This document shows positions 1 through 64,000 of a DNA stretch of 64,000 nucleotides, piece after piece. Origin of the DNA: Parabacteroides faecalis. Its GTDB lineage: Bacteria; Bacteroidota; Bacteroidia; Bacteroidales; Tannerellaceae. The position numbers were made by a program, and so were the translations under genes. The stretch lies in contig NZ_JAKZMM010000002.1 in the NCBI RefSeq assembly GCF_022809355.1, positions 62,001 through 126,000 on the forward strand, written 5' to 3'. Within the stretch, counting starts at the first letter, position 1, and the number at the start of each line of letters is the position of its first letter. Under the pieces are notes generated by a model that had not been told where the DNA came from, ran no database searches, and saw nothing but the letters and a program-made list of their open reading frames with translations.

Positions 1-228
1 AACTTTCTTCCTTACTTCCTTTCCTCCTGAATCTTTATATGTAATTAAAACATAATAAAAATCCTCATTATCTGGGTTCTCCCAATTCAAAATAACAGAT
101 CCAATAAAAGAAGTACTAGTAACATTCGATACAGGTTCTATTTTAGAATCATTTTTCCCATCATCCTCAGTACATGAAAAAATGGAGATAAGTAAAAATG
201 AAATCAGAAATGCAATATTTTTTTTCAT
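1..228 (-). CDS. SusD-adjacent surface lipoprotein, 3' end cut by window edge
   Basis: An open frame runs from an ATG at 228 to the left window edge (76 codons, no stop seen). The N-terminus is a lipoprotein signal (MKKNIAFLISFLLISIFSC) followed by an acidic linker with several Asp and Glu residues, the kind of segment that often directs Bacteroidetes lipoproteins to the cell surface. The following stretch (residues 34-76, with SVILNWENPDNEDF) looks like the start of a fibronectin-III or DUF4959-like beta domain. It lies 21 bp downstream of a SusD gene on the same strand, so it is probably the third, glycan-binding member of that operon. The exact family cannot be fixed from 76 residues. Confidence 0.7.
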   Translation of the reverse strand, partial: MKKNIAFLISFLLISIFSCTEDDGKNDSKIEPVSNVTSTSFIGSVILNWENPDNEDFYYVLITYKDSGGKEVRKKV

Positions 229-249
229 ACTACTTATTCTTTTTATTAA

Positions 250-2004
250 TTACCATCCTAAATTTTGCCAATCATCACCAGTTAATCTCTCCATTTTATC
301 AACTTCAGTAACATCTAATGGATAAAATAGATAACGATCTTCATAAGAAGCACGATCATTAAAACGAAAACGCTGATAACTCAAAGAACCATCTTCTTTT
401 CGTACAATACGCATACCTGTTACAAAACGCTCCGTTTCACTCAGAATCTTCCAACGACGCACATCAAAGTAACGCAAAATTTCCATCGCATATTCTATAC
501 GACGTTCATTACGATATTTCTTCTGAAATTCATCTGCACTCATGCCTGATTCAAATCTAGGCATTCCCACACGAGCTCTAACCACATTAATTGCATCACA
601 TGCACTCAACGAAATGCCATTACCCAAATCAATTTGTTTGTCAGGGCCATAAACCTGATAAGCTGTTTCTGCAAAATTATAATATAGTTCAGGTAAACGG
701 AAAATACGCATGTATCCATCTGAATTACTATATCGATTAGAATTAAAATGTGCATACTTATGCATATAGTATCCTGTTCGTGTATACATCTTACTTGTCG
801 TAGATATACCTTCAGTTCCCCCCTCGAATGTTTCTATTTTCTGATCGCTTGAACCATCTAATTTGCGAAGTGCCCCATTATAATAAATAGTTGCATAAAA
901 ACGAGGGTCACGACCTTCATATGGATTATTTTCATCATATCCCGAATTAGGATTAATAATAGGCTTCAAATGATCTACATCGTCATAGCCTAAAATAGGG
1001 GCTAATCCATTGGCCATTTCATAAGCATCTACCAAATCCTGAGTAGGACATGGACCAGCTTTAGTCATACCTTCAGTCGTAGGCAATCCAGCATCCGACC
1101 ATGCGCTAACTTGAGTTCCACCATAAATTGTTTCTTTATCAGTAGCTCCTAAATCATTGGGATTATACAAAAAATAATATGCATATGCATTATGATAATC
1201 ATCGGTTGTAGTAAACAAAGTATACCCATGATTTAAACACTGTGATAATGCGTCTCCAGTAATTTGAACTGCTTGTTCTATAGTAAAAGTACCGTCATCA
1301 AATAATGGACTTACGGCAAATGTAATAGCCTGTGACTTTATTGCATAAGCAACTGCTCGAGTCATCATATTCCACTGATTGCTCATCATTCGCCATGGAA
1401 AATCTTCACTTTCAGCAGTTGCTAATGCCGTATCACAATCCGACAATATTTGTGTAACAATTTCACCTATTGAAGCCTTTTTATCTTGAGCATAATCATA
1501 ATCTGCAGACCTGGATTCTAAAACTAAAGGAACTTGTCCATAACGCTTAAAAAGCTCTAAATAATAAAATGCCCGTAAAACATAAGCCTGAGCTTTCCAG
1601 CCTATTTTTTCCGCATCTGTAACGTAAGCCGTGGCTTCATCAATATTAGCTATAAAAACATTACAACGACGAATTCCTTGATAATAATTTCCCCATGGAG
1701 AACCATCTAAAATATAAGAAGCAAAATTCGTTGCATTTACTCCTCCATTATACCAATAATCATATCGTGAACCAGGAGTAATATCATCACTATCTTCTGC
1801 ATCATCTGTAAATGAACCTGCTTCTAAATAAGGGCTTGGCAAAAATCCATAACAACCATTTAAATAGCCACGAGTACGATTTCTGTCAGTAAAAACCTCA
1901 GCCATCGTAATAGATCCGTCAGACTTTAAATCCAAATCATCATTACAAGAGGTTACAAATAGCTCGCTAACCAACAATAAGGAAAAAAATATAAATTTAT
2001 TCAT
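250..2004 (-). CDS. RagB/SusD family nutrient-uptake lipoprotein (second pair)
   Basis: 584 residues, the normal size for SusD/RagB. It has a lipoprotein signal with lipobox VTSC near residue 20, then the usual start (LDLKSDGSITMAEVFTD) where the TPR-like helices begin. Family marks include the helix with RAFYYLELFKRYGQVPLV, the motif NPYEGRDPRFYATIYYNG, and the C-terminal block with YRNERRIEYAMEILRYFDVRRW and the terminal DDWQNLGW. SusD proteins lie over the mouth of their SusC barrel at the cell surface and trap the substrate. It follows its SusC partner (2033-5116) by 28 bp. The substrate cannot be inferred, since no glycoside hydrolase is in view. Confidence 0.95.
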   Translation of the reverse strand: MNKFIFFSLLLVSELFVTSCNDDLDLKSDGSITMAEVFTDRNRTRGYLNGCYGFLPSPYLEAGSFTDDAEDSDDITPGSRYDYWYNGGVNATNFASYILDGSPWGNYYQGIRRCNVFIANIDEATAYVTDAEKIGWKAQAYVLRAFYYLELFKRYGQVPLVLESRSADYDYAQDKKASIGEIVTQILSDCDTALATAESEDFPWRMMSNQWNMMTRAVAYAIKSQAITFAVSPLFDDGTFTIEQAVQITGDALSQCLNHGYTLFTTTDDYHNAYAYYFLYNPNDLGATDKETIYGGTQVSAWSDAGLPTTEGMTKAGPCPTQDLVDAYEMANGLAPILGYDDVDHLKPIINPNSGYDENNPYEGRDPRFYATIYYNGALRKLDGSSDQKIETFEGGTEGISTTSKMYTRTGYYMHKYAHFNSNRYSNSDGYMRIFRLPELYYNFAETAYQVYGPDKQIDLGNGISLSACDAINVVRARVGMPRFESGMSADEFQKKYRNERRIEYAMEILRYFDVRRWKILSETERFVTGMRIVRKEDGSLSYQRFRFNDRASYEDRYLFYPLDVTEVDKMERLTGDDWQNLGW

Positions 2005-2032
2005 ATGAATATTCTTTTATGTGTGCAACTTT

Positions 2033-5000
2033 TTAAAATTGAGCTTTAACTCCAATACTATACATGCGATAAGTAGGAAAATCTGCATAAGATCCTTCTG
2101 GCCCAAAATCGTCAGACTTCATGTTATCTATTGTAAACAGATTTTGACCACTCAGAACAATTTTCAAATCTTTAGCATGAAGAACTTTCTTAAATCGTTC
2201 AGGAAGTGAATAGGAAACCTCTAAATTCTTTAATCTCAAATAAGAACGATCATAGAGGAAAAAGTCACTTGCCTGATGATTGGTTGAAGTCGTTGTGGAT
2301 AATGCTGGATATAATATTTCCTCATCGTTATTCCAACGATCTTGAGTCCAAGCCTTTAAATGATTTGAACCAAAGACTCCTTCATAGCTGGTTTCATAAA
2401 CGCCTATTCCATTCATAATAGAAGAATATTTTCCAACTCCTTGAAAGAGAAAGGACAATTCAAAATTCTTATACTGAAAACCACCAGAAATACCATAATA
2501 ATAACGAGGTAAGTCTCCATTTCCAATTGGAGCTTGATCCCGTTCATCAATTATTCCATCACCAGTCAAGTCCTTATATTTTAGATCTCCTAACCGAGGA
2601 GTACCAAAATCATAAGTCAACCCACTGTTATCTATTTCACCTTGGAAATTGAACATGCCATTACCGTTACTATAATCAACTAAATAACCAAAAGCTTGTC
2701 CATAAGGAAATCCTTCCGTACGATAGGGATAAGCATAATCATTTCCCTTCGGGGTCTCACCACAATAAATAACCTTATTTTCGTTATAACTTACAAAGCC
2801 ACCTAAATATACTGACCAATCTTTATTTAAACGTTTAGCATAATTCAACTCAACTTCATATCCTTTATTCTCATATTTTGCTATATTAGTATTTGGAAAC
2901 ATACTCAACGAAATACCTTGATAAGAAGGGACATTCACTGTAGAGTTTGTAACTCCATTAATCGTCTTATCTTTAAATAAATCAATAGAAATACTCAGTT
3001 GATTGAAAAGTCCAAAATCCAAACCTAAATTAGCTTTCCTTACTTTTTCTGCTACCAAATTTGGATTACCAAATGAGGATTCCTGTGTCAGATATTGCAA
3101 ATAAGATATTGAACCACCACCAGCAAAAGATACCCGATCATCATATGCATATCTACCTAATCCTAAATTATCATTTCCAGTCAAAGCATAGGAAAAACGA
3201 GGTTTCAATAAAGTCAACCACGGAGCTTTTTCTTTCATAAACGCTTCATTAGATATGATATAAGCCACAGAAACGCCTGGTGTTGTCAAATAACGACACC
3301 CACGAGCAAACTGATCCGATCCAGAATATCCTACATCGAATCGTATGGCATAACGGTTATCATAGTCATATTGAACTTCTAAACCTGAAGAAAAACGATT
3401 ATAATCATAACTTGCCTCATTCTTAGTAAATCCTTGTAAAATAGAAAAAGCAGTTGCCTTTACATGATGTTTACCAAAGTCCCGAATATAATCTATACTA
3501 CCATGATATGACATATAACTATACAAATCAACAATCTTAGAATAAGCCAATTCTGTATTTTCAGTCGTTCCTTGTTGAACAAACGACAACTCATCCCAAT
3601 TCCCAGATCTTCTATAACGAGCATAATTCTGCGTAGTTCCCATTGATGCAGTTATATAAGAGAGATAGCCTACTTTGCCTGAAATACTTAATCCAGGTGT
3701 TAGGAAAGACATATCTAATTTTAATCCAAATTGAGAATAAATATTTGTATTCGTCTGATTATAATAGCCACTCCGGTTTAACATACCGTAAGGTGATTTA
3801 TCCATTCGTTCAGTGACTGTTACTTCCCCTCCCGGATCAATTACATTTCCTGCATCATCATAAATTGGAGGTGTTACAGGACCATATAATGTAGGAGGCG
3901 TCATAAATAAAGCTTCATAAATTTGTTCATTACCACTTTGTGTATTACCAAAAGGGTCATGTCTCTTTTCAATATTCCCAGCCATATTTAAGTGACCACT
4001 TAAATATTTGTTTAACTTGACATCAACATTGGCTCGAACATTTAATTTATATAATTCGTTATTTGAATTATATTCCGTCTGATCTGTTTTCCATAATCCA
4101 CCTTGTCGTGTCAGATTAACATTCGTATAATACTGAACCTGATCAGTACCACCAGTAACACTAACACCTGCTCTCTGCATTTGTGAAATATTACGCATAA
4201 ACATTGAACACCAATCATTATTGGGATACAAAGAATTATTACCAGCCTTAAATTGTTCTATTTGCTGATCAGTAAAATAATAATTAGAACCTAGCCCATC
4301 ATTATAGGCCGCTTGATTACGCAAAGTCGCATAAGTAGCAGAATTAATAAAAGTCGGTTTCGTTATTGCCTGTTGTAAAATTTCATCTACCATAATATCC
4401 ACTTTAGGCTTTCCTTTGATACCTCGTTTCGTCGTGATAACAATAATTCCCCGAGCACCTTGGATTCCATATAAAGCTTGTGAAGCACCATCTTTTAATA
4501 CAGAAATCGATTCAATATCCATAGGGGAAATACGATACAACAAATCATGAGCATAGTTATCATAATAGATACCATCAATAACTATTCCAGCGCCAGTCCC
4601 ATGCATAGCCGAATATCCACGAACATATAAACTAATATCTTCAGATGCTGGTTGCCCAGAATTCTCAACTGTTAACAAGCCTGATAATCGACCTTCCATA
4701 ACACCCTGCAAACGAGTATATAATGATTTCTCTAAAGTTTCCCCCTTAGCTACTGATATTGAGCCTGAAAATGTCTCTCTCTTTTGAGTTGTATGCCCTA
4801 GATAAAGGGTTTCATCCAAACATTGAACATCTTCCTGCATAACAACATTAAATTCTTCACCAGCATACTTCAATGTTTTATAACCTAACAAAGAAAATGA
4901 TAACATTTCATTCTTGTCTGCTTGAATTACAAACCGACCAGATACATCTGTAATACCTAAGTTTCGCCCTTGAGCAGAGGATATAATTACACCAGACAAA

Positions 5001-5116
5001 GGCTGACCATATATATCTTTTACCGTTCCTTCTATTTGTGATGCCACTTGTTGAGCTTGAATATAATAAGCAAAGCTTAAGCAGCCCAGAACGACTGTCA
5101 CTATCTTTTTATTCAT
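2033..5116 (-). CDS. SusC/RagA family TonB-linked outer membrane transporter, divergent TonB box
   Basis: 1027 residues. Order: signal peptide (ends near AYYIQAQ), carboxypeptidase-D regulatory-like domain (about 27-95, IEGTVKDIYGQPLSGVIISS), TonB-box region, plug domain (about 110-235) and a long beta-barrel ending in the aromatic C-terminus YSIGVKAQF. It imports the substrate caught by the SusD downstream, powered by TonB/ExbBD. The segment before the plug reads LDETLYLGHTTQKRETFSGS instead of the common LDEVVVVGYGTQKK-type box seen in the two other SusC proteins here. The barrel motif DLTGDGIIDERDQAPIGNGD is conserved. It lies 30 bp after the SusD at 5147-7042, in one operon of two pairs. 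Confidence 0.95.
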   Translation of the reverse strand: MNKKIVTVVLGCLSFAYYIQAQQVASQIEGTVKDIYGQPLSGVIISSAQGRNLGITDVSGRFVIQADKNEMLSFSLLGYKTLKYAGEEFNVVMQEDVQCLDETLYLGHTTQKRETFSGSISVAKGETLEKSLYTRLQGVMEGRLSGLLTVENSGQPASEDISLYVRGYSAMHGTGAGIVIDGIYYDNYAHDLLYRISPMDIESISVLKDGASQALYGIQGARGIIVITTKRGIKGKPKVDIMVDEILQQAITKPTFINSATYATLRNQAAYNDGLGSNYYFTDQQIEQFKAGNNSLYPNNDWCSMFMRNISQMQRAGVSVTGGTDQVQYYTNVNLTRQGGLWKTDQTEYNSNNELYKLNVRANVDVKLNKYLSGHLNMAGNIEKRHDPFGNTQSGNEQIYEALFMTPPTLYGPVTPPIYDDAGNVIDPGGEVTVTERMDKSPYGMLNRSGYYNQTNTNIYSQFGLKLDMSFLTPGLSISGKVGYLSYITASMGTTQNYARYRRSGNWDELSFVQQGTTENTELAYSKIVDLYSYMSYHGSIDYIRDFGKHHVKATAFSILQGFTKNEASYDYNRFSSGLEVQYDYDNRYAIRFDVGYSGSDQFARGCRYLTTPGVSVAYIISNEAFMKEKAPWLTLLKPRFSYALTGNDNLGLGRYAYDDRVSFAGGGSISYLQYLTQESSFGNPNLVAEKVRKANLGLDFGLFNQLSISIDLFKDKTINGVTNSTVNVPSYQGISLSMFPNTNIAKYENKGYEVELNYAKRLNKDWSVYLGGFVSYNENKVIYCGETPKGNDYAYPYRTEGFPYGQAFGYLVDYSNGNGMFNFQGEIDNSGLTYDFGTPRLGDLKYKDLTGDGIIDERDQAPIGNGDLPRYYYGISGGFQYKNFELSFLFQGVGKYSSIMNGIGVYETSYEGVFGSNHLKAWTQDRWNNDEEILYPALSTTTSTNHQASDFFLYDRSYLRLKNLEVSYSLPERFKKVLHAKDLKIVLSGQNLFTIDNMKSDDFGPEGSYADFPTYRMYSIGVKAQF

Positions 5117-5146
5117 AATCGTATTCTTAGTATAATTAACAATTTA

Positions 5147-7042
5147 TCACCATCCTGGATTTTGCCAGTTTTCACCAGTAATTGCCAAAACATTATTAAC
5201 CTCATTGAGAGGAATAGCAACTTTCAAATACTTATTTGTATAGCATTGCCGTTCATTTCCATTCACTTGCATTCGTCCATATGTATATGAACCATCTTCA
5301 TTTCGAGTAATTTTAGCAGCTGTCACCCAACGATCGGTTTTAGCTAAGTCACCGTCTGGCTCACTCCAACGACGAACATCAAAATAACGAAAACCTTCTA
5401 ATGCCAATTCTACTCTTCGCTCATTGTGAATACGTAAACGAAGCTGATCTTTGGATAGAGTAGTTGGCAATTCAGGCATGCCTACTCGAGCACGAATCTC
5501 ATTCACAGCATCTCTTGCTTCGTCTAAATGATTTGCCTCACAAGCAGCTTCCGCAAAATTCAAAATTACTTCTGCCAACCGGAAAGCTTTAAAACGAGCA
5601 CCTACTAAAGTATTATTATTTCCACAAGTAGGATGCAGAAATTTACGCTCATAATATCCTGTTCTCGTCACAGCCCTACCGCTACTAGCAGTTCCTGTTT
5701 TAGGTTCCCCTACCCATGTAGCTATAATTCGTGTACGATTTCCCATTGGCGCTGGATAATTTTCATAGCATCCTGGTTCTTCTTCGAATTGCCAGTAAGC
5801 ATATCGTTTTGAGCCATTATAATAAATCGATGCATAAAAACGAGGATCTCTATTTTCATACGGATTCTGCGGATCATAGAGAGTATTATCTTGATTATAA
5901 TTAGGTATCAGATGAGTTTCTTCATCCTGATAAGGTTTCTCCAAATTTAAAATAGGCTGACCATCTATGGTTTCATAACTGTCTACCAGCTCCTGCGAAG
6001 GGCAAGTACCCGTCTTATAACCATCTTGAGCTCCTATTCCATCAATATTCCATATATTTCCCTGCGCATCAGCCGTCTGATATATAGTTTCCTTATCTGA
6101 TGGCGTGGCAGAATAAGCTGCTGACTCACAAAAATATTCATGATATAACGCTGCATATTCATTAGGGACATATGCAGTTTCTGCATAATACACATTTGGA
6201 ATGTTCAACTGTTTATATAATTCATATCCATTGTTACGTAAATTCTCCAATGATTGCTTAGTTATATTATAAGCTTCTTGCCAATAATCATTTCCTTCAT
6301 TATATAAAGGACTTGCTGCATACAAAATCATACGTGCCTTGATTGCTTCCGCCAATGCTTTGGTCACACGACGTTCCTCACTACTCGTAGTAATACGCCA
6401 CGGTAATTCAGAACTAGCCAATGCCACATCACAATCTTCTATAATAAATTTTACGACCTCATAATAAGAAGATCTAGTGACTGATGAGAAATCTTGATCA
6501 AAGTCATATGGTTCACGAATAATCGGCAGTCCACATCCAAACCAACGTAAAAGTTCAGAATAATAGAATGCTCTTAATAAATGAGCTTCAGCCCGCCAAC
6601 GGTTTCTATTTGTTTCAGAAGAAACAATTGCATCATCTATATGAGTTATGAAATAAGAGCAATTCCGGATCATTGCAAAATAATTAGTCCAAAAATTCCC
6701 CATATTACCTCCATGATTATTATCAGAATTCCAAACCGGATGAGATGATGCTGTCGCACTTCCATTGTACAACAGTGCTGAACCTGCCCAGTTAACATCT
6801 AAATCATCAGCATCCCATGCTTCATCACTCCAACAAACAGGCCCTCTACTCCAAAAAAAGTATCGATCTCCATAAACAGGCATATAACGATAACATGTAT
6901 TTAAATAAGCCTGAACATATTCATTATTTTGAAACACCTCTTCTAATGAAACCTTTCCTCCAGGAGCTTGATCTAAAACATCAGAACAACTTACGCTAAA
7001 AAAAGCGACTGCCAATAAAACGATATATTTATGTATTTTCAT
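5147..7042 (-). CDS. RagB/SusD family nutrient-uptake lipoprotein (first pair)
   Basis: 631 residues with lipobox SVSC near residue 19 and the typical post-signal sequence SDVLDQAPGGKVSLEEVFQN. Family motifs are HLLRAFYYSELLRWFG, NPYENRDPRFYASIYYNG, RLAEVILNFAEAACEA, HNERRVELALEGFRYFDVRRW and the terminal GENWQNPGW. It should be the surface substrate-binding lid of the SusC at 7056-10262, whose stop lies 13 bp upstream of this start. It resembles the second SusD (250-2004) in motif order but is clearly diverged, so the two pairs are not a recent duplication. Substrate unknown. Confidence 0.95.
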   Translation of the reverse strand: MKIHKYIVLLAVAFFSVSCSDVLDQAPGGKVSLEEVFQNNEYVQAYLNTCYRYMPVYGDRYFFWSRGPVCWSDEAWDADDLDVNWAGSALLYNGSATASSHPVWNSDNNHGGNMGNFWTNYFAMIRNCSYFITHIDDAIVSSETNRNRWRAEAHLLRAFYYSELLRWFGCGLPIIREPYDFDQDFSSVTRSSYYEVVKFIIEDCDVALASSELPWRITTSSEERRVTKALAEAIKARMILYAASPLYNEGNDYWQEAYNITKQSLENLRNNGYELYKQLNIPNVYYAETAYVPNEYAALYHEYFCESAAYSATPSDKETIYQTADAQGNIWNIDGIGAQDGYKTGTCPSQELVDSYETIDGQPILNLEKPYQDEETHLIPNYNQDNTLYDPQNPYENRDPRFYASIYYNGSKRYAYWQFEEEPGCYENYPAPMGNRTRIIATWVGEPKTGTASSGRAVTRTGYYERKFLHPTCGNNNTLVGARFKAFRLAEVILNFAEAACEANHLDEARDAVNEIRARVGMPELPTTLSKDQLRLRIHNERRVELALEGFRYFDVRRWSEPDGDLAKTDRWVTAAKITRNEDGSYTYGRMQVNGNERQCYTNKYLKVAIPLNEVNNVLAITGENWQNPGW

Positions 7043-7055
7043 AATCCATCAAATT

Positions 7056-10000
7056 TTAAAAATTGATATTACAACCTATATTGATATTCTTTGTTATCGG
7101 ATATCCATAAGGGTTGCTTTGTTCAGGATCAAGATGCGTACTGCGCAGAGCATCCCATACAAATAAATTTTGTCCACCGACATAAACTCTGAATTTACTA
7201 ACACCTAACGATCTCAACCAATGAGCAGGAAGAGTATAACCTATCTCTAAATTCTTCAAACGCAAAAATGATCTATTTTGAATAAAGAAGTCGTTTGCCT
7301 GATGACTTGTAGAGGTACGTGTTGAAAGTGCCGGATAAGTAATTTCATCTCCATTTTGCCAACGTTCTTCAGTCCAAGCATTCCATGTCCAATCATAATA
7401 TGTTCCATTCCTTACATTTTCAAATACTCCTTGCCCATTATAATACATAGAATAGCGTCCTACTCCAGAAAATAAGACATTAATATCTATTCCTCCATAT
7501 TCAGCCCCAACAGTAAAACCATAAGTAATCCCTGGTATTGAGCTGGAATACCCTATAGGAACTTGATCTCTATCATTAATTACCCCATCTCCATTTTGAT
7601 CAATATATACAAAATCACCTTTTCTTGGTGTCCCAAAATCATAGCTTGCATAATTAGCTATTTCTTCTTCTGAAGTAAAATAACCTTTACCAGGAGAATT
7701 CCAGTCAATAGCATATCCCCAACACTGTCCTAAAGAAAAGCCTTCTGTACGATATCGATAAACATAATCCTCTGTTCGTTGTGGTTCATCAAATTCTATT
7801 ACTTTATTCTTGTTAAATCCAAAATTTCCTTTCACAAAAAAGCTAAAATCACTATTAACTTGCTTATTGTAAGAAATTTCAAGATCAACACCCTGATTAT
7901 GAACTACACCCATATTTGCCTTAGGTATATTTCCACTCGGAACTCCTTGAAAATCTGGAATACTTTGACGAGAAATTAAAATTTGTGAACGATTTTCCCG
8001 ATAGTAGTCAACTGACATATTCAAACTTTTAAAGAATTCTAAATCAACACCTGCATTATATTTAGTTGCTAATTCCCAAGTAATATTAGGATTCCCCAAC
8101 AAGCCTTCATTTACAGAAAAACTACCTAAACCTCCAACATTCGAGGCTCCGTTTAAGGTTATATTATCTTGGTATAAAAAACGACTACCCCCAATCTGAT
8201 CATTACCAACTTTTCCCACAGAAAAGCGCAGTTTCATATGGGTCAAATAATTATTTCCTTTCAAGAATTCTTCATTACTAGTTACCCATCCAATAGAACC
8301 TGCAGGGAAAAAACCAAAGCGTTTTGTAGGTGCAAATTGCTCAGAACCATTATAACCAATATTTACTTCTGCTAAATATCGATCATCATATGAATAGGTA
8401 GCACGTCCTGATAACCCGACAATATTATAAGGAATTTCTGCAGATTCCGATTCCCAGTAATCACGTTGAAACAGAACCATACCTGTTACAGCATGACGTC
8501 CAAACTTTCGATCATAATTCAATGAAGCCTGTGCATTGATCCGATAATTTGAGCTATAACTCCTACTTAATGACAATTGAGTAGCATTTGTATTATGTGG
8601 TGTATAAGTCAGGACGTCATTATCATAATCAACAGTTGCATAATAAGAAATTTCTCTCTTTGTTCCATTTAATACTGTCGAAGAATATGTATCATAAGAT
8701 ATCATACCCTTAATACTCAAACCCGGTGTGATTAAAGAACTTAAATCCCAATTTAAAGCCAATTGCGTATTCAAATTATTACGAGTCTGCGTATAAAAAC
8801 CATAACGGTTCATAATTTCATAAGAAGTACGATCCAAATAATCCACATCAACCAATGCTCCATCCTCTACTCCGAACTCCGATATAGTAGTTGGGCCTGG
8901 AGAGATTGGAGTAATCGTTAATGCTTGATATATTAAGTCTGTCATCATATGATTAGAACTTGAATAGATTCCTGGATCGACTGCCGGCATATTTACTTTT
9001 TCTGTATAAGAACCTATTTTTAATTCAGCTTTAAGGCTTTTAGCTAAATTAAAATCTAAATTAGAACGAAAGCTCCATCGATTCATCCATGAAGATGGAT
9101 CATAACCCAACTGGCTCTCCGGCTCTGTATTCAAGTTTCCTCCTTGATGGATATATCCTGCATTGAAGAAATAGGTTACAAAATCTGTTCCTCCTGAAAC
9201 ATTAGCGTTTATACGTGTTTGAGGAGTATATTTTTTTATATATTCCCTATAAAAGTCATTATCGCAATACATATATTGACGCATCTTAACCTGTTTTGCA
9301 TAATCAGGAGAAGAAGGATCAAGACCAAAAAGAGGATCGCGATATTTTTGGATTATTGCATCTGTATATTCAGCAGGTAAACCGTCATTCTGCAAAGCTT
9401 GATTACGAAGAGCCATATAATCCCAAGAATGTAAACGAGAAGGTTCTCTTGAAAAAGAAGTCCAACTCTCATCAATACTAGCAGATAAATGAGGTTTCCC
9501 TTTTTCTCCTTTCCGAGTAGTAATCATTAATACTCCATTTGCTCCACGCACCCCAAATACGGCCGTTGCTGAAGCATCTTTTAAGACAGAAACACTTTCC
9601 ACTTCATTCATGTCAATGGTTGATATATTACTACGCTCCACGCCATCAACTAATATTAGCGGACTTTGTCCATTAGTTGTTGCAGCTCCACGCAGAAACA
9701 TAGTAGCTCCATCAACACCAGGCTGACCTCCTCCTGCTTGAGTAGAAGATAAACCTGTAATACGACCAGCTAATGCATTATCCAAACGAGTTGTGGAAGT
9801 TTTTTTCAAATCATTTGTGGTTACAGCAGAAATAGCCCCTGTAACAGATACCTTTTTTTGAGAGCCATATCCCACAACTATAACTTCATCCAAAGTTTCT
9901 GTATCTTCCCTTAACATAATACTTATGTCCTTTGTTTTAGTTATTTTTACCGTTTGTGACATATACCCTATATATGACAATCGAATCGATGCTCCAGGAT

Positions 10001-10262
10001 TTATTTCTAATACAAAATTTCCATCTATATCAGTAATAGTCCCGTTTGTATCATTTCCAACTTCAACTATATTTACTCCAATCAATGGAATCCCCTCGCT
10101 ATCTACAACCGTTCCTTGTATGGACACTAATTGTTGTTGGATTTCTGTTGCCTGAACATTTATATCATCTACATCATTTATTGTATAACCTTCTATTGGA
10201 ATGATAGTTATAGATGATATCAATAGGATAAATTTACTATTACACTTAACCCATTTTTCCAT
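7056..10262 (-). CDS. SusC/RagA family TonB-linked outer membrane transporter (first pair)
   Basis: About 1068 residues from the ATG at 10262 (MEKWVKCNSKFILLIS). A frame-matched TTG 12 bp upstream is less likely. Order: signal segment, carboxypeptidase-D regulatory-like domain (about 45-125, VSIQGTVVDSEGIPLIGVNI), TonB box (ETLDEVIVVGYGSQKK), plug (VLKDASATAVFGVRGANGV) and beta-barrel. The calcium-loop-like motif DQNGDGVINDRDQVPIGY sits in the barrel, and the C-terminus NINIGCNINF is barrel-like. It is the first gene of the minus-strand operon SusC-SusD-SusC-SusD-lipoprotein. The leader and possible promoter are described at 10435-10573. The gene is visibly more AT-rich than the core genes to its right. 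Confidence 0.95.
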   Translation of the reverse strand: MEKWVKCNSKFILLISSITIIPIEGYTINDVDDINVQATEIQQQLVSIQGTVVDSEGIPLIGVNIVEVGNDTNGTITDIDGNFVLEINPGASIRLSYIGYMSQTVKITKTKDISIMLREDTETLDEVIVVGYGSQKKVSVTGAISAVTTNDLKKTSTTRLDNALAGRITGLSSTQAGGGQPGVDGATMFLRGAATTNGQSPLILVDGVERSNISTIDMNEVESVSVLKDASATAVFGVRGANGVLMITTRKGEKGKPHLSASIDESWTSFSREPSRLHSWDYMALRNQALQNDGLPAEYTDAIIQKYRDPLFGLDPSSPDYAKQVKMRQYMYCDNDFYREYIKKYTPQTRINANVSGGTDFVTYFFNAGYIHQGGNLNTEPESQLGYDPSSWMNRWSFRSNLDFNLAKSLKAELKIGSYTEKVNMPAVDPGIYSSSNHMMTDLIYQALTITPISPGPTTISEFGVEDGALVDVDYLDRTSYEIMNRYGFYTQTRNNLNTQLALNWDLSSLITPGLSIKGMISYDTYSSTVLNGTKREISYYATVDYDNDVLTYTPHNTNATQLSLSRSYSSNYRINAQASLNYDRKFGRHAVTGMVLFQRDYWESESAEIPYNIVGLSGRATYSYDDRYLAEVNIGYNGSEQFAPTKRFGFFPAGSIGWVTSNEEFLKGNNYLTHMKLRFSVGKVGNDQIGGSRFLYQDNITLNGASNVGGLGSFSVNEGLLGNPNITWELATKYNAGVDLEFFKSLNMSVDYYRENRSQILISRQSIPDFQGVPSGNIPKANMGVVHNQGVDLEISYNKQVNSDFSFFVKGNFGFNKNKVIEFDEPQRTEDYVYRYRTEGFSLGQCWGYAIDWNSPGKGYFTSEEEIANYASYDFGTPRKGDFVYIDQNGDGVINDRDQVPIGYSSSIPGITYGFTVGAEYGGIDINVLFSGVGRYSMYYNGQGVFENVRNGTYYDWTWNAWTEERWQNGDEITYPALSTRTSTSHQANDFFIQNRSFLRLKNLEIGYTLPAHWLRSLGVSKFRVYVGGQNLFVWDALRSTHLDPEQSNPYGYPITKNINIGCNINF

Positions 10263-10434
10263 AATGATTAACAAAATTATTTATTGTATTTCAAGATATT
10301 AGTATAACACTTTCAAGTGTGTCCAGAATATAATGAATAGTTTATACACCACCTTGTATTCGGTTAACATTCGCGGTAACAATTCATTCGGAGCAATTCA
10401 AAAAAAATAAATATTCGACTAAAGCATAAGTTCA

Positions 10435-10530
10435 CTATGAACTTTCTTTAACAACATCTATTTTTTCAAAAAACACATTTAAAACACTGAAGCAAAACAG
10501 CACGAATAATTGTAATAACATTAATTTCAT
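10435..10530 (-). CDS. Possible 31-residue leader peptide upstream of the SusC operon
   Basis: A minus-strand ATG at 10530 opens a 31-codon frame ending in TAG at 10435. The peptide starts MKLMLLQLFVLFCFSVLNVF and is hydrophobic for its first 21 residues, then ends in a short charged tail. A purine-rich AAAAGGA lies about 6 nt before the ATG, and a TACTTTTG -7 box at 10566-10573 would place the transcript start about 28 nt upstream of it. It could be a regulatory leader peptide or a chance ORF in AT-rich DNA. I recognise no family. Confidence 0.3.
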   Translation of the reverse strand: MKLMLLQLFVLFCFSVLNVFFEKIDVVKESS

Positions 10531-10565
10531 GATATCCTTTTATAATATATTTATAAATTATTGGT

Positions 10566-10573
10566 CAAAAGTA
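10566..10573 (-). promoter_or_regulatory. Candidate -7 box for the tandem SusC/SusD operon
   Basis: On the minus strand this reads TACTTTTG, matching the Bacteroidetes -7 consensus TAnnTTTG. No good TTTG -33 box lies at the usual distance, so activator or alternative-sigma dependence is possible. The transcript would start near 10559 and carry a leader of about 300 nt before the SusC ATG at 10262. Confidence 0.4.
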
Positions 10574-10705
10574 AAGGTTCTAAAGAATACTATATTTACA
10601 ATAATGATTTATTTATTACAAAAAATGATTTTAACAAAATATGCAAGGAGTTTCAAATATCTTCTCTACTAAGATAAAACCAACGAGGATTATTTTTAAT
10701 TCTCT

Positions 10706-10727
10706 CGAGAATCGTTTTCGGTTCTCG
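10706..10727. other. Perfect 9-bp stem-loop with TTTT loop
   Basis: CGAGAATCG and CGGTTCTCG pair over nine positions (one T-G wobble) around TTTT, followed on the plus strand by a U-rich stretch (TTTATCTTATTTT). It looks like an intrinsic terminator on the plus strand, yet no plus-strand gene precedes it in this divergent gap. It may end a small untranslated transcript or be a DNA-binding site. Confidence 0.4.
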
Positions 10728-10873
10728 TTTATCTTATTTTAGGATATTACCAACACCTATTTGGAAAGTAGTAAAATCAGTTTCCGAGGCCTTATTACCG
10801 GCTACATGAAACAATAGCATCCTCCTCTAAGCAACCGGCTCATTATCTCCATACAAAAAAGTAGATAAATTGT

Positions 10874-10881
10874 TATATTTG
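10874..10881 (+). promoter_or_regulatory. Candidate -7 box for DPP-IV and lipA
   Basis: TATATTTG fits TAnnTTTG exactly and would start transcription near 10888, about 50 nt before the DPP-IV ATG. No clear -33 TTTG is present. Confidence 0.5.
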
Positions 10882-10937
10882 CCCTCTGAAAAGAGGCCGT
10901 GGGGCTTTAGGTGTAAAAAATCAAGGAAAGAATAAAT

Positions 10938-13109
10938 ATGAAACGAATCAGTATGGCACTGCTGTTTTCGGCTTGTGTGGCCGGAAGCTGGGCTCAGCAA
11001 GGAAGTGAGCCAATAGATTTGAAAGAGATTACAAGCGGAAAGTTCCGGCAGATTACCAATGTAGGAGAAATGCGGTCGCTGCCCGATGGCGAGCATTATA
11101 CGGCCATGAATCCGAAACGGACGATGATTGTGAAGTATTCTTATCGTACCGGCAATCCGGTGGATACTTTATTCAACGTAGCTACTGCCCGCGAATGTAC
11201 GATCGATAAGTTCGACAATTACGAAATCAGTAGCACCGGACATCGGATCCTGATTCTTTGTGATGTAGAATCGATTTACCGCCGTTCCACACAAGCAACG
11301 GTTTATGATTATGACGTGCGCCGTAATTACCTGAAACCGCTGAGCGATGCTCCGGGTAAGCAGATGATTCCGACTTTTTCTCCGGATGGCCGTATGTGTG
11401 CCTACGTGAAAGATAATAACATCTGGATCCGTAAGTTTGATTATGATACGGAAATACAGATTACCAAAGACGGCAAACAGAATGCTATTCTGAACGGTAT
11501 CACCGACTGGGTTTATGAAGAAGAGTTTTCGGTAACTAACCTGATGGCTTGGTCGCCCGACAGTAAAATCCTCGCTTTTGTCCGCTCCGATGAATCGGAA
11601 GTACCGGAATACTCCATGCAGATTTATGGCGACGGCCTGTATCCCGGTTATTACAACTTCAAATACCCGAAAGCCGGCGAGAAAAACTCAACGGTATCGG
11701 TCATGGCTTATAATATAGAAAGCAAGGATACCAAGAAGCTGGATATTCCGATGGATGCCGACGACTATATTCTGCGTATCACCTTTACGACGAAACCCGA
11801 ACAACTGGCAGTCATGACCTTGAACCGCCAGCAGAACCGTTTCAATATGTTTTATACGAATCCGAAGAGTGGTGTTTCCAAGCTGATCCTGAAAGATGAG
11901 AACAAATGTTATGTAGATTCAGAGTGGCTGACTTCCATTCATTTTATGGAAAGCGGTTTCACCTACGTCAGCGAACAGGATGGTTATTCTCACATCTACC
12001 TGTATTCTCCGACAGGCGTCATGCAGCGCCAGATCACCAAAGGGAACTGGGATGTCACGGCTTTATTGGGTTATGACGAACTGACCAAAACGACATATTA
12101 CGAATCGGCCGAAGAAAGTCCGCTCCGCCGGGCTGTCTATAAGATCGATGCCAAAGGTGTCAAGACGAAGTTATCAACGAAAGAAGGAACGAACCATGCT
12201 GATTTCAGCGCGAACTTCGCCTATTACGTCAATCGTTTCTCGAATGTCAATACGCCGATGCAGATCACAGTCAACGAAACGAAGAAGAATCGGGTACTGC
12301 GCGTACTTCAAGACAATACGGCACTCACCAAGAAGCTGGCAGCCAAATCTTATTCTCCGAAAGAATTCATGACCGTTACGACAAAATCCGGTTATGAATT
12401 GAATGCCTGGATGGTGAAACCGGTTAACTTCAACAAGAACAAGAAATATCCGGTCCTGATGGTTCAGTACAGTGGTCCGAATTCTCAACAAGTATTGGAT
12501 CAGTACGGCATGGATTGGGAACAATATCTGGCATCAAAAGGAATCATTGTTGTTTCAGTTGATGGACGTGGAACCGGTGCCCGTGGAGAAGCTTTCCGCA
12601 AATGTACTTACATGAAGATGGGAATCCTGGAATCACAAGACCAGGTTGAAGCCGCCCAGGCTTTAGGCGAACAGCCTTATATTGACAAGAACCGGATGGC
12701 AATCTGGGGCTGGAGTTTCGGTGGATACAATACGCTGATGGCTTTGTCTGTCGGAAAAGGAACCTTTAAGGTGGGTATCGCAGTAGCACCTCCAACCGAC
12801 TGGAAATACTATGATACCGTTTATACCGAACGATACATGCGTACGCCCCAGGAGAACTTTGAAGGCTATGCAGAAACATCTCCGTTGCGTCGTGTGAAGG
12901 ACCTGCAAGGAAAACTATTGCTGATCCACGGAACAGCCGACGACAACGTACACTTCATGCAATCGCTGGAATATGCCGAAGCATTGGTTCAGGCCGGAAA
13001 ACAATTTGACATGCACGTCTATAAAGACCGCAATCATGGTATTTCGGGAGGAAACACCCGTTATCACTTATACACCAAAATGTCTAATTATTTGTTCGAT
13101 AATCTATAA
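10938..13109 (+). CDS. Dipeptidyl peptidase IV (S9B serine peptidase)
   Basis: 723 residues, the usual DPP-IV size. An N-terminal signal peptide (ending near AGSWAQ) sends it to the periplasm, where it would release X-Pro or X-Ala dipeptides from peptide N-termini. The beta-propeller half (about 60-470) contains the double-Glu substrate anchor in DWVYEEEFSVTNLMAWSPD. The alpha/beta-hydrolase half has the nucleophile serine in AIWGWSFGGYNT, the aspartate in LLIHGTADDNVHF and the histidine in YKDRNHGISGGNT. All catalytic elements are intact. The lipA start follows its stop by 2 bp, so the two are co-transcribed. Confidence 0.95.
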   Translation: MKRISMALLFSACVAGSWAQQGSEPIDLKEITSGKFRQITNVGEMRSLPDGEHYTAMNPKRTMIVKYSYRTGNPVDTLFNVATARECTIDKFDNYEISSTGHRILILCDVESIYRRSTQATVYDYDVRRNYLKPLSDAPGKQMIPTFSPDGRMCAYVKDNNIWIRKFDYDTEIQITKDGKQNAILNGITDWVYEEEFSVTNLMAWSPDSKILAFVRSDESEVPEYSMQIYGDGLYPGYYNFKYPKAGEKNSTVSVMAYNIESKDTKKLDIPMDADDYILRITFTTKPEQLAVMTLNRQQNRFNMFYTNPKSGVSKLILKDENKCYVDSEWLTSIHFMESGFTYVSEQDGYSHIYLYSPTGVMQRQITKGNWDVTALLGYDELTKTTYYESAEESPLRRAVYKIDAKGVKTKLSTKEGTNHADFSANFAYYVNRFSNVNTPMQITVNETKKNRVLRVLQDNTALTKKLAAKSYSPKEFMTVTTKSGYELNAWMVKPVNFNKNKKYPVLMVQYSGPNSQQVLDQYGMDWEQYLASKGIIVVSVDGRGTGARGEAFRKCTYMKMGILESQDQVEAAQALGEQPYIDKNRMAIWGWSFGGYNTLMALSVGKGTFKVGIAVAPPTDWKYYDTVYTERYMRTPQENFEGYAETSPLRRVKDLQGKLLLIHGTADDNVHFMQSLEYAEALVQAGKQFDMHVYKDRNHGISGGNTRYHLYTKMSNYLFDNL

Positions 13110-13111
13110 AC

Positions 13112-13957
13112 ATGGCAGAACATATCAAGAAGCCGGATTGGTTGAAAATCCGGCTTCGTGGAAATGAACATTTCACGCAGACAAAGCGAATCGTTGAATC
13201 GCATTGCCTGCATACCATTTGTACCAGCGGTAAATGTCCGAATATGGGCGAATGCTGGAGCCGAGGAACAGCAACCTTCATGATCGGAGGTGATATCTGT
13301 ACCCGTTCGTGCCGCTTCTGTAACACCCTGACCGGTAAACCGCTTCCGTTGGATCCGAAAGAGCCGGAAAATGTAGCGGAAAGTATCCGGCTGATGCAGT
13401 TGAAACATGCTGTTGTTACTTCCGTAGACCGTGACGATCTGCCCGACTTAGGCGCTTTCCACTGGGCAGCAACCATCCGGGCCATCAAGCAAGTCAATCC
13501 GGAAACAACACTTGAAGTATTGATTCCCGACTTCCAGGGCAAGCTGGAACTGGTTGATCAGGTCATTGACGCCGCTCCCGAAATCATCTCACACAACATG
13601 GAAACCATCCGGCGCATTACACCTTTGGTACGCAGTGCCGCCCGTTATGAGGTGAGTCTTTCGGTTTTGCAACATATCGCGTCGCGTAATATCGTTGCCA
13701 AAACAGGTATCATGGTTGGACTCGGAGAAACAGAAGAAGAAGTCTGTGAACTGATGGATGATGTATTGGCTGTCGGCGTTTCGGTACTGACCATCGGACA
13801 ATACTTACAGCCTTCGCGTAAGAATATCCCGGTTTCGGCCTATATTCATCCCGATCAATTCGAGAAATACCGGACGATCGCCTTGGAAAAAGGCTTCAAA
13901 CATGTAGAAAGTGCTCCGCTGGTCCGTTCATCATACCATGCGGAGAAACATGTATAA
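13112..13957 (+). CDS. lipA: Lipoyl synthase LipA
   Basis: 281 residues. This radical-SAM enzyme inserts two sulfurs into octanoyl groups on lipoyl-dependent proteins such as the glycine cleavage H protein and 2-oxoacid dehydrogenase E2. Both iron-sulfur motifs are present: the auxiliary cluster CTSGKCPNMGEC (about 41-52) and the SAM cluster CTRSCRFC (about 67-74). The conserved core VVTSVDRDDLPDLGA and the C-terminal HVESAPLVRSSYHAE also fit. It lies 2 bp after DPP-IV with no promoter between. The membership is one of position; I know of no functional link between the two. Confidence 0.97.
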   Translation: MAEHIKKPDWLKIRLRGNEHFTQTKRIVESHCLHTICTSGKCPNMGECWSRGTATFMIGGDICTRSCRFCNTLTGKPLPLDPKEPENVAESIRLMQLKHAVVTSVDRDDLPDLGAFHWAATIRAIKQVNPETTLEVLIPDFQGKLELVDQVIDAAPEIISHNMETIRRITPLVRSAARYEVSLSVLQHIASRNIVAKTGIMVGLGETEEEVCELMDDVLAVGVSVLTIGQYLQPSRKNIPVSAYIHPDQFEKYRTIALEKGFKHVESAPLVRSSYHAEKHV

Positions 13958-14130
13958 ATGAGTGTCTGTCGGATATTCATTCAGAAAAACAGAACTTTTT
14001 ATGGTACATTTTTGTTCTTATATTGAAACTGATCAAAAAACACAAGTGGAGACACAGACAACTCCGCCAAATTCATTGGAAATGAAAGAAAAGAGTATGA
14101 TCAGACAGAACTGAAATAAGAACAAGAATT

Positions 14131-15288
14131 ATGAATCGTATCAGAAAAAGTTGGGAAAATCAAGCTCTCGGAATATTGCCGTTATTGTTGTTTTTATTAC
14201 TGGATAATTATATTTCCTACCTTCATGCCTACACAATATCGGCAATATTCTGCGTTTTGAGTATGTTTGTCTTCCACATCCTGCGGAAAAACAAAATCTA
14301 CTCATTCATGTTATTGCCATCTTTTCTTACCCTCGTTCTATATGCTTTCTTTTTAATCTTTATGCGAGTGGAAGAAGTGCTGGCTGTTTATACTCCACTC
14401 ATCACAGAAATCCTTTTCGTGATTGTTCTAACGTTGGTCAAGGTTGTCAAGAAACCATTGTTGCATCGTGTGCGCGACTCTCAGCATCCGGCCTATGAAA
14501 AGACGCATAACCTGACCATGCTGAATGAATTCTTCTTCATTGCCCAGCTCTTCCGCAATCTGTGTATTCTTCACTTGCTAGGAATTGCATTCTACAATAT
14601 CCTACCGGACGGCATGAAAGATATCCGTTTCAACCGTTTTCTGTATAGGGATTTGGTATTGATTATCGGTATTGCAGTCGTTGCTTACGAACAAATTCGC
14701 TTACTGATGCTGCAAGGTCGCCTGAAGAAAGAAATGTGGTTGCCGGTTCTCAACGACAAAGGTTCAGTTATCGGTTGTATCGCTTATTCCGTCAGTCGTC
14801 TGCTGCCTAAAAAATACTATCACCCGATTGTGCGGGTTGCATTAATACACAACGGAATGCTTTATTTAGCCAAACGAAGCGAATATGCATACGTATCCGC
14901 GTCCCTGATAGATTATCCGTTTTATCGTTATGTCCTGTTCCGCCAGAGCATTGAATCGGCAGCACAACAGGCAATCGAAAAACTAAAGACACTGACAGGC
15001 AAGATCAGTCCGAAGTTATTAATCCGATATACGTTTGAGAACGAAAAGATAAAACACCAGGTTTCCCTATTTATCATTCGTATCTCCGACGAAAACGTTC
15101 TGGAACAATACAAAGAAATACAAGACGGAAAACTATGGTCCATTCAGCAAATTGAGGAAAACTTGGGAAAAGGAATCTTCTCTATTTACTTTGAACGTGA
15201 GTTTTCCTATCTGAAGAACACGGTTCTCCTTGCAGAAAGTTTCTGTAATTGCGAACAAGAAGCGACGGAACAAGAGAAAAAGGATTAA
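14131..15288 (+). CDS. Polytopic membrane protein with degenerate Nudix-like C-terminal domain
   Basis: 385 residues. The first half has about six hydrophobic segments (near 14-30, 33-50, 57-75, 82-103, 145-160 and 172-188). From about residue 205 a soluble tail begins with YHPIVRVALIHNGMLYLAKR and continues with DYPFYRYVLFRQSIESAAQQAI, which follows the Nudix fold pattern. The catalytic Nudix box (GX5EX7REUXEEXGU) is missing: no REXXEE is present where it should lie. It therefore probably does not hydrolyse nucleotides and may bind a ligand instead. Its 3' end overlaps the convergent phosphoesterase by 4 bp. The Nudix relation is inferred from the pattern only. Confidence 0.75.
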   Translation: MNRIRKSWENQALGILPLLLFLLLDNYISYLHAYTISAIFCVLSMFVFHILRKNKIYSFMLLPSFLTLVLYAFFLIFMRVEEVLAVYTPLITEILFVIVLTLVKVVKKPLLHRVRDSQHPAYEKTHNLTMLNEFFFIAQLFRNLCILHLLGIAFYNILPDGMKDIRFNRFLYRDLVLIIGIAVVAYEQIRLLMLQGRLKKEMWLPVLNDKGSVIGCIAYSVSRLLPKKYYHPIVRVALIHNGMLYLAKRSEYAYVSASLIDYPFYRYVLFRQSIESAAQQAIEKLKTLTGKISPKLLIRYTFENEKIKHQVSLFIIRISDENVLEQYKEIQDGKLWSIQQIEENLGKGIFSIYFEREFSYLKNTVLLAESFCNCEQEATEQEKKD

Positions 15289-15779
15289 CGATTCCCCAAT
15301 TCAATCACTTCCAGATCCTTGATCTTATCCCCGTCTATCACAAAACGCAATAAGGTTCGTTTCAGGTGAAAGCCGCTTTTCCCGGCTGCTCCCGGATTCA
15401 TATACAGGCAAGACAAGGTTGGATCAAATGCCACTTTCAGTATATGTGAATGCCCGGCTATAAACAATTGAGGACGCGTATCAAAGAGTTCTTTCCGGAT
15501 TTCAGGATTATAACGTCCCGGATAACCGCCGATATGCGTCATCATCACCCGGACTTGTTCTACCTGGAAATGCGCAATCTTCGGATATTCCAACCGAAGA
15601 TTCTGTCCGTCTATATTGCCATAAACTGCCCGTAAAGGATGAATAGAAGCCAAACGGACCGCCAACTCGTCCGAACCAATATCTCCGGCGTGCCAGATTT
15701 CATCACAATCCGCAAAGTATTTCAAGTATTTATCATCCCAATAACCATGGGTATCTGATAATAGTCCAATTTTTCTCAT
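15285..15779 (-). CDS. YfcE/MJ0936-type metallophosphoesterase
   Basis: 164 residues, full length for this small calcineurin-like phosphodiesterase family. Metal-binding motifs appear in order: LLSDTHGYWDD (D, H), IWHAGDIGS (GD), YGNIDGQNLR (GN-D), MMTHIGGYPG (TH) and IAGHSHILK (GHSH). It is a cytosolic phosphodiesterase or phosphatase acting on an unknown substrate. It diverges from ppk1 and overlaps the membrane protein gene by 4 bp at its 3' end. A TACTTTTG -7 box sits 20 bp before its ATG. Confidence 0.93.
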   Translation of the reverse strand: MRKIGLLSDTHGYWDDKYLKYFADCDEIWHAGDIGSDELAVRLASIHPLRAVYGNIDGQNLRLEYPKIAHFQVEQVRVMMTHIGGYPGRYNPEIRKELFDTRPQLFIAGHSHILKVAFDPTLSCLYMNPGAAGKSGFHLKRTLLRFVIDGDKIKDLEVIELGNR

Positions 15780-15799
15780 AATTCGATTCGTTTGTTTAG

Positions 15800-15807
15800 C
15801 AAAAGTA
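15800..15807 (-). promoter_or_regulatory. -7 box for the metallophosphoesterase
   Basis: Minus-strand TACTTTTG (TAnnTTTG). The transcript would start near 15793, leaving a leader of about 14 nt before the ATG at 15779. No -33 TTTG is seen. Confidence 0.45.
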
Positions 15808-15838
15808 TCTATATTTACGATTCCAAGCGAAGCTTAGT

Positions 15839-17920
15839 ATGGAAAATATGTATCGATATTTCAAACGGGATATTAGTTGGCTGTCCTTCAACTATCGAGT
15901 ATTGATGGAAGCCGAAGATGAATCGCTACCAGTATATGAACGGATCAAGTTTCTCTCGATTTATTCATCCAATCTGGAGGAATTCTATGAAATTCGTGTG
16001 GCCGAACATCGGGGTGTGATCATGAAGAAGAGTTATGCCGAAGAGAGTTCGGAAGAAGCCGAAGAAACTTTGGCTGAAATCACCCGTGAAGTGAATTGGC
16101 AGCAACAAGAATACAAACGGGTTTTCCGGGAAGTCGTAGCCGAACTGGAACGTCAACACATTCATCTCTATCTTGACAGCCGGCCGGAACCTTTCCATGA
16201 AGCGTTTGTCCAGAACTTCTTTAATGAGGAAGTCTTTCCGTTCCTGGCTCCGGTGATGATCCAGAAAGATGATATCCGGACCTTCATTCGCGACCGTCGT
16301 TTGTATCTGGTCATTCGAATGACCAAAAAGAGACATGACAAAGAGAGCTGTACCGAAGCAAAGCAAGTCCCGTATCAATATGCCCTGATGAAAATCCCCT
16401 ACTCGAAAGTGCCTCGCTTCATTGAATTACCCAGTCACGAAGGAAAACATTACATCATGTTCATCGATGATATCATCCGGGCAAACTTATCCTCTATTTT
16501 CCCGGGTTACGACATTGATTCGTGCTACAACATCAAGATATCGCGGGATGCCGACATTTATCTGGAAGATGAAACCAGCAGCAGTATTGTCGAGAATATC
16601 CGTAAGAAACTGAAGAAACGTAAGATCGGTGCTTTGAGTCGTTTCATGTACGACATGAGTATGCCGGATGATTTCCTCGACTTTTTATGCAAGGCTTTTA
16701 ATATCGCGGAAGAAGATCTGGTGAAAGGCGGACGTTATCATAATCTGCAAGACTTGGCCAAACTGCCTAACCCACGAGGGAAAGAGTTGGAACGACAAGT
16801 TCCTTCGCCTATGCGAGTGCCTTTCTTGGATGAAATGGGTTCCATGTTTCGGGCAGTCAAGAAACGGGATGTATTCCTGCATTTTCCATATCAGTCGTTC
16901 GATTACTTGATCCGCCTACTGATGGAAGCGGCCTTCGATCCGAAGGTAGAAGAGATTAAGATTACGCAATATCGGGTTGCCGAAAATTCAGCCGTGATCA
17001 ATACACTAGTCAGTGCCGCCCAAAACGGAAAGAAAGTGACTGTCTTTGTAGAACTGAAAGCCCGCTTCGACGAAGAGAACAACATGAGTGCCGCCGAACG
17101 GATGAAACAGGCAGGTATCCGTATCATCTATAGTATTCCGGGCTTGAAAGTCCATGCCAAAGTAGCAGTTATCTTACGAAAGGATGCCGACGACGGACGG
17201 AAGCGAAAAGACATAGCTTACCTCAGTACCGGCAACTTCAACGAGAAGACGGCCCGCATTTATTCGGATATGGCTTTGCTGACTTGTAATGCTGCTTTAG
17301 TACAAGACATCAACAAGGTATTTGCCGTATTGGAAGGTCGTTTGTCGAACCCGACTTTCTCCCATTTGCTTGTGGCACGTTTTAATATGGTGCCTGAACT
17401 GGAACAGATGATCGAACGGGAAATCGAACATGTACGCCAGGGACGAAGGGGAAGGATTGTCCTCAAGATGAACGGCCTGCATGACAAGCACATGATTGAT
17501 TGCCTGTATCATGCCAGTGAATGTGGCGTGGAAATTGATCTGATTGTCCGGGGAATTTGTTGCCTGGTGCCTAATCAGCCTTATAGTCAGCATATCCGGA
17601 TCACACGAATCGTGGATATGTTTCTCGAACATGCCCGCGTATGGTACTTCTACAATGATGGGAAAGAAGACTTATACCTGACATCGGCCGACTGGATGCG
17701 GAGAAACCTGAACCGCCGCATTGAAACGGCGTTCCCGATCTTGGATCCTGACATCAAACAGCAGATTATCGATATCCTGCAAATCCAGTTAAAAGACAAT
17801 GTCAAGGCTTGCTGGATTGATGAGCACCTGAAGAATATCCCGAAGGTAGATGATCATCCGGAAAAGGTCTGTGCACAGCTGGCAACTTATGCCTACATTA
17901 AAAACAATCCTATCGGATAA
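15839..17920 (+). CDS. ppk1: Polyphosphate kinase 1
   Basis: 693 residues, full length. PPK1 polymerises the gamma-phosphate of ATP into inorganic polyphosphate. N-domain: YFKRDISWLSFNYRVL and LSIYSSNLEEFYEIRVAEHRG. The middle domain has FLHFPYQSFDYLIRLLMEAA. The C1 domain carries the phospho-accepting histidine in GLKVHAKVAVILRK and the STGNFNEKTARIYSDMALL block. The C2 domain has LTSADWMRRNLNRRIETAFPI. The next gene follows by 5 bp, so the two probably share a transcript. A second in-frame ATG three codons in is possible as the start. Confidence 0.97.
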   Translation: MENMYRYFKRDISWLSFNYRVLMEAEDESLPVYERIKFLSIYSSNLEEFYEIRVAEHRGVIMKKSYAEESSEEAEETLAEITREVNWQQQEYKRVFREVVAELERQHIHLYLDSRPEPFHEAFVQNFFNEEVFPFLAPVMIQKDDIRTFIRDRRLYLVIRMTKKRHDKESCTEAKQVPYQYALMKIPYSKVPRFIELPSHEGKHYIMFIDDIIRANLSSIFPGYDIDSCYNIKISRDADIYLEDETSSSIVENIRKKLKKRKIGALSRFMYDMSMPDDFLDFLCKAFNIAEEDLVKGGRYHNLQDLAKLPNPRGKELERQVPSPMRVPFLDEMGSMFRAVKKRDVFLHFPYQSFDYLIRLLMEAAFDPKVEEIKITQYRVAENSAVINTLVSAAQNGKKVTVFVELKARFDEENNMSAAERMKQAGIRIIYSIPGLKVHAKVAVILRKDADDGRKRKDIAYLSTGNFNEKTARIYSDMALLTCNAALVQDINKVFAVLEGRLSNPTFSHLLVARFNMVPELEQMIEREIEHVRQGRRGRIVLKMNGLHDKHMIDCLYHASECGVEIDLIVRGICCLVPNQPYSQHIRITRIVDMFLEHARVWYFYNDGKEDLYLTSADWMRRNLNRRIETAFPILDPDIKQQIIDILQIQLKDNVKACWIDEHLKNIPKVDDHPEKVCAQLATYAYIKNNPIG

Positions 17921-17925
17921 GGCGC

Positions 17926-18591
17926 ATGGACTGGACCGAATTTTATCCGTTTCTCTTTGGTATCGGACTGATCGCTGCGGTCATGCTGGCATATGGATTG
18001 GGCTTGCATGTAGGTAAACGGCAGGAACGAGTTGCCATCAGTCGGAAACGGTGGAAGCAAAAGCAATTCCTGATAGGCAGACATCAAACGGAGCGAGAAC
18101 AATATCTGGAGAAAATCCGATTCCTGGAAAAGGAACTCGGACGGATCAGCCTGGAATCAGCCGACTATCAGCAGAAGCTGGATGATATTGCTTTCTATCG
18201 GCAGAAGATTCTGATCTGTGAGCAGCAGATCAAACAACTCTCGTCGGCCGAAACAGAACATCCCGGCTTATCGCTCCTCTTGCAATTAAAGGAAGATCCG
18301 CAGCATACGAATCTTTCCCGGCAGGAATGGGAAACCTTGTTTGCCTTCACCGATCTGCTGTTCAACAACACGCTTTCATCTTTACAGGAGAAATATAACC
18401 TCACCCGCCATGAGCAAGAAATCTGTTGCCTGCTGAAGTGGCAGTTTTCCCGCAAGGAACAACTTGCCGTCTTCAACAATACATCCGAAGCACTTGCCAA
18501 ATCGAAGAACCGCCTCAAAAAGCGACTCCAGCTCGACGACAAGACCGATTTGGATTGGTTTGTCTGGCAACAGTGCTTAAACCAACACTGA
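17926..18591 (+). CDS. Membrane-anchored coiled-coil protein with C-terminal LuxR-like HTH
   Basis: 221 residues. One N-terminal membrane segment (about 7-27, FLFGIGLIAAVMLAYGLGLH) is followed by a basic stretch, a coiled coil rich in Glu, Lys and Gln (about 45-110) and a C-terminal helix-turn-helix region (about 165-210: LTRHEQEICCLLKWQFSRKE, then SKNRLKKRLQL). The tail resembles the HTH that ends many Bacteroidetes TPR regulators. It starts 5 bp after ppk1, so a membrane-tethered regulator may be co-expressed with polyphosphate synthesis. The DNA-binding role is inferred. It is followed immediately by the 42-bp repeat array. Confidence 0.75.
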   Translation: MDWTEFYPFLFGIGLIAAVMLAYGLGLHVGKRQERVAISRKRWKQKQFLIGRHQTEREQYLEKIRFLEKELGRISLESADYQQKLDDIAFYRQKILICEQQIKQLSSAETEHPGLSLLLQLKEDPQHTNLSRQEWETLFAFTDLLFNNTLSSLQEKYNLTRHEQEICCLLKWQFSRKEQLAVFNNTSEALAKSKNRLKKRLQLDDKTDLDWFVWQQCLNQH

Positions 18592-18620
18592 AACATCTCC
18601 CGAAAAGAGCGAAAAAGATT

Positions 18621-19039
18621 GCAGGAGCACATTTGATGCACCCAATTACCCGTTGCAAGGTCGCGTGAGCACATTTGATGCACCAAATCACCCGTTGCAA
18701 GGGTGCAAGGGTACATTTGATGTACCAAATCACTTGTTGCGAGGGTACAGGAGCAGATTGAAGATCGACAAACACCCCTTGCGGAGTTGCGTGGGCAGAT
18801 TGAAGACCGACAAACACCCCTTGCAGGGTCGCATGGACAAATTGATGACCGACAAATACCCGTGCAAGGTCGCATGGGCAGATTGATGACCGACAAACAC
18901 CCCTTGCGAGGCCGTATGGGCAGATTGATGACCGACAAATACCCGTTGCAAGGTCGCATGGGCAGATTGATGACCGACAAACACCCCTTGCGAGGCCGCA
19001 TGGGCAGATTGATGACCGACAAACACCTCCTGCAAGTCT
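18621..19039. repeat. Ten-unit 42-bp tandem array with two dyads per unit
   Basis: Ten units can be read: nine of 42 bp and one of 41 bp (unit 6, 18831-18871, lacking one base). Units 1-3 share ACATTTGATGCACCAAATC or a close variant. Units 4-10 share CAGATTGAWGAYCGACAAA. Units 7 and 9 (18872-18913 and 18956-18997) are identical, and units 6-7 versus 8-9 show an 84-bp dimer duplication. Each unit carries a dyad near its middle (perfect in unit 3: GGTACAT, TTG, ATGTACC) and a second about 21 bp on (CC-TTGCAA-GG or CCTTGC-GAGG). With no stop codon in the unit, long false ORFs appear in several frames on both strands. It fills the gap between the HTH gene and the DUF4837 gene. Confidence 0.93.
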
Positions 19040-19199
19040 GCAAGAGAGATTGCCTGCGTATCTTTTTCCTCCCTTATCTGTCCGCATTCCCCCCGTATTT
19101 TATCTTCCTTATCCTTATAAACCACTGAAAATCAATAAATAGAAAAGCATTCCATTTGTCCGCCCATAAAATAAAGGAATCTGATGAAGCCGCATTACC

Positions 19200-19229
19200 T
19201 TTGCCTCTGTACTTTTTCACTCATATTTG
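19200..19229 (+). promoter_or_regulatory. Promoter of the DUF4837 lipoprotein gene
   Basis: TTTG at 19200-19203 is followed after 18 bp by CATATTTG at 19222-19229, one mismatch from TAnnTTTG. Transcription would start near 19236, which supports the ATG at 19259 and rules out the in-frame ATG at 19184. Confidence 0.55.
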
Positions 19230-19258
19230 TTTATTCAGGTTTAATGGAAAATGGCTTT

Positions 19259-20254
19259 ATGAAAACAAAACATCTATTCTCGGTTCCACTCCTTTTGAGT
19301 GGACTTATGCTTCTCGGATTGGCGAGTTGTAATTCCGGTTCTATCGTTAAACGGGCAACCGGAGTGCCGTATGAAGTACTGGTCGTGATGGATACAAACC
19401 TATGGAAAGGACAAGTAGGCGAAGCAGTCCGCGACAAACTGCAAGAATCGTATCCGGCCTTGCCCCAGGCGGAGCCAACAGCCGCCGTCTCTTATTGCGA
19501 ACCGGCATCTTTCAACGACTTCATGCGTTATGTGCGCAATATCCTGTTGGTGGATGTTAATCCCAGTGCCTATACCAAAGTCTCGCTCGTAGCGGACAAG
19601 GATGTCTGGTCCAGCGGACAACAAGTCATGCGCCTCCAGTCACCTTCAACTGATTCGCTGTTATGGTACCTGCAAGGGAATACGAATGATATCCTGGCCT
19701 ATATCCGGCAAATGGAACAGAAACGATATGCCCAATATTTACAGGAGAATCACAACAGCTTGCTGGCAGAGAAGACACGTTCAGCCTTTCAACTGGACAT
19801 CTATGCTCCGGAAGAGATGAATTCCTCGCAGACAGATTCGACGTTTCTCTGGTTTTCCAACAATGCGAACAGTGGACGAATGGATCTGATTTTCTATACT
19901 TTTCCGGCAGAGAATGCAGACGCGCTCGAGGAATCGCATCTTATAGCCATGCGCGACTCAGTAACCCGGCTCCATATTCCCGGCTCGTTTGAAGGTTCGT
20001 ACATGATAACAGAAAACCGTTTCCCGGTCGAATATGAATCATTACAAAACGGGAAACAGCCTAGCGCCGTGATACGTGGTTTATGGAAAATGCAAGGCGA
20101 CATGATGGGCGGACCATTTGTCTCGTATGCCTGGTATGATGCACCCCGCCATCGGATAGTTGTAGCAGAAGGATTCGTCTATGCTCCCGAAACCAACAAG
20201 AAACTCTATATGCACCGGCTGGAATCCGCTTTGCTTACGGCACGGATTTTATAA
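19259..20254 (+). CDS. DUF4837 family lipoprotein
   Basis: 331 residues from the ATG at 19259. An upstream in-frame ATG at 19184 would lie before the likely promoter. Lipoprotein signal with lipobox LASC (MKTKHLFSVPLLLSGLMLLG, then LASC). The mature part opens with TGVPYEVLVVMDTNLWKGQV, characteristic of the Bacteroidetes-specific DUF4837 family, and ends with VVAEGFVYAPETNKKLYMHR. The function is unknown; a cell-envelope location is expected. The 3' end overlaps the convergent methyltransferase gene by 6 bp. Confidence 0.9.
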   Translation: MKTKHLFSVPLLLSGLMLLGLASCNSGSIVKRATGVPYEVLVVMDTNLWKGQVGEAVRDKLQESYPALPQAEPTAAVSYCEPASFNDFMRYVRNILLVDVNPSAYTKVSLVADKDVWSSGQQVMRLQSPSTDSLLWYLQGNTNDILAYIRQMEQKRYAQYLQENHNSLLAEKTRSAFQLDIYAPEEMNSSQTDSTFLWFSNNANSGRMDLIFYTFPAENADALEESHLIAMRDSVTRLHIPGSFEGSYMITENRFPVEYESLQNGKQPSAVIRGLWKMQGDMMGGPFVSYAWYDAPRHRIVVAEGFVYAPETNKKLYMHRLESALLTARIL

Positions 20255-21640
20255 CACCAACCGTCGGATCTCTTCCGGATTATAACTACTGCGGATACGC
20301 CACTCTTGCGGATAAAGGTTATTGGCCCGGTTTCCTAAATTCTTTACGAAGCCGATAGGACGCTGTTGATAAGTCAGCAAAACATAACCTTTCTCCGCAT
20401 CAGCTGGGAGCACCAGCGCTTCTTTCCGGAAATAGCGGATAGCCATTTCATCATCCACTTCGCATACGGGAAAAGCTGTTGGATTCAAGGCAGTACTCAA
20501 CGCCAAGGCTTGCGCCGGTACCCAATCCTTTCCCTTCCATTCGCCCAATTCAATGCCGGCAGAAAGGATATGAAGTTTTTCTTGCAGTAACGGATAGATG
20601 GCCTGTACTTCGGAAGGCAACAAAGAAAGACGGATATCGTTCCAGACGGGTTGATAAGTCTCGCTTGCACGAACGGCTGAAAGAATGGACGCCGGAATAT
20701 CGGGCTGTTTCTTCCCTTTCTGTTTCTTGTCCTTATTCTTGGTCTTGATCCGAAGTTCTTCCCGTTCACCGTCGGCTTTCCGTAGGGCAGCGAGGAAAAA
20801 GCCTTCGCCTCGTGTCCGATGTGGGAAAAAGCGATAGACCGGATTGGCATATTTCAAGGCTCCGCACACGCCCCAAGCATCATCAATCGGAATAGACAAC
20901 GGCTCTGCTTCTAATTCATCAATGATGTATTGAATATTCTCCTCATCTTCTTCCGTATTATACGTACAAGTACTATATACCAGCAAGCCACCGGGCTTCA
21001 GGGCATTCCAGATATCATGCAGGATACGCCGCTGACGGGAAGCGCACAGCTCGACATTCGCCACACTCCACTCACCCGTACTATCCGTATCCTTACGGAA
21101 CATACCTTCACCCGAGCAAGGCACATCCGTAACAATCACATCAAAGAGATGAGTCAGTTCACCCAGTTCTGCCGGATCATTATTAGTCACAACGTGGTTC
21201 GGATAACCCCATTTCTGGATATTTTCTGCCAGGATATAGCTACGCGACCGGATCACTTCATTACTTACCAATACACTTCCTTCAGGAAGAAGGCTCAACA
21301 GATGAGTGGATTTTCCTCCCGGAGCCGCACATAAGTCCAGACAGACCACCGGTTCCTGTACATACGTCTTAATAGCCTGTTCAAGGAACATCGACGAAGC
21401 TTCCTGCACGTAATAAGTACCATTCTGGAACAATGGATCAAAGGTAAAAGAAAGGCGTTCGGGCAAATAATATCCCAAATGACTCCAGGGAACCGGTGTT
21501 GCCTCCGGATGCTTGTCGCTCTTCTTCGGATTCATTCGGATACTAACCGGAACATCCGCCATCAATGCTTTCTCCAGTTCTGTATATTCGTCGCCTAAAA
21601 GTGCCCGCGTACGGGTAATAAAATCAATAGGAAGTGCCAT
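20249..21640 (-). CDS. RsmF/NOL1-NOP2-Sun family RNA cytosine-C5 methyltransferase
   Basis: 463 residues from the ATG at 21640 (MALPIDFITRTRALLG). An in-frame ATG at 21664 lies upstream of the predicted transcript start. SAM-binding motif I is CLDLCAAPGGKSTHLLSLLP. The two catalytic cysteines are in VTDVPCSGEGMFRKD and VYSTCTYNTEEDEENI. The C-terminal extension after a Lys-rich linker resembles the PUA-like tail of RsmF, which makes m5C in 16S rRNA. It is divergent from the RsmI-like gene, and their -7 boxes abut at 21662-21678. The target base is inferred from the family. Confidence 0.92.
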   Translation of the reverse strand: MALPIDFITRTRALLGDEYTELEKALMADVPVSIRMNPKKSDKHPEATPVPWSHLGYYLPERLSFTFDPLFQNGTYYVQEASSMFLEQAIKTYVQEPVVCLDLCAAPGGKSTHLLSLLPEGSVLVSNEVIRSRSYILAENIQKWGYPNHVVTNNDPAELGELTHLFDVIVTDVPCSGEGMFRKDTDSTGEWSVANVELCASRQRRILHDIWNALKPGGLLVYSTCTYNTEEDEENIQYIIDELEAEPLSIPIDDAWGVCGALKYANPVYRFFPHRTRGEGFFLAALRKADGEREELRIKTKNKDKKQKGKKQPDIPASILSAVRASETYQPVWNDIRLSLLPSEVQAIYPLLQEKLHILSAGIELGEWKGKDWVPAQALALSTALNPTAFPVCEVDDEMAIRYFRKEALVLPADAEKGYVLLTYQQRPIGFVKNLGNRANNLYPQEWRIRSSYNPEEIRRLVL

Positions 21641-21661
21641 GTGTGCATGAATTGTTTCGTG

Positions 21662-21678
21662 CAAAAGTACTACATTTG
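21662..21678. promoter_or_regulatory. Abutting divergent -7 boxes of two methyltransferase genes
   Basis: Minus-strand TACTTTTG at 21662-21669 serves the RsmF-like gene (leader about 15 nt). Plus-strand TACATTTG at 21671-21678 serves the RsmI-like gene (leader about 9 nt). One base separates them, so two polymerases could not occupy both promoters at once. Confidence 0.55.
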
Positions 21679-21693
21679 CGGAAAATTAGAACT

Positions 21694-22398
21694 ATGCAAG
21701 CATCATTATATCTGATACCGGTTACCTTGGGCGATACTGAACATCGCCAGGTCTTGCCGGAATACAACCGGGATGTCATCTTGGGCATCCGTCATTTCAT
21801 CGTTGAGAATGTCCGCACGGCACGCCGCTTCCTGAAGAAAGTGGAACCATCCATTGTGATCGACGACTTGACTTTCTATGAACTGAACAAGCATACATCG
21901 CCTGAGCAAGTGGCTGGTTATCTAAATCCACTGGCACAAGGTGAATCGGTGGGTGTGATTTCCGAAGCCGGCTGTCCGGCGATTGCCGATCCGGGAGCCG
22001 ATGTCGTCGCTATTGCCCAGCGTAAGCATTATCCGGTCGTTCCTTTGGTGGGTCCGTCGTCTATTATCTTATCTGTAATGGCGTCTGGCTTTAACGGACA
22101 GAGCTTTGCTTTTCATGGTTATCTGCCTATCGATGCAGTCGAACGTACCAGTACCATCAAGAAGCTGGAAGGACGAATTTATGCCGAGAACCAGACACAA
22201 CTCTTTATCGAAACGCCTTATCGTAACCGTAAACTGGCAGAAGAACTGATCCGTACCTGCCGCCCGTCCACGAAGCTGTGCATTGCTTCGAATATCACTT
22301 GTGCAGATGAATGCATCCAGACACGTCCGGTTAAGGAATGGGCCGGGAAGTTACCAGATTTCGACAAGAAACCAACCATTTTCTTAATCTATAAATAA
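21694..22398 (+). CDS. RsmI-like tetrapyrrole-methylase family methyltransferase
   Basis: 234 residues from ATG 21694 (MQASLYLIPVTLGD). Upstream in-frame codons lie before the -7 box TACATTTG at 21671. Family motifs are GVISEAGCPAIADPGADVVA and VVPLVGPSSIILSVMASGFNGQSFAFHGYLP read in sequence, and QTQLFIETPYRNRKLAEEL. These match the 16S rRNA C1402 2'-O-methyltransferase fold, but the N-terminus is shorter and less typical than RsmI itself. It is a known Bacteroidetes side group whose substrate I cannot fix. The next gene's ATG is 1 bp after this stop. Confidence 0.85.
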   Translation: MQASLYLIPVTLGDTEHRQVLPEYNRDVILGIRHFIVENVRTARRFLKKVEPSIVIDDLTFYELNKHTSPEQVAGYLNPLAQGESVGVISEAGCPAIADPGADVVAIAQRKHYPVVPLVGPSSIILSVMASGFNGQSFAFHGYLPIDAVERTSTIKKLEGRIYAENQTQLFIETPYRNRKLAEELIRTCRPSTKLCIASNITCADECIQTRPVKEWAGKLPDFDKKPTIFLIYK

Positions 22399-22399
22399 C

Positions 22400-22981
22400 A
22401 TGGAAACCTACGAAGCACATCCAACAGCAGTTATCGACGAAGGTTGTCAGATCGGAGAAGGTACACATATCTGGCACTTCTCGCACATCATGTCTGGTTG
22501 TCGTATCGGGAAGCATTGTAATATCGGACAGAATGTGGTGATTTCACCCGGAGTCGAGATCGGCAATCAGGTAAAGATTCAGAACAACGTGTCTGTCTAT
22601 ACCGGTGTTATCTGTGAAGACGATGTTTTCTTAGGTCCCAGTTGTGTCTTCACCAACGTGATCAATCCGCGGAGCGCCATTTCCCGTAAGCATGAATACC
22701 GAAGTACTCGTGTGAAACGAGGAGCTACCATCGGAGCCAATGCAACCATTGTCTGCGGACACGACATCGGCGAATACGCCCTTATTGGAGCCGGAGCTGT
22801 CGTTACCAAAGATGTTCCACCATACGCCTTAGTGGTGGGTAATCCTTCTCAACAAATCGGTTGGGTCAGTGAATACGGTTGTCGCCTTGAATTTGATAAG
22901 CTGGGGCACGCGGTCTGTCCGGAAAGCGGCGAGCATTATATACTGGAGAATAATCAGGTACGAAAAATAAAGAATGGATAA
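22400..22981 (+). CDS. WbpD/WlbB-like left-handed beta-helix N-acetyltransferase
   Basis: 193 residues of hexapeptide repeats (HPTAVIDEGCQIGEGTHIWH, then IGKHCNIGQNVVISPGVEIG, and so on). The active-site region NPRSAISRKHEYRSTRVKRG and the loop VTKDVPPYALVVGNPSQQIG fit the UDP-2-acetamido-3-amino-glucuronate N-acetyltransferase group used in surface polysaccharide synthesis. A Cys-containing tail (YGCRLEFD, HAVCPESGE) resembles the small zinc-ribbon-like end of some relatives. It overlaps the RsmI-like transcript (1-bp gap). No other polysaccharide gene is adjacent, which is odd for this enzyme, though waaA lies just downstream on the other strand. Confidence 0.85.
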   Translation: METYEAHPTAVIDEGCQIGEGTHIWHFSHIMSGCRIGKHCNIGQNVVISPGVEIGNQVKIQNNVSVYTGVICEDDVFLGPSCVFTNVINPRSAISRKHEYRSTRVKRGATIGANATIVCGHDIGEYALIGAGAVVTKDVPPYALVVGNPSQQIGWVSEYGCRLEFDKLGHAVCPESGEHYILENNQVRKIKNG

Positions 22982-23018
22982 CTGACACTGGAAAAACGCC
23001 GGATGTCAATTATCCATT
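22973..23018. terminator. Bidirectional terminator hairpin between convergent genes
   Basis: AATGGATAACTGACA pairs with TGTCAATTATCCATT (one mismatch) across a 16-nt loop. It begins within the last codons of the acetyltransferase gene and can end both that gene and waaA. Confidence 0.65.
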
Positions 23019-23041
23019 CCTATTCGTTAGCTTACCTGTCG

Positions 23042-24289
23042 TTAATGTTTCAGAACGGGTAAAATATCGGAAAGTATTTTATCTGTTGCACCTACCTGAC
23101 TGGCAACAAAGTCGCCTGCTGCTTTTCCGGCTGCCTGCATCACCTCCGGCTGCGTAATAAACTCGTTCATCCTATCTTCAAACTCAGCCATTGAATGGAT
23201 ACAGAAACCACCACCTACAGCAATCAGGTCTTTGGCTTCCTTGAATTTCTTATGGTTCGGACCAAATAATACCGGAATACCATAAACAGCCGCTTCGACT
23301 GTATTGTGGATACCAACTCCGAAACCACCACCGATATATGCCATCTCACCATACCGATAAATCGATGACAAGAGACCGAAGCTATCTATAATCAGGCAAT
23401 CCTTACCTTCCAGATCTTTTTCTGACCGTACTTCAGAAAGGCGGATAAAAGGCCGTTCTAACAATGCCGCGATCGAAACCAAATGGCTTTGATGAATTTC
23501 GTGCGGAGCAATGATCAGTTTGATCCGTTCCTGCTTATTGAAATAAGGAATAATTACCTGTTCATCCTGAGGCCAGGAACTGCCGGCCACCAGTGTCAGT
23601 AATTTCTCTCCTTTTTCATTATGTACAAATTTGTCAATCAGTGGCAAATCTTTGGCCTGATTACGAACTTCCTGTACCCGGTCAAAACGAGTATCACCGG
23701 TCACCGTCACATCATGAATACCATATTCGGCCAGCAGTTCTTTCGAACGTTCATCCTGCACATACAAATGGGTGAAATGATGGAGCATCTTCCGATAAGG
23801 TGCCCCAAACCATTGGAAGAACAACTGGTCAGGACGGAAAATAGCGGAGATAATATAAACCGGAATATTCCGTTTCTTAAGAGCAGCCAGATAATTTCCC
23901 CAAAATTCATATTTGATAAAGACGGCAGCAACCGGATGTGCCAGCTTCAGGAACTTATTGACCCGATAAGGTGTGTCAAAAGGCAGATAGCAGATGACAT
24001 CAGCACCGGCATAATTCTTGCGTACCTCATATCCCGACGGAGAAAAGAATGTCAGCAAGATTTTATACTGCGGATACTGCGCCTTGATCTTCTCCATCAT
24101 AGGACGTCCCTGTTCGAACTCACCCAGTGACGCGGCATGAAACCAAATATATTTCTCGCCCGGCTGAATCTGCGAACGCAAGATTTGGTTAGTACGCCAC
24201 TGGCCCAGACGCATGGTCCGAGCTTTCTTGTGGAACGGAGCGATCAACTCGATAATCAGGGAGTATAAATGAATAATCAGGCTGTACAT
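23042..24289 (-). CDS. waaA: 3-deoxy-D-manno-octulosonic acid transferase WaaA
   Basis: 415 residues. It transfers Kdo from CMP-Kdo to the lipid A precursor at the inner membrane. The N-terminus is a membrane anchor (MYSLIIHLYSLIIELIAPF). The catalytic glutamate lies in WFHAASLGEFEQGRPMMEKI. The motif VAAVFIKYEFWGNYLAALKK and the C-terminal sugar-nucleotide site (GGGFGVGIHNTVEAAVYGIP, then FGPNHKKF) are conserved. It lies 36 bp downstream of gltX on the same strand and is probably co-transcribed with it. Confidence 0.95.
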   Translation of the reverse strand: MYSLIIHLYSLIIELIAPFHKKARTMRLGQWRTNQILRSQIQPGEKYIWFHAASLGEFEQGRPMMEKIKAQYPQYKILLTFFSPSGYEVRKNYAGADVICYLPFDTPYRVNKFLKLAHPVAAVFIKYEFWGNYLAALKKRNIPVYIISAIFRPDQLFFQWFGAPYRKMLHHFTHLYVQDERSKELLAEYGIHDVTVTGDTRFDRVQEVRNQAKDLPLIDKFVHNEKGEKLLTLVAGSSWPQDEQVIIPYFNKQERIKLIIAPHEIHQSHLVSIAALLERPFIRLSEVRSEKDLEGKDCLIIDSFGLLSSIYRYGEMAYIGGGFGVGIHNTVEAAVYGIPVLFGPNHKKFKEAKDLIAVGGGFCIHSMAEFEDRMNEFITQPEVMQAAGKAAGDFVASQVGATDKILSDILPVLKH

Positions 24290-24325
24290 ACTTCTTGTCT
24301 CGTTAACTCACGACCTTATTTCGTC

Positions 24326-25843
24326 TTATCCCAAAACTTCGATAGCACGTTGGATACGGCGGATAGATTCTTCCTTACCCAAAGCTTCGGTTATATCAAA
24401 GATATGCGGACCTTTACCTTCGCCCACCAATGCCAGACGTGTGGCATTCATGATATTACCCAGATGATAACCTTTGCTTTCGATCCAGGCTTTTGCCGCA
24501 TTTTCCGTACTTTCAATATCAAATGGTTCATGTGCACGCAGTACTTCGATGAACTCAGTCAACTGAGCTGCACTGTCTTCCTTCCAGCGTTTCTTACGAG
24601 TCTTTTCGTCGTATTCAGTCGGAGCTACGAAGAAGAACGCACATACATCCCACAAATCCTTGATAAAGCTGACACGGTCTTTCATCATGCCTACCACTTT
24701 TTCAACATAAGCAGGATCAGCATCTACTCCATGTTCCTTCAGGATCGGCATAAACAAGGCTGCGATCTCCTTGTTGTCTTTCTTCTGAATATATTGGTGA
24801 TTGAACCATTTCCCTTTTTCGTAGTCGAACTTCGCACCGCTCTTGCTGCAATGAGACAAGTTGAATGCCTTAATCAGTTCATCCATGCTCATTACTTCCT
24901 GATCGTTACCCGGATTCCAACCTAACAAAGCCAAGAAGTTGACAACGGCTTCGGGCAGATAACCGCTTTCACGATAACCTGAAGAAATATCGCCTGTCTT
25001 CGGATCGTGCCATTCCAACGGGAAAACCGGGAATCCCAGACGATCACCATCACGCTTACTCAGCTTTCCGTTTCCTTCCGGCTTCAGCAACAATGACAGA
25101 TGGGCAAATTGAGGCATGGTATCTGCCCAACCGAAATAACGATACAACAGAACATGCAACGGAGCACTCGGCAACCATTCTTCTCCACGGATCACGTGTG
25201 TTACTTCCATCAGGTGGTCGTCCACAATATTAGCCAAGTGATAGGTTGGCAACTGATCTGCCGACTTATACAATACCTTATCATCCAGGATTGACGAGTT
25301 GATCACCACTTCTCCACGGATCAGGTCGTTCACATGTACATCTTCGTTCGGCTCAATCTTGACACGAACTACATATTGATTACCGGCATCCATTAAAGCC
25401 TTCGTTTCTTCTGCCGACAAAGTCAACGAATTGCGCATCTGCAAACGGGTAGATGCGTCATACTGGAAATTCGGAATTTCCTTTCTCTTGGCTTCCAGTT
25501 CCTGCGGGGTATCAAATGCGATATAAGCATGACCGGCTTCCAGCAACTGATCAACATATTTCTTATAAATCTCCCGACGTTCACTCTGACGATAAGGACC
25601 ATAGTTTCCACCGAAACCTACACCTTCATCAAAATGAATACCTAACCAGGTAAGAGCTTCAATGATATAAGCCTCGGCTCCCGGCACGAAACGCTGAGAG
25701 TCAGTATCTTCAATACGAAGAATCAAGTCTCCGCCATTTTGCTTGGCAAACAAATAATTGTATAAAGCTGTACGAACTCCTCCGATATGCAAAGCGCCTG
25801 TTGGGCTGGGTGCAAAACGGACTCTAACCTTTCTTTGAGTCAT
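24326..25843 (-). CDS. gltX: Glutamyl-tRNA synthetase
   Basis: 505 residues from the ATG at 25843 ([20 protein letters not shown]), the usual Bacteroidales length. An upstream in-frame ATG at 25918 would precede the -7 box at 25873-25880 and adds a non-conserved Lys/Arg-rich stretch. Class-I signatures are the HIGH-type site [10 protein letters not shown] and the KMSKS-type site [11 protein letters not shown]. Other conserved blocks are [11 protein letters not shown] and [17 protein letters not shown]. It charges tRNA-Glu and is essential. It leads the gltX-waaA unit. Confidence 0.97.
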
Positions 25844-25872
25844 AATCATACTTGGATTAAATAATATTGGGG

Positions 25873-25880
25873 CAAAAGTA
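25873..25880 (-). promoter_or_regulatory. -7 box for gltX-waaA
   Basis: Minus-strand TACTTTTG matches TAnnTTTG. The transcript would start near 25866, with a leader of about 23 nt before the ATG at 25843. It decides the start against the longer frame. Confidence 0.5.
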
Positions 25881-26056
25881 CGCCTTTTTTTTCTGTTAAT
25901 AAACTTTTTTGCGTACATTTCGCCTTCAAATGAATTTGTGAAGTTGTAAGGTTACGGGTAAATGAGGTTATAAGGTTATGCAGTTGCAAGTTAACTTTAT
26001 GCACTCGTCAACGAAAACCGGGTCAACTCGTCAACTCAAAAACTAATAAACGTGAT

Positions 26057-28090
26057 ATGAATATTAAGAATTACAACGTACATCCGTCTATATTTTTTAT
26101 CATCGCAGCCTTGCTGATGGCTTACTTTTTTCCACGTGATGCAAAGTTTAAATATCAGTTTTACGAAGGAAAACCGTGGCGCTACGGTTTGCTGACCGCT
26201 CCGACCAACTTTCCTATCTACAAGACAGATGCCCAGGTAAAAGAAGAACAGGACAGCGTACTGAAAAAGTTCCAGCCTTATTACCGGGTGAATCAGGAAA
26301 TCGAGTCTAATCAAATTGATAAATTGCGGACTGATTATAACAACCGCCTGAACCAACGGGTAACGTCGGCTTATATGCAATACATCGAGAAGATGCTCCA
26401 ACAGCTATATAGCAACGGTATTATCTCGCCGGAGGAAATGGAAAAGCTCCATGCCCAAGGTTATTCCCAGATTAACCTGTTGCGCAATACGGTTTCTTCG
26501 CCGCATTATGTATCAGACTTCTTCACTGTCAAGTCGGCTTATGAGTTTATCATCAACAATTGTCCGTCCAGTCTGAACCGTTCCTTGCTTCAGGCTTGCG
26601 ATATCAACAACTATCTGATTGAGAATGTCAGCTACGATACGGAGATGTCCGACCGCGTCAAACAAGAATTACTGCAAAGTGTTCCGATTTCGAGTGGTGT
26701 CGTGCAGGCTGGAGAGCGTATCGTGGATCGTGGCGAGATTATCGACTCGCAAACGTACAATGTCCTTCGTTCGCTGAAGAAAGTCTATGAATCCAAATCC
26801 GGAGGAAATCAGCGGCATCATTTGATGCTTGCCGGACAAATCATCCTCGTCTTCGGTATTATCTTCTGCTACTGGCTGTATCTTTGGTCATTCCGTATCA
26901 AGTTCATGCATAACCGACGGAATGCCTTTTTCCTGATATGCTGTATTTTCGTACCGGTTTTCCTGACCGAGATATGCGTCACTTACAGCATCTTCAACAT
27001 TTATATTATTCCGTATGCCATTGTTCCGATCGTCGTCCGTACCTTCTTCGATTCGCGGACAGCCTTGTTCACCCATCTGATTGCGGTACTGATCAGTTCG
27101 ATCATGGCACCTTTCCCGCACGAGTTCCTCATCCTGCAGATCATTGCCGGCATGGTGGTAACTTTCAGTTTGCGCGAATTATCCGAACGTTCCCAGCTGA
27201 TGCGCTGTTCGTTCTTTGTTTTCCTATCTTACAGCTTATCCTACCTCGGACTCGGTCTCTATCAGGATGCCGATCTGAACAAGATTCATTGGGTGATGAT
27301 GCTTTATTTCGGAATCAACCTCATCCTGCTTATGTTTACTTACGTCCTAGTCTATATGCTGGAAAAGACATTCGGTTATTTATCTACCATCACGCTGGTG
27401 GAACTGTCGAATATCAATTCGGGTATCCTGAAGAAACTGAGTGAAACTTGTCCCGGCACCTTCCAGCATTCCTTGCAAGTATCCATCATTGCTTCCGAGG
27501 CTGCTGCCAAGATAGGAGCCAATGCTCAACTGGTCAGAACCGGAGCCATGTATCATGATATCGGGAAAATGTGTAATCCGATCTTCTTCACCGAAAATCA
27601 GAACCAGCAGAATCCGCACGACGGCTTGTCGTTCGAAGAAAGTGCGCAGATGGTGATCAGTCATGTAACCGAAGGTGTCAAGATTGCTGAAAAGGCTTCT
27701 TTACCGAAAGAAATCATTGACTTTATCCGTACGCACCACGGACGCGGTAAAGCCAAATATTTCTATAATTCCTTCAAGAACAAATATCCTGACCGGGAAG
27801 TGAAAGACGAATTGTTTACTTATCCCGGTCCGAATCCGTTCTCTAAAGAAACTGCTATCGTGATGATGGCCGACTCGGTCGAAGCCGCTTCACGCAGTCT
27901 AAAAGAGCACACCGTGGAAGGTATCCAGCAATTGGTCAATAAAATCATTGAGACACAGATTGCCGACGGATTGTTGAAGAATGCTCCGCTTACCTTCCGG
28001 GATGTGGAATCCGTTAAACAAGTCTTCATCGAGAAGCTGAAGATCATGTACCACACCCGTATCAGTTATCCTGACTTGAAGAAGAAATAA
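26057..28090 (+). CDS. 7TM-HD family phosphodiesterase (PgpH-like)
   Basis: 677 residues. It has a single N-terminal membrane segment (about 10-26), a periplasmic domain (about 30-260) with a VVQAGERIVDRGEIID motif, about seven membrane segments (about 265-465), then a cytoplasmic HD domain (about 475-660). HD metal ligands are seen in GTFQHSLQVSIIASEAAAKI, TGAMYHDIGKMCNPIFF and FIRTHHGRGKA, with VMMADSVEAASRSL further on. The architecture is that of PgpH, which hydrolyses c-di-AMP in Firmicutes. Activity on c-di-AMP here is inferred from the family. Its 3' end overlaps the convergent phosphatase gene by 29 bp. Confidence 0.92.
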   Translation: MNIKNYNVHPSIFFIIAALLMAYFFPRDAKFKYQFYEGKPWRYGLLTAPTNFPIYKTDAQVKEEQDSVLKKFQPYYRVNQEIESNQIDKLRTDYNNRLNQRVTSAYMQYIEKMLQQLYSNGIISPEEMEKLHAQGYSQINLLRNTVSSPHYVSDFFTVKSAYEFIINNCPSSLNRSLLQACDINNYLIENVSYDTEMSDRVKQELLQSVPISSGVVQAGERIVDRGEIIDSQTYNVLRSLKKVYESKSGGNQRHHLMLAGQIILVFGIIFCYWLYLWSFRIKFMHNRRNAFFLICCIFVPVFLTEICVTYSIFNIYIIPYAIVPIVVRTFFDSRTALFTHLIAVLISSIMAPFPHEFLILQIIAGMVVTFSLRELSERSQLMRCSFFVFLSYSLSYLGLGLYQDADLNKIHWVMMLYFGINLILLMFTYVLVYMLEKTFGYLSTITLVELSNINSGILKKLSETCPGTFQHSLQVSIIASEAAAKIGANAQLVRTGAMYHDIGKMCNPIFFTENQNQQNPHDGLSFEESAQMVISHVTEGVKIAEKASLPKEIIDFIRTHHGRGKAKYFYNSFKNKYPDREVKDELFTYPGPNPFSKETAIVMMADSVEAASRSLKEHTVEGIQQLVNKIIETQIADGLLKNAPLTFRDVESVKQVFIEKLKIMYHTRISYPDLKKK

Positions 28091-28553
28091 CACGGGCCAA
28101 AAGTCCTCGGCAGGCATCTTCCAGCAGGTCGAGGACAAGTTCAAAGCCTTCGGCTCCGCTATAATAAGGATCGGGTACATAATCATAAAGGCCGTTCGTC
28201 GAATATTCCATCATCTGATGAATTTTCTGTTCGGTAACCAAATCAGGAGCTTTCTCTTTCAGATCATCGATATTCCGGTTGTCCATGCCGATAATCAGGT
28301 CGAAATCATAGAAATCCTGTGTCCGGACCGGACGGGAAATAGAATCCAACCGATATCCCCGGCGGATAGCATGGGCACGCATCCGAGGATCGGCAGGCTC
28401 GCCTTCATGATAACCGATAATCCCTGCCGAATCAATCAGAAAACGGTCTTCCATTCCGGCATCTTTCACCAACTTCTTCATCACTGCCTCTGCCGATGGT
28501 GAGCGGCAAATATTTCCGAGACAAACAAATAGGATTTTGTATTTCTTTTCCAT
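28062..28553 (-). CDS. Low-molecular-weight protein-tyrosine-phosphatase
   Basis: 163 residues from ATG 28553 (MEKKYKILFVCLGNICRSPS); upstream in-frame starts at 28559 and 28595 add non-conserved residues. The P-loop CLGNICRS gives the catalytic cysteine and arginine, and the general-acid aspartate is in VPDPYYSGAEGF. It dephosphorylates phosphotyrosine or small phosphate esters. No tyrosine kinase gene is adjacent, so a capsule role is not supported here. The end overlaps the HD phosphodiesterase gene by 29 bp on the opposite strand. Confidence 0.95.
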   Translation of the reverse strand: MEKKYKILFVCLGNICRSPSAEAVMKKLVKDAGMEDRFLIDSAGIIGYHEGEPADPRMRAHAIRRGYRLDSISRPVRTQDFYDFDLIIGMDNRNIDDLKEKAPDLVTEQKIHQMMEYSTNGLYDYVPDPYYSGAEGFELVLDLLEDACRGLLARVISSSSQDN

Positions 28554-28614
28554 ATACATTGAGTTTTTAAGTTTTTGACTTGCTTTATTCGTCAATATTC
28601 AATCGACTAGGAGA

Positions 28615-28622
28615 CAAAGGTA
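28615..28622 (-). promoter_or_regulatory. -7 box for the tyrosine phosphatase
   Basis: Minus-strand TACCTTTG fits TAnnTTTG. The start would lie near 28608, 55 nt before the chosen ATG. No -33 TTTG is seen. Confidence 0.4.
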
Positions 28623-28744
28623 ACGAATAAACTTGGATCTGAACCCTATTCGTTTTTTCAACGGCAGTTTATCTATCCATCGAAAAAGGCAGATTTTTTT
28701 GAAAAGCTAACCACCAAACTTATCTTTCCTATTACATTTTCTTT

Positions 28745-28806
28745 GTTCGCCCATGGCGAACATATAATCACCCACTCCGAACGTATATTCGCCCTGGGCG
28801 AATATA
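28745..28806. repeat. Three-unit 21-22-bp palindromic array upstream of the phosphatase gene
   Basis: Within the 337-bp gap between the phosphatase and priA, three consecutive units read GTTCGCCCATGGCGAAC plus ATATA, then ATCACCCACTCCGAACG plus TATA, then TTCGCCCTGGGCGAA plus TATA. The outer two are perfect palindromes: a 7-bp stem around CAT (28745-28761) and an 11-bp stem around T (28784-28806). The middle unit has lost its symmetry. The two palindrome centres are 42 bp apart, about four helical turns. The rest of the gap holds only the phosphatase -7 box and no gene. Confidence 0.85.
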
Positions 28807-28890
28807 AAAACGCCGGCAGCAAATAAAGTTTATCCTGTAAGAAACGAAAAGAATCCGTGTATGCGGATAAAAAAGAAGATAAGAAGAATC

Positions 28891-31359
28891 CTACAAGGGA
28901 TCTACATCATAATGTACCAGTAATTGACGGAACTCCGTGCTCTGGCGCATCTCCTGCTGCACGGACTCCAGTATTTCACGGACTTGCGGAATAGAAGCTG
29001 CAATCTCGATTTTCATGATGATCTTGCGAATATGAAGCAATTGAATATAGGAAACCGGCGGCGTAACGGGACCAAGTACACGGTCGCCCAAACGCCGGCG
29101 TAACCGTTCGGCATACAGCCTTGACAGTTCGTCGAGCACTGTCGGATTCTTCGAGCGAAGAACCAGGATAATCAGGCGGTAATAAGGCGGATAACGGAAC
29201 ATGCTCCGTTCCGTCAGTTGCCAACTGACCATTTCTTTATACGTTCGTTGCTGTACCATCTGAATCAAGGGATGATCAGGTTGTGAAGTTTGCAAGACCA
29301 CCACACCCTGCTTATCTCGTCTTCCGGTCCGACCGCTCACCTGCATCATCAGCTGGAAAGCCCTTTCATGCGCCCGAAAGTCCGGATAATTCATCAGTCC
29401 GTCGGCATTCAAAATACCCACCACGCTCACGTGACCAAAATCCAACCCTTTCGAAATCATTTGCGTACCGATCAGAATATCCGTTTTCTGCTTCTCAAAG
29501 TCGCCGATGATCCGTTCATAGGCTGTACGCGTACGGGCTGTATCCAAATCCATACGAGCCGTTCGTGCAGCCGGAAAGAGCGAGGCGATCTCTTCTTCCA
29601 CCTTTTCGGTACCAAAGCCCAACGGACGAATATTTACCGAATGACATTCCGGACACTCGGACGGCACACGAATGGTATAACCACAATAATGGCATACTAG
29701 CTTCTGATGAAACTTATGATAGGTCATGCTCACATCACAATGCTGGCAACGGGGAATCCAGCCGCAGTCCTTACATTCAATCATCGGAGCAAAGCCACGA
29801 CGGTTCTGAAACAAGATTACCTGTTGTCCGGCTTCGAGCGCCTGGCGCATCTTCTCTACCAAGATTGGAGAGAAAAGTGTATCCTTCATCTGTTTCCTCC
29901 TTTTCAGTTCACGGATATTGACCAGGATCATCTCGGGAGGCGAAGCAGCTCCGTAACGAACCGGCAACTCAACCAAACCGAACTTACCGGTCATGGCGTT
30001 GAAATACGAATCGATCGATGGAGTAGCTGAGCCCAACAATACTTTGCCTCCATGCATCTGTGCCAGAATAATAGCCGCATTACGGGCATGATAACGAGGC
30101 GCCGGATCTTGTTGTTTGTAAGTCGTCTCGTGTTCCTCATCAACAATAATTAATCCCAGGCTACTAAACGGCAGGAAGATCGACGAACGTACACCCAAAA
30201 CCAGCATCGGACCTTTGCCATGCAACAGCTTGTTCCATACTTCCACCCGTTCGTTGTCCGAGAATTTAGAATGATATACCAACAACTGATCCCCGAATAT
30301 CTTCACCAGACGGTCGGTTATCTGCGTCGTAATCGCAATCTCGGGCAAGAGATAAAGCACTTGTCTCCCACTTCTCAAGACCTGCCGGATCAGATGAATA
30401 TAGATTTCGGTCTTACCCGACGAAGTAACTCCATGTAAAAGGCAAACTTCCTTCTCGGCAAAGACATCCTGGATCTTCCCGTATGCCGCCTGTTGTTCGT
30501 CGGTCAAGGCGTGCGGTTCTTCCAAACGACACATCCTTGCCTGCAAGCGACTGACTTCTTTCTCATAACTCTGCAAGATACCTCGTTTCAGTAAACCATC
30601 AAGGATCGCAGCACTTTGCCCGCTTTTCTCCAATAATTCCTTTTTCGAGACTTCTTGTCTTAACACCGGATTCAAAGTGTGAGTCAAATCGAGAAAGCAG
30701 ACCAGCAATTGCTCTTGTTTCTTTGCCCGTTTCACTGCATCAAAGGCTTCCTGCATCCGGTCTTCGGTGGCCCAGTCAGGATGTAGCCGAACATACGTTT
30801 GCGTCTTGGGGACAAAACCTTGCTTCAGTTCCTCACTTACGCTCACAGCACCTTTCCCCATCAACGAAGCAATAATCGGAACAATGTTACGCAAACCGGT
30901 TTTCTTCTCCAAATCAGAAACCGTCTGCTTGAGCACATTCCGTCCGAAAGCATCTAATACCGCCTGTTCGTTAGGTTTCAACGGAGCATCAGCCTCAAAG
31001 TCCGGGTTATAAGTAACCGTTGTCTCACTTTCCAGTTTCAGGCCTGAAGGCAAGGCAGCCTTATAAACATCGCCCAATTTACAGATATAATACGAGGCAA
31101 TCCATTCCCAGAAGCGTAATTGCGGACGACGTAAAATAGGTGTCGCATCCAAAATCGAAAAGATTTCCTTCACTTCATAGTCCGTTTGCGGCTGACGATC
31201 GTGCACATCTACCACAATCGCCGTGTAAAAGCGTTTCTTTCCGAAATGCACAATCACACGACTGCCACGGACCACCAGCGGCTCCAAGTCGGCCGGAATC
31301 CGATACGTATATTGATTCTCCAGCGGAAGCGGGAGTATGACATCTGCGTAGGTACTCAT
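28891..31359 (-). CDS. priA: Primosomal protein N' (PriA helicase)
   Basis: 822 residues from ATG 31359 (MSTYADVILPLPLENQYTYR); the in-frame ATG at 31371 overlaps the -7 box. It restarts stalled replication forks. The order is the N-terminal DNA-binding domain, Walker A (LHGVTSSGKTEIYIHLI), the DEEH box (IIVDEEHETTYKQQD) and the zinc-binding insertion with eight cysteines (CKDCGW, CQHC, CHYCGY, CPEC). Helicase motifs in GTQMISKGLDFGHV and QVSGRTGRRDKQG complete the core. All parts are intact. Confidence 0.97.
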   Translation of the reverse strand: MSTYADVILPLPLENQYTYRIPADLEPLVVRGSRVIVHFGKKRFYTAIVVDVHDRQPQTDYEVKEIFSILDATPILRRPQLRFWEWIASYYICKLGDVYKAALPSGLKLESETTVTYNPDFEADAPLKPNEQAVLDAFGRNVLKQTVSDLEKKTGLRNIVPIIASLMGKGAVSVSEELKQGFVPKTQTYVRLHPDWATEDRMQEAFDAVKRAKKQEQLLVCFLDLTHTLNPVLRQEVSKKELLEKSGQSAAILDGLLKRGILQSYEKEVSRLQARMCRLEEPHALTDEQQAAYGKIQDVFAEKEVCLLHGVTSSGKTEIYIHLIRQVLRSGRQVLYLLPEIAITTQITDRLVKIFGDQLLVYHSKFSDNERVEVWNKLLHGKGPMLVLGVRSSIFLPFSSLGLIIVDEEHETTYKQQDPAPRYHARNAAIILAQMHGGKVLLGSATPSIDSYFNAMTGKFGLVELPVRYGAASPPEMILVNIRELKRRKQMKDTLFSPILVEKMRQALEAGQQVILFQNRRGFAPMIECKDCGWIPRCQHCDVSMTYHKFHQKLVCHYCGYTIRVPSECPECHSVNIRPLGFGTEKVEEEIASLFPAARTARMDLDTARTRTAYERIIGDFEKQKTDILIGTQMISKGLDFGHVSVVGILNADGLMNYPDFRAHERAFQLMMQVSGRTGRRDKQGVVVLQTSQPDHPLIQMVQQRTYKEMVSWQLTERSMFRYPPYYRLIILVLRSKNPTVLDELSRLYAERLRRRLGDRVLGPVTPPVSYIQLLHIRKIIMKIEIAASIPQVREILESVQQEMRQSTEFRQLLVHYDVDPL

Positions 31360-31368
31360 TGCGAAGGA

Positions 31369-31400
31369 CAAAAATAAGAAAAATCAGCCACTCTATCAAT
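31369..31400 (-). promoter_or_regulatory. Promoter of priA
   Basis: On the minus strand ATTG (31397-31400, three of four -33 bases) is followed after 20 bp by TATTTTTG (31369-31376). The transcript would start near 31362, giving a nearly leaderless mRNA with the ATG at 31359. Confidence 0.5.
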
Positions 31401-31441
31401 CCGACTGATTTTACCCACAAGAAAAGTTTAGATTTCACCCT

Positions 31442-32608
31442 TCAGAACTTCTCTTTAAACGTGAACTCCAATATGACAGGATTATCTTCAGGTGAAAGCA
31501 TCTTTAATCTCTCATACTTCTCTTTTCCGATAAATTCGGTCAACTTGGGATTCAATTCCATATTTTCAACCATCATAGCAGCCCAAAAGGAGTCTCCTGA
31601 AGAATCTTTTATCGGCAGAAAGGTACTTCCAAACAAATCGTCCTTTATCTGGACATTTGTCATTTTCTTAGTTGCTTTCTCATAAAGCACCCATGCCCAA
31701 GCATGAAATCCGATCCCATAGCCAAATAACAAATAGGCAGGCGTCTCAAAAACACTATTCATGTTCCACTGCAAAGAAGGATGTTCCTGAATATATTTGT
31801 CAATCTCCTCTCCGGGCATATTATCCAGCTTTTCAGATGGAAGACTATTGCCCGTCAGGTGCACACAATACTTAGGATATATTTGCTTATTCTTTATACA
31901 ATAAATCGTATCATTGAAAGTATAGCTAAAAGTTACGCTTCCATCAGGCTGAGGAGAAAATGGATGTGAAGAACCAAAAGATACTTTTGTCATGTTAGGT
32001 TTATAATAACCTATTATATCCGATTTAAACCAAGTCTTCTTTTGATCATTTGTTGTCAATAAAGTCAAATCGCCTGTCATAAATCCATCCTCATTATGAG
32101 CGTTGTCGTTTTTTCCTGTATAAAAATAGATATCATAATCTTCATCAACATACCAATCGGTGAAGCCTATCTGATAATCTCTCTTTCCTAAATAATTTCC
32201 ATGATAATCGAATCGCATAAAATTGGTATTATTCGAAAGCCAGACTTCATTGTGTAGTTTGTCTATTGAAAACATTTGCGGATGTTGTATGTCGTCTGGT
32301 CCATTTCCTTTTTGTACCAGCTTTCTTATAAATTGTCCGTTCTCATCAAATTGAGAAACCAGCTGATTATATCCGTCTAGCACAAAGATATTCCCATCAT
32401 CATATCCTAAATCTGCAATCGAGCCAATCAACGATTGATCGGTAGTTTCTAAAGGTATTACTCGAATGGACTCCACTAATTCAGATAAATTCTTTACTTC
32501 ATATTGGTCATCAACAAAAAGTTCAATCAGATCACCGCTTTTATTTCCAGGCTGATGACGACATGCACAAAGCAATGTTAGAATAAATAAGAGATAAATG
32601 TTTTTCAT
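31442..32608 (-). CDS. 6-bladed beta-propeller lipoprotein
   Basis: 388 residues. Lipoprotein signal with lipobox LCAC (residues 13-16). The post-signal sequence follows the Bacteroidetes 6-bladed beta-propeller pattern: LSELVESIRVIPLETTDQSL, then DDGNIFVLDGYNQLVSQFDE and GKGNGPDDIQHP-like glycines. The terminal motif PEDNPVILEFTFKEKF is shared with the proteins at 33565 and 39110 (xxDNPVLxxxKxK). The role is unknown; such proteins are abundant in gut Bacteroidales and are probably surface or periplasmic binders. It may be read from its own promoter, since a terminator hairpin (32671-32712) lies upstream. Confidence 0.85.
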   Translation of the reverse strand: MKNIYLLFILTLLCACRHQPGNKSGDLIELFVDDQYEVKNLSELVESIRVIPLETTDQSLIGSIADLGYDDGNIFVLDGYNQLVSQFDENGQFIRKLVQKGNGPDDIQHPQMFSIDKLHNEVWLSNNTNFMRFDYHGNYLGKRDYQIGFTDWYVDEDYDIYFYTGKNDNAHNEDGFMTGDLTLLTTNDQKKTWFKSDIIGYYKPNMTKVSFGSSHPFSPQPDGSVTFSYTFNDTIYCIKNKQIYPKYCVHLTGNSLPSEKLDNMPGEEIDKYIQEHPSLQWNMNSVFETPAYLLFGYGIGFHAWAWVLYEKATKKMTNVQIKDDLFGSTFLPIKDSSGDSFWAAMMVENMELNPKLTEFIGKEKYERLKMLSPEDNPVILEFTFKEKF

Positions 32609-32670
32609 GAAAAATATTATTGGTCGTATTACAATTTTCTAACGTTAAACACGACCTAAAAATAACACAA

Positions 32671-32712
32671 AAAACCGACAAACTAAAGTTTTTCACTTCA
32701 TTTGTCGGTTTT
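32671..32712 (-). terminator. Terminator of the porin-like gene
   Basis: AAAACCGACAAA and TTTGTCGGTTTT form a 12-bp stem with an 18-nt loop. On the minus strand the stem is followed by a T-rich run. It lies 24 bp downstream of the porin-like gene. Confidence 0.75.
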
Positions 32713-32735
32713 CTATTTTAAGTAAACGTTTTTCC

Positions 32736-33314
32736 TTAGAACAAGATCGCAGCCGAAATCATCCAACCACGGTTTTTACCGTCAATTTTCAACTGCTTCA
32801 CGCTATAATTGTCGGTCAAGCCCAACTGATAAGTCGCACTAATCTGTAAATGCTGAATCAATTCCACACCAGCACCCAGATTCAATCCGGCACTGAACGA
32901 TTTGGATTCGATTTGGTCACTCAAAACATCCCAGATTTTACCACCTCCCAAGCGGAAACCCACATATGGACCAGCAGCAGCAAACACCTTCACGGCTGGA
33001 ATACCAATCTTCCATTTCAAATTGACCGGAACATTCAAATAATCCGACTTAATCTTCTGCGTACCTATTTCCATACCTGTTTGCGAATACAGGATAGAAG
33101 CATCAAAGCCCAATCCAATAAACGGAGCCATCAACTCGATTGTTGGTCCGATATGGAAACCGGTCAGGTTATCAGTAGAAAAAGTTTCCGGTAAATCCGA
33201 AAAATGGATGCTCGAAATATTGGCACCACCTTTAATACCCCACTTAAACTGGGCTTGAGCCGGAACAGCCATCCAGGCGACCAACGCCAATATCAACAAA
33301 TAAACTCGCTTCAT
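32736..33314 (-). CDS. Porin-family outer-membrane beta-barrel protein
   Basis: 192 residues. Signal peptide (MKRVYLLILALVAWMAVPAQ, cleavage after AQA) followed by alternating beta-strands typical of small 8-stranded barrels (outer membrane protein beta-barrel family): FKWGIKGGANISSIHFSD, then AGPYVGFRLGGGKIWD and LNLGAGVELIQHLQISATYQ. It ends with the aromatic residue of an outer-membrane insertion signal (SAAILF). Function unknown. It has its own -7 box and terminator, so it is probably monocistronic. Confidence 0.88.
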   Translation of the reverse strand: MKRVYLLILALVAWMAVPAQAQFKWGIKGGANISSIHFSDLPETFSTDNLTGFHIGPTIELMAPFIGLGFDASILYSQTGMEIGTQKIKSDYLNVPVNLKWKIGIPAVKVFAAAGPYVGFRLGGGKIWDVLSDQIESKSFSAGLNLGAGVELIQHLQISATYQLGLTDNYSVKQLKIDGKNRGWMISAAILF

Positions 33315-33349
33315 ACTTTCTGCTTTTAATGATTATCTATTTATGTAAA

Positions 33350-33357
33350 CAAAGATA
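33350..33357 (-). promoter_or_regulatory. -7 box for the porin-like gene
   Basis: Minus-strand TATCTTTG matches TAnnTTTG. The transcript would start near 33343, 29 nt before the ATG at 33314. Confidence 0.5.
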
Positions 33358-33564
33358 ATGCATACAATGTTGAGAAAAAACAGTAATCTTTAAAAACAGG
33401 TAAACAGATAAATGAATCGGAAATCAAGATTGACTGATCCTGTAAGAGTTAAAGATGCTCAAAACCTAATTCATCTTATTGTTTAATTCGGTGTTCTTTT
33501 ATTCCTTTGGACATCCTTTTATTGGTGCATTTTTCAATTGGTATTTACGTATATGACTAACGAT

Positions 33565-34740
33565 ATGAAAAAAATATTCCTTTTAATATGGTGTTTGAAT
33601 TTCTTCAACTGTTTTTCACAGACACCGATTGAAATTAGCTTGGATCCGGAAGAAATAGAAGTGTCAGATTTGGGATTGGGAGATATTGCTGAATCGATCG
33701 AATATATTCCATTGGAAACGAAAGACGAATGTTTGATAGGCGAGAATGTGTATTTTGATTTTGACGAAACTCATATCATAATTGGTTATTATAATTGTAA
33801 TACACTTTATCTTTTTGATAGGCAAGGGCATTTCATTCGTACAATAGGAACTAAAGGTGAAGGCCCACGAGAATTTAATGGCATACATAACATTTTCCTC
33901 AATTCAAATCACATTGTGATAGATGATGCTAGTAAAGTTCTTATTTTTGATAAGGAAGGAAATTTTATTTGGTCTACATCTTTTCCTATTGATGATAGAT
34001 ATGTCGCATCTTATTTTAATGAACAATTTTTACGTGTAGCAGAAAGTTATATTTTTCGGGATTCGACCTATTATGTTTATGATATCTATAATCAAACAGG
34101 AAATCTAGTAAAGGAAGCTATACCATCTGTTTCTATTTCCCTAAAAAAAGATTCTCAATGGCGTCTTTCTTATAAATGCAAAGAAATAAATCCGGTTTAT
34201 ATCTATCAGAATCAGTTGCATGTACGGGAATATCTGAACGATACGGTATATACGATCAATGGGTTGAACCAATTCATTCCTAAGTATGTACTTAATTTGG
34301 GGAAGTACAAAATAACACCCGAAATACAAGCCGATATAAAGAACTTCGAGAATCATATCAATAACAAAGTTGTTATTACAGAGATTGCAGAGACATCCAA
34401 CAAGCTGTTGATGCACTATTTTTATAAGTGGAAATTTCATAGTTGTTATTATGACAAAAAAGAACGTAAGGTGTATAAGTTCGCAAGTGATGGTTTCCCG
34501 AATGATTATGATGGAGGAATTGATTTCTTAAATATGTATCCAATTTATGGTCAAAAGAATAACTATATCAGAACCTGTTTTCAGGCAGGTGAGTTTATTG
34601 ATAAAGGAGAAAAGTGTTTATCAAAGAAGCGACCAGCTAAAGGCCCTAAATCTGCTGTGAATAGATTTAAAGATTTAGTTATGAAAAAAGTTGATGCAGA
34701 GGATAATCCAGTTCTGATGATTGTAAAACTTAAAGATTGA
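33565..34740 (+). CDS. 6-bladed beta-propeller protein, non-lipidated
   Basis: 391 residues from ATG 33565 (MKKIFLLIWCLNFFNCFSQ); an ATG at 33553 and a TTG at 33538 are in frame upstream. Unlike its paralogues the signal ends in FS-Q without a clear lipobox, so it is probably secreted or periplasmic. Family features are IAESIEYIPLETKDECLIGE, NTLYLFDRQGHFIRTIGTKG, EGPREFNG and the terminal AEDNPVLMIVKLKD. The gene is markedly AT-rich compared with its neighbours, suggesting separate ancestry. Function unknown. Confidence 0.85.
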   Translation: MKKIFLLIWCLNFFNCFSQTPIEISLDPEEIEVSDLGLGDIAESIEYIPLETKDECLIGENVYFDFDETHIIIGYYNCNTLYLFDRQGHFIRTIGTKGEGPREFNGIHNIFLNSNHIVIDDASKVLIFDKEGNFIWSTSFPIDDRYVASYFNEQFLRVAESYIFRDSTYYVYDIYNQTGNLVKEAIPSVSISLKKDSQWRLSYKCKEINPVYIYQNQLHVREYLNDTVYTINGLNQFIPKYVLNLGKYKITPEIQADIKNFENHINNKVVITEIAETSNKLLMHYFYKWKFHSCYYDKKERKVYKFASDGFPNDYDGGIDFLNMYPIYGQKNNYIRTCFQAGEFIDKGEKCLSKKRPAKGPKSAVNRFKDLVMKKVDAEDNPVLMIVKLKD

Positions 34741-34791
34741 TATATTATAGGGAAAACAAGAAAATCCCCAAATACGCATTCAGACATAAAA

Positions 34792-34823
34792 AAAGCAGTT
34801 ACCTTCAAAAAGATAACTGCTTT
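34792..34823. terminator. Bidirectional terminator between propeller gene and tRNA-Thr
   Basis: AAAGCAGTTA pairs with TAACTGCTTT around a 12-nt loop. On the minus strand a run of seven T follows, making a strong intrinsic terminator for the tRNA; on the plus strand TTTATAATTA follows. Confidence 0.8.
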
Positions 34824-34831
34824 ATAATTAG

Positions 34832-34904
<73 letters not shown>

Positions 34905-34926
34905 AATGATTTTTCTTAAACCGCCG

Positions 34927-34934
34927 CAAAGATA
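34927..34934 (-). promoter_or_regulatory. -7 box for tRNA-Thr
   Basis: Minus-strand TATCTTTG matches TAnnTTTG. The transcript would start near 34920, 16 nt before the mature 5' end. Confidence 0.55.
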
Positions 34935-34940
34935 TAAACT

Positions 34941-35402
34941 CTATTCGACATCTGAAAGAAGTTTAGCCAAAAAATCATCTAAATCTGCATCCAAATCTTT
35001 CAGAAGCGGATCGTCAAGACGCAAGGTATCGTCGTCGAGGAACAACAGTTCTTCAATGACAACAAACGATTCGTCGGTCAGACTAATTGACAACGGTTTG
35101 ACAAAGTGCGAATTCTCAAATACATTCTTGGAAGCCAAAGCAGACAAGGCTTGTTTCACAGCCGAAGCAACACGTTTATTGAAAACGGATTCTTCTTCCG
35201 AGTTGTTTACCCAATCAAAAATGATGGTTTTGTCAACCAGATTCTCTTCTTCATCATACACCTGCAGTTCTCCACTTTCTGCATCAGCCTGCAGATAAAT
35301 ATCACTGATGTCATTGAGTTTGGTATCTTCCACCATTTTCTGGATGGCTGAAGTCAGAAATGATTCTAAAACCGATTGTATTTGCGACGGACTTGCTGCC
35401 AT
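34941..35402 (-). CDS. Acidic conserved-type protein of unknown function
   Basis: 153 residues, unusually rich in Asp and Glu, especially at the C-terminus (LLFLDDDTLRLDDPLLKDLD, then DDFLAKLLSDVE). It has no signal peptide or membrane segment. The composition and predicted alpha/beta alternation suggest a small cytosolic protein. I do not recognise the family. It has its own -7 box (35441-35448) and lies directly upstream of the tRNA-Thr promoter. The codon use fits neighbouring core genes, so it is very probably real. Confidence 0.75.
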   Translation of the reverse strand: MAASPSQIQSVLESFLTSAIQKMVEDTKLNDISDIYLQADAESGELQVYDEEENLVDKTIIFDWVNNSEEESVFNKRVASAVKQALSALASKNVFENSHFVKPLSISLTDESFVVIEELLFLDDDTLRLDDPLLKDLDADLDDFLAKLLSDVE

Positions 35403-35440
35403 AATTATAATCCTTTCTTTATTTTATTCATTTGAATTAC

Positions 35441-35448
35441 CAAAAGTA
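35441..35448 (-). promoter_or_regulatory. -7 box for the acidic protein gene
   Basis: Minus-strand TACTTTTG matches TAnnTTTG. The start would be near 35434, with a leader of about 32 nt. Confidence 0.45.
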
Positions 35449-35461
35449 GTAATAATTTGGA

Positions 35462-36499
35462 TTATCTGCTACCAATTTGTGTATTTAGTTTCTTATCTGC
35501 CAGAATTCGTTCTTTCAGTACCTCAGCATAAGCCTTCAACAATTCTGTATTCCGGTTCTTTTCGCCTTCGGAGGCCAGAAACAACTCATACGATTTCTGT
35601 GCCCATTCATGTGCAGATTTCAATTGGCTTTGCATTTCGTAGCAAAGCGCAATATTGGAAGCCAACTTGGCCTGCTGGCTTTTCGAAGATGTAACCTCGA
35701 AGACCCGTTTCCAAATTGCCTCGGCTTGTTCCCACTTACTGGATGAAGCGAATGCGGCCGCTTCTTTCCAACGTGAATTGGCATTATTATAATACCAACG
35801 TGTTTCTTCACTCCAATGAGGAACGAAATAACCCGAAACTTTACCGCCCAATGCCGAAGCCGCTATCCGTAATGCCTCGTTGGCCGTTGGCAGATAATAA
35901 TTCAACATCCGCAAATTCTCGGCAGCTTGCTGAAACTCGACCGAATCTTCTATCAACACCGTAGCCAAGGCATTGTCACGCCCCGGCAAATAGGCCCGCA
36001 TGATTCCTTGCATCTTCACGGTGATGGTTCCACTCAAAAAACCGGCACCAACATTCACATCCTCACGTTCCATCGCGAAAAGCATCTTATCCAACGAGAT
36101 AATAGCATCCGCTCCATTTGAACGGCATAAAGATGCCACCTGATCGCGCGTCAGTTTCCGATCCATCAAACTGCTTCCCGAATCACGCAACGGATCATGA
36201 AAAAGGAGAACATCCTCAAAATAAGAAGCATCCAGCATAGAGGTTCCACAAGCGGCGCACAAATCGAACAAAGCACTGTCGGCCTTTGCCTGTGCCGTAT
36301 CCTGAACTACTCCCAACAGGGAATAAGTATAACCCGACTTTTCGGGCTGCGCCATCGCATTATTCACCATCAATACCTTCCGGACATCCTGTGGAAAAGT
36401 AACCTCACCCGGATTACAGGTTTCGATCCCTACATAATTGATTCCTCCACAAGCTGTCAACAAGAACGACAAGCCTCCTAAGTATATCTCCTTTTTCAT
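35462..36499 (-). CDS. DUF6340-like lipoprotein with C-terminal TPR helices
   Basis: 345 residues. Lipobox LTAC (residues 14-17) after MKKEIYLGGLSFLLTAC. The N-terminal half has an alpha/beta pattern (VRKVLMVNNAM, then ADAIISLDKMLFAM), and the C-terminal 120 residues form TPR-like helix pairs (WKEAAAFASSSKWEQAEAIW, AKLASNIALCYEMQSQLKSA). This layout matches Bacteroidales lipoproteins annotated DUF6340. Function unknown; an inner-leaflet outer-membrane lipoprotein is likely. The family name rests on general resemblance. Confidence 0.8.
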   Translation of the reverse strand: MKKEIYLGGLSFLLTACGGINYVGIETCNPGEVTFPQDVRKVLMVNNAMAQPEKSGYTYSLLGVVQDTAQAKADSALFDLCAACGTSMLDASYFEDVLLFHDPLRDSGSSLMDRKLTRDQVASLCRSNGADAIISLDKMLFAMEREDVNVGAGFLSGTITVKMQGIMRAYLPGRDNALATVLIEDSVEFQQAAENLRMLNYYLPTANEALRIAASALGGKVSGYFVPHWSEETRWYYNNANSRWKEAAAFASSSKWEQAEAIWKRVFEVTSSKSQQAKLASNIALCYEMQSQLKSAHEWAQKSYELFLASEGEKNRNTELLKAYAEVLKERILADKKLNTQIGSR

Positions 36500-36539
36500 A
36501 TATCACCCAATTACTGAAGGCAAGTTGCCTTCACTGTCA

Positions 36540-37391
36540 TCAAATTAATTCACTTACAGCCTTGAAATACCCGATCGACTCGGCAATTCCGAGGAAAGGA
36601 TCTTTCATGTCTTTCTCGTATTCCAAGCTGCATTTACCTGTATAATTCACCTTCCTCATCATCTGGATCAAGGCAGGGAAATCAATCTTTCCGCGTCCTA
36701 TTTCGATACCGCGTCCGGCTTTAGTCGAATCGGTCACATCCTTGATGTGCATATCGAATACACGCGTATGATACTTCTCCAAATCAGTTACCGGATTACA
36801 GCCATTACGCAAGTCATGGCCTACATCCAGACACATGCCGATACGCGGATCCAAATCCTTCGTATGCTTCCAGACGTCGGTTGCATCCGGATAAGTCTTG
36901 ATATCGGGTCCGTGCAAATGGATCGCATAATGGAAATCGTATTCCTTTACTTTCTTATCCACATAAGGCAACAGCTCATAATTAGGAACACCGACAATCA
37001 GCTTCACTCCTACCCGTTTGGCATATTCGAAAGCTCGGTCGATCTCCGCCTCACTCTTCATGTAAATTGGTCCCACGGCATAACCGGTAACACCAAATTC
37101 GGCACAACGGGCATGGAAAGCCTTGATCTGTTCGTCCGTACTATCCAATGGCAAATGGAAATCCTTGATACACAAATAATGGACATCCAGTCGCTGCATC
37201 GTGCGAAGCGTCGTATCTAAGTCGAAATTGACGAATGTATAACCTGCCATTCCCAATTGGAACGGATTGACTGACTTAGGTGCCTTCGGAATAATCCGCG
37301 ACTTTTCTTCGGCGTGCGACATGGCTGATGTACCCAACAACAAGGCGCCTGCCAAACTCTGTTTGAAGAATTTTCTCCTCGTATTGTTCAT
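36540..37391 (-). CDS. Secreted TIM-barrel sugar-phosphate isomerase/epimerase-like protein
   Basis: 283 residues from ATG 37391; the longer in-frame start at 37463 lies before the -7 box. The N-terminus NNTRRKFFKQSLAGALLLGT is a twin-arginine-like signal. The rest is a xylose-isomerase-like TIM barrel: HYLCIKDFHLPLDSTDEQIK, VKLIVGVPNYELLPYVDKKV, then metal-ligand segments IGMCLDVGHDLRNG and VFDMHIKDVTDSTKAG and the final SLEYEKDMKDPFLG. It probably isomerises or epimerises a sugar derivative in the periplasm. The substrate is unknown. The GH30 gene lies just upstream on the same strand, separated by a terminator. Confidence 0.88.
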   Translation of the reverse strand: MNNTRRKFFKQSLAGALLLGTSAMSHAEEKSRIIPKAPKSVNPFQLGMAGYTFVNFDLDTTLRTMQRLDVHYLCIKDFHLPLDSTDEQIKAFHARCAEFGVTGYAVGPIYMKSEAEIDRAFEYAKRVGVKLIVGVPNYELLPYVDKKVKEYDFHYAIHLHGPDIKTYPDATDVWKHTKDLDPRIGMCLDVGHDLRNGCNPVTDLEKYHTRVFDMHIKDVTDSTKAGRGIEIGRGKIDFPALIQMMRKVNYTGKCSLEYEKDMKDPFLGIAESIGYFKAVSELI

Positions 37392-37423
37392 ATATATCAG
37401 AATTAAAGTTGAATCATTTGAAG

Positions 37424-37431
37424 CAAATGTA
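37424..37431 (-). promoter_or_regulatory. -7 box for the TIM-barrel isomerase-like gene
   Basis: Minus-strand TACATTTG matches TAnnTTTG. The transcript would start near 37417, with a 26-nt leader. It lies directly after the GH30 terminator. Confidence 0.5.
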
Positions 37432-37436
37432 CACAA

Positions 37437-37472
37437 AAAAAGTAGTTGCTTCCTATGAAACAACTACTTTTT
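37437..37472 (-). terminator. Terminator of the GH30 gene
   Basis: AAAAAGTAGTTG and CAACTACTTTTT form a 12-bp stem around a 12-nt loop. On the minus strand a T run follows. It sits 72 bp after the GH30 stop. Confidence 0.75.
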
Positions 37473-37543
37473 CTTTCTCCAACCTTAATTTTTAAGGGTG
37501 ATTATCTCTTATTAGGAAAGCGGCAAGTACCTGCTTTGCCTCT

Positions 37544-39022
37544 TTATTTCCGCCAAAGAAACGTATTGATTGAACGCGGAGCGAGTTGTGGAGCATAGAC
37601 TTGTCCGTCGACAGAGAACGGATATACTTTCGGTTCGGCAGATTCATTCGATACCACCACTACGATACTCTGATCCGGATTAACAAATGCCAGTAATCCT
37701 TTTGCATCGCCATCGGCCGCCAGCTTGAAAGCGCGCGGTTGCACATAGTGACTGACGTGCTTCATGATATAATATTCCGGAGTATAGCGATAGGATTTCC
37801 GCTCTGCATCGACTACTACCAAAGAGTTCTGAGCCCAGCCCCAGCGACTGATACCTCCGTCTTCGAGCGAGATATTCCAATACAGATAAGCCGAAGTTCC
37901 GTTGTTCAGATAATGCTGCATCAACTGCCAGGCGTACAATGCCGCGTTCCAGGTATTCTTTCCGTCGCCACACTCCTGCTCTGTCTGGTACAGCTTCAAC
38001 GCTGGATAACGCTGGTGAATGGAAGCGATGACTCCTTTCCCGGCCCATTGGAAACCGACGCCACGGATGTACTTGCTACTCTCCGGATCATTCAGCAAGG
38101 TATCTACCAAGGCGGCATTCGGACGTTCCATCGTTCCGAACATCACTTCGATACCTTTCTCTTCCATGGCCGGGCCCAGATAGTTACCCACAAACTCGGC
38201 CAGTCCGGCTGCCGTCCAGCAACAACTCGGGAATATCTGTGCCGAATTGAATTCATTCTGCGGCATCACCATCGAGATGTTAATGCCTTCTTTCCGATAG
38301 GCATCGATGAATTTGGAGAAATAAAGCGCATAGGCCGAGAAATATTCCGGCTCACAGATGAACATATCCGTTCCTTCACGCCCCTGACGATCTTCCGGCA
38401 AACCATTATCCACAATGGTTGTCATATACGTACTTTCGCCCTCTTGCAGTTTCTTGTTCAGGCTGCCCGCCGTTTTCGGAGTCGAAACACTTGCATAATG
38501 CTGGTTATGCTTCATCCACGAAGGTGGCGACCACGGAGAAGCCCACAGCTTCAAATCCGCATTATACTTCAAGGCATTTTGGATAAACGGAATCAGCGTC
38601 TGTTTATCATTGGCTATCGTAAACGACTCCATGGCAAAATCGCCCGCCTGTTCATCATACGAATACCAGTCGCGTGAGAAATCGTTGGCGCCTACCGGCA
38701 TACGAGCGATGGTGAAGTTGGCCCCGAAGTCGGGATAAAACAATTCTTCGAGTACCCTTTCCCGATCGGCCGGTTCGAGTTTATTCAACGACATCCAGCC
38801 CAACTCATTGAAACAGGCCCCAAAGCCTTCGATCTGCTGTTGCACATCGGTTGTCTTGATCGAGACCAAAGGTTCCACACTCGCCTCTGCCACCGGAAGC
38901 GGTTCTTCCGTTTGCCAACAAGCCGTTTCCGTAGAAGCGACCCATTCTAACTGGGGTTTGCCCTGGCAAGAAAGCAAACCACCTACCAAAATAATTGAAC
39001 CAAGTAATGTATGTGTTTTCAT
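37544..39022 (-). CDS. GH30-family glycoside hydrolase lipoprotein
   Basis: 492 residues. Lipobox LLSC (residues 16-19). The catalytic TIM barrel has the GH30 hallmarks: QIEGFGACFNELGWMSLNKL at the start, ASPWSPPSWMKHN, the acid/base glutamate in MVMPQNEFNSAQIFPSCCW and the nucleophile in KLYQTEQECGDGKNTW, plus YLYWNISLEDGGISRWGWAQ. A beta-sandwich C-terminus ends at APRSINTFLWRK. The family contains beta-1,6-glucanases and glucosylceramidases; a Bacteroides relative acts on fungal beta-1,6-glucan. No SusC/SusD pair is adjacent, so the substrate is uncertain. Confidence 0.93.
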   Translation of the reverse strand: MKTHTLLGSIILVGGLLSCQGKPQLEWVASTETACWQTEEPLPVAEASVEPLVSIKTTDVQQQIEGFGACFNELGWMSLNKLEPADRERVLEELFYPDFGANFTIARMPVGANDFSRDWYSYDEQAGDFAMESFTIANDKQTLIPFIQNALKYNADLKLWASPWSPPSWMKHNQHYASVSTPKTAGSLNKKLQEGESTYMTTIVDNGLPEDRQGREGTDMFICEPEYFSAYALYFSKFIDAYRKEGINISMVMPQNEFNSAQIFPSCCWTAAGLAEFVGNYLGPAMEEKGIEVMFGTMERPNAALVDTLLNDPESSKYIRGVGFQWAGKGVIASIHQRYPALKLYQTEQECGDGKNTWNAALYAWQLMQHYLNNGTSAYLYWNISLEDGGISRWGWAQNSLVVVDAERKSYRYTPEYYIMKHVSHYVQPRAFKLAADGDAKGLLAFVNPDQSIVVVVSNESAEPKVYPFSVDGQVYAPQLAPRSINTFLWRK

Positions 39023-39100
39023 ATAAACCCTTTAAAATTTGACGACAATAGAATTTATATCCATAAAACTGAAGATTAAAATGAAGATTACACTCAGATG

Positions 39101-39108
39101 CAAAGGTA
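39101..39108 (-). promoter_or_regulatory. -7 box for the GH30 gene
   Basis: Minus-strand TACCTTTG matches TAnnTTTG. It lies 1 bp after the stop of the upstream propeller gene and gives a leader of about 72 nt. Confidence 0.45.
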
Positions 39109-39109
39109 A

Positions 39110-40303
39110 TCATTCCTTTACTTTAACCATAAACAAAACCGGATTACATTCATCCGTATCTATGTTCGGTAATTTCTCTTCGATCATTTTTCTTAGTTCA
39201 TCTGCCTTTTCTTTAGTTAGAACCCCTTCTTTTATCCGATTATCAAAATGATCCATGCTTCTTTGTATACCTTCTGCATCTCGTAGTAAAAGCAGGTAGT
39301 CTTTATACTGGCCTATAGGATGGCCACTTCCTATAAACAGAAAATCGTCGTTCCAATACTGGTAAGTCTTGACTTCTTTTTTCACTTTGTCATAAATGGT
39401 CAGAACGGGGATAATCACATTGACACTTTTGATAAAGACCTTATCGTTGATTTCAAAAATATCTTTAATTCCTGCAATTGTCTTTTTTTCCAAGAGGATA
39501 TCTATGGGGCGGCGAACATGTAACTTTATATCTTCCCTATCCTCTGGTGTCATGCTCTTGTCCTTATAGTCGATATAATATAAAGGGGATAATTTTCCAT
39601 CCGACAAAACAAAAACTGAGTCATTCATATCTTGTGCAAACAGTATATCATTTTCTCTTTTACGGAATATACAGTTATGAGTATGCCGTTTTTCAGCATC
39701 GTTCAATATATGATAATGTTTTCCAATCAGTTCCCCATTCATGTCTTTAATAACCAGCGAATAGAGAGGGTCACAAAAAAGAGGATGCTCTGTATACAAA
39801 TAGAACAACCCGTCTTGGTATTCAAAAAGACTGGCATAATAATTCATAGGAATACTTTTCACAAATTGGTTGTCAAAGGTAAAAACCAATATCTTACCCC
39901 GAGGTTGATCAAGCAAATAAATCAGCTTGTCTTTTTCATTGATAGAGAAATCAAACAATGCCAAACATTCTTCAGGTCCTTGACCCTGATTGCCTATTCG
40001 GTATAAAAATTTACCATTACGGTCGAATGTGTAAATGCCTCCCCTATTTGATTTATCCTGGACAAAAATAAAGTCTTCAGACAGCACCACTTTTCTGATT
40101 CCCCCCAAAATGGATTCATCCGTAAATTCTAATGGAACCATTTCTACTGCTTCCGCAAACTCAGAAAACCTTCCGTTGTAGGTTTCAAAGTCGGTTATCG
40201 GAATAGTCTCCATACCCGATAGATTTTTAACCTCGTTTTGTCTCTGGGTACAGCCACACAAAAACAGGCTGAATACGATGGATAATAAAAGATATTTTTT
40301 CAT
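39110..40303 (-). CDS. 6-bladed beta-propeller lipoprotein
   Basis: 397 residues from ATG 40303 (MKKYLLLSIVFSLFLCGC); the longer frame from 40363 has no signal-like start. Lipobox LCGC. Family pattern: FSEFAEAVEMVPLEFTDESI, DFIFVQDKSNRGGIYTFDRN, GKFLYRIGNQGQGPEECLAL, and the terminal DECNPVLFMVKVKE. A helical insertion near the C-terminus (KEGVLTKEKADELRKMIEEK) is extra. It lies 52 bp downstream of the decayed paralogue at 40356-40752 and could be read from the same promoter (40937-40966). Confidence 0.85.
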   Translation of the reverse strand: MKKYLLLSIVFSLFLCGCTQRQNEVKNLSGMETIPITDFETYNGRFSEFAEAVEMVPLEFTDESILGGIRKVVLSEDFIFVQDKSNRGGIYTFDRNGKFLYRIGNQGQGPEECLALFDFSINEKDKLIYLLDQPRGKILVFTFDNQFVKSIPMNYYASLFEYQDGLFYLYTEHPLFCDPLYSLVIKDMNGELIGKHYHILNDAEKRHTHNCIFRKRENDILFAQDMNDSVFVLSDGKLSPLYYIDYKDKSMTPEDREDIKLHVRRPIDILLEKKTIAGIKDIFEINDKVFIKSVNVIIPVLTIYDKVKKEVKTYQYWNDDFLFIGSGHPIGQYKDYLLLLRDAEGIQRSMDHFDNRIKEGVLTKEKADELRKMIEEKLPNIDTDECNPVLFMVKVKE

Positions 40304-40355
40304 TTTCTTGAAGTATAAAGTTAGTTGAGAATTATTTGATTTCAACATAAAAAGA

Positions 40356-40752
40356 CTACTCATACGCCGGATTCAATTTATAAAACACCAATGCCGGATT
40401 TGTATCATCCGTACCCGCATTCATGATTTTCAGATACTCTTTATTGAGCAAATGCGCGTTTTCCTTGATAGGAACAGGGATGAATGAGGTGACAAAATAG
40501 TCGCCATACAGGCAAATGGGATTACCGATCGAAAACATACCTTTTTTCAACACTTGATTCCGTGTACGACAAGGCTTTCATATCGGTCGCATCAATCTCG
40601 GTATAACCACTTTCAACCCGAGGAATATTACCGACATTATCACTGACCACCAGTTGTATTTTCTGTTGATCCACTTCCGGAGATGCTTGTTTTTTACCTG
40701 TACAGGAGAACCCCAAGACTAAGGTTACCAAAATAGAAATGTGTTTGTTCAT
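40356..40752 (-). pseudogene. Decayed 6-bladed beta-propeller lipoprotein gene
   Basis: An N-terminal fragment (40522-40752) has a lipoprotein start (MNKHISILVTLVLGFSCTGK) and ends in TAA. The next frame (40356-40553) carries a C-terminal fragment with GNPICLYGDYFVTSFIPVP and the end motif TDDTNPALVFYKLNPAYE, as in the propeller family (DNPVLxxxKxK). Together they make about 130 codons where 380-400 are normal, so the gene has lost its middle and also shifted frame near 40530-40553. The C-terminal assignment is good. The N-terminal match is weaker and rests on position and lipobox. Confidence 0.75.
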
Positions 40753-40936
40753 CGTATTTTGTTTTTTAGATTAATGATTTTTTTCACTTCCAACGATAAG
40801 AAAAAAGGCCGACAAGTACATCAGGTCTTAACGTGTAAAACATAGTATTCGCTTTCATACAATGGCTAAATTGTGAGATTTTATCAACTGATTATAAATT
40901 CGCATAGCCTAGAGAAAAATCATACTAAGCCTTACA

Positions 40937-40966
40937 CAAAAGTAGCTTTTTTTAAATAAAAACAAA
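40937..40966 (-). promoter_or_regulatory. Promoter upstream of the propeller relic and its intact paralogue
   Basis: On the minus strand TTTG (40963-40966) is followed after 18 bp by TACTTTTG (40937-40944), a near-consensus Bacteroidetes promoter. It would give a leader of about 180 nt before the relic's ATG at 40752. Confidence 0.55.
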
Positions 40967-41065
40967 TGTTTTTTGAGAAAATCATTCCTCATTCTTTCTT
41001 CTTTTCCACTTTTTATTATACTTTTATCGGCGTGAGCGATCTTTGTTTTGCTTCAAAGTTTCCGT

Positions 41066-41270
41066 GTAAGCTGCACGAAGTCGGTGTAGGGCTACAGAAG
41101 TCCCATGCAGGCTGCACGGCGTTTTTGTAGCCCTACAAAAGCTTCTTGCAGGCTGCACGGCGTTTCCGTAGGCCTACAAAAGTCTCTTGCAAGCTGCATG
41201 GCGTTTCCGTAGGCCTACGACGGGTTCTTGCAGGCTACACGGGGTTTTTGTAGGGCTACGACAGATTCAT
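41066..41270. repeat. Five-unit 41-bp tandem array with paired dyads, upstream of DUF6261
   Basis: Five units of exactly 41 bp start at 41066, 41107, 41148, 41189 and 41230, followed by a partial sixth (GCAAGCCTGCACG from 41271). Each unit has two related halves of 20-21 bp: one with a TGCA-N3-TGCA dyad (TGCAGGCTGCA in units 2 and 3) and one with GTAG-NN-CTAC. In the latter the arms GTAG and CTAC are invariant while the two central bases vary (GG, CC, GC, GC, GG). The array is far more GC-rich than the 280 bp before it. No ORF uses it. It ends 77 bp before the DUF6261 ATG, in a 595-bp gap that otherwise holds only the promoter at 40937-40966. Confidence 0.93.
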
Positions 41271-41347
41271 GCAAGCCTGCACGAAAATTTTGAAGCACGG
41301 CAAAAGTCTATCACACAGTTTTTTAGTTGTTAATTTTTAAAACGCCT

Positions 41348-42130
41348 ATGAATATGGAAAAACAAGTTGACACCATCGCCCTTAGCCGGTTTTCCAATTA
41401 CGCACATTACAATTATATGGATGTCGTGTATAAAAACCTGAGTTCATTGCTTATTTTGGGTGAGAAACTGGCTACGGAACTGCCGATTTTCGAAGAAAAG
41501 CTGGACAATGAAAACGAAGTGCTGGTACAATCGAGGAAAAACGACCTGACCGAAGAGATCGAGGTGGGCGACGACCAACGCGACAGCGGGTTGAGCGGAT
41601 ATGCCCAAGTGCTGAAAGGATTCTTGTACCTGAAAAGCGGCGAGCAATATGAAGCGGCCAAAAAGCTGGACAAGCATTTGTCTGATTTCAATTTGTCGCC
41701 CCGCATGTCGCTCATCAAGCAGACGGGCGCGATGAAGAATCTCATTGAAGATCTGGAGACGACTTATACCTCGCAGGTCACCTCTTTGGGATTGACACCG
41801 TTCGTCACGATGATGAAAGAGGGCAACACAACGGTCGACACCAACCTGCAAGCCCGTGATGCCCGAAGTGCCGGAAAGATGAAGGCCGCCGTACTGACAG
41901 CCCGCAGCGAAACGGACGAAATCTACAACAAGATCATCAAGAAGATCAACGCTCTGGCAATTGTAGATGAAGAGAATGCCGACGAATACGGACAACTAAT
42001 CGATGAACTGAACGCCCAGATCAAACACTACAAGGAACAGGAATTGACCCCGAAAACGAAGAATACAGACAGCAGTTCTACCTCTGGTAGCGGTACCAGT
42101 TTCAAACCGTTCTATCCGGAATACGAATAA
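41348..42130 (+). CDS. DUF6261-family protein
   Basis: 260 residues from ATG 41348 (MNMEKQVDTIALSRFSNYAH); a TTG at 41327 is in frame but unlikely. The N-terminal pattern (TIALSRFSNYAHYNYMDVVY), the middle helices (GFLYLKSGEQYEAAKKLDKH) and the size fit the Bacteroidales family DUF6261. It is mostly alpha-helical, with no signal or membrane segment, and ends in a Ser/Thr/Gly-rich tail. Function unknown. It follows the 41-bp array directly and has no recognisable TAnnTTTG box, so the array may lie in its control region. A strong terminator follows. Confidence 0.8.
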   Translation: MNMEKQVDTIALSRFSNYAHYNYMDVVYKNLSSLLILGEKLATELPIFEEKLDNENEVLVQSRKNDLTEEIEVGDDQRDSGLSGYAQVLKGFLYLKSGEQYEAAKKLDKHLSDFNLSPRMSLIKQTGAMKNLIEDLETTYTSQVTSLGLTPFVTMMKEGNTTVDTNLQARDARSAGKMKAAVLTARSETDEIYNKIIKKINALAIVDEENADEYGQLIDELNAQIKHYKEQELTPKTKNTDSSSTSGSGTSFKPFYPEYE

Positions 42131-42164
42131 AAGAGATAAAAAGAAAAACTCTCTATCTCCCAAA

Positions 42165-42193
42165 AGAGGCTATCCCCCAAAAGGATAGCCTCT
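42165..42193. terminator. Bidirectional terminator between DUF6261 and SusD genes
   Basis: AGAGGCTATCC and GGATAGCCTCT form a perfect 11-bp stem around CCCAAAA. It lies between convergent genes and can end both. Confidence 0.85.
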
Positions 42194-42224
42194 CAAAATT
42201 AGCACTAATATTTATACATTGGCA

Positions 42225-44102
42225 TTACCAACCCGGATTTTGTACTAAAGACGGACATCTCTTCAATTCTTCCTGTAAAATCGGATACAGATAAGACTTC
42301 GGAGAAGTAAATACACGTCCATCCTCTACCGTGAAACGTTCCATACGATACGTCTTACCGTTTACAACAATCTTACCGTTCGGATCTTCTACCGGTCTCA
42401 TACCATGAGACTGACGCTGGTTCTTCGGATAAGGCCAGTCTGAAGGATCAACATTCGATTCAGTACCGTAGTTTTCCGGTTCCAGATACAAACGAGAAGT
42501 CCAATAACGATTGTTTTCATAGAACAATTCCACACGACGTTCACGCTGGATATATTCGTTCATCAACTCTTTATCCGTCTTAACAGCCGGCGGCATCGGA
42601 GCCATAAATGAACGGGCACGTACCTGATTGATCAAATCATAAATTTCTTCGTTCGGACCACTCAATTCATTGACAGCTTCACAATAGATATAGATAAATT
42701 CAGGCAAACGCCAGATTGCCGGACCATTTATCACGTGACCACCATGACCTCTGTCCCAACCATCTTTATAGAACTTTCTCAGATAATATCCTGTATGAGA
42801 AGCCTGATCCAAATAGCTACCACTAACAGCATCGTTACCTTCAGCAGTATTCAATTGAGTACCACCATACCAAGAACCATGATAACGGATATCGCGATAG
42901 AAACGAGGGTCACGCTGAATACCTTCGTACGGATTCGCATCATCATAACCATCTTTTGCTGCATGATCACAATAGATAGGATAACCATATCCATCCGGAC
43001 CGATATATTCATATTCATCTACCTGTTCCTGCAACGGACGCTGACGAGCGTGTCCACCCTGAGAAGGAGGTAATACGTCACCAGACCAACCTGTATCCTT
43101 ATCACGAGTTACAAACCAAACCCATTCATCCTGGATAGCATTCATGTCATACATCATCTGCCACAAACGCTGTTGAACTTTATGGTTATTGGTTTCAGCA
43201 TTACCGTCAATATCCCGGAAGTCGTCCTTATCGTATGTCTCATACAATTTATAACGAAGCGAACCATCTGTTTTCTTACATTCCAATACAGCTTTAGCAG
43301 CATCTCTAGCTAATTCCCAACGCTTCGGATCATAACCATATTCATCTTTGAAAACACGCGTATCATTAGGTAAAGTACCACCATTCCACATAGGCGTTGC
43401 AGCCAACCAACGTGCCATAGCTTTCAAACCTAAACAAGCCCCTTTATCAACTCGACCAAAGTATTGACCTCCATTCCATGCATCCACACGAGCATAGGCT
43501 GAATCAGCATCCGCACAAATCTTTTCAACCATAGAATGGAAGGACTCTTTCTCGAAGGTCATATCATCGCCCGGATATATAACCCGATCCATGTAAACGG
43601 CTTCACCATATGAACGAATCAGCTGCAAATGCAAGTAACCTCTCAAAAAATAAACTTCTCCCATGCGACGTCTTAAATCGCCTTCACGACCATCTTGCGG
43701 ATTATCCGGGGTATTGTATTTCTTCACACCTTCCAAAATGATATTTGCGTTGCGAATAGCATAATAAATATCATCCCAATACTGCCCCGCACTACCCGGC
43801 ATACCTTGTGACGGTCCGTAGTTTCCTACATGGAACTGATGAGGAATAGCTCCTTCGTGACTACTGGCACTACACTCATCCGAAATACTTGACAAACTAA
43901 AGTGACTGAAATAAATCAACGGATGCAATGAATATTTCGCTCTTGCATACAAATCGGTCACCAAAGACTCAACCTTGTCAAAACGAGTAAAGACCTGCTG
44001 TTCTGTTGTCTGATCATCCGGAGTACGATCCAAATAATCACTACACGAAGTAAAACTCAACAAACCAGCCAACAACCCTGCTACAATATTTATTTTTTTC
44101 AT
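42225..44102 (-). CDS. RagB/SusD family nutrient-uptake lipoprotein (ECF-controlled unit)
   Basis: 625 residues. Lipobox FTSC and the family start SDYLDRTPDDQTTEQQVFTR. Other motifs are YFLRGYLHLQLIRSYGEAVY, NPYEGIQRDPRFYRDIRYHG, the helix IYIYCEAVNELSG, and the C-terminal YIQRERRVELFYENNRYWTS and terminal SLVQNPGW. It is the surface lid for the SusC at 44123-47650, which ends 20 bp upstream. It closes the sigma-FecR-SusC-SusD unit. No carbohydrate enzyme follows, so the substrate is unknown. Confidence 0.95.
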   Translation of the reverse strand: MKKINIVAGLLAGLLSFTSCSDYLDRTPDDQTTEQQVFTRFDKVESLVTDLYARAKYSLHPLIYFSHFSLSSISDECSASSHEGAIPHQFHVGNYGPSQGMPGSAGQYWDDIYYAIRNANIILEGVKKYNTPDNPQDGREGDLRRRMGEVYFLRGYLHLQLIRSYGEAVYMDRVIYPGDDMTFEKESFHSMVEKICADADSAYARVDAWNGGQYFGRVDKGACLGLKAMARWLAATPMWNGGTLPNDTRVFKDEYGYDPKRWELARDAAKAVLECKKTDGSLRYKLYETYDKDDFRDIDGNAETNNHKVQQRLWQMMYDMNAIQDEWVWFVTRDKDTGWSGDVLPPSQGGHARQRPLQEQVDEYEYIGPDGYGYPIYCDHAAKDGYDDANPYEGIQRDPRFYRDIRYHGSWYGGTQLNTAEGNDAVSGSYLDQASHTGYYLRKFYKDGWDRGHGGHVINGPAIWRLPEFIYIYCEAVNELSGPNEEIYDLINQVRARSFMAPMPPAVKTDKELMNEYIQRERRVELFYENNRYWTSRLYLEPENYGTESNVDPSDWPYPKNQRQSHGMRPVEDPNGKIVVNGKTYRMERFTVEDGRVFTSPKSYLYPILQEELKRCPSLVQNPGW

Positions 44103-44122
44103 TGTTTTTTCTCCTAACTAAA

Positions 44123-47100
44123 TTAATAAGTAATATCAACACCGAAATTAAAGATACGCTGAATAGGATACCATGATCCATCACCATTATTTGTTTCCGG
44201 ATCCACATCTACGTCATCCAATCCATCAAACGTCAATAAGTTCATACCTTGAACATAAAAACGTACATTTTGTAATCCTGCAAAACGGATAAGATGTTTC
44301 GGTAATGTATATCCAATTTCCACATTCTTCAAACGCAGATATGAAGCATCATACAAATACAAACTACTATTTGAGTTCTTATTATTATCGTTTGTACCAA
44401 TTGTTAAACGTGGATAAGTTGCCACATCTTTCGTTTCTTCAGTCCAACGATTGAAATGCATAGGCTTCACCTTACCAATCTGGTCTTGGTCAAACTGTGG
44501 GAAATCCCATACAGCTGCACCATTCAACAAGACACTTGTATTAGCAGCACCTTGGAACAACAAACTCACATCAAAACCTTTATACTGAATACCTACAGGA
44601 ATACCAAACTGGATTTCAGGTGTTCTCGGATTACCCATGGCGCGGCGGTCATGTTCATCGTCAATCTTTCCATCTCCGTTCTGGTCTTTATATACCACAT
44701 CTCCCGGATACAATTTACCCCATGGTTGGAAACCTGATCCACCATTCATGGCATTTAACTTATCCGCTTCAGCCTGATCATATACAAAGTGATCAAATTC
44801 ATAGACGAAATATTCATCAATTCTCTTACCTGTATTCGCACGCCATTCATTTTCATAAGCCACTTCGTTCATAAATACGATCTTGTTACGAGCAAACGTA
44901 AAGTTCGGTTTAATATAGTATCTGAAATCTTCACCGATATTACCGTTCCAGCCAATTTCAAAGTCAATACCACGATTATCAACAATACCCGAGTTTATAA
45001 ACGGAGCATCTTTTCCTACAATACCTGGATAGCCTAACTTATTTCCATCGCTCAAACTTGTAATAATATCATAACGATGTTCATAGAAATAATCAGCAGA
45101 GAAAGTTAATCGTTCATTGAAGAAAGAAGCATCAAGTCCGACATTCAACTTACGTGCTTTTTCCCAAGTCAGATTAGGATTCGCAAAATTACCTTCTTTT
45201 AATCCAGAATAACCATTACCAAATTCATTTACACCAAATGAATAACCATCACCACCTTGGAAGAACTGCAAATAGCCGAAACGGCTACCTGAAATCATAT
45301 CACTACCTACCATACCGTACGAAGCTCTCAGTTTCAGGTTACTTAACCACTTTTCAGCTCCTTGCATAAACCGTTCACGCGAAATAACCCATCCGATAGA
45401 TCCAGCGGGGAATGTACCATAACGTTTACCTGGAGCAAAGTTCTCTGATCCATTATATCCAATATTAAACTCTGCTAAATATTTATTCTGGAAAGCATAA
45501 GTAGCACGAGCCGTTAAACCTTGATAACGATATGGCACTTGGTTATCAATCGTTGTATTAGAACGGTTGAACAAAACCATAGCAGAAACATCATGATCAC
45601 CAAAGTTTCTCAAATAATCCAATTTCAACTGGTAATAAGTTTTGCTGTTAGAAGAATTATGGCTAAACGAGTTTGAAATTGTACCATCCTGATCATACCA
45701 TGGATTTCCTAAGATATAAGCACCCGTATAATTTGGATTATTCATATAGATTGAACCATAACTACCTTCAGCCGGCTGGAAAGTTGCATATTGAGAGAAA
45801 TTCATATAGCCTTCAGTCCGATCTCCCAAATTTCTGTGAATCCAGTTACCTTCAGAAGCGTCATAAGAGAAGATTCCTTCAATTTTTAACCCTTTGGTGA
45901 TAAAATCTAATTTATGACCAATAGCAAACGATCCATTCAAATAGGTATTCTTTTCCTGCAAATATCCTCTTCTTGACAATTCCCCCAAGATATTCTTCCT
46001 ATGTTTGTAATCTCCATACAACATACCATATGGGTTATTCAATTCATATGTTTCATTGGCTGGATTACCATTATTTTCTACTACAATTGGCAAATATGGA
46101 GGGAGAGTATTACATAACTTTACAACTTGAGATGCCGTAGTACCTGGAGCATATCGATCCGTGATACGAGCACCTAAATCTACGCGAACATAAAAATCTT
46201 TGGTAATATCCACATCTACATTCGCTCTAAAGTTATATCGTTTAAACTTAGCTTGTGTATCAGTTTCTGTCACATCTGTATGTTCGTAGTTTCCACCTTG
46301 CGAATAATAGTTAGCCATCACATAATATCTGGCACGTTCAGAACCACCACGTATTGACAAACTATAATCTTGCTGCGTGCCGGGTTTGAAAGCATAATCG
46401 AAATAATCCCAATTATAACCTAATCCATCTGAATTATCGCCTTTAGCCTTCCGATAATTAGCAATTGCTTCATCAGTAAATAATTCCAACTTACTTGGAT
46501 CGGTTGTCGGATTACTGTTGATCATCGCCTCATTATATAAAGTCGCATAATCAGCTGAACCTAAATATTTCGGGAATTTTACTGGAGAGTTTGTTCCCAC
46601 AGAAGCTTTGAAATTCACACTTGGCTTTTCAGAAGCTTTACCACGTTTTGTTGTAATGATGATAACACCATTGGCACCACGTACACCATAAGGAGCCGTT
46701 GCTGAAGCATCCTTCAAAATAGTAAATGTTTCGATTTCTTCAGGAGCCAGATAACTCATGTCACGTTCTACTCCATCCACAATAACAATTGGTGATTTAT
46801 CACCATAAGTACCCATACCACGGATTCTCAAATCAGCTCTATCTACACCTGGTTCACCACCACCAAACTGATTAACCATCAAACCAGGCATTCGACCAGC
46901 CAATGCATTATTCAAATTGGCTGTTGGACTTTGTTTCAAGTCTTTGGTAGTAATTGTAGATACAGAACCCGTTATGGTTGCTTTCTTTTGTGTCGTATAA
47001 CCGACAACAACCACTTCTTCCAAAGCTTTCGAGTCTTCCACCATCTTAATGGTCAAATCACTCCGCCCATTAATCTTAACTTCCTGAGCTTGATAACCAA

Positions 47101-47650
47101 TATAAGAGAACACCAAGCTTGCACCAGAATATGGAGCCATAATTTCAAAATTACCATCCATATCCGAAACAACACCGGTCATCGTTCCTTTCACCATGAT
47201 ATTCACACCAATCAAAGGACCATTTGCATCTAAAACACGTCCTTTAACTCTAAAACCTTCCTGAGTAACCGTCGGTCCAGCATCTTCTGTGTTTTTATCA
47301 TTTAAAGCGTAGAGAACCACTTGTCCATCTTCTACTTTAAATGAACAATTTTGATCTTTCAGCAGGATGCGCAACATTTCTTCCAAAGTAACATTCTCTG
47401 TCTTACATGTCACTCTAGCTTCATCATCCAATACATTGTTTGAATAAACAATACTTACACCGGCCTGTTCTTCTATTAGTTCTAAGGCTTGTTTTAAAGT
47501 TTTGTTCTTACAAGTTAAGGAAACTTCATCAGCAAGAATATTTGCATACATTCCAACTGATATACAACTGCACAACCCAATTGTCAAAACCCGTCTAACT
47601 GCCTTTTGTTTTATTAACAATTGGGGGGGGTAATTTAACAAATACTTCAT
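44123..47650 (-). CDS. STN-domain SusC/RagA transporter (sigma-regulated signalling type)
   Basis: 1175 residues, longer than the other two SusC proteins because of an N-terminal STN domain (about 45-115: VSLTCKNKTLKQALELIEEQ, then SFKVEDGQVVLYAL). This signals import to the FecR anti-sigma factor. Next come the carboxypeptidase-D-like domain (about 130-215), TonB box (LEEVVVVGYTTQKKATITGS), plug (VLKDASATAPYGVRGANGV-like) and barrel ending RIFNFGVDITY. Codons 7-10 contain a run of eight C (G8 on the plus strand, 47623-47630) between start and signal peptide, a possible slippage site. It lies 22 bp after fecR and before its SusD. Confidence 0.95.
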   Translation of the reverse strand: MKYLLNYPPQLLIKQKAVRRVLTIGLCSCISVGMYANILADEVSLTCKNKTLKQALELIEEQAGVSIVYSNNVLDDEARVTCKTENVTLEEMLRILLKDQNCSFKVEDGQVVLYALNDKNTEDAGPTVTQEGFRVKGRVLDANGPLIGVNIMVKGTMTGVVSDMDGNFEIMAPYSGASLVFSYIGYQAQEVKINGRSDLTIKMVEDSKALEEVVVVGYTTQKKATITGSVSTITTKDLKQSPTANLNNALAGRMPGLMVNQFGGGEPGVDRADLRIRGMGTYGDKSPIVIVDGVERDMSYLAPEEIETFTILKDASATAPYGVRGANGVIIITTKRGKASEKPSVNFKASVGTNSPVKFPKYLGSADYATLYNEAMINSNPTTDPSKLELFTDEAIANYRKAKGDNSDGLGYNWDYFDYAFKPGTQQDYSLSIRGGSERARYYVMANYYSQGGNYEHTDVTETDTQAKFKRYNFRANVDVDITKDFYVRVDLGARITDRYAPGTTASQVVKLCNTLPPYLPIVVENNGNPANETYELNNPYGMLYGDYKHRKNILGELSRRGYLQEKNTYLNGSFAIGHKLDFITKGLKIEGIFSYDASEGNWIHRNLGDRTEGYMNFSQYATFQPAEGSYGSIYMNNPNYTGAYILGNPWYDQDGTISNSFSHNSSNSKTYYQLKLDYLRNFGDHDVSAMVLFNRSNTTIDNQVPYRYQGLTARATYAFQNKYLAEFNIGYNGSENFAPGKRYGTFPAGSIGWVISRERFMQGAEKWLSNLKLRASYGMVGSDMISGSRFGYLQFFQGGDGYSFGVNEFGNGYSGLKEGNFANPNLTWEKARKLNVGLDASFFNERLTFSADYFYEHRYDIITSLSDGNKLGYPGIVGKDAPFINSGIVDNRGIDFEIGWNGNIGEDFRYYIKPNFTFARNKIVFMNEVAYENEWRANTGKRIDEYFVYEFDHFVYDQAEADKLNAMNGGSGFQPWGKLYPGDVVYKDQNGDGKIDDEHDRRAMGNPRTPEIQFGIPVGIQYKGFDVSLLFQGAANTSVLLNGAAVWDFPQFDQDQIGKVKPMHFNRWTEETKDVATYPRLTIGTNDNNKNSNSSLYLYDASYLRLKNVEIGYTLPKHLIRFAGLQNVRFYVQGMNLLTFDGLDDVDVDPETNNGDGSWYPIQRIFNFGVDITY

Positions 47651-47672
47651 AATACTAGATTTTATTAATATG

Positions 47673-48758
47673 TTATTTTCCGTTAGCTTTTATTTCATAC
47701 TTCGATTCCACCTCTCCTGAAGATACGGTAAAAAGCAAAGAATTTAAAATACTTACTAATGTGTTCTTCAAATCCAACCTCCCTGAAATCAACATCCCAT
47801 CAAGATTTTTATCTTTTAGCACAATTTTTACATTATATATTTTTTCCAGTTTTCTAATAACATTACTCAGAGCTTCCTTTTCAAATTTCAACCGTCCATC
47901 AATCCAAGATATGTAATTAGAAACATCTACTGATTCAAGTTTCTCTTCTGCATTATCTGCAGCATAAGTATAACACTGATTCGGTTCCAAAATCATCGTT
48001 TCATTGTTTCCATCCAATGCAATCTTTCCTGAAACCAATACTGTCTGGAATAATTCAGCCTCCTGATCAGAAAGAACATTAAATTGAGTTCCCAAGACTT
48101 CGACAGATTTATAAGCAGTCCTTACACAAAAAGAACTTTTACCATCTTTTACTACTTTAAAATAAGCTTCTCCTTCCAAATAGACTTCTCTTTTGTCTGA
48201 GTCAAACTCATCTGGATAAACTAAAGAAGAACCTGAATTAAGATAGACCGTCGAACTATCGGCTAAAACCAGTTTTGTTCTTTTACCATAAGGGACAAAC
48301 ACAGCATTTAACTGCGTCCCTTCTTTTTTTTCTATTTGAGTTGAATCATTAATAACAATCTTCCTATTGTTATTATAACTAATCAGAGCTGAAGTATCTT
48401 TCAATGAAACGATCTGCTTATCTGCTACTTTCAAAGTTATCTCTGTTCTTTTCTCAACATCACTCAATAGCGCCTGATATTTTTCTATCGAATCTTGATT
48501 CGAATTTGCAAACTTAGACAAACCCCAAAAAATCCCCAAACTACAAGCTGCTATACCAATTGCTATTTTTATCCACGAAACTTGCTTCTTCTCTTTCTGA
48601 TAAGAAGGCATATAGAAATCAGTCAGAGAACAAATCAACATCAACTCTTTATACCGAGTTTTATTTTTATCGTTCTCTTCAATCCAAGAAAGAATAGCCC
48701 GACTTTCTTCTTCCGTGCATTCTCCTTGTATATATTTAATCAAAAGTTCATCTGACAT
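47673..48758 (-). CDS. FecR-family anti-sigma factor
   Basis: 361 residues from ATG 48758 (MSDELLIKYIQGECTEEESR); the longer frame to 48803 would overlap the -7 box. The short cytoplasmic N-domain binds the sigma factor. One membrane helix follows (about 80-98, WIKIAIGIAACSLGIFWGLS). The periplasmic FecR domain has VPYGKRTKLVLADSSTVYLN and REVYLEGEAYFKVVKDGKSS, and the C-terminal domain (ISWIDGRLKFEKEALSNVIR) resembles an STN-like fold that meets the SusC STN domain. It lies between the ECF sigma gene and the STN-SusC gene and should hold the sigma factor until substrate is imported. Confidence 0.95.
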   Translation of the reverse strand: MSDELLIKYIQGECTEEESRAILSWIEENDKNKTRYKELMLICSLTDFYMPSYQKEKKQVSWIKIAIGIAACSLGIFWGLSKFANSNQDSIEKYQALLSDVEKRTEITLKVADKQIVSLKDTSALISYNNNRKIVINDSTQIEKKEGTQLNAVFVPYGKRTKLVLADSSTVYLNSGSSLVYPDEFDSDKREVYLEGEAYFKVVKDGKSSFCVRTAYKSVEVLGTQFNVLSDQEAELFQTVLVSGKIALDGNNETMILEPNQCYTYAADNAEEKLESVDVSNYISWIDGRLKFEKEALSNVIRKLEKIYNVKIVLKDKNLDGMLISGRLDLKNTLVSILNSLLFTVSSGEVESKYEIKANGK

Positions 48759-48800
48759 ATTCAAAATATTAACCTTCTCTAAATTAAAATACACATAAAA

Positions 48801-48808
48801 CAAAGGTA
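48801..48808 (-). promoter_or_regulatory. -7 box for fecR-susC-susD
   Basis: Minus-strand TACCTTTG fits TAnnTTTG, in the 112-bp gap between the sigma gene and fecR. The start would be near 48794, with a 36-nt leader. No -33 TTTG is present, so it could be recognised by the ECF sigma factor itself or by housekeeping sigma with help. Confidence 0.4.
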
Positions 48809-48870
48809 TACCCTAAAATGAAAAGAGAGTTTTTGAATAAAAAAATGTTAAACCGTAATTAAGGAAAGAA

Positions 48871-49446
48871 TTACTCAAAAATAGCTTTCCGTATCTCTAA
48901 TAAAGCTTTCGTAATATGATATTCAATTGATTTTTCCAATAGCTGCATCTTCTCTGCTATCTCTTTATTTTTCAAGCCATCTCTTCTACTAAGCAAAAAG
49001 ATCTGCCGTGTTTTTTCCGGTAATTTATTAAGGACATTATTCAACTTCGCTTCATAGTCTTTTGAGACCAGAGAACATAATGTTTCATCTTCCAAGACAT
49101 ATAAATTACCACGCTGATAAATTTGTTCTTCTGTCAAAGAAGCCAAATCTATCATTTCCAAACGTTTTTTCCGCAAATAGTTCAAACACAAATTTCGGGT
49201 TATAACCAACAAAAAACCACTTATATCTTCTACATCTTTTAATTCTGTATGCTTATTCCATAAGGCCACAAAAACATCCTCGACTATTTCTTCTGCAACA
49301 AATTCGTTTTTGACATATTGCAATGCATACTTATACAAGCGCTTCTGATATACATCCATAATATCACGTAATGCTCGACTATTACCAGAACTTAATTGCA
49401 CAATAAGTCCTCGTAGCATTGCACATATTTCATACACGACTATCAT
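48871..49446 (-). CDS. ECF-type RNA polymerase sigma-70 factor
   Basis: 191 residues. Region 2 is clear (YQKRLYKYALQYVKNEFVAE, EIVEDVFVALWNKHTEL, then ISGFLLVITRNLCLNYLRKK), and region 4 is an HTH with NKLPEKTRQIFLLSRRDGLK and NKEIAEKMQLLEKSIEYHIT. It lacks regions 1 and 3 like other ECF factors. The size and order (sigma, FecR, STN-SusC, SusD) match Bacteroides mucin or host-glycan uptake systems. An internal start at 49419 (MLRGLIV) is possible. It has its own -7 box at 49472-49479. Confidence 0.95.
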   Translation of the reverse strand: MIVVYEICAMLRGLIVQLSSGNSRALRDIMDVYQKRLYKYALQYVKNEFVAEEIVEDVFVALWNKHTELKDVEDISGFLLVITRNLCLNYLRKKRLEMIDLASLTEEQIYQRGNLYVLEDETLCSLVSKDYEAKLNNVLNKLPEKTRQIFLLSRRDGLKNKEIAEKMQLLEKSIEYHITKALLEIRKAIFE

Positions 49447-49471
49447 TATATTCTATATATAAATTACGCTA

Positions 49472-49479
49472 CAAATTTA
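49472..49479 (-). promoter_or_regulatory. -7 box for the ECF sigma gene
   Basis: Minus-strand TAAATTTG matches TAnnTTTG. The start would be near 49465, with a leader of about 19 nt before the ATG at 49446. No -33 TTTG is visible. Confidence 0.45.
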
Positions 49480-49626
49480 TTAAATAAAATAAAATAGCAG
49501 CCTTTATACTATCAAAATCAATAAAGAGCCTATTAAATTCTTCATCTTTTGAAGTAATCTATAACAAAAGAATTTCACATTCACAAACAAATATCCTCTA
49601 CTGTACTTAAAATATGATACAAAAAA

Positions 49627-49658
49627 AGTTACTATTGCCTTTCACAACAACAGTAACT
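49627..49658 (-). terminator. Terminator of hisS
   Basis: AGTTACTATTG and CAACAGTAACT form an 11-bp stem with one mismatch, and on the minus strand seven T follow. It lies 30 bp after the hisS stop. Confidence 0.85.
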
Positions 49659-49688
49659 CTTACATATCTTAAATACAAATCTGAGAAC

Positions 49689-51044
49689 TTAAAACAATGC
49701 TATCAACTCATCCACTGTAAGCAACTGCTGCTCACCCGTGATCATATTCTTGACATTGATTTTGCCTTCTGACATCTCGGTTTCGCCGACGATAGCCACA
49801 TACGGGATTTTTTTCGTATCGGCATAACCCATTTGCTTCTTCATCTTGGCCGACTCCGGATATAATTCGGTACGGATGCCGGCAGCCCGAACCTGAGCCA
49901 CTAAAGGCAACAGATAGGCTTCTTCTTTTGCTCCGAAATTAACGAACAGAAGTTGTGTTGTCTGCAAAGCATCTTTCGGATACAAATCCAACTGGTTCAA
50001 AACATCGAAGATACGATCGGCACCAAAAGAAATACCTACTCCTGAAACACCTTCCATTCCGAACACACCTGTCAGGTTATCATAGCGACCGCCACCGGTG
50101 ATGCTTCCGATCTGCACATCCAACGCCTTCACTTCGAAGATAGCACCGGTATAATAATTCAAACCGCGAGCCAACGTCAAGTCCAATTCCAATTCGGCAC
50201 GCAAAGCCAATTTCTCAATCCGATCCAAGATGAATTCCATTTCGGCAATACCCTTCAATCCAGTCTCAGATGCAGCCAAGACGTTCTTCAGAGAAGCGAT
50301 CTTTTCCCGGTTTGTTCCGCTCAACATAATCACCGGTTGCAGTTTATTGATGGCATCTTCCGAAAGGCCTTTTTCGCGCAGCTCGTCGTTCACCTTCTCC
50401 AAACCGATCTTATCGAGTTTGTCGATAGCCACTGTGATATCAACAATCTTATCTGCGGCACCCAAAATTTCAGCGATTCCCGACAGGATTTTCCGGTTAT
50501 TCATCTTGATACAAACCCGGATACCAAAACGATGGAACACTTCATCCATAATCTGGATCAGTTCCACTTCATTGATCAAGGAATCCGAACCTACCACATC
50601 GCCGTCACACTGATAGAATTCGCGATAACGACCTTTTTGCGGACGATCGGCACGCCAAACCGGCTGTATCTGATAACGCTTGAACGGGAAAGAAATCTCA
50701 TTCCGATGCTGTACAACAAAACGGGCAAACGGTACAGTCAAGTCATAACGCAAACCTTTCTCGCAAGCCTTTGCCGCAAACTTCACCGGATTCTTTTCCA
50801 GCAGTTCTTCACAGGAAATACCCGAGAAGCAATCACCCGAATTCAGGATCTTGAAGAGCAACTTGTCTCCTTCTTCGCCATATTTTCCCATCAAGGTTGA
50901 CAGGTTTTCCATAGCCGGCGTTTCAATCTGCTGAAATCCGTATAAATGATAGACCTCACGGATTGTATTGAATATATAATTACGTTTCGCCATTTCTTCG
51001 GGCGAAAAGTCTCTCGTTCCTTTAGGTATGGATGGTTTCTGCAT
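49689..51044 (-). CDS. hisS: Histidyl-tRNA synthetase
   Basis: 451 residues from ATG 51044 ([20 protein letters not shown]); the frame to 51080 would overlap the -7 box. Class-II motifs: motif 2 in [20 protein letters not shown], histidine-binding [15 protein letters not shown] and motif 3 in [18 protein letters not shown]. The anticodon-binding domain occupies the last 100 residues ([20 protein letters not shown]). It is the essential enzyme that charges tRNA-His. It follows mnmA on the same strand but has its own -7 box. Confidence 0.97.
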
Positions 51045-51077
51045 ACTTATTATTATTTTATGATGTTTATTGACGCA

Positions 51078-51085
51078 CAAAAATA
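51078..51085 (-). promoter_or_regulatory. -7 box for hisS
   Basis: Minus-strand TATTTTTG matches TAnnTTTG and lies between mnmA and hisS. The start would be near 51071, with a 27-nt leader. Confidence 0.45.
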
Positions 51086-51109
51086 CGATTTTATAAGGAA
51101 TAACAGGTC

Positions 51110-52201
51110 TTATATACCTTTTTCTGTCTGATCATCATTAATGATCATCCCACTACCCAGACACAGATGATGGTCTTTATCATAAACCACGCCATATTGG
51201 CCGGGAGCAATTCCTTGTATCTTATCATCCGATTCAATACGGTACACATCTCCGATCCGACGGATATAGCCATGGGTAAATTCCGGAGTATGACGTACTT
51301 TAAAGGTTATTTCCTTGGCATCGTCAAATTCGCCCCAGATATCTTCGGTGATAAAATCAAAGCCTTGCATATTGATCACTTTGCCATACTGTGTTTCCGG
51401 ATCGTAGCCATTGGATACATAAATAATATTGCGGCGAATATCTTTCTTGATAACAAACCACGGACCACCACTTAGTCCCAAGCCTTTTCGCTGACCGATG
51501 GTATGGAACCAGTATCCGTTGTGCTTACCCAAGACTTTGCCTGTTTCCAGTTCAATGATCTTTCCCGGTCGCTTGCCCAGATAACGTTCGATGAAATCAT
51601 TGTAATTGATCTTCCCCAAGAAACAGATACCTTGACTGTCTTTGCGTTTGGCACTAGGCAATTTCTGAGCTTCAGCAATCGCACGAACCTCACTTTTCAT
51701 CAGATGCCCGATCGGAAACATCAGCTTCTGTATTTGTAACCGCGTGATTTGTCCCAGAAAGTCTGTCTGATCTTTCACCGGATCCTTGGCTGTCGACAAC
51801 CAGACCTTTCCATCGATTTCCGTCGTCGTTGCATAATGACCGGTAGCTATTTTATCGAAGTCTTTTCCCCATTTCTCTTCAAAGCAACCGAACTTGATGA
51901 ACTTATTACACATCATGTCCGGATTCGGAGTCAGTCCTCGCTTCACTGAATCAATGGTATAACTTACCACTTTATCCCAATATTCATCATGCAATGAAAC
52001 TTGTTCGAAGCGACATCCATATTTCTTGGCAATATACGAAGTGATTTCGATATCTTCCTCAGCCGGACAATCAATATACCCGTCTTTGTCTTCCATTCCG
52101 ATACGGATATAAAAGATCGTTGGATCATATCCGGCCTCTTTCAACATATGTACCACGACCGAACTGTCCACTCCGCCTGAAACTAAAGCTGCTATTTCCA
52201 T
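51110..52201 (-). CDS. mnmA: tRNA-specific 2-thiouridylase MnmA
   Basis: 363 residues. The PP-loop is at the N-terminus ([20 protein letters not shown]). The first catalytic cysteine is in [15 protein letters not shown] and the second in [16 protein letters not shown]. Also present are [16 protein letters not shown] and the C-terminal [16 protein letters not shown]. It makes 2-thiouridine at position 34 of Lys, Glu and Gln tRNAs. Many Bacteroidetes carry two MnmA paralogues; only one is in view. It shares its direction with hisS, another translation gene. Confidence 0.95.
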
Positions 52202-52226
52202 AAATATCTATTTTCTTTCTGAATTG

Positions 52227-52234
52227 CAAAGGTA
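52227..52234 (-). promoter_or_regulatory. -7 box for mnmA
   Basis: Minus-strand TACCTTTG matches TAnnTTTG. The start would be near 52220, 19 nt before the ATG. Confidence 0.45.
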
Positions 52235-52293
52235 CATATTTATAAATAATACCCGATTCAGACACATCATATTTCTTCGTACCAAACATTTAT

Positions 52294-53649
52294 TTATCGC
52301 CCGGTTTCTTTCCGTTTCATTTCCAGCAAAACACTTCCCGTTAATGGAATGGCTAAAACAAATGTGAGCATATCAGCCACGGCCTGACACATTTCCACTC
52401 CTTGCAATCCTAAATAATAAGGCAAGATCATAATCAACGGAATAAAGAATAGTCCTTGCCGGGCAGAAGAAAGAACTGTTGCCCGGATTGACTTGCGTAT
52501 TGTCTGTAACATCATATTACTTAAGATGATCCATGCTCCTAACGGATAAGTAATCAGCTGCCAGCGTAATGCAGCTGAACCGGTTTCGATCACCAGTGGA
52601 TCTCCTTTTCGGAACAAAGCGACGATTTCTTCAGCATAAGCCATTCCGGCAACCGAACAACATAACAGGAATACAAAACCAACCTTGACACTAAACCAAA
52701 AGCCTTCTCGTACCCGTGCATATAATCCGGCTCCATAATTAAATCCGCACAAAGGTTGGAAACCTTGACCAAAACCTATCAGGAATGAGTTGATAAACAT
52801 ACCAATCCGCGACACGATAGACATCCCCGCAATAGCGGCATCTCCATAATTCCCCGCAGCAACATTTAGGAAAATGGTAGAAACACTAGCCAATCCCTGA
52901 CGAGCCAACGAAGGTGTTCCACCACCAATGATCTCTTTCACAAAACTCCATGAGAAAGTAAAGTTCCGATAATGGATACGAATATTCCCTTCCCGCCTTC
53001 CCATATAGAAAAGCAGACAAAAACTAAAGACCTGACTAATCACCGTAGCCCAAGCAGCGCCGGAAATACCCAGGTCACAGACAAATATCAGAATCGGATC
53101 CAGAATCACATTGGTAACTGCACCGGCAACGATTCCCACCATCGCATAATCAGCGTTTCCCTGAAAGCGCATTTGATTATTCAACACCAACGAAGCAATC
53201 ATAAACGGAGCTCCCAGCAGGATAATCCCCAAATAACGTTCGGTATAAGGTAAAATTGTAGGTGTTGAACCTAAGGCATACGAAAGCGGGCGAAGCAACA
53301 ACAATCCGGAAAGCATAAGAATCAAGCCCAACGACAATGCTAGGAAAAATCCGGTTGCTGCCATCTTTCCGGCAGCTTCATCTTCTTTAGCTCCCAACTT
53401 GCGAGAGATGTAATTTCCGGAACCATGTCCAAAGAAAAAACCGACAGCCTGTATGATCGACATGACTGAAAACACAATTCCGACTGCTGCCGTAGATTGT
53501 GTATTAATCTTCCCTACAAAATACGTATCTGCTATATTGTAGAAAGACGTAACCAACATACTGACAATCGTTGGTGCAGCCAGTGTCATGATCACTTTGG
53601 GTACTGGTGCTGTTGTCAGGTAATTAAAATTATCTTTTGTTCGATGCAT
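52294..53649 (-). CDS. MATE-family multidrug/cation antiporter
   Basis: 451 residues with about 12 membrane helices in two homologous halves. MATE marks are LAAPTIVSMLVTSFYNIADT at the start, VGFFFGHGSGNYISRKLGAK, FLIGFGQGFQPLCGFNYGAG in the second half, and RGFFFIP-like loops. It exports organic cations or toxic compounds using Na+ or H+. The leader contains two inverted repeats (53685-53711 and 53776-53826), unusual for such a gene. The substrate cannot be told from the sequence. Confidence 0.93.
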   Translation of the reverse strand: MHRTKDNFNYLTTAPVPKVIMTLAAPTIVSMLVTSFYNIADTYFVGKINTQSTAAVGIVFSVMSIIQAVGFFFGHGSGNYISRKLGAKEDEAAGKMAATGFFLALSLGLILMLSGLLLLRPLSYALGSTPTILPYTERYLGIILLGAPFMIASLVLNNQMRFQGNADYAMVGIVAGAVTNVILDPILIFVCDLGISGAAWATVISQVFSFCLLFYMGRREGNIRIHYRNFTFSWSFVKEIIGGGTPSLARQGLASVSTIFLNVAAGNYGDAAIAGMSIVSRIGMFINSFLIGFGQGFQPLCGFNYGAGLYARVREGFWFSVKVGFVFLLCCSVAGMAYAEEIVALFRKGDPLVIETGSAALRWQLITYPLGAWIILSNMMLQTIRKSIRATVLSSARQGLFFIPLIMILPYYLGLQGVEMCQAVADMLTFVLAIPLTGSVLLEMKRKETGR

Positions 53650-53684
53650 CTTTTTCTATCCTTTTTATTTCCATTTCCACAATA

Positions 53685-53711
53685 CCAGAGATAAACAGTT
53701 GAAAACTCTGG
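53685..53711. other. Inverted repeat in the MATE leader
   Basis: CCAGAG and CTCTGG flank a 15-nt loop. It lies 36 bp upstream of the MATE ATG and could be an operator or an RNA hairpin close to the start. Confidence 0.4.
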
Positions 53712-53775
53712 CTAAAACTGAACATCCCGTTCATACCCAAGTGGTCTTTCCCAAAAAGATTCAAGATATATAGTT

Positions 53776-53826
53776 GACAAGGTTTTCAGTGACTTCTTCC
53801 TGTGAAGCTACACCAAAAACCTTGTC
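53776..53826. other. Long imperfect hairpin between the CBM9 and MATE genes
   Basis: GACAAGGTTTT pairs with AAAACCTTGTC (11 bp), and inside CTTC pairs with GAAG, with GTG and CAC between them. The 51-nt element lies 127 bp upstream of the MATE ATG. It may be a second terminator for the CBM9 gene or a structured leader. No known riboswitch matches. Confidence 0.5.
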
Positions 53827-53855
53827 TATTAAAACTCCAAATACATTTTAATTAA

Positions 53856-53875
53856 ACAGAAAACGGTTTATCTGT
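53856..53875 (-). terminator. Terminator of the CBM9-like lipoprotein gene
   Basis: ACAGA and TCTGT flank AAAC and GTTT (one bulge), forming a compact hairpin. On the minus strand it is followed by TTTAATTAAAA. It lies 17 bp after the stop. Confidence 0.6.
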
Positions 53876-53891
53876 AAGTCCTCTTCTGTAT

Positions 53892-54995
53892 TTACTTCCA
53901 AACAAATCCGTCTTGGTTAATCCGCCATACAGAACCATCTGCTGCCGGCAAAGAGATTTCGAATAAAGAAGCTGTCCGTTCTACAGTCATTTTAGCTACC
54001 TGTTCTGCAGAACAAATATCCGAAGCTTTCAGAGCTGTGGCTGTAGCTGCAAATTCTCCGGTTGCTGCCTGGTATTCTTTCTGACGATAATACAACTGAC
54101 GCAGCATCCATTTCGTTGCTTCTTCCAGTTTTGCCTGGAAAGAATCTTCACCTTGACCCGCTACTTTATCTGAGAACTGAACGTAGGCCCAATATTCCGG
54201 CAAATGGATATTGATCACACCTGTCGGTGCCCAAACCCAGTTGTATTCACGGATCTTATCTTCACCCTTGATTGGAATCTTCACGTATTTACCGTCTTTC
54301 ACTTCGGTTGTCCATTCAACCCGAGAGAAGTTTACCCGGAACTGATCACCATTATTCGGTGTACCTTTATGACCATTCATAACCTGATTTAAAGTTTCCC
54401 ATGGAATGAAGACTTCCACGCCCCAACCTTTATCAGTATCATTCGGATTGTTGACTGTACCATCTACCCAAACAGCTGATTTCATACCGGCAAATTCCCA
54501 GCCGTTTAATACTGCCGGACGGTTTCGGTAAGGCTGACTCAAATACAAATCCCAGTCTGTTCCCAAAGCATTTACTTCATATTCCAAATAATTATGTGTA
54601 TCACCTGTCGGATCAAGGAATATCTCAAAATCGTTTTCCAGGAATATCACACAATCATGCTCCGTCTGATAAGCCCAAACGTGCGGTTCATCCATCCAAG
54701 CCGCAAAATACATACCTTTTTCATCATAGGCCATCTTGGCACGAGTCTGATACAACGGAGCCGGTCGTTTGTCTCCTTCAATATCCGTAAAATCAGAAGT
54801 CCAGGGAACAGCATCCCATTCCGTGAGTTTTCCGTCAATCTTGATTTCGCCCGGAGCTTTGTAACAAACATACGTCGGCGGATTCAACGGAGTTACCGGA
54901 GAAAAATCAACGTTCTTCTCTTCTGTCTGTGGTTGTGGCGTACAAGCCAGCAGCGCCCATGAAAGCGCACCTAAAGTCATCAGTTCTTTCTTCAT
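53892..54995 (-). CDS. CBM9-like carbohydrate-binding lipoprotein
   Basis: 367 residues from ATG 54995 (MKKELMTLGALSWALLAC), with lipobox LLAC. The longer frame to 55061 overlaps the upstream gene by 65 bp. The family-9-like module has YKAPGEIKIDGKLTEWDAVP, GMYFAAWMDEPHVWAYQTEH, NDFEIFLDPTGDTHNYLEYE and GWGVEVFIPWETL, typical of Bacteroidetes CBM9-like proteins. A helical C-terminal tail follows. Binding of carbohydrate is inferred. The ATG is 1 bp after the stop of the gamma carbonic anhydrase gene, so they are co-transcribed. Confidence 0.88.
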   Translation of the reverse strand: MKKELMTLGALSWALLACTPQPQTEEKNVDFSPVTPLNPPTYVCYKAPGEIKIDGKLTEWDAVPWTSDFTDIEGDKRPAPLYQTRAKMAYDEKGMYFAAWMDEPHVWAYQTEHDCVIFLENDFEIFLDPTGDTHNYLEYEVNALGTDWDLYLSQPYRNRPAVLNGWEFAGMKSAVWVDGTVNNPNDTDKGWGVEVFIPWETLNQVMNGHKGTPNNGDQFRVNFSRVEWTTEVKDGKYVKIPIKGEDKIREYNWVWAPTGVINIHLPEYWAYVQFSDKVAGQGEDSFQAKLEEATKWMLRQLYYRQKEYQAATGEFAATATALKASDICSAEQVAKMTVERTASLFEISLPAADGSVWRINQDGFVWK

Positions 54996-54996
54996 A

Positions 54997-55533
54997 TTAT
55001 TTATGTTCTTTGTTGTCTTCTTCCGTGTACCAGGAAGAATACATGTGATAGTTCTTGGCAATCTTCTGGTTAATTTCCTTCGACTGTTCCGGATCTACTT
55101 TCTTGACGAACTTCGCCGGAACACCGGCATAAATACTTCCTGGTTCCACAATCGTATTGCTCAATACAACAGATCCGGCAGCAACAATAGCTCCTTCTCC
55201 AATTACTGCATGATCCATAACGACAGCTCCCATACCAACTAATGCTCCATGGCAAATCTTGGCTCCATGAATTGTAACGTTATGACCGATGGAAACATCA
55301 TCGCCGATTTCGATAACCGACTTCTCATACAATGTATGCAGTACAGAACCGTCCTGGATGTTCACACCGTTGCCAATACGAATAGAATTGACATCACCGC
55401 GTACAACTGTACCAAACCAAATACTGCAACCTTCACCTATCTCAACATCACCGATTATGGTTGCATTATCGGCTAAAAAAGTATCTTTTCCGATCTTCGG
55501 AGTAAAACCTCTTACTGACTTAATTAATGCCAT
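54997..55533 (-). CDS. Gamma-class carbonic anhydrase-like hexapeptide protein
   Basis: 178 residues of left-handed beta-helix. The three metal histidines are seen in SVLHTLYEK, GHNVTIHGAKICHGALVGMG (two histidines in the HG/CHG positions), with the typical IGEGAIVAAGSVVLSNTIVE and YAGVPAKFVKKVD afterwards. It is cytosolic and may hydrate CO2, though many members have no proven activity. The downstream CBM9-like gene starts 1 bp after the stop. The pairing with a lipoprotein is functionally unexplained. Confidence 0.93.
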   Translation of the reverse strand: MALIKSVRGFTPKIGKDTFLADNATIIGDVEIGEGCSIWFGTVVRGDVNSIRIGNGVNIQDGSVLHTLYEKSVIEIGDDVSIGHNVTIHGAKICHGALVGMGAVVMDHAVIGEGAIVAAGSVVLSNTIVEPGSIYAGVPAKFVKKVDPEQSKEINQKIAKNYHMYSSWYTEEDNKEHK

Positions 55534-55595
55534 ATATACTAAGTTTATAAATTCGTTAGTTATAAGTTAACCTTATATTCTCCGGCTAACTCTTC

Positions 55596-57383
55596 TTAAA
55601 TTTCTTCTGTCTTTTCCTTCAACCAAGCACGTTCTTCATCTGTCAGATACGGACTCAGTTTCTCATATACCGTCTGATGATATTTATTCAACCAGGCATG
55701 TTCGCGGGCTGATAACATCGGAACGACAATCAGGCGAGTATCGATATAACACAAGGTCAATGTTTCCATTGTCAGGAATTTGCCAAACTCTGTTTCACTG
55801 TCTTCGCATATCTCAATCATATTCTCCGTACGGATTCCATATTGTCCGGCACGATACATAGCCGGTTCGTCACTCATTACCATACCCGGTTCCAATACAA
55901 CCGGATTTTCTTCCATCCGGATACTTTGCGGACCTTCATGCACATTCAGGCAATGCCCGATGCCATGCCCTGTACCGTGCAAGTAATTAATACCGGCATC
56001 CCAAAGCGCTTTACGGGCCAAAATATCCAACTGACTACCTCTTGTTCCGACCGGGAATTTACATTTAGCCAAACTGATGGTTCCTTTCAAAGCCCGAGTA
56101 AAGTCTTTCTTCATCTGTTCGGTTGGTTCTCCCAAAGCAATGGTACGGGTAATATCCGTTGTTCCATCCAGATATTGGGCTCCACTATCCAATAGATAAA
56201 GACTTTCTAGCTTCAGTTCCACATCCGTTTCCGGAGTCGGAGCATAATGTACCACTGCCCCATGCGCACCATAGCTGGAAATGCTGGCGAAACTATCCAT
56301 CACATATAAAGGCTGTTCAGCACGTAAAGCCGTCAGTTTATGACTGGCACTCAATTCGGTTACCTTCTCACCTGCTTCCAGCTGCTTCTCCAGCCAATAA
56401 TAAAATTTAGTCAGCGCAACACCATCTTTCACTACGGCGTTCCGATAACCTTTTCTTTCTGTTTCATTCTTGATACTCTTCAACGTATTTGCCAGAGAAA
56501 TACCTTCTATAATCTGAGCTGACTTCGGCAACGCATTGCAAATGGCGATATTCGTATGGGCTGTATCCAAATAAATACGTACATGTTCAGGCAAACGAGA
56601 CAGATAAACAGCCAAACGGGAATAATCAGCCAAGACAACGCCTTCTTTCTTCAAGCGTTCAGCGACTTCGGCCGGTACTTTCTTCGGATCAATGAACAAC
56701 ACATTCTCTTCGTTGGAAACAAACAGATAAGCAACACCAACCGGATTGTAAGCCACATCGGTACCACGGATATTACAAGTCCAGGCTACTTCATCCAAGG
56801 CAGATAACACCGTACAGTCGGCTCCTGCCTGATGCAGGCGTAAAGTAATATCCGTCAGTTTATCTTCGGTCGAACGACCACTCAGTTCGATAGGCAAATC
56901 AAAGATCGGAGCTGCCGGAAGCGCCGGACGATCTTTCCAGATATCATCCAACAAGGCACAAACTGTATTCAGCCCGATTCCTTTCCGTTCCAAAGAAGAC
57001 TTCAGTTCCTTGGCATCTGCCACACTATACGTTTCCCCATTCAAACCTACCACTTCATCCTGCTGCAATTCTTCCAACAGGAAGTCTGTGATTGAAGGCG
57101 TATCAGGCAACTTCATCCGATACAGGTCAATACCACTACCTTCCAATTGCGTTTCGGCTTGCAAGAAATACCGCGAGTCGGTCCACAAGCCTGCCTTTTC
57201 CAATGTTACAACTACGGTTCCTGCCGATCCGGTAAAACCGGAAATCCATTCCCGATACTTCCAGCACGCTGCCGGATATTCACTCATGTGCGGATCGGTT
57301 GTCGGAATGATATAAGCTGATATATGCTGTTGTTTCATAGCTTCCCGCAAAGCAGAAAGCCGTTCTGGTATTTGTGTTTTCAT
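55596..57383 (-). CDS. Xaa-Pro aminopeptidase (M24B, three-domain type)
   Basis: 595 residues. Two creatinase-like N-domains (SALREAMKQQHISAYIIPTT at the start) precede a pita-bread metallopeptidase domain. Metal ligands are in LLDSGAQYLDGTTDITRTIA (two Asp), HGTGHGIGHCLNVHEGP (His), MVMSDEPAMYRAGQYGIRTE (Glu) and NMIEICED. It removes N-terminal residues before proline in the cytosol, complementing DPP-IV and the S46 peptidase in this window. It has its own -7 box at 57412-57419. Confidence 0.95.
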   Translation of the reverse strand: MKTQIPERLSALREAMKQQHISAYIIPTTDPHMSEYPAACWKYREWISGFTGSAGTVVVTLEKAGLWTDSRYFLQAETQLEGSGIDLYRMKLPDTPSITDFLLEELQQDEVVGLNGETYSVADAKELKSSLERKGIGLNTVCALLDDIWKDRPALPAAPIFDLPIELSGRSTEDKLTDITLRLHQAGADCTVLSALDEVAWTCNIRGTDVAYNPVGVAYLFVSNEENVLFIDPKKVPAEVAERLKKEGVVLADYSRLAVYLSRLPEHVRIYLDTAHTNIAICNALPKSAQIIEGISLANTLKSIKNETERKGYRNAVVKDGVALTKFYYWLEKQLEAGEKVTELSASHKLTALRAEQPLYVMDSFASISSYGAHGAVVHYAPTPETDVELKLESLYLLDSGAQYLDGTTDITRTIALGEPTEQMKKDFTRALKGTISLAKCKFPVGTRGSQLDILARKALWDAGINYLHGTGHGIGHCLNVHEGPQSIRMEENPVVLEPGMVMSDEPAMYRAGQYGIRTENMIEICEDSETEFGKFLTMETLTLCYIDTRLIVVPMLSAREHAWLNKYHQTVYEKLSPYLTDEERAWLKEKTEEI

Positions 57384-57411
57384 CGCATGTTATTTTTTTA
57401 GATGTCAAAGG

Positions 57412-57419
57412 CAAAGTTA
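57412..57419 (-). promoter_or_regulatory. -7 box for the Xaa-Pro aminopeptidase
   Basis: Minus-strand TAACTTTG matches TAnnTTTG. The start would be near 57405, 22 nt before the ATG at 57383. Confidence 0.45.
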
Positions 57420-57463
57420 ATCATTTTATTTAATCTTACAAGACAGAATGTAGCGAATAAAGA

Positions 57464-57501
57464 AAGGCGTTGCCAAGCCTCTTCGCCTTTGGCAACGCCT
57501 T
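57464..57501 (-). terminator. Terminator of galM
   Basis: AAGGCGTTGCCAA and TTGGCAACGCCTT form a perfect 13-bp stem. On the minus strand CTTTCTTTATT follows. It lies 23 bp after the galM stop. Confidence 0.88.
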
Positions 57502-57524
57502 CCCCAAACGGAATAATCCGTGTC

Positions 57525-58676
57525 TTATTTTGTACTGAACTTATAGATACATTCGCTCTTGTAAGTTTGTCCCGGCTCCAATACGGCACTCGGGAAATCC
57601 GGATGATTCGGAGTATCCGGATAATGTTGTGATTCCAGGCAGATGGCACCACGACGCGGATAAACAACGCCATGCTTTCCGTTTTCTTTTTCGGCCATCA
57701 TGTTACCGCAATAGATTTGCAAGCCCGGTTCATTGGTATAAACCTGCATTTGGATACCGCTGGTCGGAGCAACAACCGTTGCTGCTACCTGATTGATATC
57801 ACCCTTCGTATTCAATACCCAGTTATGATCGTAACCACCGGCTTTTACCAATTGCTCAAAGTCGCCATCAATACGGTCGCCGATTGTAATCGGTTCACGC
57901 AAATCCATCGGAGTTCCTTCTACCGGTGCAATACCTGTCGGGATGAACAGCTCATCAACCGGTGTATAATTGTCGGCATTGATAGCAAGCTGATGATCCA
58001 TGATAGTAGAACCCGCAACACCCGACAAGTTGAAATAGCTGTGATGAGTCAAGTTGACAATTGTTTTCTTATCGGTTGTTGCTTCATATTTAATATCCAT
58101 CGCATTATCATCTGTCAAGGTATAAACGACCTTTACATTCAGATTTCCCGGGAAACCGGCTTCCCCGTCTTTAGAGACATAAGTAAGTTGCAGCGAGTTA
58201 TCGCTTAATTGCTTGGCATCCCACACCTGACGATCGAAGCCATTCGGTCCGCCATGCAGACAATTGGTCTTATCGTTCTGCGGCAACGTATATTCAACAC
58301 CATCTAATGTAAACTTACCATTGGCAATACGGTTACCATAACGACCGATTAAAGCTCCGAAGTTTCCTGTACTCGAAATATAATCCTGTAATTTATCGTA
58401 ACCCAATACGACATCAGTCATTTTCCCATTCTTATCAGGAACCATCATCGAAACCCAACGGCCACCCCAATTCGTAATGCAGGCTTCTGCGCCTTTTGCA
58501 TTCTTCAATACATACAAAGCAATTGGTTTTCCGTCTACTTCAGAAGTAAAATCGGCCGGATTCAAACCGGAAAGAGTTGTTGCCGGAGCTGCGGCTTCCT
58601 CTTTTTGCTGTTGTTTCTGAGCACACGACAGCATCATGCACAAGGCCATGGCTGCCACACAAAATTTTTTAATCAT
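57525..58676 (-). CDS. galM: Aldose 1-epimerase (mutarotase), lipoprotein type
   Basis: 383 residues. Lipobox MLSC (MIKKFCVAAMALCMMLSC) gives a periplasmic or outer-membrane location, unlike cytosolic GalM of enterics. Catalytic blocks are IGRYGNRIANGKFTLDG, NCLHGGPNGFDRQVWDA, the acid histidine in VNLTHHSYFNLSG, and the base glutamate in SAVLEPGQTYKSECIYKF. It interconverts alpha- and beta-anomers of glucose or galactose released in the periplasm. It has a TATCTTTG -7 box 33 bp upstream, next to the two repeat arrays shared with hemW. Confidence 0.95.
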   Translation of the reverse strand: MIKKFCVAAMALCMMLSCAQKQQQKEEAAAPATTLSGLNPADFTSEVDGKPIALYVLKNAKGAEACITNWGGRWVSMMVPDKNGKMTDVVLGYDKLQDYISSTGNFGALIGRYGNRIANGKFTLDGVEYTLPQNDKTNCLHGGPNGFDRQVWDAKQLSDNSLQLTYVSKDGEAGFPGNLNVKVVYTLTDDNAMDIKYEATTDKKTIVNLTHHSYFNLSGVAGSTIMDHQLAINADNYTPVDELFIPTGIAPVEGTPMDLREPITIGDRIDGDFEQLVKAGGYDHNWVLNTKGDINQVAATVVAPTSGIQMQVYTNEPGLQIYCGNMMAEKENGKHGVVYPRRGAICLESQHYPDTPNHPDFPSAVLEPGQTYKSECIYKFSTK

Positions 58677-58708
58677 CGTGTCTAAAATTTAAGATTCTCA
58701 ATTGCTGG

Positions 58709-58716
58709 CAAAGATA
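58709..58716 (-). promoter_or_regulatory. -7 box for galM
   Basis: Minus-strand TATCTTTG matches TAnnTTTG. The start would be near 58702, with a 26-nt leader. The 32-bp repeats begin 57 bp further upstream. Confidence 0.5.
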
Positions 58717-58772
58717 CGTTTTTCCTTGATAAAGCAAGACAAATTCTACTTGATTCTTAAATTCCTAAATTT

Positions 58773-58845
58773 CCACCCAATTTTTTTCGCCATTTTGCCG
58801 GTATCCACCAAATTTTTTCAGTCCAAATGCCGGTATCCACCAAAT
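58773..58845. repeat. 32-bp direct repeats (two units plus part of a third)
   Basis: Units 58773-58804 and 58805-58836 both start CCACC and end TGCCGGTAT; a third begins CCACCAAATC at 58837. The 18-bp TGCCGGTATCCACCAAAT occurs exactly twice, 32 bp apart. There is no clear palindrome. The period is about three helical turns. It lies between divergent galM and hemW, 106 bp before the palindromic array at 58952. Confidence 0.88.
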
Positions 58846-58951
58846 CTTACACCATAAACAAGATGGAAAGAGATGCATAACAGATGAAAGACAAACAGGC
58901 TTTACTACCTAAACCGGCGATCTTTTTATCAGATTCTCATTTCTATCATAC

Positions 58952-59039
58952 CGTTTCACCCGGGTGATACGATCGTTCCACCTTTGTGATACGATCGTTC
59001 CACCCAGGTGAAACGATCATTCCACAGGGGTGAAACGAT
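58952..59039. repeat. Four-unit 22-bp palindromic array between galM and hemW
   Basis: Four contiguous 22-bp units start at 58952, 58974, 58996 and 59018. Each has arms near CGTTCCACC and GGTGAAACG followed by AT, with a variable two- to four-base core. Unit 3 has a single mismatch in nine arm pairs, and that mismatch becomes a U-G pair in minus-strand RNA. Units 1 and 2 keep one or two mismatches. The array ends 44 bp before the hemW -7 box. With the 32-bp repeats it fills most of the 508-bp galM-hemW gap; no gene lies there. Confidence 0.9.
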
Positions 59040-59082
59040 AAAATTTTAACGAGGAAAAGATCTCTTATTCACCTATTCCCTT

Positions 59083-59090
59083 TATCTTTG
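59083..59090 (+). promoter_or_regulatory. -7 box for hemW
   Basis: TATCTTTG matches TAnnTTTG and would start transcription near 59097. The first ATG in that transcript (59108) opens a 61-codon out-of-frame ORF that overlaps the hemW start at 59185. Confidence 0.5.
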
Positions 59091-59184
59091 TCTGGAGAAA
59101 CAAACTGATGGCTGATGAAAAGCCTTCGATTCTTATTTATCAACGTAAAAGAAAGACTCGATATGCTGAGTCAAATACACGTAT

Positions 59185-60312
59185 ATGGCAGGTCTTTATA
59201 TACATGTTCCCTTTTGTCAGAAACGATGTTTGTATTGTGATTTCTATTCCAATACCGACATGGGATATCAGGAAGCCTATCTTTCGGCTTTGATCCGGGA
59301 GATGGAACTCCGCAAGAACTATCTGGAAGGAGAAACGCTGGAAACGATTTATTTCGGTGGAGGAACGCCGTCGCAACTATCAGTTGAAAACCTCAATCGG
59401 ATCTTTGAGGCCATTTACCGGCATTTTCCGGTGAATCAGGATATGGAAATCACACTCGAAGCCAATCCCGATGATATGACTCCTGCCTATGTGGCCGCAC
59501 TGTGCTCGTTGCCTGTCAACCGGATCAGTATGGGTGTACAAAGTTTTGATGCAGCCGACCTGAAGTTTCTCAACCGACGTCACGACCGCGAGGAAGCTTT
59601 GCGCGCCGTACGTCTCTGCCAGGAACACAACTTATATAATATAAGTATAGATCTGATTTACGGACTTCCCGGACAAACGCCCGAGAAGTGGCAGAAGAAT
59701 CTTGACGAGGTTCTCCGGCTCGACATACCGCATATTTCGGCTTATCACCTGATCTATGAAGAAGGAACCGCCTTATACCGTTTGCTGGAAGCCGGGAAAA
59801 TCACTGCCGTCGACGAAGAAACCAGCCTGGAGCTTTTCACCCTTCTGATTGAAAACCTGGCGGCGGCCGGATATCAGCATTACGAGATTTCGAACTTTGC
59901 ACGCCCGGGTTGGTATGCACGCCACAACAGTTCGTATTGGAAAGGCAAGAAATACCTCGGTCTTGGTCCGTCGGCTCATTCATACAACGGAACGGAACGC
60001 GAATGGAATGTAGCATCCCTTCCCGAATGGATCAAAGGCATTCAAACAGGAAAACCAGCCCTTGAAAATGAACAACTGGATGAAAATACGTGTTATAATG
60101 AATATATCATGACACATCTGCGCACGATGTGGGGAATTGATCTGAACGAACTGTCAGAGAAATTCGGCGAGAAGAAGTTAAAATATTGTCTAAATATAGC
60201 ACAAACGTACGAGAAACGTAATTTATTGTTGCAAAAGGACGGAAAATTAACATTGACAAAAGAAGGAATCTTCGTCTCCGACGGGATCATGAGCGACCTG
60301 CTTTGGGTATAA
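59185..60312 (+). CDS. hemW: Radical-SAM heme chaperone HemW
   Basis: 375 residues. The radical-SAM cluster is CQKRCLYC (residues 11-18), directly after MAGLYIHVPF. Other blocks are IYFGGGTPSQLS, EANPDDMTPAYVAAL, RISMGVQSFDAADLKFLNRR, IDLIYGLPGQTPEKW and, decisive for HemW over HemN, the motif RHNSSYWKGKKYLGLGPSAH (HNxxYW). It delivers heme to respiratory proteins. The start is fixed by an in-frame TGA at 59167. It is the first gene right of the palindromic array. Confidence 0.95.
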   Translation: MAGLYIHVPFCQKRCLYCDFYSNTDMGYQEAYLSALIREMELRKNYLEGETLETIYFGGGTPSQLSVENLNRIFEAIYRHFPVNQDMEITLEANPDDMTPAYVAALCSLPVNRISMGVQSFDAADLKFLNRRHDREEALRAVRLCQEHNLYNISIDLIYGLPGQTPEKWQKNLDEVLRLDIPHISAYHLIYEEGTALYRLLEAGKITAVDEETSLELFTLLIENLAAAGYQHYEISNFARPGWYARHNSSYWKGKKYLGLGPSAHSYNGTEREWNVASLPEWIKGIQTGKPALENEQLDENTCYNEYIMTHLRTMWGIDLNELSEKFGEKKLKYCLNIAQTYEKRNLLLQKDGKLTLTKEGIFVSDGIMSDLLWV

Positions 60313-60360
60313 AATTTGACGAAATCCCCGATTTTAAGTACGAAGTATATGTTAACGAGT

Positions 60361-60390
60361 ACATTTTTTGCACACAAACACAAAAAATGT
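60361..60390. promoter_or_regulatory. Inverted repeat upstream of the zeta-toxin promoter
   Basis: ACATTTTTTG and CAAAAAATGT form perfect 10-bp arms around a 10-nt spacer. It ends 9 bp before the -33 box at 60400. It could be an operator for autoregulation of the following pair, or the hemW terminator. Confidence 0.5.
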
Positions 60391-60399
60391 GTCAGAACA

Positions 60400-60432
60400 T
60401 TTGCATAATTAAAAAACTATTCTCTATATTTG
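60400..60432 (+). promoter_or_regulatory. Promoter of the zeta-toxin-like operon
   Basis: TTTG (60400-60403) and TATATTTG (60425-60432) are separated by 21 bp, a full match to the Bacteroidetes consensus TTTG-N19-21-TAnnTTTG. The transcript would start near 60439, about 15 nt before the GTG start. This is the best-conserved promoter in the window. Confidence 0.8.
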
Positions 60433-60454
60433 TGCCGTAAAAATACAGATAGAA

Positions 60455-61030
60455 GTGCCTTATTTATATATAATAGCGGGTTGTAACGGAGCAGGCAAGA
60501 CAACTGCCTCCTTCACGATCTTACCGGAAATGCTGAAATGTAAGGAGTTCGTTAATTCCGATGAGATAGCAAAAGGTCTATCTCCCTTTAATGCCGATAG
60601 CATTGCGGTCGCCGTGGAAGCAAGTCGTATTATGTATAGACGAATCAAAGAGCTCATTGCAGCAGGTCAAACTTTTGCAATGGAGACGACACTGGCTACG
60701 AGATCAGTTGCGAATCTGATCAAAGAAGCCCAAAGGGAAGGATATTACGTGACATTGTTGTATTTCTGGTTAAACACACCGGAATTAGCAATTGAACGTG
60801 TCAAAATGAGGGTGGCCGCTGGTGGTCACAATATTCCGGAGATGACCATTCGTAGAAGATACGAAGCCGGAATACATAATCTTTTTGAATTATATCTTCC
60901 TATTTGTGATTACTGGATGATTACAGACAATTCTATGTCGCCGATGGAAGTAATTGCCAAAGGCTTCAAGAATGAGAAAAAAGAAATATTCAATCAGGTT
61001 ATTTATCAAAAACTTGAAAGTCATGAGTGA
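60455..61030 (+). CDS. Zeta-toxin-like kinase (COG4185 group)
   Basis: 191 residues with a GTG start at 60455 (peptide MPYLYIIAGCNGAGKTTASF); no ATG is available upstream before the promoter. Walker A is AGCNGAGKTT, then EFVNSDEIAKGLSPFN and the substrate-side METTLATRSVANLIKEA, followed by YYVTLLYFWLNTPELAIERV and RRRYEAGIHNLFELYLPICD. The fold is that of zeta/PezT toxins, which phosphorylate UDP-GlcNAc. Activity here is unproven, and relatives may have other substrates. The 3' end overlaps the small partner gene by 8 bp. Confidence 0.9.
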   Translation: MPYLYIIAGCNGAGKTTASFTILPEMLKCKEFVNSDEIAKGLSPFNADSIAVAVEASRIMYRRIKELIAAGQTFAMETTLATRSVANLIKEAQREGYYVTLLYFWLNTPELAIERVKMRVAAGGHNIPEMTIRRRYEAGIHNLFELYLPICDYWMITDNSMSPMEVIAKGFKNEKKEIFNQVIYQKLESHE

Positions 61031-61193
61031 GCAAGAACTTAGAGAATTCGAGGAGAATATAGTGAAAGGTGCAAATGTAGCTTTCCAACGCTTAGTAAGT
61101 CAGAAAATGAAAGAAGATGGCGAACTGGTATTTTCCCGAAACGGACATATCTTCAGAGTAAAGGCTTCTGAACTCGATAAGGTAATGTCTTAA
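61023..61193 (+). CDS. Small partner protein of the zeta-toxin-like kinase
   Basis: 56 residues from ATG 61023 (MSEQELREFEENIVKGANVA); a frame-matched start at 60954 lies inside the kinase gene. It is acidic then basic, with a helical first half and a short beta-hairpin-like end (GELVFSRNGHIFRVKASELD). It overlaps the kinase stop by 8 bp, implying coupled translation. Such a small protein regularly follows COG4185 genes in Bacteroidetes and is probably the antitoxin or regulator, though the order is the reverse of most toxin-antitoxin operons. Function is inferred from context only. Confidence 0.75.
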   Translation: MSEQELREFEENIVKGANVAFQRLVSQKMKEDGELVFSRNGHIFRVKASELDKVMS

Positions 61194-61233
61194 ATCATAT
61201 TCTCGACATCAAAAGAACACAGCTTTATAAAAG

Positions 61234-61259
61234 CGGATAGTTCCCGAAGGAACTATCCG
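61234..61259. terminator. Bidirectional terminator after the zeta-toxin pair
   Basis: CGGATAGTTCC and GGAACTATCCG form a perfect 11-bp stem around CGAA. T-rich tails follow on both strands. It separates the toxin-like operon from the convergent S46 peptidase gene. Confidence 0.9.
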
Positions 61260-61272
61260 TTTATTTTTTGCC

Positions 61273-63438
61273 TCATTTCACGATTTCCATTTCTTTCAAC
61301 AGATAATCGGCTCCGGCATATTTGTCGATCAGGAACAATACATAGCGAATATCGACAATAATACTTCGCTGGTAATCGGGCAGATATTCAATATCTCCAC
61401 CAACGCCTTCCCAATTGCGGTCGAAGTTAATACCAATCAATTCACCCTGAGCATTCATCACCGGACTTCCGGAATTACCTCCTGTCGTATGCGTCGTTGC
61501 ACAAAGTGCTACCGGCATCTTTCCGTTGGCAGTTGCATAAGGCCCGAAGTCTTTCTGGGCATACAAGTCTTTCAACCGTTGCGGAACCACAAATTCCCAG
61601 TTGGTTGAATCTTCTTTCTCCATCACACCGTCAAGAGTTGTCTGGCAACCATAATAATCACAATCCCGCGGACTATATCCTTTAACCTGACCGTAAGTCA
61701 GACGCAAGGTGAAATTGGCATCCGGCCATTGAGCTTCGCCTTTATTCATCCGCAACAAACCTTCCACATAGGTACGATGTGCCAGGTTATATCCATCATC
61801 AAACTGCTTCAAGGCGTTGTTCAACTCTTTCTGTTCAGCTTTTACGGACAGCGCAAACTGAATCATCGGGTCTTGTTCCAAATCTTTCGCCGTAGGATGT
61901 GCGATGAAGCGGTTAAAGTTGTCCTGACTGCCGAAAATAGATTTCTCGAACAGCTCGTCGACGAACTTATCCACATCTCCTTTATATTTCTTGTCGATAT
62001 TGGCGAAATAAGCCGGTTCAACTTTGGTCGGCACCAGACGACGGTATTCCTTCAACATCACTTTGGCAATCTTCCGATCGACATCAGGCGCATAGTCTTT
62101 ATCAAAGAAACGACGGAATGCGTTCGAGAACAAGAACAATTGCTTCTTGATACCTTCTTTATCATCCTTTGCCAATACAGCGACCAACGTATCCACATCT
62201 GTCGGAACAGAAGTAAATTCGATTCCTCTCAGAATTGCCTCATCCAGCATCCATTTGCGGAAACGCAAGTCTTTCCGGTCATACACAATCTGTTCCAATG
62301 TAAGAAGCGCTTCTTCATACTGCGGCTGACATTCTTTCTTTCCCCAAGCCAACAAGGCTTCCTGCTCTTCGCGTTTCACCTGTTCGAAGTTCCGCTTGTT
62401 AATTGCCCAGTTACTTCCGATCGAATTCTTATAGGCATTCTCAGAGCTGGCATATTTGCTGGCATACTGAATACGAACTTTCGGATCTTTCAGCATTTCT
62501 TCCAGCATGGCTTTCTGGCGTAGTTCACGAATATTGATCCGGACAGCATTGTCGATGTCACGGCGTTCAGCCACTTCCCAAGAAGTATAATACTTATTGG
62601 TTCGTCCCGGAAAGCCCATAATCATGGCAAAATCGTTTTCCTGGAAACCCTTGATCGAGATCTTCATCCAACGCTTCGGATGTAAAGGTACATTGTGTTC
62701 AGAATACGGAGCCGGATTTCCGTTCTTATCCGCATAAACACGAAAGACAGAAAAGTCGCCTGTATGACGCGGCCACATCCAGTTGTCGGTATCCGCACCA
62801 AACTTACCAATAGAAGACGGCGGCGTTCCTACCAGACGAACATCCGAATAAATCTTCTTCGTAAACATATAATACTGATTTCCTCCGAAGAAAGGTTTGA
62901 TTTCCACCTCTGTTCCCGGATTATTCTGCAAGAACTTCTTGCCAACCTTCTTTTCTGCCAACTTATTCAGAAAACTGGGCGACAAATAGTTCATACTGTT
63001 CGGATCCTTGTCTTTAGCCAGTTCGGCCTTCACATAGTCTGTCACATCATCAATCTTGTCGATAAATGTAACCGTCAGTCCCGGATTAGGTAATTCCTGA
63101 TCGCGTGTAGTTGCCCAAAAACCATCCGTCAGATAATCATGATCAACCGTACTATGCGATTGGATTGCTCCATATCCGCAATGATGATTGGTGAGCAACA
63201 AGCCGTCGGGCGAAACGATTTCGCCAGTACAGCCGCCACCGAAGATCACTACGGCATCTTTCAAGGAAGCTTTGTCCGGACTATAAATATCATAATCCTG
63301 CAACTTGAGCCCCAAACTTTTCATCTCGTCGAACTTCTGCTCCTTCAGTAGTGGAAGAATCCACATGCCTTCATCGGCTTTCAGAGGCAATGTCAACAAG
63401 ACCGTAGCTACAAGTAAGAATAATCTTTTCATACGCAT
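61273..63438 (-). CDS. S46-family dipeptidyl peptidase (DPP7/DPP11)
   Basis: 721 residues (ATG 63438, or 63432 giving MKRLFLLVATVLLTLPLKA). After the signal peptide the chymotrypsin-like halves hold the catalytic His in LLTNHHCGYGAIQSHSTVDH, Asp in FGADTDNWMWPRHTGDFS and Ser in TGGNSGSPVMNAQGELIGIN, with an alpha-helical cap between (about 280-560). It cuts dipeptides from peptide N-termini in the periplasm. DPP7 and DPP11 differ by a Gly or Arg in the S1 pocket, which I cannot assign with certainty here. It ends convergent to the toxin-like pair. Confidence 0.95.
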   Translation of the reverse strand: MRMKRLFLLVATVLLTLPLKADEGMWILPLLKEQKFDEMKSLGLKLQDYDIYSPDKASLKDAVVIFGGGCTGEIVSPDGLLLTNHHCGYGAIQSHSTVDHDYLTDGFWATTRDQELPNPGLTVTFIDKIDDVTDYVKAELAKDKDPNSMNYLSPSFLNKLAEKKVGKKFLQNNPGTEVEIKPFFGGNQYYMFTKKIYSDVRLVGTPPSSIGKFGADTDNWMWPRHTGDFSVFRVYADKNGNPAPYSEHNVPLHPKRWMKISIKGFQENDFAMIMGFPGRTNKYYTSWEVAERRDIDNAVRINIRELRQKAMLEEMLKDPKVRIQYASKYASSENAYKNSIGSNWAINKRNFEQVKREEQEALLAWGKKECQPQYEEALLTLEQIVYDRKDLRFRKWMLDEAILRGIEFTSVPTDVDTLVAVLAKDDKEGIKKQLFLFSNAFRRFFDKDYAPDVDRKIAKVMLKEYRRLVPTKVEPAYFANIDKKYKGDVDKFVDELFEKSIFGSQDNFNRFIAHPTAKDLEQDPMIQFALSVKAEQKELNNALKQFDDGYNLAHRTYVEGLLRMNKGEAQWPDANFTLRLTYGQVKGYSPRDCDYYGCQTTLDGVMEKEDSTNWEFVVPQRLKDLYAQKDFGPYATANGKMPVALCATTHTTGGNSGSPVMNAQGELIGINFDRNWEGVGGDIEYLPDYQRSIIVDIRYVLFLIDKYAGADYLLKEMEIVK

Positions 63439-63553
63439 TTGTTCTATTTGTTATTAAAATCCGCTATTACGTTTATTGGCTTCTGAGTCTGTCTGTTCTA
63501 GTAACTCTTTCCCTTGGAAAAGACAAAACTTATCCACTCTAAAACTCATCCAC

Positions 63554-64000
63554 CTATCGATTCCATTCCGTAAAAGGATGTTGGGTCAGCATTGAATTGT
63601 AATACCGACGGTCGCCGGTCACTTCCTTTCCGGCCCAAGCAGGCATGACAAAAGGTTCCTCTTCTGCCTTCAACTCAATCTCTGCCATTACCAGTCCTTC
63701 GTTAGCTCCATGGAAAACATCAATTTCCCATACATGATTCCCGACTTTGGCTAAATGGCGTACCTTATCAATCGCACCCGGCTCACAAAGACGAAGCAAT
63801 TGTTCGGCATCTTCCAACGGGATTGCCTGTTCGAACTCATACCGGCTCATTCCTTTCTCGTCAGAAGGACCTTTGATCGTCAGGAATCCGTTCTGATCCT
63901 GAATCCGGACACGAACCGTCTTTCCCGGCTGCGAACAGATGTAGCCCTGAACAATCCGCTTGCTGGCATATACATCCGCCGAGAAATCGCCCGTAACCAA
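63554..64000 (-). CDS. CYTH-domain protein, 5' end cut by window edge
   Basis: 148 codons are visible, running off the right edge; the first codon in view (TTG at 64000) is not the real start. CYTH triphosphatase/adenylate-cyclase-fold features are RIVQGYICSQPGKTVRVRIQ, NGFLTIKGPSDEKGMSRYEF, WEIDVFHGANEGLVMAEIEL and AGKEVTGDRRYYNSMLTQHP. The missing part should be about 5-15 residues and hold the initial ExExK metal-binding motif. Bacterial members hydrolyse inorganic triphosphate or have unknown substrates. It is upstream of the S46 peptidase on the same strand, 115 bp apart. Confidence 0.85.
   Translation of the reverse strand: MVTGDFSADVYASKRIVQGYICSQPGKTVRVRIQDQNGFLTIKGPSDEKGMSRYEFEQAIPLEDAEQLLRLCEPGAIDKVRHLAKVGNHVWEIDVFHGANEGLVMAEIELKAEEEPFVMPAWAGKEVTGDRRYYNSMLTQHPFTEWNR

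Follow-up and report, generated by a model that had tools for sequence, protein, structure and literature searches.

The stretch of Parabacteroides faecalis DNA analyzed here (64 kb, hereafter the window) carries a DUF6261 gene preceded by a tandem repeat array (Table 1). The array comprises 11 dyad sites, alternately of two types and spaced at 20.5 bp, within a repeating unit of 41 bp. TRF reports a 41-bp array at 41085-41283 with ~80% match, and the motif positions give an extent (~41065-41282) that slightly exceeds the 41066-41270 of an earlier sequence-only reading. The A-type dyad, GTAGnnCTAC, occurs five times in the window, always inside the array, against 0.84 occurrences expected from base composition. 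Its copies are spaced by exactly 41 bp, and their cores vary between units (GG, CC, GC, GC, and GG) just as that reading had described. The B-type dyad, TGYA-N3/4-TRCA, starts at 41065, 41106, 41147, 41188, 41229, and 41270, again at a spacing of 41 bp. Its half-unit is related to that of the A-type dyad, and the dyad centers lie 20.5 bp apart, in agreement with the related half-units and 20-21-bp sub-period seen earlier. The description of a GC-rich block in AT-rich DNA is likewise correct, with a GC content of 53% for the array vs 28-34% for its flanks.

Table 1. Features of the DUF6261 locus and a related dispersed array (window coordinates)
Feature	Position	Strand	Basis
Tandem array, 5 A-type + 6 B-type dyads	41065..41282	no strand	TRF and motif positions
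A-type dyad GTAGnnCTAC	41086-41095, 41127-41136, 41168-41177, 41209-41218, 41250-41259	no strand	motif positions
B-type dyad TGYA-N3/4-TRCA, copy 1	41065..41075	no strand	motif positions
DUF6261 (PF19775) gene, 260 aa, from ATG	41348..42130	+	Pfam, 135 bits
Tentative -7 boxes TACTTTTA (41019) and GATCTTTG (41038)	41019..41045	+	layout of relatives with promoter upstream of array
Dispersed 42-bp array without DUF6261	18621..19042	no strand	TRF, genome search, array comparison

The sequence-only reading had also remarked on the lack of a TAnnTTTG box, and indeed none is present at 40901-41360, though TACTTTTA and GATCTTTG, just upstream of the array, are each one base off this consensus. By analogy with relatives, these two boxes are tentatively taken as the promoter of the window gene; they are weak and have no clear -33 box.

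The association of gene and array is a rule of the family. All 14 DUF6261 genes in this genome have an upstream TRF array with a period of 41-42 bp, the unit of which differs from gene to gene; L009 and L011, whose proteins are 91% identical, have a common unit. DUF6261 is present in 20 of 198 Bacteroidales genomes, and the arrays recur there. With an array defined as a self-match of 65% or more across 80 bp within 600 bp, a threshold that shuffled sequences never reached, a period of 40-43 bp or a multiple is found in 102 of 136 DUF6261 upstream regions, compared with 14 of 335 control genes (outside the family and with 200 bp or more of intergenic DNA). When all loci across Bacteroidota are pooled, 160 of 200 DUF6261 genes pass the threshold, 159 of them with a period of 40-43 bp or a multiple, while only 5 of 193 downstream flanks pass at any period. 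Fifteen of the 40 genes that have no strong array still peak at a lag of 41-42 bp or a multiple. The pairing also occurs in Parabacteroides sp. (ZJ-118) and in one P. distasonis strain. In another order of the same class, a 42-bp array accompanies one DUF6261 member, and a weak peak at lag 42 is seen for three further members; in another class, one of two members peaks at lag 41, below the threshold. HU-like/DUF4469 genes were considered as second owners of such arrays and are ruled out, with a period-40-43 array at threshold in none of 31. The earlier expectation that arrays would be commoner upstream of DUF6261 than of other genes is thus borne out in many Bacteroidota families. The pairing of DUF6261 with private dyad arrays extends across Bacteroidota and is strongest in Bacteroidales. 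A search of the open-access literature, with subscription journals outside its scope, found no publication on this pairing, and the data point to an undescribed kind of gene and DNA-site pair. A hit to a "phage" record (MT839608) was set aside; this record is a 4.2-kb fragment, unverified and without annotation, and has a weak lag-83 array of its own.

The period of the arrays is fixed, and their sequence is free. Among the 159 arrays, the period is 41 bp in 69, 42 bp in 79, 43 bp in 8, and 40 bp in 3, i.e., 41 or 42 bp in 148. Below a protein identity of ~50-60%, the arrays of two paralogues are no more alike than shuffled DNA, and period and dyad symmetry are kept where the units are unrelated in sequence. 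In 26% of units the best dyad forms 8 or more of 10 pairs, vs 3.5% of shuffled units. Where two strong dyads are present, 24 of 43 center pairs lie 20.5-21.5 bp apart; the sites are therefore really spaced by two helical turns, and one A and one B dyad together make up a unit, as they do in the window. Double changes that preserve pairing account for 21 of 30 in paired columns vs 22 of 91 in slid columns, a comparison biased towards dyads because the phases had been picked by pairing. Mismatches in the arms are G-T in 87 cases and A-C in 70, with no convincing bias to the G-U pairs of one strand.

Arrays also change in concert, as seen in L299 and L300, which lie in one genome, differ by a gene dS of 0.01, and have nearly identical promoters. 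In every aligned unit, one array has CAG as its dyad core and the other has AAT, and unit positions outside the core vary freely. An array can therefore switch en bloc, much faster than its gene. The array of L261 retains the AAT core with different arms (TCCGAC/GTCGGA).

DUF6261 genes behave as solitary cassettes. Their number ranges from 0 to 52 per genome among 39 Parabacteroides genomes. The four classes of neighbor orientation are evenly filled for 164 DUF6261 genes (45, 43, 40, and 36) compared with other genes (94, 41, 35, and 10), so DUF6261 is a solitary gene that sits in either orientation; this randomness rules out the array as a mark of regulated operons. Positions are not conserved: susC/susD, the gene downstream of L002, and the L008 flank occur in related species without DUF6261 at that place, and these orthologous flanks are 70-83% identical, which is too low for reading insertion junctions. 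The L009 and L011 copies align from ~600 bp upstream to 4 bp beyond the stop codon. The dN/dS ratio is 0.04-0.36 in 16 of 17 close pairs (L299/L300, with a dS of 0.01 and a ratio of 0.55, is uninformative), and the proteins are therefore in use and under purifying selection. The sequence-only reading had proposed that the array regulates the gene or that the two form one mobile or signaling unit. Joint duplication, random neighbor orientation, and array similarity that tracks protein similarity all support a single unit of gene and array; the support does not extend to regulation of the gene or to mobility.

The position of the array relative to the promoter is variable. Strict promoters (TTG-N18-22-TAnnTTTG) lie between array and gene in 15 cases (1.0 expected), where most -7 boxes end 25-48 bp short of the ATG. 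In another 15 cases (1.5 expected) they precede the array, often in genes where it abuts the start codon. This is a ten- to fifteen-fold excess over chance on both sides, and most DUF6261 genes have no recognizable strict promoter. In 29 genes, no more than 45 bp separate the end of the array from the start codon, and 12 of these genes have a strict promoter upstream of the array. Because strict promoters occur on both sides, the array is predicted to be sometimes part of a leader RNA and sometimes untranscribed. The idea that the array takes the place of the promoter is consequently not a general rule. The sequence-only reading had itself named, as evidence against its proposal, a transcript start beyond the array at a normal promoter; this is indicated in 15 other genes, while 15 more have the promoter upstream of the array.

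A separate feature upstream of DUF6261 at L009, L010, L011, and L012 is a tetranucleotide run (AGCC/AGCA/CAAG type) that leads into a strong GC hairpin with a T-run. Runs of the same type with a hairpin occur at L311 upstream of an HU-like/DUF4469 gene, i.e., in two unrelated multicopy families, and may represent a leader ORF with an attenuator.

The window DUF6261 protein has a pI of 4.9 and is predicted to be all-helical with a disordered C-terminal tail. A confident AlphaFold model (pLDDT 91) shows all-helical bundles and the same disordered tail, and no DNA-binding fold is recognized in it. The 14 proteins of this genome have pI values of 4.6-5.2 and net charges of -8 to -17, an acidity that argues against simple DNA binding by the protein body. 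In sequence searches, PF19775 is the only Pfam family above cut-off, and NCBIfam, PADLOC, PHROGs, and PDB sequences yield no credible match; Foldseek against the PDB and viral models returns nothing at E ≤ 0.001. The best VIA-align rows, the helical sensors McpS and TorS (Z 8-10), were rejected as relatives since such scores are within reach of common helical bundles. No nuclease or recombinase motif is found in DUF6261. Many copies in genomes G212 and G223 carry an Ig-like C-terminal domain near DUF4469 (22.5 bits, cut-off 22.6). The DUF4469 domain elsewhere sits behind HU-like domains, and its likeness here is a hint, from sequence, of a possible nucleoid role. Five loci of these two genomes (L193, L252, L254, L261, and L293) have divergent N-terminal parts and closely similar Ig-like domains (~80-90% DNA identity over ~380 bp), which suggests domain exchange or gene conversion.

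When the genome is searched with the DUF6261 arrays, relatives turn up at other sites, apart from the gene, about one to two per paralogue. Six dispersed arrays were compared with the DUF6261 arrays of their own genome and with 145 from elsewhere; four of them have a far better match to one array of their own genome than to any of the others. These cognate pairs are (i) the dispersed array of the window (Table 1) with that of L012 (G000:C30), (ii) G000:C10:82838 with the window's own DUF6261 array, (iii) C6:99338 with L009/L011, and (iv) C1:140003 with L013. Of 10 dispersed sites inspected, 4 lie between convergent genes, 5 between co-directional genes, and 1 between divergent genes, a placement more like that of REP elements than of operators.

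Several further repeats were noted. Arrays of 41-42 bp or multiples that lack DUF6261 are spaced about 20 kb apart in G195 (L044-L062); several of them lie between convergent genes, and most match none of the DUF6261 arrays sampled there. Two dispersed 41-42-bp arrays (L069 8170-8360 and L074 16991-17193) have no matching DUF6261 paralogue in this genome and are perhaps remnants of lost genes. The stretch G000:C56:6777-6890 (L351 4778-4891) is 99% identical over 114 bp to the L004 array with no DUF6261 alongside, and reflects either very recent copying of the array or the assembly. A second dispersed class, independent of DUF6261, comprises 3-4 copies of a 21-22-bp palindromic unit, with ~30 intergenic occurrences in 0.86 Mb (window 58952-59039 and 28746-28806; L068 17670, L072 7605, L080 18235, and others) and several sequence families, e.g., TTCACGGCGTGAACTAAGTAA, TTCGCCCACGGCGAATATATA, and TGTCGAAAAGCTTTACCACATA. 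P. gingivalis reportedly has direct repeats of 41 and 22 bp.

The reading tentatively preferred here, with a probability somewhat below one half, is that the array is a DNA-level protein-binding platform owned by the adjoining gene, the two forming one inherited cassette with a private site for each paralogue. Dyad sites two helical turns apart would all face the same side of the helix, each A+B pair taking up 41-42 bp, and an oligomerizing protein could bind the row cooperatively. Since each paralogue would keep its own site sequence, the cassettes of one genome would not interfere with one another. Such a platform would most likely serve to control the promoter of its own gene, whichever side of the array that promoter is on, and the same protein would also occupy the small number of cognate arrays at other sites of the genome. 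The protein that binds the array presumably is or includes DUF6261, which perhaps reads the array itself; in view of the modeled acidic helical bundles and their lack of a recognized DNA-binding fold, however, the reader may be another protein. Against a platform stand the frequent placement of dispersed arrays between convergent genes, unlike operators, the variable cores of the window array, and the 40 of 200 genes that have no strong array. A stronger and rather improbable form of the proposal holds that each protein reads only its own array, that cores switch in all units at once after duplication, and that dozens of cassettes thereby coexist without interference.

The alternatives differ from the platform in what the array is for. 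An RNA element, in which transcribed tandem hairpins control DUF6261 as a leader or serve as a separate small RNA, is a distinctly unlikely one. The array should form the 5′ leader in the 12 genes noted above, and that of the window folds strongly (z about -6). Yet both strands fold alike (z -6.05 and -6.36), the promoter lies between array and gene in 15 genes, G-U wobble is only slightly favored in the mismatch counts given above, and an Rfam search returns nothing above the gathering score, only sub-threshold chance matches to microRNAs. With promoters on either side and no RNA strand favored, a DNA-level role of the array is the likeliest. A neutral minisatellite, i.e., slippage-prone DNA that expands by chance in upstream regions and has no function, is less probable still and already disfavored. 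Copy number and units do vary, and tandem arrays may homogenize by unequal exchange without selection. Chance expansion, however, is at odds with the tie to one gene family, the absence of arrays beside the comparable multicopy HU-like/DUF4469 genes, a 41-42-bp period locked across unrelated sequences, half-period dyads, and presence in another order of the class.

The third alternative is a REP-like selfish pair, in which DUF6261, perhaps with host functions, drives amplification or dispersal of its cognate arrays, so that the gene-side array would be the master copy and the dispersed arrays its offspring. Its probability is low, though above that of an RNA element. A copy number that swings so widely within one genus, the lack of conserved position, random neighbor orientation, homogenized units, and cognate dispersed arrays in intergenic space (4 of 10 between convergent genes) all fit such a pair. 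It is opposed by the lack of a nuclease or recombinase motif in the protein and of a Y1_Tnp/RAYT in the genome, by the small number of dispersed relatives per paralogue, and by the G195 arrays, most of which have no DUF6261 match among those sampled.

The pairing concerns an uncharacterized family, present in up to 52 copies in a 3.3-Mb gut Bacteroidota genome, that is tied to a private, period-locked dyad array. The array offers the first handle on DUF6261 function, as a DNA probe for a putative binder, and the pairing accounts for many unannotated repeats in these genomes. It also raises the clean question of how sequence specificity can diverge at constant geometry. Self-specifying cassettes, if real, would be a bacterial counterpart of fast-evolving centromere or PRDM9-type protein-site pairs.

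One known system for comparison is the REPtron, a pairing of REP/REPIN elements with a RAYT tyrosine transposase (PMC3733652, PMC3116915). Like REP/REPIN elements, the DUF6261 arrays are intergenic palindromes that go with a family of solitary genes and have relatives at other sites of the genome, and GTAG happens to occur in the window unit. They differ in their regular tandem layout, fixed 41-42-bp period, and few dispersed copies. A REP/RAYT identity is rejected: the transposase family PF01797 (Y1_Tnp, HUH) is unmatched in the whole genome and matched in five control genomes; the GTAG/CGTC end tag is absent from the units of L002, L006, L007, L009, and L012, and GTAG is missing in most other DUF6261 arrays. 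A CRISPR array is ruled out, as the whole 41-42-bp unit repeats head-to-tail without unique spacers, and no curated RNA family of the structured leader or riboswitch kind is matched beyond the chance microRNA hits. The HU-like/DUF4469 proteins of Bacteroidales (PF14734) are likewise multicopy in these genomes, and a DUF4469-like domain occurs in some G212 and G223 DUF6261 proteins, but their genes lack period-40-43 arrays. Multi-site operators of autoregulated repressors place dyads beside a promoter, a location that strict promoters on either side suggest for some DUF6261 arrays, and like these arrays they are co-inherited with the gene. They have one to three sites, in contrast to the typical 3-9 units of DUF6261 arrays, which may lie far upstream, wholly change in sequence between paralogues at constant spacing, and accompany a protein with no recognized DNA-binding domain. 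Plasmid iteron and centromere arrays (rep iterons, parC-type) are tandem direct repeats at whole helical turns beside the gene of the presumed binder, and their private sequences would prevent cross-talk; the 148 DUF6261 arrays with a period of 41 or 42 bp are spaced in this manner. DUF6261 arrays differ in being chromosomal, with up to 52 unlinked copies and no replication or partition gene in the cassette. Iteron- or operator-like mechanics nevertheless appear to provide the best analogy for them.
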